Below, piece after piece: positions 1 to 64,000 of a stretch of 64,000 nt of DNA. The notes beneath the pieces are model-generated. The model saw nothing but the letters and a program-made list of their open reading frames with translations, was not told the origin of the DNA and ran no database searches. Numbering within the stretch: position 1 is the stretch's first letter; each line of letters starts with the position of its first letter. The stretch is taken from assembly GCA_030696085.1 (NCBI GenBank), contig JAUYNL010000081.1, positions 1-64,000 on the forward strand. Direction: 5' to 3'. Made by a program: the position numbers and the translations under genes. The DNA is from Luteolibacter sp. Its GTDB lineage: Bacteria; Verrucomicrobiota; Verrucomicrobiia; Verrucomicrobiales; Akkermansiaceae.

Positions 1-2
1 CG

Positions 3-119
3 CTGCTGGCCATCATCCCCTTTGGCGCGAACGAGCCGCTATCAAGTTGGTTCGAGAACTACCAGCGCCACCCGGCCAAGGCCATCCAACTCATCCTTCA
101 CGCCGCCCCCGTCCAATGA
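3..119 (+). CDS. C-terminal fragment of an unidentified protein (5' end outside window)
   Basis: Open frame from the left edge, ...LLAIIPFGANEPLSSWFENYQRHPAKAIQLILHAAPVQ*, with GC-rich third positions. Confidence 0.5.
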   Translation: MLAIIPFGANEPLSSWFENYQRHPAKAIQLILHAAPVQ

Positions 120-205
120 CATCTCAAGCCAAACGCCCTGCGTCTTTTCAAGGAATGCATCAATTATGTTGGCGTCCCGGGAGCGACTGTATTTGAATCG
201 CAGGT

Positions 206-2296
206 GTGAAACGCGGTGGATTGGGCCTACAGGGGAAATTCGTGGTCGCCTTGCTGATCTCGGCGGCCCTGCCGTTTCTCATCGGCCTGGTGGTTTTCGA
301 GACTTCGGGATACCGCTACTTTCTCGACGAGCGCGGGAAGTTCAACCAATTCGAGGCGAGCACCCTTGCCCGCGCGCTCGATCAGGCGGCCGACGTTCAG
401 GGCGAGGTCCTGCAAACCTGGCTGGCGGCGGATCCCACACTGCTGGGCGTGATCGCCGCGAAAAACCGGCAAGCCGACGGGCAGACGCCGGCGGATTTGA
501 GCCGGACAACCCGCGAGCTTGACGAACTATGGCCGTCTCTTCCGGCGGATGATCCGCGAGTGACCGCCGTCCTTGCCAATCCGGCCTGCGAGAGCTTGCG
601 AAAATACCTCGCCCTCCATCAGGAAGTGGCTGAAATCCTGGCCACCGATGCCGAAGGCAGACTTGTGGCCGCCACCGGCAAATCGAGCGATTTCGACCAG
701 GCCGATGAGGAGTGGTGGTGGGAAGGCGCCGCCTTGGGTCAGAACGAGCGCTGGGCCGACGTGCTTCATTTCGATGCCAGCTCCGGGGTCTATTCGCTGG
801 ATGTGGTAATGCCGCTTCATGAGGACGGGAAACTGGCGGGTGTCGTCAAAATGTCAGTGGATGTGAGCGCATTGTTTTCCGGTCTGGATTTCAATGGCAA
901 GGAGTCCGGCGAGCAATGGGAGATCGTGCTGGCCGATGGCTGGATTTTGGCAAGCTCACAAAGCGGATTTGTGCCTCTCCAGAAACAGATCACGGCCAAG
1001 ACCCGTGAAATGCTCCAACACCAGACAGAAGGCTGGTTCCTCGGGCAGGAGAAAAACGGGGATGCGCGGATGACCGGCTACGTCACCATGGGAAGGGGGC
1101 GGAAGACACCGGCTGCCCGTGTGATGTTTTCCTCCCGGCGCGACGATGTCATCGCCACGCTCCAGCAAAAGTTTCTCGAAGTCGCCCTGGCCGCCGCAGC
1201 AGTGCTGGCAATCTGCACCGCTGCGGGCTTTTGTTTGATCCGCCGCAACATCCTGCTGCCTCTCGCCACGCTCGGGCGTGCCGCAAGGTCGATTTCCGAC
1301 ACCGCTCGCTTCCATCCGCCCGAAGCCCGTGACGAACTCGAAGTCCAACGCCAGCGCGACCAGGCCGAGCATGATCTCGGGAAAATCGAGGCGATCCGCA
1401 CCGGAGATGAAATCGAAACCCTCGCCGGAGACCTTGCGGTGATGACCTCGCGGGTGCTGCGCTACCACCGTGAACTGGAGGCCGAGGTGGCCGCCAAAAC
1501 CTCCGTCATTCATGACGAACTGGAAATGGCGCGCCAGTTCCAAACCGCGCTGCTGCCATCCCGCTACCCGGAGGTGCCATCTGCCACCACCGCCAATCCG
1601 TTGCGCCTGCGCTTCGCTCATTTCTATCAGCCGGCCTCCACCGTCGGTGGCGACTTCTTCGATCTCATTGAACTGGATGAGCACCGCGCAGGCATCCTGA
1701 TCGCGGATGTGATGGGCCACGGCGCGCGCTCCGCCCTCATCACCGCCATCCTGCGGGCCCTGGTCCGCAATCACACCGTGGAGGCCAGCGACCCCGGCGT
1801 TTTCCTCGGCGAGCTCAACCGCCACCTGCAGGAAGTCATCTCACACAGCGGCCAGACGCTTTTCGTCACCGCATTCTTCCTTGTGCTCGATACCCGCAAT
1901 TGCTCCGCCACATGGGCGGTGGCGGGCCACCCCGCACCCCTGCGCGTGCGCCGCGGCAGCGGCAGGGCTCCCGAACCCCTGTGGAACGAGCCGCATCATC
2001 AACCCGCGCTGGGCCTGGTTTCCCAAGCGGCTTTCCGGACCTGTGAATCCACCCTGCTGCCAGGCGATGTGTTCCTGCTTTTCACCGATGGGGCTTTTGA
2101 GGCTGAAAACCCAGCCGGCGAAATGTTTGGCATCGAACGACTGGCCAAGAGCCTCGACGAAGCGCTCGACGGCCCGATGGCCGCCATGCCCGCCAAAATC
2201 GTCTGTGACGTGACCGACTTCCAACGCCGGCAATATTACGATGACGATGTCTGTATCGTCGCCGTGGAAGCTGTCAGCCGCAGTGTCTCTACCTGA
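206..2296 (+). CDS. Membrane-anchored sensor with SpoIIE/RsbU-like PP2C phosphatase domain
   Basis: N-terminal TM segment, periplasmic sensor region, second TM then HAMP-like region; C-terminal FYQPASTVGGDFFDLIEL...GILIADVMGHGARSALIT...LFTDGAFEAENPAGEMFG typical of SpoIIE phosphatases. Confidence 0.9.
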   Translation: MKRGGLGLQGKFVVALLISAALPFLIGLVVFETSGYRYFLDERGKFNQFEASTLARALDQAADVQGEVLQTWLAADPTLLGVIAAKNRQADGQTPADLSRTTRELDELWPSLPADDPRVTAVLANPACESLRKYLALHQEVAEILATDAEGRLVAATGKSSDFDQADEEWWWEGAALGQNERWADVLHFDASSGVYSLDVVMPLHEDGKLAGVVKMSVDVSALFSGLDFNGKESGEQWEIVLADGWILASSQSGFVPLQKQITAKTREMLQHQTEGWFLGQEKNGDARMTGYVTMGRGRKTPAARVMFSSRRDDVIATLQQKFLEVALAAAAVLAICTAAGFCLIRRNILLPLATLGRAARSISDTARFHPPEARDELEVQRQRDQAEHDLGKIEAIRTGDEIETLAGDLAVMTSRVLRYHRELEAEVAAKTSVIHDELEMARQFQTALLPSRYPEVPSATTANPLRLRFAHFYQPASTVGGDFFDLIELDEHRAGILIADVMGHGARSALITAILRALVRNHTVEASDPGVFLGELNRHLQEVISHSGQTLFVTAFFLVLDTRNCSATWAVAGHPAPLRVRRGSGRAPEPLWNEPHHQPALGLVSQAAFRTCESTLLPGDVFLLFTDGAFEAENPAGEMFGIERLAKSLDEALDGPMAAMPAKIVCDVTDFQRRQYYDDDVCIVAVEAVSRSVST

Positions 2297-2313
2297 ATTA
2301 CGGTTATAATTCC

Positions 2314-3294
2314 TTACTCGGCGGCGGCAGGGGTCTCCGGGAGTTTTTTCTCGGGATTGAGAAGTTTGGCGAACTCAGTCCCCCAATCGCGGACGGACTT
2401 GTGGTTGATGTGTTTTTCCAAGTGGCTGAGCATGCGCAGCGCGGCTCCCCGCTGATCACCGTTCTTGAACAAATCCATTTCCATCTGCCATTGCAAGGCG
2501 GGCACCGCTTCGATTATGAATCGTTCGTATTCCGGCGAGCGCATCGCGCTGGCCATGCCGATGCGTTTGCTGGCGGGCTCGCCGCCGCCTCCCGCGCCCC
2601 CGGTCCAGAACTCGCGGATCGCCATTTCCTGCTGGATGCGCCGGATCCATGCGGAGCGCAGGGACTCCAGCCGGGAGGGCGCGCGCAGCGGAGGCAGTAG
2701 GATTTGCTCGTAGATTTGGCCGATCTGCGCGGGGGCCAGCGGCCATTTTTCCACTTTGACTTCGCCGATATCGTAGGCTCCCGCGAAAACCGAGCCCGTG
2801 ACGGGCTGATTGAGAAGCTGTTGATGATCCTTGAGTTTCTCCGCATCCTGTGAAATGGCATCGACGATCTCCCTGGCGCTGGAAGCGAGCACATCACGAT
2901 CAGCTTTTTCGGAGGTGGCGCGCAGCGTGAGGATGAGCCAGCGGAGTTGCAGGCGAAGGGCCATTCCCAAACCGGGAGCCGAGAGTTTTGGGGCCTCCTT
3001 GCGTTTCCACTCGCGGAAGTCGGAGTTCTTTTTCTGCTGGTCCTCGAAATTCACTTTCTCGATGCACTTGAGATGGAATTCCATGGCGGCCTCATCGCTG
3101 CCTGCCGCCGCGTTGTATGCCGCCATGGCCATGCGGTAACGCTTGTCCACGGTGGAATCGGCGTTCTCGCGCAAAGCCGTGAGTTTTTCCAGGAGCGCCT
3201 CACGATCAGCGGAAGAAAGCGTCTCGGCACGGACCGAGGAGGCGGCGCACAACGATCCCACAAACACGGCGAGCAGTTTCATGATGCGGGTCAT
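2314..3294 (-). CDS. Secreted hypothetical protein
   Basis: 326-aa ORF with signal peptide (MKLLAVFVGSLCAASSVRAE). Confidence 0.7.
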   Translation of the reverse strand: MTRIMKLLAVFVGSLCAASSVRAETLSSADREALLEKLTALRENADSTVDKRYRMAMAAYNAAAGSDEAAMEFHLKCIEKVNFEDQQKKNSDFREWKRKEAPKLSAPGLGMALRLQLRWLILTLRATSEKADRDVLASSAREIVDAISQDAEKLKDHQQLLNQPVTGSVFAGAYDIGEVKVEKWPLAPAQIGQIYEQILLPPLRAPSRLESLRSAWIRRIQQEMAIREFWTGGAGGGGEPASKRIGMASAMRSPEYERFIIEAVPALQWQMEMDLFKNGDQRGAALRMLSHLEKHINHKSVRDWGTEFAKLLNPEKKLPETPAAAE

Positions 3295-3426
3295 GACAAA
3301 TCACAAGAGCCGCGCCAAGAAGGAATAGGCGAAATCCGCAGGGAATCCCAAGACAGGCTGCGCATGCCGAGGATCCGCGCTTGGAATTCACCGATTTACG
3401 GGCATCGTTGGTGCCGTCACCCACCC

Positions 3427-4944
3427 ATGAATGCCTCATTCCGCCGATTGTTGGCGCTGGCCGCCGTGTTTTTCACCGCGTTTGCCGCCGTTTCCGCCAT
3501 GCGCACCTGCCGCGCCGGTGGCAGCCTCCGGGATTTGATCCCCGGCCTCTCGAAAAACGGCGAGCGCTTCCGACCGGAATCCTTCACGCTGCCGGACCGG
3601 CCGCCGCTCGATCTCGGCGATGTCGAACTGCTCTCACGCCTCAACGATGAATACGCCAACCTGACCAAAGCCGTGGTCCCATCCGTGGTGAGCATCGATA
3701 CCGCCGGCGTGCGCACTGAGAAGCTGCTCGACCTCTGGGGGCGCACCCGCGTGCGGCGCTACCCCACCCAGGGCCAGGGTTCCGGCGTGATCGTCACCCG
3801 CGAGGGGCATGTGGTGACCAACCATCACGTCATCGCCGGCCAGCAACAAATCCAAGTGACGCTCCACGGCGGGAAAACCCACCCCGCGCGCTTGATCGGC
3901 GAGGACACCCTGCTCGACATCGCCGTGCTCAAGATCGACGGCGAGGGCCCCTTCACCCCTCTCAAGCTCGGGGATTCCGCCCAAACCCAGGTCGGCCAGA
4001 TGGTTTTCGCCGTCGGCAATCCCTTCGGCCTCGGGGAAACGGTCACCCAAGGCATCATCTCGGCCAAGGAACGTTCGCTTTCCGACAACCAGCGCGATCT
4101 TTTCCAGACCGATGCCGCCATCAATCCGGGAAATTCAGGTGGCCCGCTCGTCAATCTGCGGGGTGAAATCATCGGCATCAACGTCGCGATTTTCTCGCCG
4201 GACCGCGAAAATCCCGGCTTCCAGGGCGTCGGGTTCTCGATTCCTTCCAACGATGTGAAGGATGCCTTGTTCCAGATCCTCGAGCGTGGCCGGCCGATCC
4301 GAGGCTTCCTCGGCGTGCAAATGCGCGATCTCGATCCCGCCGTGCGCGGGGCCCTCAAGTATGACGGCGAGTTCGGCACGGCGGTTCTCGGAGTCTCGCC
4401 CGGCTCACCCGCACAAGCCGCAGGCTTGCAGGCATGGGATGTCGTTCTCAGTTACAACGGCGAAACGATCCGCACGGCCTCCCAGTTGTTCACACTCGTC
4501 CAAGGCACCCGCATTGGCGACGAGGCCACGCTTGAAATCTGGCGCAAGGGTCAGTCGCTGACACTCAAGACGGTGATCACCGAAAGCGGTGCCGAAGGAG
4601 CCACCACCCCGCCTCCCGGAAATTCCGGAGAGCAGGGACGCACCCGCGACCCCGAGGAAATCCTGCAAGCGCTGGGCATCGAAGTCCGTGATCTCTCGGT
4701 GCCGGAGCGCATGCGCGGTTACCGCGGCGTGGTGATCACCGGCCTTGCCGCCACCGGCCTCGCCGCCAACCTGCTCCAAGCCGGCGATCTGATCGTGGCG
4801 GTGAACAACTCGCGCATCAACGGGGCCAGTGAGTTTTTCCTGCATCTGGCCGCCTCCGCCGCCGTCCAGGACACCGCCCTCCTCATCCTGCGCGAGGGCA
4901 AAACCCTGCGCGTCATCGTGCCCGCTCTGCCACGCCGGGAATAA
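3427..4944 (+). CDS. DegP/HtrA-like serine protease with two PDZ domains
   Basis: VTNHHVIAG, DIAVLKI and NPGNSGGPL triad motifs; C-terminal PDZ-like repeats; start placed at the signal peptide MNASFRRLLALAAVFF rather than the longer ORF start. Confidence 0.92.
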   Translation: MNASFRRLLALAAVFFTAFAAVSAMRTCRAGGSLRDLIPGLSKNGERFRPESFTLPDRPPLDLGDVELLSRLNDEYANLTKAVVPSVVSIDTAGVRTEKLLDLWGRTRVRRYPTQGQGSGVIVTREGHVVTNHHVIAGQQQIQVTLHGGKTHPARLIGEDTLLDIAVLKIDGEGPFTPLKLGDSAQTQVGQMVFAVGNPFGLGETVTQGIISAKERSLSDNQRDLFQTDAAINPGNSGGPLVNLRGEIIGINVAIFSPDRENPGFQGVGFSIPSNDVKDALFQILERGRPIRGFLGVQMRDLDPAVRGALKYDGEFGTAVLGVSPGSPAQAAGLQAWDVVLSYNGETIRTASQLFTLVQGTRIGDEATLEIWRKGQSLTLKTVITESGAEGATTPPPGNSGEQGRTRDPEEILQALGIEVRDLSVPERMRGYRGVVITGLAATGLAANLLQAGDLIVAVNNSRINGASEFFLHLAASAAVQDTALLILREGKTLRVIVPALPRRE

Positions 4945-4999
4945 CCCTGGGGGCGCTGAAATTTCAGCCGTTTTTCCCACGTTTCATCCGCCAACCTTC

Positions 5000-6319
5000 A
5001 TGCAACGCTCCAAGCTTCCCTACTTCTTTCTTGGTCTTGCAGCCTTGCTGGCCGTGGCCGCGCTCGTCCTACTCATCATGCGTCCGGGAGTGAAACCCGA
5101 AACCCCGTCCGAACCCGCGGCTCCCACCACCACGGGGATGCCGGGTCCCCTGGAAAACGCAGCGGCAGATGTTGCCTCCGCCACACCGCAGGACCCGGAA
5201 ACCATCCTCAAGGACCTCGGCATCGGGTTGGCCTCCGCCGATCCCGCAGAGCTCGTCAATCAGATCGCCAAAGCTCTCGAAGCCGGCGACTTGTCCGCCC
5301 TGGCCCGGCTCATCGGAAATGACGTGCTCGACCCTGAAACCGCCACGGCCCTCAAGGCGCTCTCCACCTCATCCCTGCGCCTCCGCCGACCGGATGGAAT
5401 CCGCGAAGTCGGCGAACTCGAACTCAATTCCCGCACCCGCTGGGCGCTCGAACTCGATGGCCGCGAACCCGGCCGCGACCGCATTTTTCTCGATCTCAAA
5501 CGCGGTGGCGGCAAGTGGACGGTCGATAAAATCACCCTGCCGCCCGCCGACGGCGAGCCGATCCCCAAGGCCATCATCGCCGACTCGCTCGGCGTTGCGG
5601 ATTCATTCCTGCGGGCGGTTCTCAAGCAGGATTTCGAATTCGCCCGCGCCTTCGTCGATTCCGCCACCGTCTCCGACGCGAAAATCGCCGGCCTCTGCAT
5701 CCTTTTCGAGGAAGGCGAATACCAAATGCGCAAAACCAAGCCCCTGCGCTCGATGTTCCAGCGCGAGAGCACCGTCGGCTACCTCGCCAATATCGAGACC
5801 GCCGATGGCAAACAAAGCGCCCAGTTCACCCTCACGCTCCGGCAGCCGCCAGCACCCGCCAACTGGCGCGTCGTGGAAATCAACCTCGACCAATTGCTCG
5901 CCGAATACTCCCGCCGCGTGGCCGGTGGCGATGTCTATTACTCCCCGCTCGTCAAGAATCCGTCTGGCGGCGACACTCTCGCGCTTTATTTCGAATTCGA
6001 TGAGGATGCCATGAATTCCCGCACCCGTCGCCAACTCGAAATCGTCTCGATGATCCTGCGCGCCGATCCCGGCAAGAAACTCACCCTCAGCGGCCACACC
6101 GATGCACTCGGATCCGAGGGCTACAACCACAGCCTCTCCGCCCGCCGCGCCGGCGTCGTCAGGAATTTCCTCATCAAGACCGGCGTGAGCGCCAGCCAGA
6201 TCCTCACCATCGCCAAGGGTGCCAGCCAGCCGCGCCGCCCCAATGTCACCGAAACCGGCGACGACAATCCCGATGGCCGCCGTGCCAACCGCCGCACCGA
6301 GATCTACCTGGACTTCTAA
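5000..6319 (+). CDS. OmpA-family protein (peptidoglycan-binding C-terminal domain)
   Basis: N-terminal TM; C-terminal LTLSGHTDALGSEGYNHSLSARRAGVVRNFLI...ANRRTEIYL is OmpA/MotB-like. Confidence 0.88.
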   Translation: MQRSKLPYFFLGLAALLAVAALVLLIMRPGVKPETPSEPAAPTTTGMPGPLENAAADVASATPQDPETILKDLGIGLASADPAELVNQIAKALEAGDLSALARLIGNDVLDPETATALKALSTSSLRLRRPDGIREVGELELNSRTRWALELDGREPGRDRIFLDLKRGGGKWTVDKITLPPADGEPIPKAIIADSLGVADSFLRAVLKQDFEFARAFVDSATVSDAKIAGLCILFEEGEYQMRKTKPLRSMFQRESTVGYLANIETADGKQSAQFTLTLRQPPAPANWRVVEINLDQLLAEYSRRVAGGDVYYSPLVKNPSGGDTLALYFEFDEDAMNSRTRRQLEIVSMILRADPGKKLTLSGHTDALGSEGYNHSLSARRAGVVRNFLIKTGVSASQILTIAKGASQPRRPNVTETGDDNPDGRRANRRTEIYLDF

Positions 6320-6332
6320 CGAACCGACCGCC

Positions 6333-7415
6333 TCACAGCAGGGCTTCCGGCAGCAGGTCGGTCAGGTTCTTGATGGCATCCGCCTGATGTCGATTGGCGA
6401 CGAGCAGGGCGTCCTCGGTTTGCACGACGATGAGATCCTCCACGCCCAGCAGGGCGATGCGGCTGCCGGGGCGCGCATTGAAAACGATGTTGTTGCGGGA
6501 ATCAAGCTGGGTGATCGCCTCGTTGGCGCGGTTTTCCTCGCCGTAGGCTTGCAGATACTTCGCGATGGAAATCCACGAGCCCACATCGTCCCAATCGAAT
6601 GTGGCCTCGATGTTGAGGACGCGGTCGGCCTTTTCCATCAGCGCGTAGTCGATCGAACGCGCCGGCAGCCCCGGAAAGCGCTGCCCGATGGCGGCTTGGA
6701 TGTTCGTGGCCGTGCCGAGCTCCGCGATGAATTCCACAAGCTCCGGCGCGTGGAGGGCGAGTTGATGGATCACCGTGGGCAGCGACCATACGAACATGCC
6801 CGCGTTCCATGAAAACCCGCCCTGGCGCAGGAATTGTTCCGCCACCTCAGGGCTGGGTTTCTCGCGGAAGCGCTTCACCTCATAGGGCGCGTTCCCGCAG
6901 GCGGTGCCGGCAGGACCGGCGGCCTCGCCGCGCTCGATGTAACCGTAGGATGGGCATGGCCAGGTCGGCTGGATCCCGATGGTGACCAGACCCTCGGAAT
7001 TTTCCGCCACGCTCAGCGCATCGCGCATCACGGCTTGAAAGGCGGCGCTGTCCTGAATGAGTTGATCGGCCGGCAGCACCATCATCACGGCACCCGGATT
7101 GCGCGCGGCCACCAAGCCGATGCCCAGCGCCACCGCCGGTGCGGTGTCGCGTCTCGCAGGTTCGGCGAAAACATTCTCCGCAGGCAGCATCGGGAGGGCT
7201 TCACGCACCGCCGCCACCTGTTTTTCATTGGTGAGGATCAGGATGTTTTCGCAGGGTACGAGGCCCTCCAGGCGGCGCACGGTTTGTTCCAGCAAGGTGC
7301 CCCTGCCGAACAGGTCGAGCAGTTGTTTCGGACGCACATTGCGGCTCAAGGGCCAGAAACGGGTGCCGGAACCGCCGGCGAGAATCAGGGCGTAGGTATT
7401 TTCCAAGGCGGGCAT
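6333..7415 (-). CDS. Mannose-1-phosphate guanylyltransferase
   Basis: LILAGGSGTRFWPLSRNVRPKQLLDLFG nucleotidyltransferase signature; FSWNAGMFVW; start moved to MPALENTYALILAGG. Confidence 0.92.
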   Translation of the reverse strand: MPALENTYALILAGGSGTRFWPLSRNVRPKQLLDLFGRGTLLEQTVRRLEGLVPCENILILTNEKQVAAVREALPMLPAENVFAEPARRDTAPAVALGIGLVAARNPGAVMMVLPADQLIQDSAAFQAVMRDALSVAENSEGLVTIGIQPTWPCPSYGYIERGEAAGPAGTACGNAPYEVKRFREKPSPEVAEQFLRQGGFSWNAGMFVWSLPTVIHQLALHAPELVEFIAELGTATNIQAAIGQRFPGLPARSIDYALMEKADRVLNIEATFDWDDVGSWISIAKYLQAYGEENRANEAITQLDSRNNIVFNARPGSRIALLGVEDLIVVQTEDALLVANRHQADAIKNLTDLLPEALL

Positions 7416-7520
7416 GGCGTGCCGGATCTTGGTTTTTTTAATCCCGGTGGAAAGGCTGGAATCCGCAAGATTTTCTTTTCCGGAGTTGTCGTTAGTCAGT
7501 CGGCCCGCTAAGTTCCGCCC

Positions 7521-7844
7521 ATGTCTGACGAGCATTCCGAATCGACACCCGCATGGATTGAGACCAGCGCCCTCACTGCGCCCGCCCTTTTGGGAGCATC
7601 CGCCGGCCTGCTGCTGGGCGACCTGATGCATCGCGGCGCGCGCCGCGGCGTGGGAATCGGACTCGGTGTGCTGGGGATCGCCGCCTTGCTGCCGTTCGCC
7701 GTCGGCGGCGTGGCATGGTTGGTCACCGGCCCGAAAAGCCGCGTCGGAGTGCGCCGCAAAATCCAACGCATCCGCGACATCGGCCTCGGCGCTCCGGATT
7801 ACGACGAAGTGGACGAGGAACTCCGTGAACAAGGTCTCATCTGA
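7521..7844 (+). CDS. Small membrane-associated hypothetical protein
   Basis: 107 aa with two predicted TM segments, immediately upstream of the rfbD-like gene. Confidence 0.6.
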   Translation: MSDEHSESTPAWIETSALTAPALLGASAGLLLGDLMHRGARRGVGIGLGVLGIAALLPFAVGGVAWLVTGPKSRVGVRRKIQRIRDIGLGAPDYDEVDEELREQGLI

Positions 7845-7853
7845 GCCTGTTGC

Positions 7854-8726
7854 ATGCGCATCGCCATCACAGGAACCACCGGTCGCGTGGGTGCCTCCCT
7901 GGCACGGCTACTTGCCGCCCGCCACGAAATCATTTCCCTGCCCCGCACGGTTTGCGATCTGGCCGATCCGGCGTCCCTGAATGCCGCCCTCTCCCGTCTG
8001 GAGTGTGATGTTTTCATCAACCCGGCGGCCCTCACCAGCTTGGAAGCCCGCGAGGACGATCCGCGCCTCGCCATGCGCGTGAACTCCGCCGCTCCCGGGA
8101 AAATCGCCCTCTGGGCCGCGGAACACGGCGCGCGGATGATTCATTTCAGCACCGACTACGTTTTCGGCGGCGAAACCACCATCCCGCTCACCGAAGACAT
8201 GGCGGCCCGACCGGTCAATGCCTACGGTCGCAGTAAACTCGCGGGAGAACTTGCCGTGCTTGCCCATCCGGGAAATCTCGTCATCCGCGTCTCCTGGGTC
8301 TTCGGCCCGGAGAAACCCTCCTTCGTCGATCAAATCTTCGATGCCGCTCTCGCCGGCCATCCCCTCGCCGCCATCGCGGACAAACTCTCGCTGCCCACCT
8401 CTACGCCCGATCTCTCCCACTGGGTCGAAGCCCTGCTGGAGACCGATGCCCGCGGCATTCTTCATGCCTGTAATTCAGGCATACCGATCAGTTGGCATGG
8501 TCTTGCCGAGTTTGTAGTGCGGGAAATGACGGTGCGCGGGGTGTTGGAAAGCTGCCCGGATGTGGCCGAACAAATCCTCGCTGAAATGCCGATGTTCCGC
8601 GCCCGGAGGCCGCGATTCACCGTGATGGACAACCATCGTCTGTCCGCCCTCCTCGGCCAGGCGGCCCTGCGCCCGTGGCCCGAAGCCCTGGCCGAACATG
8701 TGGCGCTGCGCGGTGCCTCACGCTGA
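7854..8726 (+). CDS. dTDP-4-dehydrorhamnose reductase (RmlD family)
   Basis: GTTGRVGASLARLL, FSTDYVFGG, PVNAYGRSKLAGE motifs. Confidence 0.88.
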   Translation: MRIAITGTTGRVGASLARLLAARHEIISLPRTVCDLADPASLNAALSRLECDVFINPAALTSLEAREDDPRLAMRVNSAAPGKIALWAAEHGARMIHFSTDYVFGGETTIPLTEDMAARPVNAYGRSKLAGELAVLAHPGNLVIRVSWVFGPEKPSFVDQIFDAALAGHPLAAIADKLSLPTSTPDLSHWVEALLETDARGILHACNSGIPISWHGLAEFVVREMTVRGVLESCPDVAEQILAEMPMFRARRPRFTVMDNHRLSALLGQAALRPWPEALAEHVALRGASR

Positions 8727-8789
8727 GATCGGCGTCAATCCGCATCCTTCGTCATAGCTTTCGCAAATTCTCTGATTCATCCGGCGATG

Positions 8790-8985
8790 ATCGCTTTCGC
8801 CTTGTCCCGGCCCGTTTGACCGCCAAGGCTCCCGCCGACCAACCACGAAGGCGTTATGGAATCCGGTGCAAATCCGGAACAGTCGCGCTGCGGTGACCGG
8901 TTGCCGATCCCATCAGACCAATCGTTGATAACCAACGGTGAAGGCGGGAAAAGCGAAAACCGGAAGTCCGAATACTTGCACCTTC
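8790..8985 (+). promoter_or_regulatory. Cobalamin riboswitch-like leader
   Basis: GGAATCCGGTGCAAATCCGGAACAGTCGCGCTGCGGTGA (core/B12-box region) followed downstream by CGGAAGTCCGAATACTTGCACC, corresponding to the conserved AAGxCxGxAxACxxGCC 3' element; boundaries approximate. Confidence 0.88.
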
Positions 8986-8995
8986 GTTGCTCGTC

Positions 8996-9054
8996 AACCC
9001 GCCAGCCGGATTTTTCCGGGAAAGCGGGTTCCGTGGTCCTCCGCGAAAGAGGAC
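8996..9054 (+). promoter_or_regulatory. Candidate expression-platform hairpins downstream of the riboswitch
   Basis: AACCCGC(8996-9002)/GCGGGTT(9024-9030) and GGTCCTC(9035-9041)/GAGGACC(9048-9054) perfect 7-bp arms. Confidence 0.5.
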
Positions 9055-9126
9055 CGACGAGAGATGGCACCGGGTTTTCCCCCGCCGCCCTCTCTTCGTG
9101 AGAAATCGCACACACTGAAGAGAAAC

Positions 9127-9723
9127 ATGAAACACACATCCACTCGTCGGAGCTGCCTCCGATCCGCCCTTGCAGGCCTCTGCCTGCTTCCCCTCGTTTC
9201 CAACGCCGCCAATGTCGTGGTGGGCACCGGAAGTGATACCTCCTACATCGTTCTGTCCTCCGGAAATCTCGGAGTCCTCATCTACGAGGTGAGCTACGAT
9301 GCCTCGTCCGGTCCGCATGACACGAAATTCCTGCTCGACCAGGTTCTGGCCGGAGATTCCTCCATCAGCATGGCCTTCTCCAACTGGGGCAGCGCCTCGG
9401 AGCCGAATTACTCCCTCGATTCGATCACGTCCAATTTAGTGACCGAAGCCGCCTCGTTCTCTCCGCCCTTCGTTTACTGGGCGCAATGGGTTTCCGGTGG
9501 CGAAGCGGGCTACCCGGATGCCGTTCCGGTTTCCACGGGCTCATGGAGCTATGGCTCGGGAATTTCCTCGCCATATCGCCTGATCGCTCCCGGTTCCTGG
9601 GATGCCTTCGTGTATTCCGACGGAAGCTCGCCACCCTCGGCGACGCTGATCCCCGAGACTTCATCGCTGCTGCTTGCCCCTTTGGGTGCGCTGGTGGTCT
9701 TCCGCCGTCGTCGCAACGGGTAA
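9127..9723 (+). CDS. PEP-CTERM-anchored secreted protein under riboswitch
   Basis: Signal peptide (SALAGLCLLPLVSNA) and C-terminal LIPETSSLLLAPLGALVVFRRRRNG (PEP-CTERM type). Confidence 0.85.
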   Translation: MKHTSTRRSCLRSALAGLCLLPLVSNAANVVVGTGSDTSYIVLSSGNLGVLIYEVSYDASSGPHDTKFLLDQVLAGDSSISMAFSNWGSASEPNYSLDSITSNLVTEAASFSPPFVYWAQWVSGGEAGYPDAVPVSTGSWSYGSGISSPYRLIAPGSWDAFVYSDGSSPPSATLIPETSSLLLAPLGALVVFRRRRNG

Positions 9724-9736
9724 ATTCCAAACCGCT

Positions 9737-9773
9737 CCGCGCGCCAGTTCCTGGCGGTGCGCGGGGCTTTTTA
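9737..9773 (+). terminator. Candidate Rho-independent terminator/attenuator between the PEP-CTERM gene and the next gene
   Basis: CCGCGCGCCAG-TTC-CTGGC(GGT)GCGCGG stem with bulge, followed by GGCTTTTTA. Confidence 0.55.
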
Positions 9774-9775
9774 TC

Positions 9776-10864
9776 ATGATCTTTTCCATCCGCTTCATCG
9801 TCGCGGCGGGGCTTGTCTCCCCGACATTCGCAGGCCCCTTCCCACCCGCCGCCGGCCAACCCGGCTCCGACGCCATCCCCGCCGACGACTCACGTTTCAC
9901 CGTGTGGGCCTCCTCATGCGTTGTGGAAAGCGGTCCGACCGATATCGCCGATCCCGAAAGTTTCCCCGCCACCTACGGTCTTGAGTCCGCCGCTACGGGA
10001 CCGGCCGATGCCAACCCTGACTGGCCTTACCCCGTCGTTTCCCTCGGCGATGGCGGCACCGCTACGCTGGAGTTCGCCCAACCTTTCGGCGATGTGCCGG
10101 GGCCGGATCTGGCGGTTTTTGAAAACAGTTTCGGCGCATCCTTCTTCGAACTCGCCCATGTCGAGGTCAGCTCGGACGGCGTGAACTACTTTCGCTTCCC
10201 TGCCCGATCTCTTACCGAACCGGGTGGCAACGTCGATCCCACCAACGTCCGCAACCTCGCGGGCAAATACTTCGCCGGTTTCGGAACGCCCTTCGATCTC
10301 GCGGAACTGCGCCAGGTTTCGCCACTCTTGGATATTCAACGCATCACCCACGTCCGCATCATCGACGCGGTGGGCACTAATGATCCGGACTTCGCGACAC
10401 ATGATGCTGCGGGAAATATCGTCGTCGATCCCTATCCCACGCCCTATCCCTCGTGCGGCTTCGATCTCGATGCGGTCGGCGCGTTTTCCCAAACCGCCAC
10501 CACCTATGCGGCATGGCTGACGGCTCAGGGAATCACCGACATGGCCCCCTCTGCGGATTCCAATCATGACGGCGTGCCGAACCTCATTGAATACCTCACC
10601 GGGAGAGGCCGCGTGGTAGCCGAAACATTCGCCACCCTGAAATTCCCCCGCCTTTCCTACCGGACAGATGGAAACCTGCGCGTCGAGGGCAGCCCGGACC
10701 TCCAGCAATGGACGCCGCTTGCGGAATCGAATCATGGTGCCACAATGGTCGCCAAAGCTGCCGGAACCATCGTTTCAGAATCCGGCGATTCGGTCAAACA
10801 AACCACTGTCACTCTCTCGCCAGGCACGCCGTACAAATTCTTCCGCCTCGCCGCCGAGCCATGA
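9776..10864 (+). CDS. Secreted cell-surface protein of the type seen in B12-associated surface loci
   Basis: Signal peptide; LAVFENSFGASFFELAHVEVSSDGVNYFRFPA...NLAGKYFAGFGTPFDLAEL...HVRIIDAVG; lies in the riboswitch locus. Confidence 0.78.
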   Translation: MIFSIRFIVAAGLVSPTFAGPFPPAAGQPGSDAIPADDSRFTVWASSCVVESGPTDIADPESFPATYGLESAATGPADANPDWPYPVVSLGDGGTATLEFAQPFGDVPGPDLAVFENSFGASFFELAHVEVSSDGVNYFRFPARSLTEPGGNVDPTNVRNLAGKYFAGFGTPFDLAELRQVSPLLDIQRITHVRIIDAVGTNDPDFATHDAAGNIVVDPYPTPYPSCGFDLDAVGAFSQTATTYAAWLTAQGITDMAPSADSNHDGVPNLIEYLTGRGRVVAETFATLKFPRLSYRTDGNLRVEGSPDLQQWTPLAESNHGATMVAKAAGTIVSESGDSVKQTTVTLSPGTPYKFFRLAAEP

Positions 10865-11655
10865 GCCACCCGCCGTCCAACCGATTCGCCCACGGTTTCA
10901 CCTTGATGGAACTGCTGGTCGTCATTGTCTTGTTCGGAACGCTTTCCGCCCTGGGATTCCAGGGATTCCGTGCCGCGAGAACACGAGCGAACCAAGCAGT
11001 CTCCGCCGCCAACCTCCGCCAGCTTGTCGCAGCGAATTTATTATACGCCACAGACCATCAGACGTATTGTCCCACCGACCTTGACGGACACAACCTTGTC
11101 CGCTGGCACGGAGCGCGCCGGACCCCTGGTGCGCCCTTTGATCCAGCGGAGGGGCTGCTGGCTGATTATCTCGGGGAAAGCCGGGTGATCGGCCGCTGCC
11201 CGGAGTTGGAGCACCTGTTGTCCGCCGAGGCATTCAATGAGAATGGTTCCGGAGGGTACGGCTATAATACCGCTTACATCGGAACGGATCCGTTCGTGCG
11301 GCCCGAAAGAGGGCAGAGCAATCCTTCGTGTCGTCCCGCGAATGTAAACAATCCCGCCGGCACGCTGATGTTCGCCACCGTGGCATTTGCCGTAGCGGGC
11401 GGTCTTCAGGATTACTCGTCCGCTGATCCGCCACGCGCAGTGGATTCCGGCGGTCGGCTTGGCATTCAACTGCAGCCCAGTATTCACTTCCGTTTCAACG
11501 GCAAGGCCCTCATCGGCTGGTGCGATGGCCATGTCTCGGAGGAAGTTCCAAGTTCCTGGGGTGAGATCACCTACAAGGGAGGAGACAATAAAGCCGCGAA
11601 AACCGGCTTCTGCGGCCCGCTTGAAAACAACGGCTGGTGGAATCCGCGGAATTGA
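10861..11655 (+). CDS. Prepilin-type N-terminal methylation domain protein (pseudopilin-like, H-X9-DG type C-terminus)
   Basis: HGFTLMELLVVIVLFGTLSALGFQGF prepilin signature; C-terminal HFRFNGKALIGWCDGHV; ATGA overlap with the upstream gene. Confidence 0.88.
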   Translation: MSHPPSNRFAHGFTLMELLVVIVLFGTLSALGFQGFRAARTRANQAVSAANLRQLVAANLLYATDHQTYCPTDLDGHNLVRWHGARRTPGAPFDPAEGLLADYLGESRVIGRCPELEHLLSAEAFNENGSGGYGYNTAYIGTDPFVRPERGQSNPSCRPANVNNPAGTLMFATVAFAVAGGLQDYSSADPPRAVDSGGRLGIQLQPSIHFRFNGKALIGWCDGHVSEEVPSSWGEITYKGGDNKAAKTGFCGPLENNGWWNPRN

Positions 11656-11828
11656 GTGGAAACATCCAGGTGCCGACCGCCAAAACGTTGATCGCTTTCC
11701 CTCACCGGAATTTCACCCCAAGTTTCTACGTCAGCGCCGTGAGCACTTTCTCCAGATAGACCGTCAAGGGATCCGGCACCGGCCTCTGTGCGGGAATCCC
11801 CATCGACTGGCGATTTTCAGACACCCGG

Positions 11829-12257
11829 TCAGTGGCTCTGATTGACGCCACGTTTCGCCGCCTCGTAGCAGACATCGAGAATCTTGCGGATGTCCGGGTT
11901 CTGGACGGCCAGCTTGCTGAAAAAAATCAGGCGCTTGCGGAGCTCCTGGCTGATTCCTTCCGGGAAATCAGCTGGAGCGAATTCCTCACCCACAGCGGTC
12001 GCACGGGTCTCTACCTTGACAAGTTGATCGGCATATCGCGGCATTTGGTCACGCAGCCAGGCGCAGACAAGTGCCGCCGCCTCGGCTTGAGGGAGGATTT
12101 CCGTGAGTTTGGCGATCGCATCCCGGTCGGGTTTGGAATGGCCGCGAATCCAGCGGGAAACATTGCCCGCATCCACACCGGCGAGGCGAGCGAGCTCCAG
12201 TTGGCTCCTCCCTGCGGCATTCAGCCAATCACGCATCCATTCGGCACACCATGACAT
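11829..12257 (-). CDS. HTH (XRE/Cro-like) transcriptional regulator
   Basis: QLELARLAGVDAGNVSRWIRGHSKPDRDAIAKLTEIL helix-turn-helix; start placed at MSWCAEWM. Confidence 0.8.
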   Translation of the reverse strand: MSWCAEWMRDWLNAAGRSQLELARLAGVDAGNVSRWIRGHSKPDRDAIAKLTEILPQAEAAALVCAWLRDQMPRYADQLVKVETRATAVGEEFAPADFPEGISQELRKRLIFFSKLAVQNPDIRKILDVCYEAAKRGVNQSH

Positions 12258-12277
12258 GCCGTGAACATTGCTGAAAA

Positions 12278-12348
12278 TTGCGGAGTGCGCAACATTTAGA
12301 TAAATCTTGACCAATTTTGTGGCAAAAGCATTATTGCGTCATTAGCAA
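12278..12348. promoter_or_regulatory. Two operator-like 15-nt inverted repeats in the divergent region
   Basis: TTGCG-GAGTG-CGCAA at 12278-12292 and TTGCG-TCATT-AGCAA at 12334-12348; TTTTG-TGG-CAAAA at 12315-12327 between them. Confidence 0.55.
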
Positions 12349-12351
12349 CGT

Positions 12352-12570
12352 ATGGCGAATGATTCCATTTTCCTAACGACCGAAGAGGTCTCCTCTCTGC
12401 AGGAGGCCGTGGGCAGGATCGTTGACACAGGACTCCGCATTCAGGATACGGAACGAAGGATACCTGCTGGCGCGGATGAGGAAATCACAATCTTGGATCC
12501 ATGTGCCGGTGATGCACAGTATCCACAGCCGTCCGTGATTGAAAGTTCATTTCCTCAGCAGACAGACTGA
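12352..12570 (+). CDS. Small hypothetical protein, divergent from the HTH regulator
   Basis: 72-aa ORF bracketed by the operator-like region and a strong terminator at 12609-12654. Confidence 0.5.
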   Translation: MANDSIFLTTEEVSSLQEAVGRIVDTGLRIQDTERRIPAGADEEITILDPCAGDAQYPQPSVIESSFPQQTD

Positions 12571-12608
12571 TCCGTTTTCCCCCAACCTCCCCCAAAGCGA
12601 GAAATCGC

Positions 12609-12654
12609 AACGGCCTCCCTGAGATCATCTCATGACAAGGGAGGTCGTTCTTTT
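12609..12654 (+). terminator. Rho-independent terminator
   Basis: AACGGCCTCCCT ... AGGGAGGTCGTT 12-bp stem (one G-U) followed by CTTTT. Confidence 0.75.
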
Positions 12655-12915
12655 GGACGGGGACAAGAACTCAATCACTCGGAATTATCTCACTTTGTAG
12701 GACTCCGGCTTCATTCTTTCCCTTGAACAAGACGAAAGCCAATTCAGTTCGGCTGTCATGTATCTCCCCCATGAGTCCGGCGGTGCGGGTTTCCACATCC
12801 GCATCTGGATGGGTGGGCCATGCGCGACCGGTGGGTGGGGATTGTTTGTGTCGGCATTCTCCCTAATCAACGGAAAATCAATCAAATGAAAAGACCCTGG
12901 GCGTTACGGGGCGTT

Positions 12916-13782
12916 TCAGGATTTCCGGAAATCACTAAGCGTGGCGCGAATGTCGCCGATGAATATTGCGGCGCGCAACTCCACCGGAATGCGCTCGGCA
13001 TCGTCGCTGAGCCAGAGGGTGGCGTCGCGTTTCATTTTCCGGTAAGGGCGCAATTCCAAGGTTTTGCGGTCGATTTTCCGCATGCCCACGCTGAGGCGGA
13101 TGGTCTTGCGGTCGAGGTGGATCTCTCGTGCCACGACCTTGACGCGGAGCAGGTAGGGATTGTGGAACGGATGGATGAGCAGGGTGATGCGATCGCCGGG
13201 AGCGAGTTTCTGACTGCGGATGTGCAGCATGGCGGAATACGCATCGAAGATCGGGCTGGCGGCGAACTCGTGTTGCCTGCGCTTGGCGAGCGGCTTCTGG
13301 TGGCGCGGGGTGGTGACCTCGGTGGATTCGACCCGGTCGGGGAAGTGGCGGTTGGTGGTGACCACGGTTTCCTTGCCGTCGGTTTCGGTGGACTGGAAAA
13401 ACTTCGGGTGGAGGGAAACCAGGTCGATTTCCGACCATGTATGGCTGGCGTAGGGGAAGAGCACGGCGGCCGTGCCGAGACTGGTGGAAGCGGAGCGGAC
13501 AACGAGCGAGCCGGGTTTTCGCATCTCTTTGGGGGCGAATTCCATGCGCACGGTGCCGGAGTCGAGCAGGCCCTTCCAACTGACCTGGAGATCCACGACG
13601 CATGGCGCGAGCGGGGCGAAGTCACCAGGTCCGGGCGGAGTGAGTTCCGATTTCCAGGATGGTTCCGCCAGCGTGGCGGTGGCGGCCAGCAGCCAGGATG
13701 CGGCGATCCAAAAATGGCCGCCGCAGGCCTGCGGCGGCGGCAATCTCGCGGTGGATGGAGGGGAAGATGCCAATAACCTCAT
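12916..13782 (-). CDS. DUF3108-like secreted protein
   Basis: Signal-peptide-like N-terminus; C-terminal TLWLSDDAERIPVELRAAIFIGDIRATL typical of DUF3108; start at MRLLASS. Confidence 0.7.
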   Translation of the reverse strand: MRLLASSPPSTARLPPPQACGGHFWIAASWLLAATATLAEPSWKSELTPPGPGDFAPLAPCVVDLQVSWKGLLDSGTVRMEFAPKEMRKPGSLVVRSASTSLGTAAVLFPYASHTWSEIDLVSLHPKFFQSTETDGKETVVTTNRHFPDRVESTEVTTPRHQKPLAKRRQHEFAASPIFDAYSAMLHIRSQKLAPGDRITLLIHPFHNPYLLRVKVVAREIHLDRKTIRLSVGMRKIDRKTLELRPYRKMKRDATLWLSDDAERIPVELRAAIFIGDIRATLSDFRKS

Positions 13783-13911
13783 GGAGGGTGAAATGATCCA
13801 TCCTCCAACCGCGCCGACAAGGCGGAAAAAATTCGATCCTACGCGATTACGTGATCGCCAATGGCCGGAATTGGTGCTAGGGATGTCCCTGACCCTCGTC
13901 TTCCCCCCCCT

Positions 13912-14655
13912 ATGAAAACAATATTTTCCCTCGTATCGAGCCTTGTTCTGGGCTCCCTCGCAGGCGCATCCGCCCAATCCGTGTTTTACACGCCGCAGTC
14001 GCGGACTCCGCTGGCCATTGCCACCGGCGATCCCTCGGTCTGGGACATCACCGTGACGGGAGGTGGCATCGCCCCAGGACAATACGACGCCTGGTGTTTC
14101 TCGCCTGAGGATGCGGGTTATGGCGCGGAGGATTTCGGTCAAAGTTTTGAATCCACCCTAATCACCCTCAACGGAATCATCCATTATCAAGCCGAGCCGG
14201 GCGTCAATATGGCCGGAGCCATGGTGAATTACGTCTTCGACACGTATTTCGGATTCTGGAACGAGTCCGGCCTGCCCTCGGAGCAAGTCCAGGAGCGCTA
14301 TCTGGGATTTCATCACATCCTGTGGGAAATCCAGCGCGATTACCACCCCGAGATCGGCATTGCGAGCTTCGATCTTCTCTCAGGCGATCACATCGGCGGA
14401 TCGAGTTACACGAAGGATCTGATCTCCGGCGATCTTGCCAATGTCTATGCGGGGCTCTCTCCGACATACACCTCCAGCCAATACGATATCAAGGTGATCG
14501 ACGGTCGCAATGTCCTGAAGAACGGTGCGGAAGTGGGTTGGACGCTCCAACCCTTGATCGTGGTCTCGGTCATTCCAGAGCCCTCGACTCTGATTCTGGG
14601 AGGCCTGGCAGCCGGCATGCTGGCATTGCGCCGCAGACGCGGAATGGAAGGCTGA
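13912..14655 (+). CDS. PEP-CTERM sorting domain protein
   Basis: Signal peptide; C-terminal VIPEPSTLILGGLAAGMLALRRRRG. Confidence 0.9.
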   Translation: MKTIFSLVSSLVLGSLAGASAQSVFYTPQSRTPLAIATGDPSVWDITVTGGGIAPGQYDAWCFSPEDAGYGAEDFGQSFESTLITLNGIIHYQAEPGVNMAGAMVNYVFDTYFGFWNESGLPSEQVQERYLGFHHILWEIQRDYHPEIGIASFDLLSGDHIGGSSYTKDLISGDLANVYAGLSPTYTSSQYDIKVIDGRNVLKNGAEVGWTLQPLIVVSVIPEPSTLILGGLAAGMLALRRRRGMEG

Positions 14656-14739
14656 GGGCCTCCGAATGCAGATGATGGGCACCGCATGACGCATGGGCCG
14701 CCTTGCCAGAGAAGTGACTGGAAAGTGCCGTAGAATGCA

Positions 14740-16488
14740 TTGATGCGCCGAACTCCACCCTTGAAGAATCCACGGTTGATGATTTGTCGTTTGGTCCTGC
14801 TTTGTCTGGCCTGCCCGATTGCGCCGGTGTCCGCGCAAAACCGCCTGCTGCCGCTGGGCGACTCGATCACCGAAGGCTCCCAAGGCGGCCCCTTCAGTGA
14901 GATACACTTCCGCGGCGGCTACCGGTATTATCTCGAACGCTACCTGGAAGGCTCCGAAGGAGGAGCCGCCGGATTCTCGTTCACCGGTTCGGTAACCGAG
15001 TCCGCGGGCACCATCGTCTCGTATGCAGGGCCGTGGTATCCGGGGGATGTCGCCAAACCACTCAACCACCCGCTGCATAGTGGATACTCCGGCTCTTGGA
15101 TCGCGGGGATCACCAGCAGGGTGCTCAATGATACGATTCCCGTGGCGGACAGCGACGTGATTTTCCTCCAGATCGGCACCAACGACATGGTCCCCTCCTC
15201 GGCCACGCCGGTTCCCGCCTCTCCTGCGGACATCACGACGTGGATTGAGGATTACGCCTACCTGCTGGATTCGATTCTGGCCAAGAATTCCTCCGTCAAG
15301 GTGATCATGGCGAAAATCCCGCCCGTCACCAGCAGTTGGGAATACGGCAACATCGCCACGAACGCGGCCCGCATCGAACCGTTCAACACACTGGTCGTGG
15401 AGCCTGTCTATCAGTATTACGCAGCCGCCCGTCCCGGGCAATTCTTCCTGGTGGACAACTATGCGCCGCTCGATCCGCTCAACGTGGAGGACTCCTACGA
15501 CACGGCCACCAACGACACGGATTTCCTAACCGTCGGTGGCGATGGCATTCATCCCTACAACGCGGGCCACCGCAAGATCGCCGTGAACTTCTGGAAGGCG
15601 CGCCAACTCGCCAAGGGCAGGGCGGCGGCCGAGCTCATCACCCCGCACGATGGCGGCGGGGACGACGCCTGCATCCGTGAAAGCGGCAGCACACCGAACG
15701 GCCTGATTGTCGAGCGCCAGCCCTTCGTCCGCAGCAGCACCAACGCGTCTGAGCGTGGGAAATATTATCTCAAGCTCGATCTTTCCGGCAAACCGAAGTA
15801 TTGGGAGGACGCGCGCTTCAACCTGGTGTTCTGGGGCGGCCCGAATGAAGAACCGGGTTTCTCAAACTGCGTGAATGACGCCCCGTCCGCCACCATCCTC
15901 AAGCTCTATGGCATTCCCGATGGAGCGGACGCTTGGAGCGGCGCGGGCATCACCTGGAGCAACGCGCCGGGAAATGAAATCAATGGAAACTCGGTGACCG
16001 GCACTTATCTCGGCGACCTGATCATTCCGGCGGGTGCCCAAACCGGCGATGTCATCAGCGTGAGTAGCCCTGCGCTGCGCGACTTCGTGAACCACCAGCG
16101 CGGGCTGGATGGCCTGCTGACCTTCGCCGTGACCGGTGATGGCGCGAATCCCGGGTATTTCCCGTCGTTTCAGGACAGCGACTTCCGGGATTACGCCTCC
16201 TCGTTCCTCCAACTCACGCGGACCACGGCGCTTCCCACTGCGGCGGACCTGCGGATTCTCACCCATGAGTTCGACCTCGCCGCCACGCCGGTTCCGAAGG
16301 TGGCCGTCACCTTCAGTTCGGATAGTTCGCGCACTTATCTTCTGAGCGGATCCACCGACCTTCAGCGGTTCGACGCGGTGCTCGCAGCGGGCATCGAGGG
16401 TGCCGCCGCCGAGTCGTCCACCACGGTAGTGGCGGATCTTCCGGCCAGTCCCGGAGGACGCTTTTTCATCCGGATCGAACAGGAGTAG
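14740..16488 (+). CDS. SGNH/GDSL-like esterase with C-terminal DNRLRE/CBM-like region
   Basis: LLPLGDSITEGSQGG, FLQIGTNDM, GDGIHPYNAGHRKIA; TTG start or ATG at 14743. Confidence 0.88.
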   Translation: MMRRTPPLKNPRLMICRLVLLCLACPIAPVSAQNRLLPLGDSITEGSQGGPFSEIHFRGGYRYYLERYLEGSEGGAAGFSFTGSVTESAGTIVSYAGPWYPGDVAKPLNHPLHSGYSGSWIAGITSRVLNDTIPVADSDVIFLQIGTNDMVPSSATPVPASPADITTWIEDYAYLLDSILAKNSSVKVIMAKIPPVTSSWEYGNIATNAARIEPFNTLVVEPVYQYYAAARPGQFFLVDNYAPLDPLNVEDSYDTATNDTDFLTVGGDGIHPYNAGHRKIAVNFWKARQLAKGRAAAELITPHDGGGDDACIRESGSTPNGLIVERQPFVRSSTNASERGKYYLKLDLSGKPKYWEDARFNLVFWGGPNEEPGFSNCVNDAPSATILKLYGIPDGADAWSGAGITWSNAPGNEINGNSVTGTYLGDLIIPAGAQTGDVISVSSPALRDFVNHQRGLDGLLTFAVTGDGANPGYFPSFQDSDFRDYASSFLQLTRTTALPTAADLRILTHEFDLAATPVPKVAVTFSSDSSRTYLLSGSTDLQRFDAVLAAGIEGAAAESSTTVVADLPASPGGRFFIRIEQE

Positions 16489-16507
16489 TTCCGCCCCCCA
16501 CCCCCTG

Positions 16508-17638
16508 GTGCATTTGGAAACCACCTCGCGATCCAACAACTTCGATCTGATCCGCCTGCTCGCGGCGGCCCAGGTCGTGTTCGTGCATGCAGTGGGCCAC
16601 ACGCCGGTGCTCACGAGTCATCCGCCATGGCTGCGGAGCCTGCTCGATGTGGTGATCCTGTTTCCAGGAGTGGCTGTGTTTTTCGTGATCAGCGGATTCC
16701 TGATCCCGCGCTCCTACGAGCGGCTGGAGGATCGGCCACGGGCTTATTTCATGCACCGCGCACTGCGCATCTATCCGGCGCTCATCGTGTGTCTGCTGGT
16801 GAGTCTCGCCGTGCTCGGCGTGTTCGGTTTCCTGGGGCCGGCAGTGATCGGTTCTCCGGAATTCATGGCGTGGCTGTTCGGGCAGTTGACCTGCGGCCAG
16901 TTTTACAACCCGGCGTTCTTTCGCGATTTCGGCGTGGGGGTGGTCAATGGTGCGCTTTGGACGATCTCGGTGGAGCTGCAGTTTTATGCGGTGGTGCCGC
17001 TGCTGCATGTCATCAGCCGCCGCACGCGTTTGGGCGGACTCCTGCTCGCGAGCTCCTTCCTGGCTTCGTTCGTCACTTTCTGTTATGTGGATATGGTTTC
17101 CAACAAGACGCTTGGCTTCCATGAGGCTCCGATGGCTGTGAAGCTGTTGTTTGTCACGATCATCCCGCATTGGTGGATGTTCGGGCTGGGAATGCTGCTG
17201 CGGCGGCACTATGGGCGGCTGCGCGGGATGCTGGAAGGAAAGTTCATCCATCACCTTGCCGCATACACCTGCTTCGCCGCCGCGCGCCAGTTCCTCATCG
17301 GCCGCGATGCATCGTGGTTCGGCTGGTTTTACCCCGGCTATCTTCCGGAGCGGGTGCTGCTGGCCACCATGACCACCTCCGCCGCCTTCACCATGCGGGA
17401 TCTGTCCGGCCGGCTGCTGCGCGGAGTGGATATTTCCTACGGAATTTATATCTATCACTTCATCATCATCAACGTGCTGCTGGAGCTTGGCTGGATGAGC
17501 ACCCTTCCCGCCGTGGCGGCGGTGTTCCTGCTCTCCTCCGCGGCGGGGGCGCTGAGCTGGTTCGGCATCGAGAAGCGCGCCCTGGCCTTGAAACCCCGCG
17601 TCGATGGGGCCGGGTTGAGGGAGGCGGCATGCCGTTAG
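16508..17638 (+). CDS. Acyltransferase 3 family membrane protein
   Basis: NNFDLIRLLAAAQVVFVHA, multiple TMs, GALWTISVELQFYAVVPLL. Confidence 0.9.
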   Translation: MHLETTSRSNNFDLIRLLAAAQVVFVHAVGHTPVLTSHPPWLRSLLDVVILFPGVAVFFVISGFLIPRSYERLEDRPRAYFMHRALRIYPALIVCLLVSLAVLGVFGFLGPAVIGSPEFMAWLFGQLTCGQFYNPAFFRDFGVGVVNGALWTISVELQFYAVVPLLHVISRRTRLGGLLLASSFLASFVTFCYVDMVSNKTLGFHEAPMAVKLLFVTIIPHWWMFGLGMLLRRHYGRLRGMLEGKFIHHLAAYTCFAAARQFLIGRDASWFGWFYPGYLPERVLLATMTTSAAFTMRDLSGRLLRGVDISYGIYIYHFIIINVLLELGWMSTLPAVAAVFLLSSAAGALSWFGIEKRALALKPRVDGAGLREAACR

Positions 17639-18948
17639 GCTCCGATCAGCGGCATCTTCGGGTAGTCCGCGCCGAGGATGGGCTTTGTGTCCGGTGCCTT
17701 GAGCCAGTCTGTGAGCAGGCTGCCATAGACGCTGCGGAAATCCACCGTGTGCTTGATGTCGCCTTCGGATAGATCGGTGAGGCTCGGGTGCGTGCCATGG
17801 AGGCCTCCCTTGATGGCGGGACCGGCGACGAAGAGGCAGGAGGCCTTGCCGTGATCGGTGCCTGCGCTGGCGTTTTCCGAGACGCGGCGGCCGAACTCGG
17901 AGAAAGTCATGAGTACGACGCGCTTGTCGTTGCCCTGCTGCTTGAGGTCGGCGAAGAAGGATTTCAGCGCGGAGTCGAGTTGTCCTAACAACCTGTCGTG
18001 GGAGTTGACCTGCTGGTTGTGGGTGTCGAATCCGCCGTGGCTGACGTAATAGACGCGGGCGGGCATGCCGCCGGCGATCATGCGGGAAACCAGGTTGAGG
18101 TTGCGCGAGAGCGGCGTGCCCTCGTAGCGCACGGTGGTCTTGTGTTTGGAGGCGAGTTCGAGGATCTTCTTCGAGCTCACGCGGGCGTTGAGGGCGACGC
18201 GTTCGAGAAAGGCGAGGTTGCCTTCGCCGGTGATTCCGCCTGGCTTGCCACCGGCGGGCATATCGATGGAAGTGCCTGCGGTGGGGGCGTCGTCCATGCC
18301 ATCCGGCTGGTTGAGTCTTGAGAAAAACTCCTCGGCTTGCGCCTGTTCACCACCGCCGTGGATCCAGCGGTAGAGTTCCGGCGAGTTGAGGCAGACGCCC
18401 GGGTTCTTGACCGCGCCGAAGCTCTCGGGCTGGGTCTTGTTGAAGCTGATGCCCACCGTGGGATCCGCTCCGGGGCAGGCGTTGTCGAAGTAGCGGCCGA
18501 GCCAGCCGGTGGCGGAGCGGTTGTTGGTGTCGCCGGTCTCCCAGATCGAGGTGGAGACGAAGTGCGAGCGGTTCGGATTGGGATATCCGACACCCTGCAC
18601 GATGCCGAGATTGCCTTCTTTAAAAAGCGATCCGAGGAAGGGCATCGAGGCGTTGAGGCCGGCGTAGTCACTGAGCCTGATGACGTCCTTCTCCTTCTTC
18701 GCGAGGCGCGGGCGGGATTTCTGATAGGTGTCGTCGGCATAGGGGACGAGCGTGTTGAGGCCGTCGTTTCCGCCGGCGAGCTGGAGCACGACGAGGATGG
18801 TGTCGTCCCTGCCGGTGAGGCCCTGGATGGCGAGGTCCTTGGAGGCGTCGTGGAGCTGGCCGAAGGTGCGCTCGACAAACATCGGCACGGTCCATGCGGC
18901 GGAGGCCCCGAGAACGGCGGAGCGGAGGAAATCACGGCGGGTTTTCAT
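17635..18948 (-). CDS. DUF1501 family protein (Tat signal)
   Basis: KTRRDFLRSAVLGASAAW; VVLQLAGGNDGLNTLVPY; MTFSEFGRRVSENASAGTDHGKA. Confidence 0.95.
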   Translation of the reverse strand: MKTRRDFLRSAVLGASAAWTVPMFVERTFGQLHDASKDLAIQGLTGRDDTILVVLQLAGGNDGLNTLVPYADDTYQKSRPRLAKKEKDVIRLSDYAGLNASMPFLGSLFKEGNLGIVQGVGYPNPNRSHFVSTSIWETGDTNNRSATGWLGRYFDNACPGADPTVGISFNKTQPESFGAVKNPGVCLNSPELYRWIHGGGEQAQAEEFFSRLNQPDGMDDAPTAGTSIDMPAGGKPGGITGEGNLAFLERVALNARVSSKKILELASKHKTTVRYEGTPLSRNLNLVSRMIAGGMPARVYYVSHGGFDTHNQQVNSHDRLLGQLDSALKSFFADLKQQGNDKRVVLMTFSEFGRRVSENASAGTDHGKASCLFVAGPAIKGGLHGTHPSLTDLSEGDIKHTVDFRSVYGSLLTDWLKAPDTKPILGADYPKMPLIGA

Positions 18949-18955
18949 GGGGGAA

Positions 18956-18979
18956 AGTTTGCTGGTTTTCAGTTTTCAG
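18956..18979 (-). repeat. Leader motif copy upstream of DUF1501 gene
   Basis: On minus strand CTGAAAACTGAAAACCAGCAAACTT-TCCCCC-ATG. Confidence 0.7.
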
Positions 18980-18994
18980 AATTCCAGCTTTTTA

Positions 18995-20557
18995 CTAACA
19001 AAGCTGATAGTAGGGGGTGCTGAGCATGAGGTGGCAGAGCTCGGCGGTTTCCTTGTCGGTGAAGATGACGCCCTTTTTGGCGGTGGCGTATTCGATGAAG
19101 GAGCCGCGGGCCTTGTCGGGCAGCGGGCCTTGGAAGAAGCGGAAGATGAGGGAGTCCACAAGTCCGGCGGGATTCTCACGCAGCGGCCTGGGGGCGATTT
19201 CCCCATAATCCGGCCCGTTCCATCCGCGTCCGCCGCGGCGGGGTGCGGGGGCCATGCCCGGGGTTTTGACGCGTTCCATGGCCATGGCCTTGCCGCCTTC
19301 GTCGGATCCCTTGGTGAGGAATCCGGCGAGGTTGTAGCGGGTGAGCAGGGTGTTGGTGTTGATCCATGCCTGGCCCCAGTCCCAGCCGGCGACGTTCGGC
19401 GGCAGGAAGAGGATCTGGCCGAGTTGCTGCTGGGCGGTGATGGGGAATCCGGCAGGCGGCTCGTCGATTTCAAGTTGCTTGAGCAACTGGATGAGGAACT
19501 GGATGGGGGATTTGATCTGCGATCGGATCGATGCCTCGGCGTAGAATTCGCTGGAGAGGAAAATTTCGCGCAGCAGGGGAGCGATCTGATAGTCCGCCCT
19601 GGCCAGGGTGTCCGCTAGAGAGTCGATGGCGGCTTCCGCCGGCTGTTCATGGACGAAGAACTCCCAGATTTTCCTGCTGATGAAGCGGGCGGGCCGTGAT
19701 TGTTCGAAGATGAGCTTGATGACGTCGTTTCCGGCGTAGGGGCCGGTTTTTCCGAAGATGGTTTTATCGGTTTCGTCCCATTGCCTGCGGTTGTGGGTGA
19801 CCTTGCCGTTCCTGCGGTCGAACTGATAGCCGGTGAAGGCGCGGGCGGCCTCGCGAATGTCCTGCTCGGTGTAGTTCCCCTCGCCGAGGGTGAAGAGTTC
19901 CATCACCTCGCGGGCGAAGTTTTCATTGGGTTTTCCTTTTTTCGAGTTTTGGGTATCGAGGTAAAGCGTCATCGCCGGATCCATGAGGATGGCCTGTGTG
20001 AGATCCCTGAAACCGCCAAAGGCATGGCGGCGGAAAAGTTCGTTCTGATGGAGCATCAGGACCGGTTCCTTGACCTTTTGGATGGAAGTGGCGAAGTGGT
20101 CGTGCCAGAAAAGCGTCATTTTCTCACGCAACGGGGCCTTGGTCTTCAGGATGCGCCGGAACCACCAGCCTTGGGCTTCGAGTGCCTGCTGGCGGTTTTC
20201 CTTCTGGAATTTCTGGATCGTCTCGCGGCGGATGCGCCCCATCTCCTCCGTGGTGTGCCCTCGCAGGGACCGCCGCATTTCGCGGATTTGGTCGTTGCGG
20301 GAGCGCAGTTCGGCGAGAGCCTGTTCCTCCCTCGCCCATTCGGGCAATGGAAAGGCGTTCTCGGCCTCATCCGGTGTGATCAGGGAATCCACGGCCTTGA
20401 CGCGACCGAGGGCGTGGAAGGCCCGGATTTCGTCGAGACCGCCGCCGAATCCGGCGCGATTCAGCAGGTGCGCCGCCTCGTTTACCGTCCATGAGTCGCT
20501 GGCTTTTGGGAGCATGTCTCTGAAACCGCCGCGTGGTGGGGAAGTTGCGCAAGTCAT
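18995..20557 (-). CDS. DUF1800 family protein
   Basis: AAHLLNRAGFGG; FWHDHFATS; NENFAREVMELFTLGEGNYTEQDIREAARAFTGY; adjacent DUF1501 partner. Confidence 0.95.
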   Translation of the reverse strand: MTCATSPPRGGFRDMLPKASDSWTVNEAAHLLNRAGFGGGLDEIRAFHALGRVKAVDSLITPDEAENAFPLPEWAREEQALAELRSRNDQIREMRRSLRGHTTEEMGRIRRETIQKFQKENRQQALEAQGWWFRRILKTKAPLREKMTLFWHDHFATSIQKVKEPVLMLHQNELFRRHAFGGFRDLTQAILMDPAMTLYLDTQNSKKGKPNENFAREVMELFTLGEGNYTEQDIREAARAFTGYQFDRRNGKVTHNRRQWDETDKTIFGKTGPYAGNDVIKLIFEQSRPARFISRKIWEFFVHEQPAEAAIDSLADTLARADYQIAPLLREIFLSSEFYAEASIRSQIKSPIQFLIQLLKQLEIDEPPAGFPITAQQQLGQILFLPPNVAGWDWGQAWINTNTLLTRYNLAGFLTKGSDEGGKAMAMERVKTPGMAPAPRRGGRGWNGPDYGEIAPRPLRENPAGLVDSLIFRFFQGPLPDKARGSFIEYATAKKGVIFTDKETAELCHLMLSTPYYQLC

Positions 20558-20588
20558 TTCTCAGGTGGAGGGTGGAACAAGCGATGCC

Positions 20589-21638
20589 TCAGAACGGATT
20601 CTCGAAGATGGAGTCGCCGGGATCGATGTCGAGCATGATGGAGATGTGTTTGGTGGTGAGCTCTCCCATGGTTTTGCAGTCCCGGAAATTCCGGTCGTCG
20701 TGCATCCGGTCCAGTTCCTTCGCTAGGGTCACGACGTGTTCGCGCGGCGCGAGTTCCTCGCGGCGCATGATGCCGAGCAGGGCGCGCAGGCGGCCGCTTT
20801 CCACCTTGGCGCGGCGCGACATTTGCGCATGTTCCTCGGCCACATATTGGTCGATGCTCTTGCGGTTGAGCACATCGAAGGCGAGCTTGGTGACGGCGCG
20901 GTTCGACCTGAAGCGGAAGGCGAGATAGATGTTGCCCTTGCCCTCGTAGGATTGCTGGTCGAAATCAATGGCGCGCACGCGGTATTGGACCTCCTCGAAG
21001 TCCGGGGTGATGTCCACCACGTAGTTGACGCTACGCATGTCACCTAACAACCGGATGAAGGTGCGTTCGTTGAACTTGGTGAATTCCTTGGCGATGCGTA
21101 CCTTGTTGAGGCCTGGCTGGTGGATGTAATCGCGCAGGAAGACGTCGCCCGGAACGCCGGCGATGTGCTCTTCGATGAGGGTGTTGCCGTTGACCAGGTA
21201 GTTGATGCGGTTGGGCGAGAGGATATGTTCAAGCTCGAGGCCGTAAACGCGAGAGGCGTCGGCGTGCTTTACGTAGAAGTAGTCGGAATTGTCGTTGAAA
21301 AGATTGGTGATGCGGATCCGGAAGGGGCGGGAGTTTCCGAAATCGCCGAAATCGATGCGATCCACCAGCAGGTGCTCGTGCTGCTTGGCGTCGCGGCCGA
21401 GTTTGAGCTCGGTGTAAATGGCGGTGAGACGCGGCAGGATTTCCGCAAAGACGGAGGGCGGATACATCACCGTGAGCCACAGCGTTTCACGGCCGTTCGG
21501 ATCCTCGTAAGGAATCGCGCCGGTGAAACGGCAGAGCTCGTCATAAATCTTGGGAATCTCCCGCTGCCGGTCGTAATGATACAGGTATTGGCGCAGGGCC
21601 TGCGAAACGGGGTAACGTATTTTTCGCCGTGCGATCAC
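20589..21638 (-). CDS. Conserved-looking protein of unknown function
   Basis: 349-aa ORF with GC-rich codon bias; no family recognised. Confidence 0.75.
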   Translation of the reverse strand: MIARRKIRYPVSQALRQYLYHYDRQREIPKIYDELCRFTGAIPYEDPNGRETLWLTVMYPPSVFAEILPRLTAIYTELKLGRDAKQHEHLLVDRIDFGDFGNSRPFRIRITNLFNDNSDYFYVKHADASRVYGLELEHILSPNRINYLVNGNTLIEEHIAGVPGDVFLRDYIHQPGLNKVRIAKEFTKFNERTFIRLLGDMRSVNYVVDITPDFEEVQYRVRAIDFDQQSYEGKGNIYLAFRFRSNRAVTKLAFDVLNRKSIDQYVAEEHAQMSRRAKVESGRLRALLGIMRREELAPREHVVTLAKELDRMHDDRNFRDCKTMGELTTKHISIMLDIDPGDSIFENPF

Positions 21639-21811
21639 GCAGCCAGGCTAGGGGCTGCCGGAGCACGATGCCAGCACGGGTTTTTTAAGAGGCCGCTACG
21701 CTGCGAAGCCATCCGCAACAGTCTGGAGAAGGGATCGGTGTGGAAAACCATGAATGGATTCCGCCCCGGCCACCCTCAATCTGTTGGAAATAAAGCGATG
21801 CGCGGCGGAAC

Positions 21812-22243
21812 TCAGTCTTTGGCGGCGGAGTCCTTGACTTTGATGCGGGCGGGGACATCGGCGATGGAGATGCCGGCCTTGGTGAGGGAGTCCCAGACTT
21901 GGAGCAGGCGTTCGAGCGGGAGTTTGCGGTCGGCTTCTAGTTCGAGTTTGCGGCCGGGGTTTTGTTTCTGGTAGGCGGCGAGGTAGGATTCCAGCAGGCC
22001 CTCGGGCACGGCGAGGGTGTCGAGGGTGATGTTTCCGGTGGCATCCACGGCGATGACGGAGCGGGCGTCGCTGACGGTATCGGAGGGGATTTCGCGGACG
22101 GTGGGCAGCTCGATGTGGAGGATTTCGCGGGGTTTCTTGAAGGTGGTGGAGACGATGAAGAAGACGAGCAGGATGAAGAGGATGTCGATCATGGGGACGA
22201 TCGGGACCTCGGCGCGCTTGCGGCGGATGCGGTGGAAATGCAT
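21812..22243 (-). CDS. ExbD/TolR-like biopolymer transport protein
   Basis: EVPIVPMIDILFILLVFFIVSTTF. Confidence 0.93.
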   Translation of the reverse strand: MHFHRIRRKRAEVPIVPMIDILFILLVFFIVSTTFKKPREILHIELPTVREIPSDTVSDARSVIAVDATGNITLDTLAVPEGLLESYLAAYQKQNPGRKLELEADRKLPLERLLQVWDSLTKAGISIADVPARIKVKDSAAKD

Positions 22244-22246
22244 GGT

Positions 22247-22921
22247 TCAGCTAGGGTTTCCGGGGCGCTGGCAGACGTGGGCGAGATCGGCGAGCAACGA
22301 CTCCAGCCGCGCGGTGAGCACTTCGATGCGGCGGGTGAAGTAGCCGTGCGCGACGACGCAGGGCACGGCGATGGCAAGGCCGAAGATGGTGGTGTTGAGG
22401 GCGATGGCGATGCCGCGGGCGATGGCGAGGTGGTCGGCAGCATCGCTGAGGCCTTGGAAGATGGCGACGAGGCCGGAGGCGGTGCCGAGCAGACCGAGCA
22501 GCGGGGCGATGGTGATGACGATATCGAGCACGCCGATGCCGGCATGCAGGCGGGAGCATTCCTCGCGGGCGGAGGCTTCCACGGCGAGGATGATGTCGCG
22601 CTGGGGTTTCCCGCGGTGGCGCAAGGCCACGGCGGCGAGGCGGGCCAGCGTGCTTTCGCCCTGCTCGAACTCCTTGAGCACGGGCTGGAGGCGATCCGCA
22701 GCGGCGAGTTCCTGAAACTGGATCACCTTTCCGGCGAGCTCGTCAGGGATAACGCGGCGGCGGGAGAGCGAGAGGAATTTATAGAGGATGGCCATCATGC
22801 CGACGATGGAGGTGAGGCCGAGGGGAATCATGAAGAGTCCGCCTTTGATGAGGAATTCCCATGAGGTGGCGAGCGCATCGGCGGCGGAAAAGGTGGCGAG
22901 GAGGATCGGTGAGTGAGTCAT
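22247..22921 (-). CDS. ExbB/TolQ/MotA-like proton channel protein
   Basis: ITIAPLLGLLGTASGLVAIFQGL...ARGIAIALNTTIFGLAIAVPCVVAHGYF. Confidence 0.93.
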   Translation of the reverse strand: MTHSPILLATFSAADALATSWEFLIKGGLFMIPLGLTSIVGMMAILYKFLSLSRRRVIPDELAGKVIQFQELAAADRLQPVLKEFEQGESTLARLAAVALRHRGKPQRDIILAVEASAREECSRLHAGIGVLDIVITIAPLLGLLGTASGLVAIFQGLSDAADHLAIARGIAIALNTTIFGLAIAVPCVVAHGYFTRRIEVLTARLESLLADLAHVCQRPGNPS

Positions 22922-22932
22922 TGAGTGGATGA

Positions 22933-24114
22933 TTAGAAATAGAATCTGAAGATGAGTTCCAGCGGTTCCTTGTCGTATTCCTTGCGGAGGTCGCGGGGCA
23001 TGGCGGGGATTTCCGCATCGCGGATGGAATTGAGGGTGAAACCTTTCTGGACCTCGCCGGTTTCCATGTCACCGACGAACTGGACGGAGCGGACCTTGCC
23101 GGCGGCATTCACGAAGAAGCGGACGGTTAGAAATCCCGGGGTGATGAAATCCCGGTGGCGCACGCAGTTGCGCTGCCACTCCTGCTCCACGGCGCGGCTG
23201 ATGGCGGCCTGATAACGGCCGAGCGGGGAATCCGCCACATCCAGTGCGCTGCGGCCGGTGCGCGAGATGGATCCGACGACGGCGGTCTTGCGCTGGTAGC
23301 CGCTGAAGGCGGGATTCCGGGGGGGCTTGGGTTTCGGGTTTTGTTGTGCGTTTTCCGCCTCGGCGGGCACGGGGCTGGGCGGTGGAGTTTCGGCGGCAGG
23401 CTGCTGTTGCGTCGCAGGCTTGATCTGATCTTCCATGGCGGTCTCGCGCGGGACCTGCACATCCATGGGATTCGGGCCTTCGAGCAGGGCCTCGCGCTGC
23501 GGTGGCGTGGCCCGCCCGCCGTCCGGGCCGGGCGCATCGGCGGGTGGTTCCGGGGGCGCGGATTCGGTGGATTGCGCCGCTACCGGAGCGGGCGTTTCGG
23601 GCACTGGCTGAGGCGGAGTTTCCGCGAGGGAGCCGTCCTGGTAGTCGCTTTGGGTGGTTTCGATGTCCGTTTCGTCGCGCGGATCGATGCCGGTCTGGGA
23701 AGGTAGCGGCGGGGCGGAGGAAACGGGGGCGCGATCGCTGGTGGCGCGGGTGTTGCGCTCGCCGATGAACGCGGTGCTTTTCTCAGGAGGCGCGGCCTGA
23801 TCGGTGCTGGTCCGGGCAAAGCGCTTATCCGGCGAGGCCGGGACTGCCGGGGCTGGCTGGCTTTCCGCAGGGATGGGGAAAATTTTGGCGATCATCTCCG
23901 GCGGCGGCGTTTCGGGCGCGGCGGCGGCGGCCTTTTTACGGAACTCGGCGGACTCCAGCGCGGCCAGGCCGAAGGCGGCGAGCAGGGCGAGGTTGGCGAG
24001 CAAGGACAGCCCGAGCGCGATCATCCAGAGGTGACCGTCGCCGCGCCGCGAGGAGAGTGCCAAGGCTTGCATTGCCAACGCCGCCAACCTTGCCGGGAAA
24101 CCCTGCGGGCGCAA
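22933..24114 (-). CDS. TonB-like energy transducer, proline-rich
   Basis: N-terminal TM, long Pro/Ala-rich linker, C-terminal TonB-like VRFFVNAAGKVRSVQFV; operon with exbB/exbD. Confidence 0.8.
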   Translation of the reverse strand: MRPQGFPARLAALAMQALALSSRRGDGHLWMIALGLSLLANLALLAAFGLAALESAEFRKKAAAAAPETPPPEMIAKIFPIPAESQPAPAVPASPDKRFARTSTDQAAPPEKSTAFIGERNTRATSDRAPVSSAPPLPSQTGIDPRDETDIETTQSDYQDGSLAETPPQPVPETPAPVAAQSTESAPPEPPADAPGPDGGRATPPQREALLEGPNPMDVQVPRETAMEDQIKPATQQQPAAETPPPSPVPAEAENAQQNPKPKPPRNPAFSGYQRKTAVVGSISRTGRSALDVADSPLGRYQAAISRAVEQEWQRNCVRHRDFITPGFLTVRFFVNAAGKVRSVQFVGDMETGEVQKGFTLNSIRDAEIPAMPRDLRKEYDKEPLELIFRFYF

Positions 24115-24132
24115 TCCGGGAAATCCGGGCTT

Positions 24133-24361
24133 TTACAAACCGGGGGAAAGCGCCTCGCGCCCCAACTCCCGAGCAGCCTCCGCCTGCCGCAGATCGTGGG
24201 TCATCAGGCGTTTTACTCGCCGTCGCGCCCTCCTTGATCGGCAGCATTCGCGCGATGGGCTTCCCGTCGCGAGTGATGATGATTTCCCGCCCGGTTTCCA
24301 AGGATTGCTCCGCTTCCGGCCGGCGCTGACGCACATCCCGGATGGTCATCATTTTCATGAT
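24133..24361 (-). pseudogene. Phd/YefM-type antitoxin, apparently frameshifted
   Basis: MKMMTIRDVRQRRPEAEQSLETGREIIITRDGKPIARMLPI is Phd/YefM-like; that frame then runs into tonB while another frame (VKRLMTHDLRQAEAARELGREALSPGL*) stops just before tonB. Confidence 0.45.
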
Positions 24362-24394
24362 GTCCATGTGTAGCATGTTTCACGGGACACCTCT

Positions 24395-25072
24395 TCATTC
24401 CGCGGCGCGGCCCTTGCGGGCGAGCCAGATGGGTAGCATCCGGGTTTTTTTCGCGTTGGGCGAGGCGGGAACGGTGAACTCGGCGACATCAAACCCGGAG
24501 CGCTGGAGGCGGCGGGTCAGGTTTGAGAGCGGGCGCGAGCCGGCGATGGCGAGCAAACCGCCGGCTTGCAGCGCCTCGTAGGCGGCAGAGACCCAGCGCC
24601 GGTCATCCACCCATGGGCGCTTGCCGGGGCCGGTGGGCGAGGCATCGAGATGGAGGAGGATGGCATGCAGCATTCCGGCATGGCGGAGCAGGGCGGCTGG
24701 CCCGCAATCAGTTTCCAGAACGATCCGCGGCTCGGTGAGCAAGGGGCTATCGGGCAAGTGCTGGCGGTGCCAGTCGGGAAGGGCCGCGAGGGGCTCCGCA
24801 ACGATGAAGGTGCCGCGCTTTTGTTTCAATTCGGCGGCGGCGGCGGCGATCGAGTGACCCAGGCCGAGACCGACGAAGAACAGCTTCGGTTGGCGCGCGG
24901 GACGGAATGGAGCGCAGGCGAGGCGGGCGAGCTCTTCTTCAGCCGCGCGGGTGGCGGGGCCGCAGATCTGCTGGCCATGAATGAGCAGGAACTTGCGGCC
25001 ATCGTGCTCCTGGAGCGTCAGGGTGACACCTTCCGGAAGCGGGGTTTCAGCGAGGGTGATTCTTGGTTTCAT
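24395..25072 (-). CDS. Spermidine-synthase-like (SAM-dependent methyltransferase fold) protein
   Basis: PKLFFVGLGLGHSIAAAAAEL...IVAEPLAALPDWHRQ; DDRRWVSAAYEALQAGGLLAIAGS. Confidence 0.65.
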   Translation of the reverse strand: MKPRITLAETPLPEGVTLTLQEHDGRKFLLIHGQQICGPATRAAEEELARLACAPFRPARQPKLFFVGLGLGHSIAAAAAELKQKRGTFIVAEPLAALPDWHRQHLPDSPLLTEPRIVLETDCGPAALLRHAGMLHAILLHLDASPTGPGKRPWVDDRRWVSAAYEALQAGGLLAIAGSRPLSNLTRRLQRSGFDVAEFTVPASPNAKKTRMLPIWLARKGRAAE

Positions 25073-25118
25073 AAGGTCTTGTGTGCGGAGTATCAGCCGG
25101 GATCAGGGCTGGTGACAA

Positions 25119-25148
25119 GAAAACCCCGGCCATGTGCGGCCGGGGTTT
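25119..25148 (-). terminator. Rho-independent terminator downstream of HU gene
   Basis: Perfect 12-bp stem AAAACCCCGGCC-ATGTGC-GGCCGGGGTTTT. Confidence 0.85.
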
Positions 25149-25212
25149 TCATGGTTTTATGAGGTTGTTTCAATCTGTCGGGGGATGGAGGGAGGCCGGA
25201 GCCTCCCGCCGA

Positions 25213-25488
25213 TCATAGCGAGCCCTTGAGCACGGAGGAGGGCTTGAAGCCGACCGACTTGGAGGCGGCGATCTTCATGGACTCTCCGGTCTTCGGGTTG
25301 CGGCCGGTGCGTGCGGCGCGTTTCTTGACCTCGAAAGTGCCGAATCCGATGATTTGGACTTTCTTGTCCTTCCTCACGCCTTTGGCGATGGAGGAGAGAA
25401 CGGCTTCGAGGGCTTCGTCGGCGGCACGCTTGGTGGCGTCTTTTCCGAGGGCGGCTTGGATGGTATCAATGAGTTCAGCTTTATTCAT
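25213..25488 (-). CDS. HU family DNA-binding protein
   Basis: MNKAELIDTIQAALGK...VQIIGFGTFEVKKRAARTGRNPKTGESMKIAASKSVGFKPS. Confidence 0.97.
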   Translation of the reverse strand: MNKAELIDTIQAALGKDATKRAADEALEAVLSSIAKGVRKDKKVQIIGFGTFEVKKRAARTGRNPKTGESMKIAASKSVGFKPSSVLKGSL

Positions 25489-25808
25489 GGCAGCGGAAGT
25501 TTGTGCGGAGCGGGGATGGGGTTGGCAAGAGAAAATCCTTTGAATTCCTAGGGAATTTTTGGAATGGCGGCCGGGCCGGGCCGCGATGGAGAATATGAAA
25601 AGGAAGGCCGGGGCCCGGGGATTAGTTGATAGATAATGTTAGATCGACGCGCCTTACGGATGGGCGGCCATGAGCATGGCTGGGATCAGGCGGCGCTTTC
25701 CAGACTCGCGCATTGCCGCCGCGTTGAGAAATTTTCAAGAAAAGAACTTGCGGCGGCATCGGTCGCTCAATAAAGACCACGCGCCCGCGGCAAGCGGGCA
25801 ATTCCGGC

Positions 25809-26675
25809 ATGATTCGTCGCACGCTGCTCCCAACCCTGACCGCCTGGCTCCTCAGCCTCGCCTCCGCTTTCGCGGCCGGCGATGGAGGACACCATGCGCT
25901 GCCCCTTGATGCCCAGCAGCTCTTCGGGCCCTTCACCAACTCCACGATCATGGTCTGGCTGGCGGTGGGCCTGATCATTTTGTTCTGCCGCGCGGCGACG
26001 CGGAAAATGGCGTTGGTTCCCGCCGGTTTCCAGAATTTCGCGGAGTGGGTGGTGGAGTCGCTCTATGATTTCCTCGGCGGCCTGTTGGGAGAGCATCTGG
26101 TGAAACGTGTGTTCTGGTTTTTCGGCTCGGTGTTTTTTTTCATTCTGGTGAACAATTACATGGGCCTCATCCCCTTCGTCGGCACGATCGGATGGAACAC
26201 GGTGGACGCCCACGGGCATCACGGATTCACACCATGGCTGCGGGGGGGCAATGCGGACATCAACATGACCGCCGCGATGTCCCTCACCTTCGCCATCCTG
26301 TGGTTCTACTGGGCGATCACGGAGAGTGGCCTGAAAGCCTTCCTCGCCCACATTTTCGCGCCGAAGGGAAGTTTCCACGGCATCATGCTGCTGATGATGG
26401 TGCCGATTTTCCTGTTTGTCGGCGTGTTGGAAGTGATCTCGATCGCGATCCGCCCGGTGGCGCTGACTTTCCGTCTTTTCGGCAACATCTACGGTGGCGA
26501 GCAGACGCTTGAAGCTTTGATGAATCTGGTTCCCAAGTGGCTCGCCTTCCTGCCGGCGCTGCCGTTTTATTTCATGGAACTGCTCGTCGGTTTCGTGCAA
26601 GCCCTCGTCTTCACTTTGCTCTGCGCCATCTTCCTCAAGCTCATCTGCGATCACGGCGATGAGGCGCACCACTGA
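25809..26675 (+). CDS. atpB: F0F1 ATP synthase subunit a
   Basis: VALTFRLFGNIYGGE; LLVGFVQALVFTLLCAIFLKL. Confidence 0.96.
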   Translation: MIRRTLLPTLTAWLLSLASAFAAGDGGHHALPLDAQQLFGPFTNSTIMVWLAVGLIILFCRAATRKMALVPAGFQNFAEWVVESLYDFLGGLLGEHLVKRVFWFFGSVFFFILVNNYMGLIPFVGTIGWNTVDAHGHHGFTPWLRGGNADINMTAAMSLTFAILWFYWAITESGLKAFLAHIFAPKGSFHGIMLLMMVPIFLFVGVLEVISIAIRPVALTFRLFGNIYGGEQTLEALMNLVPKWLAFLPALPFYFMELLVGFVQALVFTLLCAIFLKLICDHGDEAHH

Positions 26676-26748
26676 CCCTTTCCGCAGTCCGACCATGGCA
26701 TGACCGTGGGGGCTGCTGAATAAAACACATCAAACACAACAACAGACC

Positions 26749-26943
26749 ATGTTTACTAAAGCATTCGCAGTCGCACTCGCCGCTCTTGGCGGTGGCATTG
26801 GTATCGGCATCCTTGGCTCCAAGGCTGCGGAAGCCACCGGACGCAATCCGGGTGCCGCCACTCCGATCCTGGTGATTTCGATCATTCTGGCCGCGCTCAT
26901 CGAGGGTATCTTCATCCTCTCCGCATTTGCCGTGCCGTTCTAA
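26749..26943 (+). CDS. atpE: F0F1 ATP synthase subunit c
   Basis: GGGIGIGILGSKAAEATGRNPGAATPILVISIILAALIEGIFILSAFAV. Confidence 0.97.
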   Translation: MFTKAFAVALAALGGGIGIGILGSKAAEATGRNPGAATPILVISIILAALIEGIFILSAFAVPF

Positions 26944-26953
26944 GTTCCCCACA

Positions 26954-26990
26954 GCCGCACGCGTCGGCTGACGCGTGCGGCGTTTTTTTT
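26954..26990 (+). terminator. Intra-operon Rho-independent terminator between atpE and atpF
   Basis: Perfect 12-bp stem GCCGCACGCGTC-GGCT-GACGCGTGCGGC followed by G and T8. Confidence 0.85.
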
Positions 26991-26993
26991 CCG

Positions 26994-27566
26994 ATGTTCT
27001 CAACAGCCATGATCACCTTGCTTGCCGCCACCACTGCCGAAGCCGTTACCGCGAACCCCGGCATCGCTGAAACGATCCAGAAGACCTTCGGGTTTCATGG
27101 TCCGTTTTTCGCCGCGCAGGTGATCAATTTCTTCCTGGTGGTCTTCGTCCTGAAGAAATTCGCCTTCGGCCCGATCCAGGTGATGCTCGAACAACGCCGC
27201 ATCCGCATCGCCGAAGGTGAGGAAAAGCTCAAGCGCATCGAAAAACAACTCGCGGAATCCGAGGAAACGACCGCAGCCGCCATCGCCAAGGCCAACGAGG
27301 ACGCCATCCGCCTGATCAACGAGGCCAAGGAAGGCGCCCATGCCTTCAGCGAACAAAAGGCCCAGGAGGCCATCGCCCAGGCTCAACAGATTCTCGCAAA
27401 AGCCGAAGCCGCCGCCAAAGCCGACCGCGAGCGCCTCAGCAGCGAGCTGAAACGCGAGTTCGGTCGCCTTGTTGCCTCCACCACCGCGCAGGTCACCGGC
27501 AAGGTTCTCACCGCGGATGACCAGAAGCGCATCAACGAGGACGCACTCGTCAAGGTCGAAGCTTGA
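26994..27566 (+). CDS. atpF: F0F1 ATP synthase subunit b (start possibly 27009)
   Basis: Single N-terminal TM then long charged helix; operon position. Confidence 0.92.
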   Translation: MFSTAMITLLAATTAEAVTANPGIAETIQKTFGFHGPFFAAQVINFFLVVFVLKKFAFGPIQVMLEQRRIRIAEGEEKLKRIEKQLAESEETTAAAIAKANEDAIRLINEAKEGAHAFSEQKAQEAIAQAQQILAKAEAAAKADRERLSSELKREFGRLVASTTAQVTGKVLTADDQKRINEDALVKVEA

Positions 27567-27589
27567 TTCCCCGCGTTTCCCCCTTTCTC

Positions 27590-27982
27590 ATGAAAATCTC
27601 CAAAGTCGCCGCCACCACCGCACGCCGCCTGTTCGGTATCTGCCAAACTGATGGTCGGCTGGATGATGCGAAGTTGCGCACGGTGGTTGCCAAATTGGCC
27701 GAATCCAAGCCGCGCGATTACCTCGGCATTCTTTCCGCGCTCCAACGCCTCACCCGCCTCGATCTCGAACGCCGCAAGGTCACCGTCGAAAGCGCCGTGG
27801 AACTCGACGAAGCGACCCGCCAGCGGGTGGTCGCCGGACTTGCCAAACAATACGGCCCCGGACTCGTCGCCCAATACCAGATCACCCCCGCGCTGCTTGG
27901 CGGCCTGCGCATCCGCGTCGGCAACGATGTCTTCGATGGCTCAGTCCAAGGCCGCCTCGACCGCCTCGCCGCTGCATTCTGA
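27590..27982 (+). CDS. atpH: F0F1 ATP synthase subunit delta
   Basis: C-terminal ITPALLGGLRIRVGNDVFDGSVQGRLDRL; operon position. Confidence 0.9.
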   Translation: MKISKVAATTARRLFGICQTDGRLDDAKLRTVVAKLAESKPRDYLGILSALQRLTRLDLERRKVTVESAVELDEATRQRVVAGLAKQYGPGLVAQYQITPALLGGLRIRVGNDVFDGSVQGRLDRLAAAF

Positions 27983-27993
27983 TCCCATTCTTT

Positions 27994-28026
27994 GCTGAAA
28001 ACTAAAAACTGACACCTAGCAAACTT
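27994..28026 (+). repeat. Leader motif copy upstream of atpA
   Basis: CTGAAAACTAAAAACTGACACCTAGCAAACTT-ACTTTCCCC-ATG. Confidence 0.7.
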
Positions 28027-28035
28027 ACTTTCCCC

Positions 28036-29577
28036 ATGAGCAGCATCCTCCAGGAACTCGAACAACAGATCGCCGGAATCACCTCCGCCGTTGAAAAATC
28101 CAATGTCGGCACCGTCCGCCAGGTCGGCGACGGCGTGTGCAAGGTCGAAGGACTTTCCGACGTCATGCTCAACGAGATGATCGACTTCGGTGGCGGCGTC
28201 ACCGGCATGGCCCTCAACCTTGAGGAAAGCGAAGTCGGCGTCGTGCTGCTCGGCGATTACGCCGCCGTGAAGGAAGGTTCCGAGTGCCGCACCACCGGAA
28301 AGCTTCTCTCCGTGCCCGTCGGCGAGGCCATTCTCGGCCGCGTCGTCAACGCACTCGGCCAAGCCATCGACGGCAAGGGCGAGATCGCCGCCGCCGCGAA
28401 CTATCCGATGGAGAAAATCGCTCCGGGCATCATCAAGCGGAAATCCGTTTCCGTGCCCGTCCAGACCGGCATCATGTCCATCGACGCCATGATCCCCGTC
28501 GGTCGCGGCCAGCGCGAACTCATCATCGGCGACCGCGCCACCGGCAAGACCACCATCGCGGTGGACACCATCATTTCCCAGGCCCAGCAAAACAAGGCCG
28601 CCGAGCAGGGCAAACTTCAGAACCACAAGCCGCTCTATTGCATCTACGTCGCCATCGGCCAGAAGCTCTCCAACGTCGCCCGGATCCACAAAATCCTCGA
28701 AGACGCCGGCGCGATGGAATACACCACCATCGTTTCCGCCTCCGCTTCCGATGCCGCCGCCATGCAATACCTTGCTCCTTATGCAGGCTGCGCCATCGCG
28801 GAATACCTCATGGACAAGGGCCAGGATTGCCTGATCGTCTTCGACGACCTTTCCAAACACGCCGTCGCCTATCGTCAGGTCTCGCTGATTCTCCGCCGCC
28901 CCTCCGGCCGCGAAGCTTATCCCGGGGACGTGTTCTATCTCCACTCCCGCCTGCTCGAACGTTCCGCCCGTCTCTCCGAGGCGGCCGGCGGCGGCTCGCT
29001 CACAGCGCTGCCGATTATCGAAACGCAGGCCGGCGACGTTTCCGCCTACATTCCGACCAACGTGATCTCCATCACCGACGGCCAGATCTATCTGGAAACC
29101 GACCTTTTCTATCAGGGTGTTCGCCCCGCCATCTCCGTGGGTCTCTCGGTATCGCGTGTCGGCTCCGCAGCGCAAACCAAGACCATCAAGTCCGTCGCCG
29201 GCACCACCAAGCTCGACCTGGCGCAGTACCGCGAGCTCCAGGCCTTCGCACAGTTCGGTTCCGACCTCGATGCCTCCACCAAGAAGAAACTTGATCGCGG
29301 TGCCCGCATCGTGGAGCTCTTCAAGCAGAACCAATACAGCCCGCTGGCCATGGAGATGGAGTCCATCTATCTCTTCGCGATGCAGAACGGCTACTTCGAC
29401 GATGTCTCCGTCTCCGATGTGAAGCGTTTCCAAGCCGCCCTCGGTGAGTTTTTCAGCACCCGCAAGGGCGAACTGCTCGACCGCATCCGCAACGAAAAGC
29501 CCGACCTCAAGAAGGACGCCGCAATGGTCGATGCCGTCAAACAGGGCATCGAGGACTTCAAGAAGAGCTGGAAGTGA
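28036..29577 (+). CDS. atpA: F0F1 ATP synthase subunit alpha
   Basis: [44 protein letters not shown]. Confidence 0.98.
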
Positions 29578-29682
29578 GAAAAGACATCTGTTGATTTGAA
29601 ATTGAGATCATTGGGGTAATGCAAAGCGCGCTGGCTCATCCTCAATTTCAAATATCCAATCCCTAATATCCTTTAAATCAAC

Positions 29683-30576
29683 ATGGCCAACCTCCGCGAC
29701 ATCCGCCGGCGCATCAAATCGGTCAAGAACACCGCGCAAATCACCCGCGCGATGCAGCTTGTCGCCGCCGCGAAGATGAAGAAGGCGCAGGACCAGGCGC
29801 TCGCGGGCCGGGATTACGCGCTGCACCTCACCCAGGTGCTGTTTGATATCCGCAAGAACTTCAGCGAGGAATCCCACCCCTTCCTCGAGCATCGCAACGG
29901 CGGCCGCGAGCTGGTGCTCGTCATCTCCACCGACAAGGGTCTTTGTGGACCGCTCAACACCAATCTTGCCCGCAAAATCAAGGTCTTGACCTCGCCGGAC
30001 GCGGATTTCATCACGGTCGGCCGGAAGCTCCGGATCCTCTGCGAAAAACTTGGCAGGAATGTGATCGCGGATTTCACCGTGCGGGATCCGGTGCCATTCT
30101 CCCAAACCCGTCCGATCGCCAAGTTCATCAGCCAGCAATATCTGGACCGTAATTACGACAAGGTCTCCATCGCCTTTACCAGCTTCATCAACACCCTGCG
30201 CCAGGAAGCCGAAGTGGTCACCCTGCTGCCCATCCAGGGCCGCCGCAAGGGGGAGGAGCAGGCCTTCGAATCCATCGGCAAGGGCTTCGCCGTCGAGGAA
30301 CATCTCAATGAGCCGGACCGCGACTACACCTTCGAGCCCAGCCCCGCCGAAGTGCTCGGCGCGATCCTGCCGCTCTATGTGAATTACGAGGTTTTCCAGG
30401 CACATGTCGAATCCCGCGCCTCCGAGCACTCCGCGCGCATGGTCGCCATGAAGTCCGCCACCGACAACGCCAACAAGTTCATCAAGGAACTCACCCTCGA
30501 ATACAACAAACTCCGCCAGGGAGCCATTACCGCCGAACTTCTCGAAATCACCACGGCCATGAAGGCGATGGAATAG
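29683..30576 (+). CDS. atpG: F0F1 ATP synthase subunit gamma
   Basis: LRDIRRRIKSVKNTAQITRAMQLVAAAKM; SEHSARMVAMKSATDNA. Confidence 0.97.
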   Translation: MANLRDIRRRIKSVKNTAQITRAMQLVAAAKMKKAQDQALAGRDYALHLTQVLFDIRKNFSEESHPFLEHRNGGRELVLVISTDKGLCGPLNTNLARKIKVLTSPDADFITVGRKLRILCEKLGRNVIADFTVRDPVPFSQTRPIAKFISQQYLDRNYDKVSIAFTSFINTLRQEAEVVTLLPIQGRRKGEEQAFESIGKGFAVEEHLNEPDRDYTFEPSPAEVLGAILPLYVNYEVFQAHVESRASEHSARMVAMKSATDNANKFIKELTLEYNKLRQGAITAELLEITTAMKAME

Positions 30577-30582
30577 CCAGTG

Positions 30583-32160
<1,578 letters not shown>

Positions 32161-32199
32161 GTCGAATCTCAAATTTGAAATTTCAAATCCCAAACCCAG

Positions 32200-32613
32200 A
32201 TGCCTCTCCATCTCGATATCGTCACTCCTGAGAAAAAGGTGTTCTCGGACGCCGTGGACAACGTCTATCTTCCCGGAGCGGATGGAGAAATCGGCGTGCT
32301 GCCGATGCACGCGGGCCTGGTGACGGCGCTCAAACCCGGTGAACTGCGCTACCTTCACAATGGCCAGGTCGTCACCCTCGCGGTCGGCTCCGGCTTCGCG
32401 GAAATCACCCAAACCAAGGTCACCGTCCTCACCGACATGGCTCTCGGCGAGGCTGAAATCGATGAACTCAGCGCCGAGGAGGCGATCCAACGCGCTCAGG
32501 AAAAACTCCACGCCGTGGAGCACAGCATGGACGCCGAGGAAGTCGCCTATCTCCAGGGCGTGATCTCGAAATCCGCCGCCGCCATCAGCTTCAAGCGGAA
32601 ATACCGCGGCTGA
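32200..32613 (+). CDS. atpC: F0F1 ATP synthase subunit epsilon
   Basis: PLHLDIVTPEKKVFSDAVDNVYLPGADGEIGVLPMHAGLVTALKPGEL. Confidence 0.96.
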   Translation: MPLHLDIVTPEKKVFSDAVDNVYLPGADGEIGVLPMHAGLVTALKPGELRYLHNGQVVTLAVGSGFAEITQTKVTVLTDMALGEAEIDELSAEEAIQRAQEKLHAVEHSMDAEEVAYLQGVISKSAAAISFKRKYRG

Positions 32614-32720
32614 TACGCGCCGCACATCGTTTCCTGACCGATCGTGGTCTCCACGGCACCCCGGACGATCCTTCGTCAGGCTTTACTTCCGCCTGCGGCC
32701 TCGCGCATTCTCCCGCGCCC

Positions 32721-35687
32721 ATGACCGCCGCCGAGATCCGCCAGAGCTTCCTCGATTTCTTCCGCGAAAAACAGCACACCATCGTGCCCTCCGCCTCGCT
32801 GCTCCCGCAGTCGCCCGGTTTGCTGTTCACCAACGCCGGCATGAACCAGTTCGTGCCCTACTTCCTAGGCGTGGAAAAAGCCCCCTACGATCCGCCGCGC
32901 GCCGCCGATACCCAGAAGTGCATCCGCGCCGGTGGCAAACACAACGACCTCGAGGACGTCGGCTACGACACCTATCACCACACGATGTTCGAGATGCTGG
33001 GGAACTGGTCCTTCGGCAACTACTTCAAAAAGGAAGCCATCGCCTGGGCATGGGAACTCGTCGTCGAGCGCTGGGGCCTGCCCGCCAACCGCCTCTACGC
33101 ATCTGTCTATGCCCCGAAACCCGGCGACCCCGGCGAGTTCGATCAGGAAGCCTGGGATCTCTGGGCCGCACTGTTCCGGAGCAAGGGAGTCGATCCCGAG
33201 ATCCACATCGTCCACGGCAACGTGAAAGACAACTTCTGGATGATGGGCGAAACCGGCCCCTGCGGCCCGTGTTCGGAGCTGCACGTCGATCTAACACCCA
33301 ACGGCGATTCCCAAGGCAAGCTCGTCAACAACGACTCCGACCTCTGCATCGAGATCTGGAACCTCGTCTTCATCCAATACAACGCCGAGGCCGACGGTTC
33401 CTTCCGCGAACTGCCCGCCAAACACGTCGATACCGGCATGGGTTTCGAGCGCGCCTGCTCCATCATCCAGAACACCAAGAGTTTTACCGACTTCTCGAAA
33501 AAACCCTCCAACTACGCCACCGACGTCTTCTCTCCCATCTTCCGCAAGCTGGAGGAACTCAGCGGAAAAACCTACGTGAATATCTATCCGGAACTCGGAG
33601 CCGACCGCTCGGCCTTCACCGAGGAAATGAAAACCGCCATCGCCTTCCGCGTCATCGCGGATCACCTGCGCACGCTAAGTTTCTCCATCGCCGACGGCAT
33701 CATGCCCGGCAACAACGGGAGAAACTACGTGCTGCGCCGGATCTTGCGGCGTGCTGTTAGATATGGAAGGCAACTTGGCTTTTCCGGAGATAAACCGTTC
33801 TTCGGCGCACTGGTGGAAACGCTCGTTAGCGAAATGGGCGGAGTTTTCCCTGAGTTGAAGAACCGTCAGGATGTCGTCCGGCAGACGCTTGAGCAGGAAG
33901 AAGCTAGCTTTAACGAGACACTTGATCGCGGATTGAAACGCTTCGAAGATCGGGGATTAAACGCAATTCTTAAGCCAGAGGGAAAGAAATGCTATCGCCA
34001 TCGTGATCCCGCCAATCCCGAAAAGAATTGGGGCATTTATGAACTCGATGGGACTTTCATTGAGGAGAGTTCAGCCAACGCTATTTGGGAGAACAATTCT
34101 TCTGTAGGTGCGGTATTGAGCGCTGAAGATGCATTCGAACTAGAAGACACATTCGGTTTTCCAATCGACCTCACTGAGTTGCTTTGCGCTGAGCGCGGAC
34201 TCGGCTTGGACAAAGACGGATACGAAGAGAGTAAAAAAGCTCAACAAGAACGCTCCCGCGCCGCCCAGAAATCCAACATTGTTCGCGCCCTCGACATCTC
34301 CACCGACGCCGTCACCGAGTTCCTCGGCTTCGACTCCGACGAAACCGAAGCCACCATCCTCGAAATCCACCCGCAGGAAGACGCGCTCTTCGTCATCACC
34401 GACAAGACAGTCTTCTACGCCGAAATGGGCGGCCAGGCCGGCGACACCGGCATTCTTCAAGTGGCTGGGACTTCCAGTCCCGGCCTTTCCGTTACCGGCA
34501 CCCAACAGATCGGCAAGGCCCGCGCGCATATCATCGATTCATCCGCTTCCGTTAAAGTCGGCGACAAGGTCATCCTCACACTCGACCCCACCCGCCGTCG
34601 TCCCATCGAGGCCCACCACACCGCCACGCACCTGCTCCACTGGGCGCTTCACGAAGCCGTTTCCAAGGACGCTTCCCAGCAAGGTTCCTCCGTTGATGAA
34701 AACCGCCTGCGTTTCGACTTCAACAGCGCCGCCGTCTCCCCCGAACAAATCGCCGAGATGGAGGCAATGGTCAACGGAGCCATCAAACAAGGCCTCTCCG
34801 TTTCATGGACCGAAGTGAAACACGCCGACATCAAGGGCCGCCCGGACATCATGCAGTTCTTCGGCGACAAATACGGCGAGTTCGTCCGCGTCGTGCAAAT
34901 CGGCGGCGAGCCTAACAAGCTCAACGGCCCGTCCATGGAACTCTGCGGCGGCACCCACGTCCGCAACACCAGCGAGATCGGCCTATTCAAAATCAAATCC
35001 GAAGGAGCCATCGCCTCCGGCGTCCGCCGCATCGAAGCCGTCTGCGGCGATGCCGCATGGGCCCACCTCAACGAATTCGTCGAGAAGTGGGACCACGAAC
35101 TCAAAGCCGCCCGCGCCAAACTCCACGCCGCCAACGAAAAACTGGCCGCCCTCGGCGAGGAAGCCGTCACCGTGAACGACTTTCCGCACATCATGGGAGC
35201 CATGCTGCTGGAACGCGCGGATATTTCCCAAATCAACGCCACCTTCGCCCACGGCCAGCGCACGCTGGAGGAAACCCAGCAAGCCGCCATCGAAGCCGAG
35301 AAACGCATCAGGAAAATCCAATCCTCCCAAGCCGCCGCTCTTGCCGACGAAGCTCTATCAGAACTCATCGCGGCCGGAAAACCGATCATCGTCTCCTTCG
35401 AGTCCGACGCCTCGCTGCTCCAAGAGCTCCAAAACGGCCTGAAAAAGAAAGCCTTCCCCGGCCCCGCCCTGCTCATCGTCGATGACGGCGAAAAACTCCA
35501 CCTCGCCACCCACTGCGGCCCGGACGCCCTCGCCGCCGGTCTCAAAGCCGGCGACCTCCTCCGCGACCTCGCCGCCCTCGCCGGCGGCAAAGGCGGCGGC
35601 AAACCGGACCAAGCGAGGGGAGCAGCACCTCAGCGCGAGAAACTTGCCGAGCTGAAAACCACTGCGGAAGGGATGCTCACGATTTGA
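32721..35687 (+). CDS. alaS: Alanyl-tRNA synthetase (mosaic; C-terminal tail adjoins island)
   Basis: IRQSFLDFFREKQHTIVPSASLLP...LLFTNAGMNQFVPYFLG; HHTATHLLHWAL; CGGTHVRNTSEIG. Confidence 0.97.
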   Translation: MTAAEIRQSFLDFFREKQHTIVPSASLLPQSPGLLFTNAGMNQFVPYFLGVEKAPYDPPRAADTQKCIRAGGKHNDLEDVGYDTYHHTMFEMLGNWSFGNYFKKEAIAWAWELVVERWGLPANRLYASVYAPKPGDPGEFDQEAWDLWAALFRSKGVDPEIHIVHGNVKDNFWMMGETGPCGPCSELHVDLTPNGDSQGKLVNNDSDLCIEIWNLVFIQYNAEADGSFRELPAKHVDTGMGFERACSIIQNTKSFTDFSKKPSNYATDVFSPIFRKLEELSGKTYVNIYPELGADRSAFTEEMKTAIAFRVIADHLRTLSFSIADGIMPGNNGRNYVLRRILRRAVRYGRQLGFSGDKPFFGALVETLVSEMGGVFPELKNRQDVVRQTLEQEEASFNETLDRGLKRFEDRGLNAILKPEGKKCYRHRDPANPEKNWGIYELDGTFIEESSANAIWENNSSVGAVLSAEDAFELEDTFGFPIDLTELLCAERGLGLDKDGYEESKKAQQERSRAAQKSNIVRALDISTDAVTEFLGFDSDETEATILEIHPQEDALFVITDKTVFYAEMGGQAGDTGILQVAGTSSPGLSVTGTQQIGKARAHIIDSSASVKVGDKVILTLDPTRRRPIEAHHTATHLLHWALHEAVSKDASQQGSSVDENRLRFDFNSAAVSPEQIAEMEAMVNGAIKQGLSVSWTEVKHADIKGRPDIMQFFGDKYGEFVRVVQIGGEPNKLNGPSMELCGGTHVRNTSEIGLFKIKSEGAIASGVRRIEAVCGDAAWAHLNEFVEKWDHELKAARAKLHAANEKLAALGEEAVTVNDFPHIMGAMLLERADISQINATFAHGQRTLEETQQAAIEAEKRIRKIQSSQAAALADEALSELIAAGKPIIVSFESDASLLQELQNGLKKKAFPGPALLIVDDGEKLHLATHCGPDALAAGLKAGDLLRDLAALAGGKGGGKPDQARGAAPQREKLAELKTTAEGMLTI
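35397..35614 (+). repeat. Direct repeat copy A (alaS 3' end)
   Basis: Aligned without gaps at +4060 to 39457-39674, including a 67-nt identical run 35458-35524 = 39518-39584. Confidence 0.95.
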
Positions 35688-35796
35688 TGGTTTGCGGACT
35701 TATCCGAATGACAGCTCCCGCATTTTGATTCACAACTTTGAAGTCTTGAATGGACAAGCGAGGCGGTTTCCGTCTTGATCGCCATCAACTGATCGC

Positions 35797-38643
35797 ATGA
35801 ACACCAAAAGTAAGTGGCTTTTCGAATTTGACCGCCGTCGTTCATCCGCGGTCAGGGAGGGAGTTGTGTCGGTGGAGGGATACAACCGGAATGGGAAGCC
35901 TCCGGAAGAGGTGGCCATGATGGAGAAAGCCGCTTTTTACAAAGCTCAGGCGGTTTTTTTCGAGGCTCCACACGACGGCAAGCCACCCATCGCCCAAGCC
36001 TTCATTTATCGTTCTGAAGGCCCGACCCAGGATTCGGATTTCGCCCACCTACATCAACGGCTGTGGAGTTGGGGCGGTGTTCCTCTCGTTTACCGGGTCA
36101 CTTCGGGGATGGTGCAGCTCTTCCGCTGCGCGCATCGTCCGGACTTCGAAAAGGATGGTCAGATCATCTGCAAACCTTTCAAGACCCTCAAGCTCGCGGC
36201 AACGGTCGCCAATGATCCATGGTGGGATGCCGACCGCTTGCGCAACGGCACGCTTTGGGACGATCCGCAGGTTTGCAAAAAACTGCTTTCCAGCAATCTG
36301 GCAGCCCAGAAAACACTCATCAACGCCGTCAAGGAGCTGTATGACCATCTGAATAAGGAAGGCATTCTTCCAAAAGTGCTCCGTCGGAAGCTGCTGATCT
36401 TGAGCGTCCTCATCGCCTATCTGGAAGAACGGGATGTTTTTGAAGAGGGCTACTTCGACCGGTTCAAAAAAGGTGCGGACAAGTTCTTCCAGGTTCTGGC
36501 CGACGGTCCCGCGCTGGTCGCATTGCTGGAACATTTGGAAGATCGCTTCAACGGTCATGTTTTCGTTCTGAGCGATGACGAGCGCGATACGTTGTTCACA
36601 AGCAAAAAGCTCCCACGCTTCGCCCAACTGGTCGAGGCGCGTCAGGAATCCGGCGGTCAGCTCACGCTCTGGAAGCGTTATTCGTTCGCCGACCTGCCGG
36701 TGGAATTGATCAGCCACATCTATCAACTCTTTGTGCACGACTCGTCGGTCGCGGTTTATACGCCGCAATTCCTTGTGCGTCTGATGCTGGGGGAGGTCTT
36801 GAGTTGGGAACGGCTGGATCGCTTGGAGCGAAACGATGAGGTCATCCTGGATGGAGCCTGCGGATCCGGTATTTTTCTGGTGGAAGCCTACAAACGTCTA
36901 ATTCTCCATTGGCGCTATCACAACGACTGGAAACACCCTGAACCAGCGACACTCAAAAAGCTCCTCACTTCTCGAATCCGTGGCGTGGACTTGGAAAAAG
37001 GTGCTGTAGAACTCGCTTCATTTAGTCTTTGCCTTGCTTTATGCGATGCGCTGCAACCTATGAAAATCAGGGCCAGTGTGAAGCTCTTCCCTGCATTGAA
37101 AGAGAAGTTTATTCATACGGGATGTTTCTTTGAAACCCGGGAGCAGGGAAAGGTGAAGGATAAGGTCGGCGTCATTGTCGGCAATCCTCCTTTCGCCTCG
37201 AAACTCAGCACCGACGGAGCCAAGCGGGCTTATGACCGCTACCAGAAGGACCATGGAGACTTGCCGGACAAACAAGTCGCATACCTTTTCCTTCACGAGT
37301 CCATGGAGATGCTGGCTCCCGGTGGCGTCCTTTCGATGCTCCAGCAATACAACTTTCTCTACAACCAGCAGTCCCTCGGCTTCCGGCAGAAATTCATTGA
37401 GCGCTGGGATGTACGGGAAATCCTCGATTTCATCTCCGTGCGCGGTCTTTTCCAGAAGGGCTCTGCGGATACCAAGGTGATCGCTGTGGTGGCCGAAGCT
37501 CAGCCCGCGCCGCCCAATCGTCAGATCCTCCACGCCACGTTCCGCCGGAGTGGCCGCGCGGATGCGGAACAAGGCTTCGACATCGACTACTACGACATGC
37601 ACTGGCTGCCGCGTGAACTGGCAACCACCAACGACGGAGTGTGGCGGAGCGACTTGCTTGGCGGGGGCCGTGTTCTCGGATTGGCGGATAGAACTGGCAA
37701 ACTTCGTTCACTCAAAGAACTGATCCAGCAATCAAAATGGGAAATTGGCGAGGGCTGGATTGTGGGAAATACAGATGACCCGCGGCCCGCTGAGCATGTC
37801 ATTGGGAAGAATTATGTTCGTGCCGAGGACCTGAATGATGCTGAGGTGGTTAAATCGAAACTCCGGATTGTTAGTGCCAAGACGCTACAGCGGCCACGCC
37901 GGGCCGAAATCTATACCCCACCTCTGCTTCTGATTCACAAACATGAAGATCTGGGCTTTGGAAAATGGATGGAATCCTATCTAACCTTTCCCCACACGAT
38001 ATTCGGAATTTCCGCAGCAAGGAGCAACGCAGATGGCTTAACGAAGGCGGCAGAGTGGCTTTCCAGTCAAAAGCGGCAACTTCAAGCATTGCTTGCATTG
38101 CGGGGAACCTCGTCATTGACCTCAAAAGCCACTGCCGTTTTGTCTGACGACATTCTCGAGTTGCCATTTCCTGAAGAATGGGATTTGCGTTTGTCGCGTC
38201 ACGAAGAAATCCTCGTAGATGACATTGTGGACTACTACCGTGATCTAGTCCGCCTAGGTGAAGACTCAACCGCGATGAAGGAATCGGGAGAAGGCGGACT
38301 CTCTGACTTCAACGAGATCTTCACCGCGCGTATCAACGGCGTTTACAAAAAGAACAAGCTGCAAGCTCTGCCTGCACAGGTTTGGCCCGGCGTGATTTGT
38401 CAGCCATATATCTTCGGCAAAGGAAAAGTGGACTGGAACGGCGCGGACGAGTTGAAGGGCAAGGTTGATGCGTTGCTGCGGGAAAAGCGCGGCGGCGGAC
38501 TCAACATCACCCGCATCGCACGACTTTACGATGGAGCCTGCATTTATCTGCTCAAGCCCGACCGGTTACGATACTGGCTCCGCTCCGTTGCTCTGCGTGA
38601 TGCAGACGAAACCCTGGCGGATTTGGCCCAACAGGGATTTTAA
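35797..38643 (+). CDS. N6-adenine DNA methyltransferase, Eco57I/type IIG-like
   Basis: Motif I-like EVILDGACGSGIFLVEAYKRL; motif IV GVIVGNPPFASKL; C-terminal target-recognition-like region; 948 aa. Confidence 0.9.
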   Translation: MNTKSKWLFEFDRRRSSAVREGVVSVEGYNRNGKPPEEVAMMEKAAFYKAQAVFFEAPHDGKPPIAQAFIYRSEGPTQDSDFAHLHQRLWSWGGVPLVYRVTSGMVQLFRCAHRPDFEKDGQIICKPFKTLKLAATVANDPWWDADRLRNGTLWDDPQVCKKLLSSNLAAQKTLINAVKELYDHLNKEGILPKVLRRKLLILSVLIAYLEERDVFEEGYFDRFKKGADKFFQVLADGPALVALLEHLEDRFNGHVFVLSDDERDTLFTSKKLPRFAQLVEARQESGGQLTLWKRYSFADLPVELISHIYQLFVHDSSVAVYTPQFLVRLMLGEVLSWERLDRLERNDEVILDGACGSGIFLVEAYKRLILHWRYHNDWKHPEPATLKKLLTSRIRGVDLEKGAVELASFSLCLALCDALQPMKIRASVKLFPALKEKFIHTGCFFETREQGKVKDKVGVIVGNPPFASKLSTDGAKRAYDRYQKDHGDLPDKQVAYLFLHESMEMLAPGGVLSMLQQYNFLYNQQSLGFRQKFIERWDVREILDFISVRGLFQKGSADTKVIAVVAEAQPAPPNRQILHATFRRSGRADAEQGFDIDYYDMHWLPRELATTNDGVWRSDLLGGGRVLGLADRTGKLRSLKELIQQSKWEIGEGWIVGNTDDPRPAEHVIGKNYVRAEDLNDAEVVKSKLRIVSAKTLQRPRRAEIYTPPLLLIHKHEDLGFGKWMESYLTFPHTIFGISAARSNADGLTKAAEWLSSQKRQLQALLALRGTSSLTSKATAVLSDDILELPFPEEWDLRLSRHEEILVDDIVDYYRDLVRLGEDSTAMKESGEGGLSDFNEIFTARINGVYKKNKLQALPAQVWPGVICQPYIFGKGKVDWNGADELKGKVDALLREKRGGGLNITRIARLYDGACIYLLKPDRLRYWLRSVALRDADETLADLAQQGF

Positions 38644-38655
38644 ATCTTCTCTATC

Positions 38656-39372
38656 ATGTTGGCAGAAAACTCCCATCACGTTCAATCAGGTCACCTCGAC
38701 CGGGAAATTCATCTGCCCTCCACCGCGAAGCATGAACTGGTAGACTTCATTTCAGAGCAATTGCCACTATGGCGCGACCACCCGGATCGTCCGGACAAAC
38801 AAAGCGAGACCGCGTTGACCGAATACCTCTGTGACCATCTCAACAGCGCTGTCTATCACTCGGAAACTTGGAGCCACGTTCAGTTCCGCACGGAAACGGG
38901 CGACGAAACACATGCCGGCCGGAAGATTGATCTCACCGTCAAACCGAGAGCCGCCTCACTCATCATTGAAGGCCGCCGACATAGTCAATTTGATCCCCTT
39001 TTCCCCATCGAGTGCAAACGCCTTCCCACGCCGAAAGAAAAAGACCGCGATGAGCGCGAATACGTCATCACCGAGCCCGGCACAACAGGTGGCATGCAGC
39101 GATTCAAGTTTGGCCATCATGGCGCGGCTCATGATTTCGTGGCAATGATTGCCTTTGTCCAAGAATACGATTTCCAACATTGGCACGGCAAGTTGAATGG
39201 CTGGATATCGGACCTCACCCAAGTTCCGAACTCCTCTTGGAAATTGGATGAGGTGCTTCACGTTGTGGATGTAAGCAAGAAATCAAAAATCTGCTCATTG
39301 GCTTCGACGCTTCAAAGGCTGGGAAAATTGAATGACTGTGAAGTGCGGCATCTTTGGGTTCAGATGAACTGA
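38656..39372 (+). CDS. PD-(D/E)XK-like restriction endonuclease candidate
   Basis: SETALTEYLCDHLN ... GRKIDLTVKP ... LFPIECKRLP (E...D...ExK pattern); adjacent to the MTase. Confidence 0.65.
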   Translation: MLAENSHHVQSGHLDREIHLPSTAKHELVDFISEQLPLWRDHPDRPDKQSETALTEYLCDHLNSAVYHSETWSHVQFRTETGDETHAGRKIDLTVKPRAASLIIEGRRHSQFDPLFPIECKRLPTPKEKDRDEREYVITEPGTTGGMQRFKFGHHGAAHDFVAMIAFVQEYDFQHWHGKLNGWISDLTQVPNSSWKLDEVLHVVDVSKKSKICSLASTLQRLGKLNDCEVRHLWVQMN

Positions 39373-39759
39373 ATGAGAATCCAGTTGCTACATCGCTGGG
39401 CCACGGAAACGCAGAATTCACTTCGTCAGCGAATTAATTCGAAAATGAACTCACGCTTCGACTCCGACGCCTCGCTGCTCCAGGAACTCCAGAACGGCCT
39501 CAAGAAAAAACAATTCTCCGGCCCCGCCCTGCTCATCGTCGATGACGGCGAAAAACTCCACCTCGCCACCCACTGCGGCCCGGATGCCCTGGCAGCCGGA
39601 CTCAAAGCCGGCGACCTGCTCCGCGACCTCGCCGCCCTGGCCGGCGGCAAAGGCGGCGGCAAACCGGACCAAGCCCGCGGCGCCGCGACGGATCGCAGCA
39701 AGCTGGAGGAAATCAAGACAGTCGCCTCCGCGAAATTCCAGCCCGACTTTCGCTGTTAG
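39373..39759 (+). pseudogene. Duplicated alaS 3' fragment (C-Ala-like tail)
   Basis: FDSDASLLQELQNGLKKKQFSGPALLIVDDGEKLHLATHCGPDALAAGLKAGDLLRDLAALAGGKGGGKPDQARGAA duplicates the AlaRS C-terminus; an ATG directly follows the preceding stop, so it could still be translated. Confidence 0.85.
39457..39674 (+). repeat. Direct repeat copy B (alaS 3' end remnant)
   Basis: Matches 35397-35614, mostly synonymous differences. Confidence 0.95.
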
Positions 39760-39766
39760 ATGCGGC

Positions 39767-40846
39767 TCACCCGGCCAGGGAAATGATGCCCTCGGCCGTC
39801 TCCTGCTTGAGGCGGAGCTGGCCGCAGGCGGCATCGATATCACCGCCTTTTTCGAGGCGGAGGGTGGCGGAGACGCCGGCGTTTTTCAGGATGTCGCGGA
39901 AGGCGCGGCAGCGGGTGTAGGACGGGCGTTTCCATGCGAGCCCCTCGACGGTGTTGTAGGGGATGAGGTTCACCTTGGCGTGGATGCGGCGCGCGTGGCG
40001 GGCGAGGATGGCGGCTTGTTCGGGCGCATCGTTCACATTCTCTATCAGGATGTATTCGAGGGTGAGTTTTTGGTTTTTGCGCGAGTTCCAGAAATCCAGG
40101 GCGTCGAAGAGTTCGGCGACGGGCCACTTGCGGTTGATGGGCATGATCTGCTGGCGGACCTCGTCGGTGGCTCCGTGGAGCGAGATGGCGAGGCGGATCT
40201 GCTGCGGGTGCTCGGCGAGCTGGCGGATCTGCGGGACCAGGCCGGAGGTGGAGATGGTGAGGTGGCGCGCGCCGAGGCGCAGGGTTTTCCCGCCGGTGAT
40301 GAGTTCGATGGCGGCCAGGAGATTATCGAGATTGGCGAGCGGTTCGCCCATGCCCATGAAGACGAGGTTATCGACACGTTCGCCGGAAAGTTGTTCGGCG
40401 GCGAGCACCTGGCCGGCGATTTCCGCGGCGTCGAGATTGCGGGTGAATCCGGCGAGGCCGGAGGCGCAGAATTTGCAGCCATAGGCGCAGCCGACCTGTG
40501 AGGAAACGCAGAGCGTGCGACGGTCCGAGCTTTCGCCATAAAGCGCGGGATTGGCGGGGATGAGCACGCTTTCCACGTAGCGGCCGTCGAGCAGGCGGAA
40601 GAGGAACTTGCGGGTGGTGTCCGCCGAACCCTGGGTGTGGGTGTGTTCGAGCGCGGCGAGGTGGAAGGAAGCGGCGAGTTTTTCGCGCAGAGCGGCGGGC
40701 AGATTGCTCATCGCCTCATAGGAGGCTGCCTTTTTTTTCCAAACCCATTCGAGGATCTGCGTGGCGCGGAAGGACGGCTCTCCGGCGCTGGCCAGCCAGG
40801 CGGCGAGGGCATCCGGGCTGAGGCTTGTGAGCGCGGGTTTCGTCAT
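39767..40846 (-). CDS. rlmN: 23S rRNA (adenine(2503)-C(2))-methyltransferase RlmN
   Basis: LCVSSQVGCAYGCKFCASGLAGFTRNLDAAEIAGQVL; FMGMGEPLANLDNLL. Confidence 0.95.
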   Translation of the reverse strand: MTKPALTSLSPDALAAWLASAGEPSFRATQILEWVWKKKAASYEAMSNLPAALREKLAASFHLAALEHTHTQGSADTTRKFLFRLLDGRYVESVLIPANPALYGESSDRRTLCVSSQVGCAYGCKFCASGLAGFTRNLDAAEIAGQVLAAEQLSGERVDNLVFMGMGEPLANLDNLLAAIELITGGKTLRLGARHLTISTSGLVPQIRQLAEHPQQIRLAISLHGATDEVRQQIMPINRKWPVAELFDALDFWNSRKNQKLTLEYILIENVNDAPEQAAILARHARRIHAKVNLIPYNTVEGLAWKRPSYTRCRAFRDILKNAGVSATLRLEKGGDIDAACGQLRLKQETAEGIISLAG

Positions 40847-40893
40847 GCGGAGGAGGGGTGGATACGGGGACAGGATGTTCCAGCCACGAGGTA

Positions 40894-42873
<1,980 letters not shown>

Positions 42874-43253
42874 CGGGCGCGGAGCTTGCACGCCGAAACG
42901 TCCCGGTCAACGCCGGATCAGCGGCGGGATGGCCCGCGTTGGCTTGCGACCGTAACGATCCACGCACTAACGGAAATCGGCAATGATTTGCACTCCCTGT
43001 CATGGCGCGCCTGCCCAAGACCGTGTAAGGCTTTACCAATTGACGAGAGATTCCGCACCGCCCCAATCCCTGAATTTGATTTTACGAATGGTGGCATTCC
43101 GCATGGCTGGCTCTGCGGTCCAGCTCTGCGCGCAAATCCTGGGCACGATGAACAGGCCTCAATCCTCCACGAAAACGCGATCCGCCGCTACGGCCTCTGA
43201 TCCCGGGATATTCCTACTCGACGGGAATCCGGCCTCTTGGTGAGCTTTCGCGC

Positions 43254-45356
43254 ATGCCAAAATTCGCCCGCATCATCGTTTGGATCGCCGTTTCCATGCT
43301 CGGGGTGCTGGCGGTGTCCATCGCCGCATTCCAGCGGGGCGAGCCGGTGAATGCCTTGTGGCTGGTGGTCGCCGGTGTCTGCGCGTTTGCGGTGTCCTAT
43401 CGTTTTTACTCGGCCTGGCTGATGGCAAGGGTGCTGGCCATCGACGACCGGCGGGCACCCGCCGCGGTAACTTGTGACGACGGCAAGGATTTCGTGCCCA
43501 CGCCGAAATGGGTCGTATTCGGCCACCATTTCGCGGCCATCGCGGGACCAGGGCCGCTGGTCGGGCCGGTGCTCGCCGCACAGTTCGGCTACCTGCCGGG
43601 CACTCTGTGGATTCTGGTGGGGGCGACACTCGGCGGTGGCGTGCATGATGCGGTGATCCTGTTCTCCTCCATGCGCCGCAACGGAAAATCATTGGGCCAG
43701 ATGCTCAAGGAGGAGATGAATCCGGTGATCGGCCTGATCACCACGATCAGCCTGCTCGCCATCATGACGATCCTGCTCGCCGTGCTGGGCCTGGTCGTGG
43801 TGAAAGCGCTGGCGGAAAGTCCGTGGGGACTCTTCACCATCGCCGCCACCATCCCCCTCGCCTTCATCATGGGCCTGATGATCAAGAGCGGAAAAGTCAG
43901 CGTTACCGCGGCCTCCGTGTTCGGAGTGGTGGGGCTGCTGGCCGCCGTGGTCGCAGGAAAATATCTGCCGCCCTCATGGAACGAGGCGCTCACGCTCAAA
44001 CCTACCCAACTCGCCTGGGCGATCATGATTTACGGCTTCGCCGCGAGCGTGCTGCCGGTCTGGATGCTGCTCGCCCCTCGCGATTACCTGAGCACCTTCA
44101 TGAAACTCGGCACGGTGGCGGTTCTCGGGATTTTCATCGTTTTGCTCGCGCCGCCGCTGCACATGCCGGCCATCACGCCCTTCATCCACGGCGGAGGATT
44201 CGTGGTGCCCGGCCCGGTATTTCCCTTCGTCTGCATCACCATCGCCTGCGGAGCGATCAGCGGCTTCCACTCCCTCATCGCCTCGGGCACCACGCCGAAA
44301 CTGCTCGCCCGGGAAAAGGACATCCGCCTCGTCGGCTACGGCGCGATGATCGTGGAAATGCTCGTTTCCCTGATGGCCATCATCGCCGCCTGCGCCCTCG
44401 CGCCGGGCGAATATTTCGCGATCAACTCCCCCGTCGCGCCCGGCGACAACTCCGCCCTCACCAGCCAGCTCGCAAAAATCAGCAACATCGATGCGAATGG
44501 CACCTACGCCGTCACCCACGCCGACATGCTGAAAATGACCCGCGACATGGGCGAGCCCACCACCGTCAAGCTCGCCGATGGCACCATCGTGAATGACTAT
44601 CCGACAATGGTCGGAAAAACCGGCGGCGCTCCCACCTTCGCCGTCGGCATGGCGCATCTTTTCGCCAAGGTCATCCCGGGAAAAACCGCGCTCTCGCTGT
44701 GGTATCATTTCGCCATCATGTTCGAGGCCCTGTTCATCCTGACCACGCTGGACGCCGGCACGCGGGTCGGGCGCTTCATCCTCCAGGATTTGTTAGGCCA
44801 GCTCTCGCCAAAGCTCAAGGACACCGGCTCATGGTTCGGAAACATCACCGCCACCGGCCTGCTGGTCGCCGCCTGGGGCTTCTTTCTCTATCAGGGAGCG
44901 CTCGATCCCGCGGGCATCGCCAAGAGCCTGTGGCCGCTATTCGGGATCTCCAACCAGCTTCTCGCCGTGATCGCCTTCTGCTTCGGCACCGTGATACTCA
45001 TCAAGATGGGCAAGGCCCGCTACTGCTGGGTCACCGCGGCGCCGATGCTGTTCCTCACCGTCGTGACTTTTTACGCCGGTTTCCTGAAACTCTTCTCCGC
45101 GGGTGCCGCCGGTTTCCTCCCGGAAATCGAAAAACAAAAGGTTCTGCTCTCCACGGGTCTTAGTGGAAACGCCCTTGCCGCCGCCAAAACCTCTCTCTTC
45201 AACGCCCGCATCGACGTGTCCGTGACCATCACCTTCCTGTTCTTCGTTTCCATCATCGTGCTCGGCACCGCCCGCGAGTGCTGGCTGCTGCTCACCAAAC
45301 GCAAGGCGAGCACCCTGCGGGAAAGCGCCTACATCGTCCTGCCGCAGCCCGATTGA
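43254..45356 (+). CDS. cstA: Carbon starvation protein CstA family
   Basis: PTPKWVVFGHHFAAIAGPGPLVGPVLAAQFGYLPGTLWILVG; many TMs. Confidence 0.95.
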   Translation: MPKFARIIVWIAVSMLGVLAVSIAAFQRGEPVNALWLVVAGVCAFAVSYRFYSAWLMARVLAIDDRRAPAAVTCDDGKDFVPTPKWVVFGHHFAAIAGPGPLVGPVLAAQFGYLPGTLWILVGATLGGGVHDAVILFSSMRRNGKSLGQMLKEEMNPVIGLITTISLLAIMTILLAVLGLVVVKALAESPWGLFTIAATIPLAFIMGLMIKSGKVSVTAASVFGVVGLLAAVVAGKYLPPSWNEALTLKPTQLAWAIMIYGFAASVLPVWMLLAPRDYLSTFMKLGTVAVLGIFIVLLAPPLHMPAITPFIHGGGFVVPGPVFPFVCITIACGAISGFHSLIASGTTPKLLAREKDIRLVGYGAMIVEMLVSLMAIIAACALAPGEYFAINSPVAPGDNSALTSQLAKISNIDANGTYAVTHADMLKMTRDMGEPTTVKLADGTIVNDYPTMVGKTGGAPTFAVGMAHLFAKVIPGKTALSLWYHFAIMFEALFILTTLDAGTRVGRFILQDLLGQLSPKLKDTGSWFGNITATGLLVAAWGFFLYQGALDPAGIAKSLWPLFGISNQLLAVIAFCFGTVILIKMGKARYCWVTAAPMLFLTVVTFYAGFLKLFSAGAAGFLPEIEKQKVLLSTGLSGNALAAAKTSLFNARIDVSVTITFLFFVSIIVLGTARECWLLLTKRKASTLRESAYIVLPQPD

Positions 45357-45397
45357 CGGGTGGACGTTTCCACGGTTGACGCGGCATTTCCTCCGCC

Positions 45398-45580
45398 ATG
45401 GGATTCCCAACCAAAGTCCAACTCATCCGCCGCAAGGCCAGCGAACCGTATTACATCAGCGTCCCGTACGAAAAAGGTGATCTCATCGCGCAAGCTGTCA
45501 TGCGTATCAGCAACGAGTTGCCGAGGCCTTGGCTGAGAGGAAAGTGTGAATCTCCGCACGCGGGCGTTGACCGATAGGCT
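45398..45580 (+). other. Possible short remnant of an AbrB-like/IS-associated ORF
   Basis: ATG ORF MGFPTKVQLIRRKASEPYYISVPYEKG...; the start resembles short AbrB-like ORFs from memory, then diverges. Confidence 0.25.
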
Positions 45581-45597
45581 GCGGAGAAACGGGAGGC

Positions 45598-46821
45598 TCA
45601 ACAATGCAGCAAACCGCGGAACACCTCGTCGAGGCGATCGCGCGAGTGGAGTTGATGATAAGTGGAAAATCCGTCCTCCGGCGCCGGAGCCGCCAAGGTG
45701 GCATGGATCGCCTCGAGGGCGGCAGCCACATCGCCCTCGGGAAAAGTGCGGCCGAGTTGGTGACGTTCGACACGGGCGCCAATGCACTCGCCGGCCGTGG
45801 CAAGCACCGGTTTGCGAAACGCGGCGGCCTTGGTGAGCGCGTTGCTGCTGCCCTCGAAGCCCTCGTAGGCCGCCCAGACCAGGTCGAAACCGGTGAACAG
45901 AGAGTTATAGGGAACGCCATCCTGGATACGACCGCCACAGGTGTCAAAATACAGGTTGTCCAGCCCGCCGGTTTCGATGCGGCGCGAAACGCCATCACAA
46001 AACGCGAGCTCCTCCGGCGTGAAGGTGCCTCTCAGAAAAGGACCTGTGGCCACGAAAAACCATGGCTCGCCCCTCTCGTGGGCGCGGATGGCGCAGCGCA
46101 GCAGGGTGATGAGCCCCTTGCGTTTCTCCATGCTGATCATCCCAATGATGCGGCGCCCGGCCGCCCGCCCGAGTATCCTCCGGGCCAGCGGGTTTTCCGC
46201 ATCCGGGGCGGCCTCGTCGGTCATGTCCGGGAATGATATGACCGGGCGGCCGCAGAGGGCTGCGAGGGTTTCGTTGAAGCGCTCGTCGAGCACGCAGACG
46301 GCGCGGCAGTCGGGACTGGCAAGGAGGCCATCGCCCTTGGCGGCGCGGCGCAGCAGGTTGATGGAGCGGGCATTGGCTGCGCCGAGATGCGCGTTTCGGA
46401 AATACAAGCCGCTCCACGGGCGTCCTAACAGAATCCCCGGAATTTGCGGGAAGGGGGCGAAGCGCAGATAGCTGTCGAGATAACAGAAAAAGACGAGATC
46501 GGCGCGCCAGCCGCTGGCGGCTTCGGCCTCGCGCAGGGCGGCACCGGTGGCGCGCCAGCGCAGCAGGGTGCTGGCTGGATCATGATCGCGGCGGCGGTCG
46601 ATCACGCCGTGGTTGCGGTGGATGAAGTGGTGCCCGTGGACGCGGGCGCTCGTTTCCGCAGGTAGCGGGGAGATGATTTCCTCCGGCTTCTGGCAAAGCA
46701 GGATCACGCGCGCGCCGATGCGCAGCAACGAGGCGGTGAACTCACGCAGATAGGTGGGATGGTGGCCGCCCCAGCGGGTATCGACCAGGGCGACGGTCAT
46801 GAGCTGTGGCGGAGGAGTCAT
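45598..46821 (-). CDS. Glycosyltransferase (group 1-like)
   Basis: MTVALVDTRWGGHHPTYLREFTASLLRIGARV; GFEGSSNALTKAAAFRKPVLATAGECIG; start at 46821 with ATGA overlap to upstream gene. Confidence 0.8.
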   Translation of the reverse strand: MTPPPQLMTVALVDTRWGGHHPTYLREFTASLLRIGARVILLCQKPEEIISPLPAETSARVHGHHFIHRNHGVIDRRRDHDPASTLLRWRATGAALREAEAASGWRADLVFFCYLDSYLRFAPFPQIPGILLGRPWSGLYFRNAHLGAANARSINLLRRAAKGDGLLASPDCRAVCVLDERFNETLAALCGRPVISFPDMTDEAAPDAENPLARRILGRAAGRRIIGMISMEKRKGLITLLRCAIRAHERGEPWFFVATGPFLRGTFTPEELAFCDGVSRRIETGGLDNLYFDTCGGRIQDGVPYNSLFTGFDLVWAAYEGFEGSSNALTKAAAFRKPVLATAGECIGARVERHQLGRTFPEGDVAAALEAIHATLAAPAPEDGFSTYHQLHSRDRLDEVFRGLLHC

Positions 46822-48197
46822 GCGGGTGTGCCGGAGCGATGCGGCCGGGAAAGGAACGATGCGCGGATGAAGAAGGTCTGCGGCAGACCGGCCATGATGC
46901 CGAAGATCATGCCCGCCAGGCGCTCGTAAAAGGGATTGGAGGTGGCCGATTCGCTCAGGAAACAAGCGACCGCCACCACCGGCAGGAAGGCCAGCCAGAT
47001 ATCGGGGCCGGGCAGGTGGGCGTTTGCGGCGGCGGCGCGCAGTGATTGCACGGCGGTGCCGCCGAAGAGCAGCAGGTGGCCGATCACGCCGATCACGCCG
47101 CCGGAAAACAAGGCATAAGTCCATGTCGAGTGGCCGGCGAACCAGACATCATCTCCCAATTCCGCATTTTCCGGATAGACGAGCCGGAGCTCCGGCAGAT
47201 AGGCCGAGTTCCAGGTGTAGGATGCGCCGATGCCCATGCCATGGACGAAGCGCACGGGATCACGCGAGAGGATCTTGACGATGTCCTCCGCCTCGGCGCG
47301 GCGGGTCATCCATGAAACGTCCATGGTGATGTTCCGGTCCCCGGCATGGTGGAAAAGACGCTCGTTCCAGCGCTCGATCAGGGCCGGCCATGCGGCGGCT
47401 GCGATGCCCAGCGCGGCGATGCCAAGCCCGGCGACCACCGCGAGCGGCAGTAATTTGTGTGGCAGGTGCCGCCACTCGAAAATCCGCCAATGGCAGCCGA
47501 GCGCGAAGCACAGGAAAGTGGCGGCGGCGGATGCCAGCACCGGAAACATCAGCGCGCGCGTGACGGTGATGAGGATGCCCGCCGCGAGCAGGCCGCATGC
47601 GGGCACCAGCATGGGATGAAAGCGCGGGCGCAGCAACAGCGCGCAGCCGATCCACGCCGCCAGCCAGTTGGTGGCCGGACTGAGCACCTCCACCCGCACG
47701 CTTTCCAGCGAGACCTCCTTGAAGAGAAAACCATGGACCACGCGCCAGACGATGTTGATGCAGGCGACCGCCAGCACCGGCGCGACGATGCGGGAGGCGG
47801 GCAGGCCGCTGCAGGCCGCGATGTGGGCCGCCGCCATGCCCGCGAGGCAGAGGCCGAAGGGCAGGCCGGTGCGCAGCGAGCGGCCGGGATCCACGCCGTG
47901 GAGGAAGGCGTTGGCTGCTAGAAAGGCGATCAGGACCGCCCATAACCACAACATCCACGCGCCGGGCCGCACCGTGAGATGACGCCAGCCGAGCGCGAGG
48001 ATTCCGCACACCGACATCACGCACAGCGCGAGAAACAACAACTGGTCGATGCCCGATCCGCCGGAGGCCTCGCGATCAACCGAGGCGCGGTAGTCGAAGG
48101 CGAAGGAAAACATGAACAGCCACAGCAAACGCCCGATCCATGGCGCGGCTGGAGACAGCGGCACCCGCACGGGATCGGCGTGGTCGGTTTCGTTCAT
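46818..48197 (-). CDS. O-antigen ligase/polymerase-like membrane protein
   Basis: Multiple TMs; periplasmic loop with VHGMGIGASYTWNSAYLPEL; EPS context. Confidence 0.7.
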   Translation of the reverse strand: MNETDHADPVRVPLSPAAPWIGRLLWLFMFSFAFDYRASVDREASGGSGIDQLLFLALCVMSVCGILALGWRHLTVRPGAWMLWLWAVLIAFLAANAFLHGVDPGRSLRTGLPFGLCLAGMAAAHIAACSGLPASRIVAPVLAVACINIVWRVVHGFLFKEVSLESVRVEVLSPATNWLAAWIGCALLLRPRFHPMLVPACGLLAAGILITVTRALMFPVLASAAATFLCFALGCHWRIFEWRHLPHKLLPLAVVAGLGIAALGIAAAAWPALIERWNERLFHHAGDRNITMDVSWMTRRAEAEDIVKILSRDPVRFVHGMGIGASYTWNSAYLPELRLVYPENAELGDDVWFAGHSTWTYALFSGGVIGVIGHLLLFGGTAVQSLRAAAANAHLPGPDIWLAFLPVVAVACFLSESATSNPFYERLAGMIFGIMAGLPQTFFIRASFLSRPHRSGTPA

Positions 48198-48211
48198 GTG
48201 GAAAGCGGCTC

Positions 48212-49255
48212 TTAACGGCCGCGCCAGGCCTCGACGATCTGGCCGATGGTTTCCTCCAGCGAGATGGTGATGTCCCAGGCGGGATAGTGGGCGCGCATCT
48301 TGTCGAGATTGGAGATATAACAAATGTGATCGCCGATGCGGTTCTCATCCACATAACTGTAAACCTGTTCGCGGCCGGAGAATTTCCCGGCGATTTCGAA
48401 GGCCTCCCAGATCGAGCAGGAATTGGCGCGGCCGCCGCCGATGTTATAAACCTCGGCGCAGCGCGGGGCCTTGATGAACTCCTCGATGAAGCGGGCGACA
48501 TCGTGCGAGTGGATGTTGTCGCGCACCTGTTTTCCCTGATAGCCGAAGACCTTGTATTCGCGGCCTTCGAGGTTGCATTTCACCAGATAACTCAGGAAAC
48601 CGTGCAGCTCCACGCCGGAGTGGTTCGGACCGGTCAGGCAGCCGCCGCGCAGGCAGCAGGTGGGCATGTCGAAATAGCGCCCGTATTCCTGGACCATCAC
48701 ATCGGCCGCCACTTTCGACGCGCCGAACAAGGAGTGCTTCGACTGGTCGATGGGAAAATTCTCGTCGATGCCACCGGCGAAGGCGGGATCGTCATAGTCC
48801 CAGCGGGTTTTGAGTTCCTTGAGCGCGATCGAGTTGGGCCGGTCGCCATAGACCTTGTTGGTGGACATGTGGACGAAGGGCGAGTCCGGGCAGGCGCGGC
48901 GGGCGGATTCGAGCAGGTTGAGGGTGCCGACGGCGTTGGTGTCGAAGTCATCGAAGGGGATGGCGGCGGCGCGGTCGTGGGACGGCTGGGCGGCGGTGTG
49001 GACGATGGCATCCGGGCGCAGGGCGGCGAGAAGGTCGAGCACGCCCTGGCGGTCGCGGATGTCGAGTTCATGGTGGTGGAAGCCGGGGATTTCCTGTTGC
49101 AGGCGCTGCTGGTTCCAGCGGGTATCACCTTGAGGACCGAAAAACCCGGCGCGCTGGTTGTTATCCACGCCGTGGATTTCCCAACCGAGGCGGGAGAAGT
49201 GGATGCAGACTTCTGAACCGATGAGACCGGAGGAACCGGTGACGAGGAGTTTCAT
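48212..49255 (-). CDS. NAD-dependent epimerase/dehydratase
   Basis: [51 protein letters not shown]. Confidence 0.92.
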
Positions 49256-49277
49256 GATGTTAGGTGGTGGGTGGAGA

Positions 49278-50462
49278 TCAGGTGGAGGCGTCATGCAGGG
49301 CGCTTGCGAGGCTCGCGCCGCGGTCGGACCAATGGAAGGTGTCGCGGCATTTCGCGAGGGCGGAGCGGGCGGCGGCATTGAGGATGTCCGGCGAGTCGAT
49401 GTGTTTGGCGACGGCGGCGGCGAGGGTGGCCGGATCGGCCGCGCTGATGGTATCGGTGCCCGGCACGAGCGGCAGGCCGCTGAGTGCGGCATCGATGGAT
49501 GCGAGTGGCAGGCCGCGAAAGATGTAGTCGAGGGCCTTGAGCTTGAATCCGCCGCCGAGGGCTTCCGGGATCAGGCCGATGCGGGTGTTTTCCAGAAAGG
49601 GTTCCATGCTCGGGACATTGGCATGAAAACGAGCCCAGGGATGGAGCTGGGAGAGACGCTGGAAATAGGGCGGATGTGCCTTGCCGACGACGACGAATTC
49701 GATGCCTGCGGCCTGGAAGGGTGCGGCTGCGGCGTTGAGGAAATCCTCCAGATTCCTGCGCTTTGCGATCCACTGGAAGGTGCCCGCCAGCACCACCCGG
49801 CGCGGCGTGGCGGCCCCGATGGTCGGCGGATCGGACGCCGGAATCAGCGCCGCATCATAACCTGGCGGCAGCACGCTGATCCGGCATTGCGGGAACGCAC
49901 TTTGGAATTGCGCGGCATCGCGCGGCGTGATGGCGGTGACCAGCCTGGCGCGGGCGACGAGGGTGTTTTCCAGACGGGCGTATTTCGCGGCATCCTTGCG
50001 CAGGGCGATGCGCAGCGGCAGCGATCCGCCGCGGTAGGACGCCACTTCGGGGCGCAGGCTGGCTTCGTGATTGTGCGCGATGTACGCGATGTGCGCTGGG
50101 TTTTCCACGGAAATTTCGTCCAGCGCCCAGGCGCAGGCGGCCTGGTCGATCACGATCCAGTCCCATGAACCCGCAGCCAGGATATCGCGCAGAGCACCGC
50201 GCATCTTCGGATTTCCGAGGCGGTCGGCATCACCGGGAAGGTGGGAGAGGATGCCTAGCAGGCGCTTGCGCGGGGGCGGGCCGGTGAGATGCCAGTGGAT
50301 CCCATCGCCGGAGTCCGGCGCGTCCTTCGCGGCGCGGTGGGTGAGCACATGGAGTTCGACGCCGCCCTGGCCGGCAAGCGAATGCAGCAGGCCGCGGCTG
50401 TAGATCAACTCTCCGCTGTCTGCGGGTCGCGGGTCCTGGCGGGTGATCCAAAGGCAGCGCAT
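49278..50462 (-). CDS. Glycosyltransferase
   Basis: [75 protein letters not shown]. Confidence 0.85.
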
Positions 50463-51664
50463 CAATGGGTGGAGGAAAGGATTCGCTCGAAAGTGGTGGC
50501 GGTGAGCTCGATGGGAAAGGTGCGCTCGGCATAATCGCGGGCGTTGCGGCCCAGTTCGGCGCGGGTTTCCGGAGACTCGCGCAATTCGCGGGCGGCGTCG
50601 AGGAAGCCATTGATATCGCCCGGCGGCACGATCCGTCCGGCCTTGTTTTCGCTGACGATGCGGGCGGCGAGGTTGTCCGGCGGCACGGCCAGCAGGAGTG
50701 GGCGGCCCGCGCAGAGGTAGCTGAGGGTTTTGGACGGCACCGAGAAGGTTCCCGCGCCGTCGTCCAGCAGACCCACGAGCACATCGCCGGTGGCGAGCAC
50801 CGCAGGCAGCTCGGTGAAGGGCTGATAAGGCAGCAGGAGGAGATTTCCAAGACCTTCGGCGGCGGCCTCGCGGTGCAGCCAGTCGGCACCGATTCCCTCC
50901 GAGACGACGACGATCCTCACTTCCGGATCGTCGCGGTGTTGGCGGGCGAGATCCAGCAGCATGCGCGGGTTGTGTTTCATGCCGATGGTGCCGGAGTAGA
51001 GGAAAACAAAGCGCTCGTGAAGGCCGTGGCGGCGTGCCCATGGATTGTCGCGCGGCAGCTCCGGCAGTTCCTCGATGAGCGCCCAGTTCGGGACGACGTC
51101 GATTTTTTCCGCTCCGATGCCGAAACTGTCACCGAGAATTGGTTTGAAATCCCCGGTGATGGCCACCACGCGGGCGCTGCGCTGGAACTGGAGGCGGTCG
51201 AGCCTGCGGTAGTAGGCCCCCACCCAGGCCCCGACAACCGGCAGTTTCCGGCGCAAGAGTTGATCGACCGCGAGGCTGTAGAAATCCTGGATCCAGAAGT
51301 AAAACCGGCCGCCGGATGCCACGGTGGCATCGAGGATGGGTTGCTGCGATTCTGTAGGAGTATTGCCGGAGAGCACCGCATCCGGCCGCCATTTGCGGAT
51401 GAAACGTGCGGCGCTCCGGCCGTAGCCGACTTCCATCTGGCGGCGGCGGATGAACGAATACTTGTAGCGCGGATAACGTGGATCCATCCGGATTTCCCGG
51501 AACTCCAGGCCCGGCGGATCATCCGCCTGGCGCGCCAGATTTCCCCGCGGGGTTTGCAGCGCACCGGCGAAAGCGTGCGCCACCTCATGACCGCGTGCCG
51601 CGAGGGCACGGCTGAGGGAGATCGGAAACGCATGTCCGGCGTAATCGTGGATCAGGATTCTCAT
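50462..51664 (-). CDS. Glycosyltransferase (WbuB-like)
   Basis: MRILIHDYAGHAFPISLSRALAARGHEV; FLYSGTIGMKHNPRMLLDLA; LDDGAGTFSVPSKTLSYLCAGRPLLLAVP. Confidence 0.88.
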   Translation of the reverse strand: MRILIHDYAGHAFPISLSRALAARGHEVAHAFAGALQTPRGNLARQADDPPGLEFREIRMDPRYPRYKYSFIRRRQMEVGYGRSAARFIRKWRPDAVLSGNTPTESQQPILDATVASGGRFYFWIQDFYSLAVDQLLRRKLPVVGAWVGAYYRRLDRLQFQRSARVVAITGDFKPILGDSFGIGAEKIDVVPNWALIEELPELPRDNPWARRHGLHERFVFLYSGTIGMKHNPRMLLDLARQHRDDPEVRIVVVSEGIGADWLHREAAAEGLGNLLLLPYQPFTELPAVLATGDVLVGLLDDGAGTFSVPSKTLSYLCAGRPLLLAVPPDNLAARIVSENKAGRIVPPGDINGFLDAARELRESPETRAELGRNARDYAERTFPIELTATTFERILSSTH

Positions 51665-51782
51665 CAAAAAAAGGGGGGCGGGCCTCAGCCCGGCCAGCGC
51701 CGTGATTGTGCCTGATGGGGCATTGAGCGACAATCACATCGCTTCACGCAATCGCGTAGGAAACAGGCTGGATGGAAATTCG

Positions 51783-52784
51783 TTATTTGGAGCGACATTC
51801 TTCAAGGTCGCTGAGCCAGACCGTCAGATGCTCCTCCTCCCCGGCTCCCACCCAGCCATAGCGGATGAGCGCTTCGTAGCAGCGTTCCATCATCGACGGG
51901 ATGTCCGTGGTATTTCCGAAATCCAGCTCCACGAGAGTCTTGCGAATCGCGTGATTGTGCTGATATCCGGGGATCTCGTCACAGAAATCGCGGTGCAGGC
52001 TGTGGTCGTTGCGCTCCTGCCAGACCGTGGAGCCATGAAACATCACCGGATGGCCGAGATGGTGAAGGATTCTTTGCGCCACAAAACTTCTCCAAATATC
52101 AGTCATTCGGAAGCTACAGTGCGCCGGCAGATACAAGAGGGGGAAAACCTGCTCAAAGAAGGTGGTGTTCTGGCTGTTGAAAGGGCACCAGGCTCCGTCG
52201 CGCAGGGCCACGGCCCGGACGCCTGGATTGAAATCGAAGGGCAGCGGGAAAAGCATTCGGTAAACCGCATCCACATCGGGATTCGCATCCGCCAGGCCTT
52301 GTTGCAGCGGACACTCGATTTCCATGATTTCCGCAGGGACGGGGGGCGTTTCACGGGCATGATCGATCGGCAGCCCCCGCGGATAGATGAATGATTCCGA
52401 GAAATACGCATACACATTCACCCATCCCTCGTGATCGACGGGACGGCAGGCGCTGCGGGAAACACGCGGCAGCCAGAAGGTTTCGCGCGGGAAGTTGTCA
52501 TCGTCCGTTTCCACAATCACCCTCGCGCCCGCGGCGATGGCGTTGAGGTAAGCGATGTTCTTACGGGCATAGGAGCGGACGGGGCAGAGTCTTCCGAGTT
52601 GATGGAGTCCGGATTGCTGCGCCGCGACTGATAGAAAGCGGCAGCCCTCCAGTTCGAAATCCGCGGGGCTTTTGGTGTCTCCGGCCACGACGAAATCCCA
52701 ATCATGGGCGATGGCACCGGCGGCCAGGGATTTGAGAACGGGATTGGGAGCTGAGATGCTGGTGACGACGAGGGCGGTTTTCAA
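51783..52784 (-). CDS. STELLO-like glycosyltransferase
   Basis: MKTALVVTSISAPNPVLKSLAAGAIAHDWDFVVAGDTKSPADFELEGCRFLSVAAQQ...SYARKNIAYLNAIAAGARVIVETDDDNFP; likely TTG start. Confidence 0.8.
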   Translation of the reverse strand: MKTALVVTSISAPNPVLKSLAAGAIAHDWDFVVAGDTKSPADFELEGCRFLSVAAQQSGLHQLGRLCPVRSYARKNIAYLNAIAAGARVIVETDDDNFPRETFWLPRVSRSACRPVDHEGWVNVYAYFSESFIYPRGLPIDHARETPPVPAEIMEIECPLQQGLADANPDVDAVYRMLFPLPFDFNPGVRAVALRDGAWCPFNSQNTTFFEQVFPLLYLPAHCSFRMTDIWRSFVAQRILHHLGHPVMFHGSTVWQERNDHSLHRDFCDEIPGYQHNHAIRKTLVELDFGNTTDIPSMMERCYEALIRYGWVGAGEEEHLTVWLSDLEECRSK

Positions 52785-52880
52785 TGAGATGGCGGGGTGG
52801 TGGGTGATCAAAGACTGGGGGCATGGCCGGTGATCCGGATGCCCATGGGGAAAATGACGACCGGATTGCATGGATCGGGT

Positions 52881-54686
52881 TCAGCGGGCGGGTGGCGGCC
52901 ACCGGGATGCCGGTTGCTCGAGCAATGCGAGTTGTTCAAGGATGGTCTTGTTCCCCCGGTGGATCGAGAGCCCGCGTTCGAGGGTGGAACGGGCTTTATC
53001 GGGGTTTCCCTGATCCTTGTAGATTCGCGCCAAAAGGATGACGGAGCGTAGATGCAGGGGACGGCCGGTGAATTCGAAATTCAATGCTTCCCGGCAAAAT
53101 TGGGCCGCATCCTCCATCCGCCCGGGGCGTGATGACAGGATTTCAGCAAGCTCCACCAGGGAAGCTGATTTGAAATTCGCGCCAAGCTCCGGCAAGCGGA
53201 GAACCCTTTGATAGAGCTTCTCGGATTCAGCATAATCACCACGCGCGCCAGCAATGCGGGCCATGGTGAGCATCGCGTGCTGGTTCCATGGAGCTTCCCG
53301 GATTGCTTCTGCGGCGAGGGGCTGCGCCTGATCGATGTATCCCGCTTGATAGAGCATGCCGGCCGCGCAGGCTTTGGACTGGTACTGAAACGGCCGGGTT
53401 TCCGACATCAGGATGACCAGCTTGATGGGATCCTGCCACACGCCCGCCCAATAGCGGAAGTATGCGCCGCAGGCCGGGAGGCGGTAAACCAGCAGCAATA
53501 CCAGCAAGGCCGCGAGCACTGGAATGCCGGACTCCGCCCCCGGCCGTCGGCTTTGGAACTCACGGAACAAACGCCCGCACACCATGGCAAACGCCATGGC
53601 CAGCCCGATCGATGGAATGGTTAGATAGGCGTCATTGATCGGTCCGTTGAAACCGGGCAGGAAATTTCCGGCAGGCAGGCTGGCGAGCACGAAAAACAGC
53701 AACCCATACGAAATCCCGGGAAACCTCCTCCATGTGAAAACCGCCGTTCCCAGCATCGATGCGAGAAAAAGCCATCCGAATGCAAGTGCGGCGGCCGATG
53801 CCGAACGCAGCCATGCATAACTTCCCAGCAGTTCGAGGTGCCCGAACGGGAAGATCCACATCAGGAAATGCCGCCACAGGAACCAGGGTGCGGAAAGACT
53901 GAGATGGTGGGCCCGGGTATCGGGTGAGAACGCCGAATGGAAGTCTTTCACCGCGATGGCCTTGGCCGAAAACTGATGGCGGATGACGAGAAACGCCACC
54001 GCCACGAGCGCGTAGGAACCGTATTGGACCAGTCTTTTCCGGTCGATGGTGAAACGGCGCTCCTGCAGGTCGCGAAGGAGGAGCAGGCACGGAATCATGA
54101 TCATCGATTCATAACAGAGCAGCGCGCTGGCGAAGAAGACCACGCTGGCCGCCAATGATCCAGCCGAAGGGAGTTTCGCCGACCGCTCATGGAAGTGGAA
54201 CACACAGGCGAAGAAGAAAATTCCGACACTGATATTGGCGCAGCTCAACCAAATGGCCGTGGAGGCGCATGTGGGACTCAGCGCCCAAACCGCGGTGGCG
54301 AGCAGGGCGGTGACCGTTGATTTCAGACAGATCGCGGCGATTCGATAGACCCCGGCGATGGATGCGAGAAACGCGGACAAGCCGAGCCAGTGCCATGCGG
54401 GGAGATTCTCCCTCAGCGGAGCCGCCACCATGAAAAGCGCGTTTTTGAAGGGGCGGAAGAAATAGAACGCGTCCAGATTGAAAATCTCCGCCCAGTGCGA
54501 GAAACCGGCCGATCTCTTCAACTGGGGAACATCGTCCTGGAATGGCAGGGAATGCATGGCCGGCCATGTGCAGAACACGGCAAGAAGCAGAATGGCTAAC
54601 AGTGCGGCAAGAGCTCCTTTCGAGCCCGGCTGCAAGGTTTCCAACCTCTCCGGGCAGGGACCTGGTGACATGGAAGCAACTTTCAC
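52881..54686 (-). CDS. Polytopic membrane protein with C-terminal TPR repeats
   Basis: Many TMs; C-terminal TPR-like (GDYAESEKLYQRVLRLPELGANFKSASLVELAEILSSRPGRMEDAAQFCREAL). Confidence 0.75.
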   Translation of the reverse strand: MKVASMSPGPCPERLETLQPGSKGALAALLAILLLAVFCTWPAMHSLPFQDDVPQLKRSAGFSHWAEIFNLDAFYFFRPFKNALFMVAAPLRENLPAWHWLGLSAFLASIAGVYRIAAICLKSTVTALLATAVWALSPTCASTAIWLSCANISVGIFFFACVFHFHERSAKLPSAGSLAASVVFFASALLCYESMIMIPCLLLLRDLQERRFTIDRKRLVQYGSYALVAVAFLVIRHQFSAKAIAVKDFHSAFSPDTRAHHLSLSAPWFLWRHFLMWIFPFGHLELLGSYAWLRSASAAALAFGWLFLASMLGTAVFTWRRFPGISYGLLFFVLASLPAGNFLPGFNGPINDAYLTIPSIGLAMAFAMVCGRLFREFQSRRPGAESGIPVLAALLVLLLVYRLPACGAYFRYWAGVWQDPIKLVILMSETRPFQYQSKACAAGMLYQAGYIDQAQPLAAEAIREAPWNQHAMLTMARIAGARGDYAESEKLYQRVLRLPELGANFKSASLVELAEILSSRPGRMEDAAQFCREALNFEFTGRPLHLRSVILLARIYKDQGNPDKARSTLERGLSIHRGNKTILEQLALLEQPASRWPPPAR

Positions 54687-54702
54687 GGTTTGGTTTTACG
54701 CA

Positions 54703-56343
54703 TCATCCATGCGGGGTGACAGGATACATCCGGTTGGTGGAGCGGGACGCCGGCGGAGTCCGGGCGCGGTATGCCTCAAGAGCCGCCGCCATTTTACCAG
54801 CCGCTTCCGGCGAGGTGCCGTAGAAGACGACCTTGTCACTGCCGCAGATCAAATTGTCACCGAGAGCCCACGTTTCCACCGGGATGAGAGTTTCCGGCAA
54901 TTGATCGGGCGGGAGGTACCAGCTCGGATAACAAATCACATAATCCGTGCGGGTTTCCTCAAGGCGGGCCTTCAGAATGTTAGAACCGTAGGTGCGGTTG
55001 CGCTTGGCCCTGGTCAGGCGGTTGTCGCCGAGACCGTAGAGATCCAGCACCCGCGCGGAGGTGAGGAAGGACACCGCGCCAAGATCGTTCACGGCGACAC
55101 GCGCCCCATTCCCAAGGTGACGGGTGACCAAGGCCATTTGGAGTTGCTGATCACGGATGTTGGCGGCCGCATGCACGATCTCGCCCGTTGCCCGGACTGA
55201 CCGCCAGGCCAATGGGAGCGTGGTGAACGCAAGGATCACATAAACGGAAAGCGACAGCGCGAGAGGGAGTTTCCTCATCCAATCTTGCAGCGGCGGCAGC
55301 AGGACGGAGGCGGCGATCAGGCCGAGAATGACGAGGTAGCCTTCGTAGCGGTAGAACCACCCCAACTGCGCGAGCTGCAGGTGGATCAAGATCATCGCAA
55401 ACACGGAAACCGGAAGCCAAGTCAGCTTTTTCCCGCGCCACTTGCCGCCGAAGATCCGTATTCCGGCTGCGACAAGCAAAAGCAGGCACAGAACGAGAAC
55501 ATATTGGTTTTCCATCACTACTTGAAAGGCCTTGATTTTCCATACACCCGCCAGGTTTCCCTTCAACATCAGCGAATTCGGCAGGGCAAAGCCACCATGG
55601 GCCAGCGAATAGGCGGCAAAGGTGATGGCCGGCAGGGTCATGCCGGCTCCCAGTGCGAACGCGAATCTCCACCTCCGATGCCACGCCAGCCAGATCAGCA
55701 AGGGCGGAAGTGCGAAAAGCGACTCATAGCGGGCCCCCCCGGCAAGCAGGGCCCAGAGGAAAATCGCCCCCGGATTTTTTGAAGCGTTCCGCGAAACGGC
55801 CACCAGCGAACCAAAGAGACCCACCATGGTCCATGCGTGAAAGGTGTGCTCCATGCCTGTGGAAATGATCGGCAAGGTCGGCGCATAGGCCATGGCCAGG
55901 ATGCAGACCATCACCCGGCCCGCCTGAGCGACACCCACTGCCTTGAGCAGCGAATTCGAACGCTCGATGGTCAAGGCCCCGAACAGAGTCGCGAGGAGAG
56001 CGAATGTCCATGGCTGGGGGCCGGTCACGAGGAAAACCAGCGCCAACAGCAGCGTCCACAAGGGTGAGGAGCTGGCGGCGGAAAACTCTCCCGGGATGAT
56101 TCCGAACGTGCCGCTGGCAGCGATGTTTTTCGCCATGGTGCCATGGATGTAGGCGTCATCCACGGTGTAGCTGATTTCCCCCGTTCGGCTGTGAATGGCC
56201 CACCACATCCAGGCGGTGGCGAGGGAATAGACAAGCACCAGAGCCACCAGTCCCCGATCAAGGGGGAAGAATGAAAGACATGACGGGTGTCGCTTGGAAC
56301 CGGATTCGGATGCACTCATCAGTGTCATGCTGTCATCATTCAT
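54703..56343 (-). CDS. Polytopic membrane protein, glycosyltransferase/mannosyltransferase-like
   Basis: Many TMs; N-terminal YTVDDAYIHGTMAKNIAASGTFGIIPGEFSAASSSPLW. Confidence 0.7.
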   Translation of the reverse strand: MNDDSMTLMSASESGSKRHPSCLSFFPLDRGLVALVLVYSLATAWMWWAIHSRTGEISYTVDDAYIHGTMAKNIAASGTFGIIPGEFSAASSSPLWTLLLALVFLVTGPQPWTFALLATLFGALTIERSNSLLKAVGVAQAGRVMVCILAMAYAPTLPIISTGMEHTFHAWTMVGLFGSLVAVSRNASKNPGAIFLWALLAGGARYESLFALPPLLIWLAWHRRWRFAFALGAGMTLPAITFAAYSLAHGGFALPNSLMLKGNLAGVWKIKAFQVVMENQYVLVLCLLLLVAAGIRIFGGKWRGKKLTWLPVSVFAMILIHLQLAQLGWFYRYEGYLVILGLIAASVLLPPLQDWMRKLPLALSLSVYVILAFTTLPLAWRSVRATGEIVHAAANIRDQQLQMALVTRHLGNGARVAVNDLGAVSFLTSARVLDLYGLGDNRLTRAKRNRTYGSNILKARLEETRTDYVICYPSWYLPPDQLPETLIPVETWALGDNLICGSDKVVFYGTSPEAAGKMAAALEAYRARTPPASRSTNRMYPVTPHG

Positions 56344-56827
56344 GATCTGGCAGATCGACCGGCTCGGCGCGCGGCGGGAGCACGCCCAACTCGCTTTCAA
56401 GGCTGGTGAAGGGCCGGTCTTCGGTGACTGGCAGCGGGCGGAAGGATTCCGAGTGGGTATCGACGCGGAATTCCAGCTTCATCACATCGCGATTGGTTTC
56501 GGCCAATTGATCGAGCAGATCGCGGTTTTGATTTTGCAGGCTCTCCATCCGGGAAATGAGGGTCTCGTAGAACTGCTCTTGTCCGGCGGCCGGTGGGGCG
56601 GTCGGTTTTGGGTTCTTGGCGACGGCGGCGACGGCGGCCACCGGCTTGGAAACCACGGGTTGTGCGGCGGGCGCGGGCCGTTCCACAGGGACGGAGGGAA
56701 TGGAAACGGGCGCTCCGGCATCCAGTGCGGCGATGAATTCGCGCACGGACCACCAGTGGCTGAGACCAGCGGCGGACATGGCGGCGGTGGCGACACCGCA
56801 GAACAGTGGCAGAGTCGTGGGTTTCAT
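56336..56827 (-). CDS. Hypothetical protein of secretion/pilus-like operon
   Basis: 163 aa, N-terminal hydrophobic segment, Pro/Ala-rich linker, coiled-coil-like region; overlaps upstream gene stop. Confidence 0.65.
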   Translation of the reverse strand: MKPTTLPLFCGVATAAMSAAGLSHWWSVREFIAALDAGAPVSIPSVPVERPAPAAQPVVSKPVAAVAAVAKNPKPTAPPAAGQEQFYETLISRMESLQNQNRDLLDQLAETNRDVMKLEFRVDTHSESFRPLPVTEDRPFTSLESELGVLPPRAEPVDLPDHE

Positions 56828-57633
56828 CGTTTGCGGACGGGTGTGGCGACGGGCGGTGCCGATTCTGTGGCGGGTTCCGGTTGCGGCAGGGAGACGACGA
56901 GTTGCTGGAGTTGGTCGATCACGCCACCGAGGCGTTTCGCGTCGTTATCCAATTGGCGGATGGATGAGGAGAGCACGGCCCCGACCGTGGCGTCCTGGCG
57001 GTAGCCGAGCGGTGCGTTGAAGCCGGGCTCGGAAACCTGGAAAACGCTGGAGCCATCCGCCTCGGGCACGAGCCGGTGCGGACGGACGGAGAGGGTGATG
57101 TTCTTGCCGGAAGAAAGCCGCACCTCGTGGCTGAAGGGGGGGGCGCTATCCGAAGATTCGATCTTCCAGCCGGCGGGTGTTTGGGCGAGCAGTTTGGCGG
57201 GAAATGGGGCGAGCAATTTCACCTGCGCCGGATCGATGGTGCCGGAGCCGCTTTTGAGTGCCTCCACCCGCACGGCGAGTCCCGGGCGTGGGCCGGGCGT
57301 CGGATCAGCCACGATTTCCTCACCTGCGGGCGGTGCCGGGGTTTCCGTTTGCGGGATGAGGATGGCCCCTTCCGGGGCCTTGCCGATTACCAGCACCGGC
57401 GGCTTGGCCTCCGGGCTTACGGCGGCGGGCGGTGGGGCGGACTCCTCCTGAAGCGCCGGCACGGGCGGCTTGCGGAAAGGATCGGGCGCGGCGGCCACGG
57501 TTTCCTCATCAGGCTGGAATTCACTGAAGGTCTCGAGCAAGGGGTTTTCATAGGGGGTCTGCGCGATGATCTGGGCGGCCAACGATGGCATGGCCGCAAG
57601 CGTGACAAAAGTGAGGGCGAGGCGTGCGTTCAT
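56824..57633 (-). CDS. Secreted hypothetical protein of secretion/pilus-like operon
   Basis: Signal peptide MNARLALTFVTLAAMPSLAAQ; ATGA-type overlaps with neighbours. Confidence 0.7.
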   Translation of the reverse strand: MNARLALTFVTLAAMPSLAAQIIAQTPYENPLLETFSEFQPDEETVAAAPDPFRKPPVPALQEESAPPPAAVSPEAKPPVLVIGKAPEGAILIPQTETPAPPAGEEIVADPTPGPRPGLAVRVEALKSGSGTIDPAQVKLLAPFPAKLLAQTPAGWKIESSDSAPPFSHEVRLSSGKNITLSVRPHRLVPEADGSSVFQVSEPGFNAPLGYRQDATVGAVLSSSIRQLDNDAKRLGGVIDQLQQLVVSLPQPEPATESAPPVATPVRKR

Positions 57634-58418
57634 CGTCCGGCGGGTTGGATTTGGATCGAGTCGGTGGTGATCAGACCGGCGGGGCGTGGTGTGTCGTTGG
57701 CATCCTCCTGATTGGCGGGCAGTGTGGGACTGTCCGCGCGCAGTTCGGCGGATGGAATGGAGGTCTCGATCAGGCGGTTCCACTTATCGAGCAGCTCGAC
57801 ACCCTCGGTGCGCAGGGTCTGGCATTTTTCCTGATAGTCCATCAGGTGGAGGAGAAGCTGGCGGGCCTGGGCGACTTCATCGGGAGTCCAGCGGAGCTGG
57901 CGGCTCTGATAGAGAACCGGCACGTCGAGCACAATGCGATCAAGATGACCACCGGGAGCCTCTGCGGTGAGGACGTGCTGGACGCGAAGATTGGTCTCCT
58001 CAAAAACGGAGGCGGAATCCGCCTGCCGCAGGGCTTGGCGTGGATCGCTGGGGATAGGCTTGTCGGCGGCTCCGGCCTCGCCGGGCAGGCTGTTGCGGCT
58101 CGGCATGAGGCTTGCCGGGGAGGCAGCGGTGGCGCCGGCGATCATGGATGGGGTTTTCCCGGCGGAACCCGGCGCAATCATGGCGGGCGCGGGCAGAATG
58201 ACGGGCTTGGTGATGTAGAGCAGGCAGAACAGGGCCGCGACGGCGGTGCTGGAGAACAGCAGCCATGGATAGGCTCGCTGGGCCGGGCAACTCGGGGAAA
58301 CGCGGCGGTTCGCCGAGGAGTAGGAACCGGATGACGGGGCAAGCACGGCGGGCAGCGAGGGAATGTTCTCGCCGCCCGGCTTGCCGGTGGTCGTTCTGTG
58401 GGCGGGCAAGGGTTTCAT
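57630..58418 (-). CDS. Membrane hypothetical protein of secretion/pilus-like operon
   Basis: Single TM (AYPWLLFSSTAVAALFCLLYI) with large C-terminal domain; overlapping neighbours. Confidence 0.7.
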   Translation of the reverse strand: MKPLPAHRTTTGKPGGENIPSLPAVLAPSSGSYSSANRRVSPSCPAQRAYPWLLFSSTAVAALFCLLYITKPVILPAPAMIAPGSAGKTPSMIAGATAASPASLMPSRNSLPGEAGAADKPIPSDPRQALRQADSASVFEETNLRVQHVLTAEAPGGHLDRIVLDVPVLYQSRQLRWTPDEVAQARQLLLHLMDYQEKCQTLRTEGVELLDKWNRLIETSIPSAELRADSPTLPANQEDANDTPRPAGLITTDSIQIQPAGR

Positions 58419-58882
58419 GGCTTCATCGGAGGAGAAATCGCGCCGGGAGGCATTGCGGCTCTCGGTTCGGCGGCGATCGCGTGGCTGATGATCGTTTGGT
58501 TGGAGACACCGGGAAAGGTGGTGATGGTCATCGACTCGCGGCTAAGACGAAGGTGGCGGAGGACTCCGCCGGTATGGCTGGTGGCTTGCAGACCGGGAAT
58601 GACTTCCAGTGCGCCACCGCCGATGCGCTGGCGGCCGATGCCATCGGAGCGGTAGATTTCAAAAGTGGAGTGGGAATCCTCCTCGCCCTCCGCCGTCACC
58701 CGGACCCGTATGCCATCGGTGTGGACGTGAAAGGCAATGGGTTTCATCGGGATGGGAGTCATCTTTTCGCCGGTGATTTTGAAATGAGCCTGCAGGAGGA
58801 AATCCCCCACATGTTTGAACTCCGCCGCCGCAGCGGCTGCGGAGGCGAGGGCGAGACTGATCGCAATGGAGGAAATCCGCAT
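58415..58882 (-). CDS. Secreted hypothetical protein
   Basis: Signal peptide MRISSIAISLALASAAAAAAE; tight operon. Confidence 0.7.
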   Translation of the reverse strand: MRISSIAISLALASAAAAAAEFKHVGDFLLQAHFKITGEKMTPIPMKPIAFHVHTDGIRVRVTAEGEEDSHSTFEIYRSDGIGRQRIGGGALEVIPGLQATSHTGGVLRHLRLSRESMTITTFPGVSNQTIISHAIAAEPRAAMPPGAISPPMKP

Positions 58883-59295
58883 CATTCGCCCACGTCCCAG
58901 AGGTGGTCTCGGATGTCGCCGGAAGGGTCGTATGGGACTCCGGAACCGGCGTTGATGACGGGGGGAGAGACGTTGACCAGAATGCCAAGCTGGGCACCTG
59001 TGAGTGATTTCACCGTCGGCAGGGCGGTAGCGTTGCCCGGCGGCAGGTAAGGAATGATGTCCGCCGCCACGATGGTGCTGACGACCTTCGTCGGGTTGTC
59101 CGCGAGAAACATGCGCTGGGCGGAATAGACCCTGCGAAGGGTCTCGGAGGCTTCCCTGCCGAGTTTCCACTCATCCATTTTTCCCGAAACGAACAGCCCC
59201 GTACTGATCAAGGCAATCAAAACCATGATGACGATGGTCATCTCCAGAAGCGTGAACGCCCGTCTGGCTGGAGTGGTTTGACTCTGCATGTTCAT
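58882..59295 (-). CDS. Pseudopilin (prepilin-type N-terminal cleavage/methylation)
   Basis: RRAFTLLEMTIVIMVLIALISTGLFVSG. Confidence 0.9.
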   Translation of the reverse strand: MNMQSQTTPARRAFTLLEMTIVIMVLIALISTGLFVSGKMDEWKLGREASETLRRVYSAQRMFLADNPTKVVSTIVAADIIPYLPPGNATALPTVKSLTGAQLGILVNVSPPVINAGSGVPYDPSGDIRDHLWDVGE

Positions 59296-59351
59296 GACCC
59301 CTGAAAATTAAGTGATCCCGAGGGTCTTGCAAAGCGTGAAATTCAGATTTA

Positions 59352-59765
59352 TCAGCCTTTCAAGAGTTCCAAAGCTTCCATGAAGTTTTTACGGAATTCC
59401 GGATCCTCGACCAGGCTCTTGAGGTAAAGCAGGGCGAAGAATACCGAAGTTGAGATGACGACCACGGAGAACAACCACCAGGTGACGGATTTTTCCTTGG
59501 GCGCGATGAAGGGCACATACCATGCCTCGCGATCCACGATCTGGGCGGTGAACATCTGGTTGTTTTCCTTCAACTGCCGGATGAGCTCGTCGGCGGCCTC
59601 GCTGCTGGCGGCGATGAAGAGATGCTTGTAGCGTTTTCCGGGAGCATCGGGCAAATCGACGGCACGGATCCCGGCCGGGATGGATTCCGGCGGGCGGAGC
59701 GTCAGAATGTGGAGTTCGTAAACAAACTTCTCACGCAGCCAGCGGTCGAATCGGGTGAGTTGCAT
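59352..59765 (-). CDS. Small membrane hypothetical protein of the operon
   Basis: 137 aa with one C-terminal TM (VTWWLFSVVVISTSVFFALLYL) between pseudopilin and GspF-like genes. Confidence 0.65.
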   Translation of the reverse strand: MQLTRFDRWLREKFVYELHILTLRPPESIPAGIRAVDLPDAPGKRYKHLFIAASSEAADELIRQLKENNQMFTAQIVDREAWYVPFIAPKEKSVTWWLFSVVVISTSVFFALLYLKSLVEDPEFRKNFMEALELLKG

Positions 59766-59775
59766 GGCGCCTTGC

Positions 59776-60909
59776 TCAGATTCCGGATTGCATCATCTTC
59801 GGACCCATCAGGAAAATCGGCAGGAAGGTGCCGACGAAAACCGCAGCGATCAAGCTCACCGCGATGATGAGCACGACGAAACTGATGGCGGCGGCAAAGG
59901 CGTTCATGTGGTTTTGCAGATCCTCCTCGTACATTTCGGCGAGCATGTCGAGCTGGGCGTCGAGCGACGCGGATTTCTCACCGATGGCGAGCATGTGGGT
60001 GACCTGCGCGTCCACCGAGGTGTATTTGGCGAAGGCGGTGGAGAGCGGCACGCCGGAGTGTTCGTATTTGTCCGCTGCGTTGCGCAATTCCTCGTAGAAC
60101 GGGGTGTTGCGCACGCTGTTGGCGGAGACCCGGATGGACTTGGCGAGGTTGATACCGTTGGAATGCAGCAGTTTGATGGTGGAGATAAAGGTCATCTGGC
60201 GCAGACTCATGATCAGCAGCCGCAGCAGCCGCCATTTCGACATGACGAACCCAAGGATCAGGTTGCGGACTTTTGCGGAACGGGCGATGGTCACCCCGAT
60301 GGTGATCACCGCGATGATGAAAACCGGCCAGACCGCTTGGGTGAAATGGCTGACCTTGAAGGAAATGGCGGTCATGCCATCCGGCTTCGCACCCACGCCG
60401 TTGAGCATTTCCTCCACCTGCGGAACGATTTTAACCTGCGAGACGATGAACGCTCCGGTGAGAACGCCGATGATCACGCCTGGGGTGATGGTGGCTTTCT
60501 TGAGTTGTTTCTGGAAGAAGAGCTCGCTTTTCAAGCGGGTGGCGAGTGATTGAAATGCGTGATGGAGCTGGCCCGCGTCCGAGCCCGCCTGGATCAGGCC
60601 GACGATCGTCTCGCTGAAGCGGCCGGTGCGGCGGAAGGCTTCATGCACGTTGATGCCGGAGTTGATGTCCTCGCGGACGTGATGCAGGGCATCGACCATG
60701 GTTTTGTTAGGAAGTCCGTGGCTGTAATACTTCAGCGCGTCAGCCGTGTTGATCTGGGCGCGTAGCATCGAGCCGAGGCCGCGGAACATGTCCACGAGTT
60801 CCTTCTTGGTGAACTCCTTGACCTTTTTCGGCTGGTTGAGCGCGGCGAGCAGCCCTTTGGGAGCGCCTGCGGCGGCATCGGGTTTGGCAGTGGTGGTGGC
60901 GCTAGTCAT
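59776..60909 (-). CDS. Type II secretion system F / PilC-like inner membrane protein
   Basis: FTKKELVDMFRGLGSMLRAQINTADALKYY; GIIIGVLTGAFIV-like TM core; ALMTHMLAIGEKSASLDAQLDMLAEMYEEDL-like motif. Confidence 0.92.
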   Translation of the reverse strand: MTSATTTAKPDAAAGAPKGLLAALNQPKKVKEFTKKELVDMFRGLGSMLRAQINTADALKYYSHGLPNKTMVDALHHVREDINSGINVHEAFRRTGRFSETIVGLIQAGSDAGQLHHAFQSLATRLKSELFFQKQLKKATITPGVIIGVLTGAFIVSQVKIVPQVEEMLNGVGAKPDGMTAISFKVSHFTQAVWPVFIIAVITIGVTIARSAKVRNLILGFVMSKWRLLRLLIMSLRQMTFISTIKLLHSNGINLAKSIRVSANSVRNTPFYEELRNAADKYEHSGVPLSTAFAKYTSVDAQVTHMLAIGEKSASLDAQLDMLAEMYEEDLQNHMNAFAAAISFVVLIIAVSLIAAVFVGTFLPIFLMGPKMMQSGI

Positions 60910-62599
60910 CGGTGTAGGTCATGTCGATGACCTTGCTGACGGCGGCAAGGTCGGTTTTGCCCTCGCGCAGCAGGCGCAGGCCGCTGCGGCGGAGGTTGGG
61001 AAGGACGCCTTCCTCGGCGACTTTGACTTCCAGCTCGTAGGGAGTCATCTCGCCCTTGGAGAGCATGTCGGAGACTTTCGGGGTGATGGGGATGATTTCG
61101 AGAATGGCGGTGCGGCCGCTATAGCCGGAGTTCCGGCATTCCTGGCAGCCGTCCTGTCTGGCGGCGAATAGCGGGATGGCGGCCCAGGTGTCATCGAGGC
61201 TGAAAGTTTTGCGGTCGAGTTCGGTGATGCCTTGAATGGCTTCCTTGCAATATGGGCAGAGCATCTTCACCAGCCGCTGGGCGCAGGCGGCCTTGAGCGT
61301 CTGGGCGATTTTCCAGCGCTCGATGCCGAGTTGTTCAAAACGTTCAATGATCTGCGAGGCGCGGGGCGTGTGAATGGTGGTGAGCACCTTGTGGCCGGTG
61401 ACGGCCGCCTCGATGGCGAGTTCGGCGGATTCGAGATCGCGCACCTCGCCCATGAGGATGATGTCCGGGTCGGAGCGCATGAAGGAGGCGATCATCGGCT
61501 TGAACTCCTTGGCGCTGCGCAAATCGCAGTGGGTGATGCCGGGCACTTCGTCCTCGACTGGATTTTCGAGGGTCAGGATGTTGACTTCCGGGCGGTTGAG
61601 TTCGCGCAGGATGGCGTTGAGGGTGGTGGATTTCCCGGAGCCGGTGGGGCCGGACATGACGATGATGCCGGCGGGGATTTTCATCACCTTGTTGAGCGCG
61701 AACATGGTCTCGTCATCAAAGGCGAGGGTGCCCTTGCCGAGGGTGACGTTGATGTTGCTCTTGTCGAGCAAACGCATGGTGACGTGATAGCCGCGGTAAG
61801 TGCGGTGGCGCTCGTAGCGGATATCGATGGGGCGGTGGAAATAGGAGATGGTGAAACGCCCGGAAATGCCTGGAACCGTGTTGCGGATCTCAGTGGGTAG
61901 TTTCATCAGATTGAGCAGGAAGGCATCGAGCCGGTCCTTGAGCTTCATCGGAATCTCCACCTTGTCGCCGATGTCGCCATCCACCCGGAAGGCATAGTAG
62001 AAGGTTTCCTTCTCCACCTTGAAGTGGACGTCTGAAGCACGTGTCCGAACCGCATCCGACATGATGGTGGCGATGAGCTGGGCCATCGGCTCGGTGTAGT
62101 CGGTGGTGACGTCGAAGTCGTGGATGCCATCGTCCATGTCCTCGACGTCGATGGCTTCGAGTTCGGAGCGGCTGGGGCCGTTGTTGGTGGCGACGGACTC
62201 GATGGCACGGTTGATTTCCGAGGCGAGCGTGACGATTTTGACGATTTCCAGATCGGGAAAACGAGGCGCGAGATACTCCTCGGCGAGCGGACTCCATGGA
62301 TTGGCGATGGCGACGATGAGCTTGTCCGATCCGGCGATGCACAGCGGAGCGAAAAAGCCGCGGGTCATGACCGTGGAGTCGCAGGCGCCGTGCAACGAGC
62401 CATCGCAGAACTCGGCGACCTTCGGGAAGAAGGGCAGGCCGTTGATCCTGGCGACGGCCGCCATGAAGCTGTAGCGGGTGACGCGGTTGGGCACCTGGTC
62501 CTGGGCGAGCTCGGCATAACTCGGATCATGACCGGCCAGCTCGCCCATGATGCGGCGGCTGATGAGTTCGTTGAAGGAGATGCCGTCGAATTCGATCAT
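60902..62599 (-). CDS. GspE/PulE/PilB family secretion ATPase
   Basis: IIVMSGPTGSGKSTTLNAIL; RSDPDIILMGEVRDLESAELAIEAAVTGHKVLTTIHT; CPYC-CQEC zinc-binding region. Confidence 0.96.
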   Translation of the reverse strand: MIEFDGISFNELISRRIMGELAGHDPSYAELAQDQVPNRVTRYSFMAAVARINGLPFFPKVAEFCDGSLHGACDSTVMTRGFFAPLCIAGSDKLIVAIANPWSPLAEEYLAPRFPDLEIVKIVTLASEINRAIESVATNNGPSRSELEAIDVEDMDDGIHDFDVTTDYTEPMAQLIATIMSDAVRTRASDVHFKVEKETFYYAFRVDGDIGDKVEIPMKLKDRLDAFLLNLMKLPTEIRNTVPGISGRFTISYFHRPIDIRYERHRTYRGYHVTMRLLDKSNINVTLGKGTLAFDDETMFALNKVMKIPAGIIVMSGPTGSGKSTTLNAILRELNRPEVNILTLENPVEDEVPGITHCDLRSAKEFKPMIASFMRSDPDIILMGEVRDLESAELAIEAAVTGHKVLTTIHTPRASQIIERFEQLGIERWKIAQTLKAACAQRLVKMLCPYCKEAIQGITELDRKTFSLDDTWAAIPLFAARQDGCQECRNSGYSGRTAILEIIPITPKVSDMLSKGEMTPYELEVKVAEEGVLPNLRRSGLRLLREGKTDLAAVSKVIDMTYTDD

Positions 62600-63186
62600 A
62601 GCTCGAAATGCTTCCGTGTTAGAAACGTCCAGCTCTCATAATCAAGGCGGGCGATGGTGACGAAAGGGCGGATGCCGAAGCGCTTGTAAACGACAACGGC
62701 GATTTCCTCTGCGAGGATGGCGGCGGCCACGGGATTGGCGGAAGCGGTGCCGATGGCGTCGGTGTCCTCGGCATAGATGACCGGGGAAAGCAGCACCCGC
62801 GCGAGTTTGTGGAGCTGGTCGAAGGAATCGTAGAAGGCCGAAGGAGCGATCAGCTTGCCGGCGAACGGGATCAGCGGCGCGTAGGGCGTGAGGGTGAGGG
62901 CCACCTTGTTGCCGAGTTCCAGAATCGCAGGGCTGAGGTGCTCCTCATCGTGACCCTGGACCCGGGCGACCGCTTCTAACAAATCGGTGGGTCTGCCGAG
63001 CGCCTGGGATTCGCGGGCGGCGGCGATGGCCTGGTTGATCTCGGTGGCGCTGGCCGCGCGGGCCTCGTGCAGGGCCTCGGCGGTCTTCATCAGGCACTCT
63101 TCGGCAAAATCCCGGACTTCGCCGGAGGGTGGGCGTGGCGGAGCCTGCGGCGGCGGCGCTTCAACGGCTAAAAAAGGGGAGGACAT
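62596..63186 (-). CDS. Hypothetical protein between secretin and ATPase genes
   Basis: 196 aa, no family recognised; overlaps ATPase start. Confidence 0.7.
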   Translation of the reverse strand: MSSPFLAVEAPPPQAPPRPPSGEVRDFAEECLMKTAEALHEARAASATEINQAIAAARESQALGRPTDLLEAVARVQGHDEEHLSPAILELGNKVALTLTPYAPLIPFAGKLIAPSAFYDSFDQLHKLARVLLSPVIYAEDTDAIGTASANPVAAAILAEEIAVVVYKRFGIRPFVTIARLDYESWTFLTRKHFEL

Positions 63187-63295
63187 GGGGCACGGGGGAA
63201 ATTCTAAATCTTAAGCACGAAATTCGAAACGGAAGAGGAGAGGGCCGGAAGCTCGAATAGGCTTTTGACTTTCCAATCTTCCGCACCCGATCCGC

Positions 63296-64000
63296 TCACT
63301 TCCTCGCCCGGCTGAAGCGGGGTTGGGTGGATTGAACACGGGCCGGTGGGGCTTCTCCGGTGAGTTCGCCACCTCTGGGGAAATAGGGTGCCTGCACGGG
63401 CTGGAGGCCGCGAACGCTGCGTTTCAGATTCGCTTCATGGGCGGGGCCGGGGTTTTCAGGATCAATCCATTCATGATCGCAATCCAGAGTCGTCGCGCCA
63501 CGGATCCGGTTGCTGGCCCCACGATTCGCCCCAACACTGGATGGATTGTAGGACTTGGGCGTGACCACGAACACCAGACTGGCTTGCTCTTTCACGGATT
63601 CCTTGCTCTTGAAGAAGAAGTTGAGCACCGGAATGTCCCCGAACAAGGGAATCTTGGAGCGGTCGCGGTTTTCCTCTTCGCCATAAAATCCGCCAACCAC
63701 CAGCGAATGGCCATCCGGAACCCGGGCGATGGCCTCCACCATGGATTCGGTCACAAATGGGTAGCTGTTTCCAGTCTGACTGACGACACTTTTGCTTGGG
63801 ACGATCTGGGCGGTGCGGGGACGCATCTTCATGCGGACGGTGCCGTCGGGCAGGAGCGTTGGAGTGACCACCAGCGAAATGCCGATCTCGCGGTGTTTTT
63901 CGGGATCGGAATCGATGGATTTGTCACTTGTGTCGATTTTATAGCGAACCTCCTCGGTGACAATGGGTTCCGATCCCGCCGAACCCGGAGTGGTGGTGGA
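63296..64000 (-). CDS. Secretin (GspD/PilQ family), partial at window edge
   Basis: ISLVVTPTLLPDGTVRMKMRP...VEAIARVPDGHSLVVGGFYGEEENRDRSKIPLFGDIPVLNFFFKSKESVKEQASLVFVVTPK; frame stays open to 64000. Confidence 0.92.
   Translation of the reverse strand, partial: STTTPGSAGSEPIVTEEVRYKIDTSDKSIDSDPEKHREIGISLVVTPTLLPDGTVRMKMRPRTAQIVPSKSVVSQTGNSYPFVTESMVEAIARVPDGHSLVVGGFYGEEENRDRSKIPLFGDIPVLNFFFKSKESVKEQASLVFVVTPKSYNPSSVGANRGASNRIRGATTLDCDHEWIDPENPGPAHEANLKRSVRGLQPVQAPYFPRGGELTGEAPPARVQSTQPRFSRARK

Follow-up and report, generated by a model that had tools for sequence, protein, structure and literature searches.

In the genome of the present window (W; the window is the whole 64,000-nt stretch of DNA that was analysed), a two-gene cassette lies behind the essential gene alaS, between two copies of that gene's 3´ end. 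The repeat and its gene content recur in other species, the copies that complete alaS (copies A) carry odd tails, and in W the differences between copy A and the downstream copy B are those of alleles. We think it rather probable that an addiction or defence cassette bringing its own alaS end entered by homology and displaced one 3´ end. Throughout, G-numbers denote genomes and L-numbers the loci compared.

The duplicated alaS end and the genes it brackets

A repeat search placed the dominant direct repeat of W at 35396-35659 and 39456-39719 (264 nt, 86% identity), and alignment agreed with the initial annotation, which had reported the alaS 3´ end twice at an offset of 4060, with a 67-nt identical run, around a methyltransferase (MTase) gene and a nuclease-like gene; the identical run lies at 35458-35524. 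Likeness between the copies is uneven: 202 of 219 positions are identical in the repeat body (35396-35614) and just 32 of 70 in the last 70 nt of alaS (35615-35684), an abrupt step from 8% to 54% divergence at the tail, while the 60 nt upstream of the repeat agree at 12 of 60 positions, which is near random. Copy A completes, in frame, a 988-aa AlaRS, so the element does rebuild the alaS end, as had been claimed. Copy B is a headless 128-aa ORF that keeps the frame, has alaS homology up to the codon '...AKF', has lost the stop codon, and adjoins rlmN. Between the copies lie the MTase gene and the gene for a 238-aa protein and nothing else; inspection of the ORFs there revealed no integrase or transposase, in keeping with the first reading, and the window contains no tRNA gene. 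The locus sits within a 165-kb contig.

Table 1. Features of the alaS locus in W.
Feature	Position	Strand	Basis
alaS, 988-aa AlaRS, completed by copy A	32721..35687	+	ORF; Pfam tRNA-synt_2c, tRNA_SAD, DHHA1
Copy A of the alaS 3´ end, left repeat	35396..35659	+	Repeat alignment
Divergent alaS tail (...AEGMLTI*), probably cassette-borne	35615..35687	+	32/70 vs copy B; GMLxI* common to G034 and G074
Cassette leader	35688..35796	+	Alignment: conserved in G034, G074 and L097
N6-adenine DNA methyltransferase, Type IIG-like	35797..38643	+	Pfam Eco57I, N6_Mtase, MmeI_Mtase; PADLOC REase_MTase_IIG
238-aa PD-(D/E)XK-like nuclease candidate	38656..39372	+	Conserved D92, E119, K121
Right junction	39373..39455	.	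~45 nt, ending GAATTAATTCGAAAATGAA, common to G034
Copy B, headless alaS 3´ end, frame kept, stop codon lost	39456..39729	+	Repeat and alignment
rlmN	39767..40846	-	

The MTase belongs to the Pfam Eco57I/N6_Mtase family (E 2e-14 and 5e-12), with MmeI_Mtase also above the cut-off, and PADLOC placed it nearest to Type IIG enzymes. Its NPPF catalytic motif is invariant in 19 homologues. Between W and G034, residues 627-800 are strongly divergent and the remainder is ~91% identical, a pattern that would fit the expected target-recognition region. Its structure model is weak (pLDDT 70), and no relatives of the MTase were found in viral contigs. A distant second relative (31% identity, 1054-aa frame) is encoded ~60 kb downstream on the W contig, outside the window (G000:C90:99608-102496). 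For the 238-aa protein, there was no Pfam match and no PDB match by sequence or by fold, the fold search being run with its model. Residues D92, E119 and K121 (ID...IECK) are invariant in 20 homologues, and the helix-strand order of the AlphaFold model (pLDDT 86) is compatible with PD-(D/E)XK, making this protein a PD-(D/E)XK-like nuclease candidate and a possible cognate endonuclease. It follows the MTase in all related loci compared. The pair is a predicted R-M system.

Recurrence of the cassette and of the alaS site

A close version of the cassette (76-100% identity) was present in 3 of the 73 genus genomes searched, W, G034 and G074, and in all three it is placed behind alaS. In G034, assembled separately, the cassette, the repeat and the right-hand junction are as in W: the ~45 nt of non-alaS sequence before copy B match and are joined at the identical alaS codon, and the body of copy A matches that of copy B at 97%. 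In G074 (L098), the MTase directly follows alaS, and copy B was not found in the 1.8 kb of sequence searched there. The nuclease gene of this genome (L098:3138-3854) has an in-frame stop near codon 189 beside an intact MTase, and the cassette may thus have been left with methylation only. The leader is conserved in G034, G074 and also L097, whose upstream gene is not alaS, and the right junction common to W and G034 is absent from L097 and L098. Core genes place W and G034 in different clades, and identity at fourfold sites is 0.61 for the MTase and 0.52-0.65 for core genes; this core-gene-like synonymous divergence indicates that the two did not exchange the MTase in recent times. An empty alaS-rlmN site was not found among 72 genus relatives, because rlmN sits away from alaS in those searched. 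Across this one genus (L031-L070, L161-L194), the surroundings of alaS, rlmN and the atp operon show little conservation of gene order.

The MTase-nuclease pair itself occurs in Verrucomicrobia, Planctomycetota, Armatimonadetes, Hydrogenedentota, Acidobacteria and Proteobacteria, and also on alphaproteobacterial plasmids, often with a small gene before the pair. Of 28 pair loci, 5 (W and G034 included) are flanked on each side, at no more than 600 nt, by a direct repeat, vs 4 of 1500 random intervals of equal spacing in the loci compared; on the strength of this control we excluded chance as the source of the repeat in W. The expectation that the pair would turn up beside duplicated gene ends elsewhere was borne out by the search of other loci. 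L105 repeats the end of a membrane-transporter-like gene, with a matching body and a tail that does not match; L100 has a second copy, at 94%, of the final 760 nt of a large gene, lying past the pair plus 2.7 kb; and a Paracoccus plasmid carries a toxin-antitoxin (TA) module together with the pair between the two copies of a 103-nt repeat. Most other pair loci have no flanking repeat. Other candidates were set aside: the 70% repeat at L102 resembles a gene start and may reflect paralogy, the repeat at L107 is just 28 nt, a length that also arose among the random controls, and a family member on S. meliloti pSymA, considered as an empty-site case, matches strain 1021 in one flank only and has no bracketing repeat.

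We also scanned alaS, together with control genes from these loci, for downstream copies that take in the gene's 3´ end. Such duplications were present at 5 of 62 alaS loci and for 0 of 301 control genes (Fisher p = 1e-4), the hotspot p-values being optimistic given that thresholds were chosen once the first cases were known and that two of the five duplications are R-M copies with a common junction. The cargo is R-M in W and G034, a MazE-PIN-HTH TA operon in G031, an AAA-DUF4143 ATPase in G079, with a PIN gene just past it, and an uncharacterized secreted-looking protein in G072. In G031 (L032, + strand after reversal), the TA cassette is bracketed by a 209-nt, 95% repeat (3171-3379 and 4514-4722) that takes in the end of alaS plus 117 nt of its non-coding flank. 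Duplication boundaries vary by case, some lying inside alaS and some extending past it; copy B starts at the identical codon in W and G034. The copy B of G072 (L161) starts within ~11 nt of that point, with different cargo. TA genes stand immediately behind alaS with no repeat in G005, G089, G060, G069 and G088, a biased set in that queries were drawn from such loci. Counted by Pfam alone, the 78 small proteins encoded within 1.5 kb behind alaS yielded 15 hits to TA families, as against a single hit for the 52 lying 4.5-6 kb away (p = 0.002; merging near-identical species gives 0.003; both values are optimistic, the thresholds being post hoc). The end of alaS is thus a hotspot not for R-M alone but also for other cargos, a TA operon and a DUF4143 ATPase among them, a point absent from the initial annotation. 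In the genomes compared from other genera of the family, a second match appeared only in G563, at contig edges.

Direct repeats behind alaS in G061, G024, G066 and G083 were dropped as REP-type or as lying beside genes like RAYT (REP-associated tyrosine transposase). As a separate observation, a RAYT is found in frame within the essential AlaRS, at ~aa 412, in many species of the genus (L046:85-3519, L041:129-3566, also L042 and L058), in open frames of ~1140-1260 aa with no stop. The insert matches NCBIfam NF047646 (86.7 bits, 143 of 146 model positions) and Pfam Y1_Tnp, and the W counterpart of the site is a spacer near 33950-34115. A search of the available literature found no paper combining a REP-associated tyrosine transposase with AlaRS.

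Origin of the two ends and route of entry

Comparison with relatives upheld the early remark that the ordinary tail belongs to copy B, copy A being the odd one: alaS ends in GMLxI* in all three carriers, and copies B end like the alaS of ordinary relatives instead. The copy A tail of W has no relative above 70% identity. GML tails occur in a few other species (G020, G065, G085 and G087), and alaS of this type is a plausible source of the cassette's tail. The cassette thus seems to have brought its own alaS tail, as had been proposed, in view of the shared GMLxI* ending and the allelic divergence in W. In the tree, copy B, unlike copy A, clusters with G024 (UFBoot 95); the upstream alaS of W is poorly placed (support 42), and we are therefore less sure which W copy is the resident one.

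The initial annotation had described the island as inserted with a long target duplication. On such an account, some unnamed process would have doubled ~264 nt of host alaS and the copies would have diverged later. Such insertions are reported for R-M systems (PMC3031569, PMC3874152), and both the 97% likeness of the G034 copies and the G031 repeat with its non-coding flank fit this account. A duplicate of W's own end, freed from selection, would be expected to show mostly protein-changing differences, but the body differences between copies A and B in W are 12.5 synonymous vs 4.5 non-synonymous. In neutral simulation, 0 of 4000 runs reached a value this low, and a cruder, milder model with A constrained and B free gave ~0.03. 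Since the differences are mostly synonymous, the W copies diverged as two functional alleles and not as one duplicated target, and they were most likely brought together by recombination. The jump from 8% to 54% divergence at the tail likewise counts against simple duplication, which is a poor fit to W and which we judge unlikely overall. In G072, with its different cargo, a direct pairwise count gave 16 synonymous vs 5 non-synonymous differences.

A single old, vertically inherited insertion would agree with the similar W-G034 divergence of MTase and core genes at synonymous sites and with their common right junction. A headless copy B free of selection should have decayed, however, and W_B and G034_B retain the frame and most of the protein sequence. 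They appear too well preserved for an unselected remnant as old as the MTase divergence, which repeated re-entry or gene conversion could explain. Multi-contig draft genomes could in turn suggest an assembly artefact, but the W locus lies inside its contig and the arrangement is repeated in a separately assembled genome; inheritance and artefact taken together strike us as very improbable. Integration by a site-specific integrase acting in trans from another element would suit the general habit of islands to use and restore gene 3´ ends, but no integrase lies between the copies and the boundaries of the alaS duplications differ among cases, so that we give this route hardly any credence. Homing, in which the nuclease would cut a recipient alaS near its 3´ end and repair would copy in the cassette with the donor's gene end, as for fungal mitochondrial mORFs, has in its favour that Glomus and Allomyces show the identical geometry with a divergent C-terminus brought in by the insert (PMC3630166), as well as the near-constant start of copy B in W, G034 and G072. 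The nuclease resembles an R-M partner and not a LAGLIDADG or GIY-YIG enzyme, and the alaS duplications of G072, G031 and G079 are without such a nuclease; we consider homing very improbable.

The reading we prefer, homology-driven displacement, takes the island to be a small addiction or defence cassette, with a Type IIG-like MTase and a PD-(D/E)XK-like nuclease and without a recombinase of its own. Incoming DNA would carry an alaS 3´ tail immediately before the MTase gene, and homologous recombination anchored in the conserved body of the alaS 3´ end would fuse this tail in frame to the resident gene, such that AlaRS stays whole and the other 3´ end is stranded downstream as copy B. Retention would be favoured by R-M addiction, because loss of an R-M system can kill the cell, and crossing-over between copies A and B could release the cassette in circular form together with a single alaS fragment, leaving an intact alaS. 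While we infer the recombination route, the resident copy in W, the role of addiction and excision, displacement of this kind would account for the functional hybrid, the odd working tail, the ordinary stranded tail and the missing recombinase. Counting against it are the lack of an empty site among the genus relatives and of an observed circle, the core-gene-like W-G034 divergence, the support of 42 for W alaS, the likeness of the G034 copies, which also fits duplication, and the many pair loci without a repeat. Campbell integration of a circle is possible: a fixed copy B start would be expected, as W and G034 show, along with host-type B tails, which G034 has and with which W is compatible. 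Had one-sided illegitimate joining occurred and the composite then spread, a right junction common to W and G034 and absent from L097 and L098 would be expected, as observed. Restriction is a possible driver of insertion.

How R-M and TA genes move without a transposase has been a puzzle since the first reports of long target duplications, and this locus suggests a testable answer, in which a conserved essential-gene end serves as docking arm, making insertion harmless and the module hard to lose. We tentatively extend this to recombinase-free addiction cassettes, R-M and TA, as a class, which might, though we hold it somewhat doubtful, spread across species using the 3´ end of an essential gene as homology arm; each transfer would swap the ending of a gene that still works and leave the old ending behind, reversibly through recombination between the copies. 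There is a warning here as well, in that the C-terminus of a housekeeping protein used in phylogeny, such as AlaRS, may be swapped by passing cargo.

Comparison with known systems

Fungal mitochondrial mORFs replace gene C-termini, as in Allomyces atp6 and Glomus atp6, cox2 and nad3 (PMC3630166); there too, an element brings a divergent gene end that is used and the native end is left downstream, but mORFs encode homing endonucleases and are mitochondrial, whereas the W cargo is an R-M pair in a bacterium. In Rhs C-terminal displacement and T6SS effector-immunity displacement (PMC5361080), recombination in a conserved 5´ part similarly adds a module and orphans the old 3´ part downstream. The gene displaced in those systems is a variable toxin or immunity gene, whereas at alaS it is an essential housekeeping gene that is kept whole. 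W appears to follow the same C-terminal displacement pattern, with alaS using a divergent, inserted end and a native-like end lying downstream. With Type IIG and Type II R-M systems of the Eco57I/MmeI kind, the cassette has in common the MTase family, a variable stretch at the expected target-recognition domain and an adjacent nuclease-like gene, but the nuclease candidate, 238 aa long and a protein of its own, has neither a Pfam nor a solved-fold match. Genomic islands often use gene 3´ ends and restore them, and integrase-driven islands resemble W in the restored gene end; W differs in having no integrase and a divergent 264-nt repeat in place of a short identical att core. A precedent with the same cargo is R-M insertion with long target duplication (Nobusato 2000 and Furuta 2010, as cited in PMC3031569 and PMC3874152), with which W shares a recombinase-free R-M unit between long direct repeats. 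Derivation of both repeats from one host target came out against in W, given the synonymous pattern and the tail jump: the repeats are different alleles, the upstream one with a foreign-looking tail, and the alaS spot differs further in being reused repeatedly, and by TA cassettes too.
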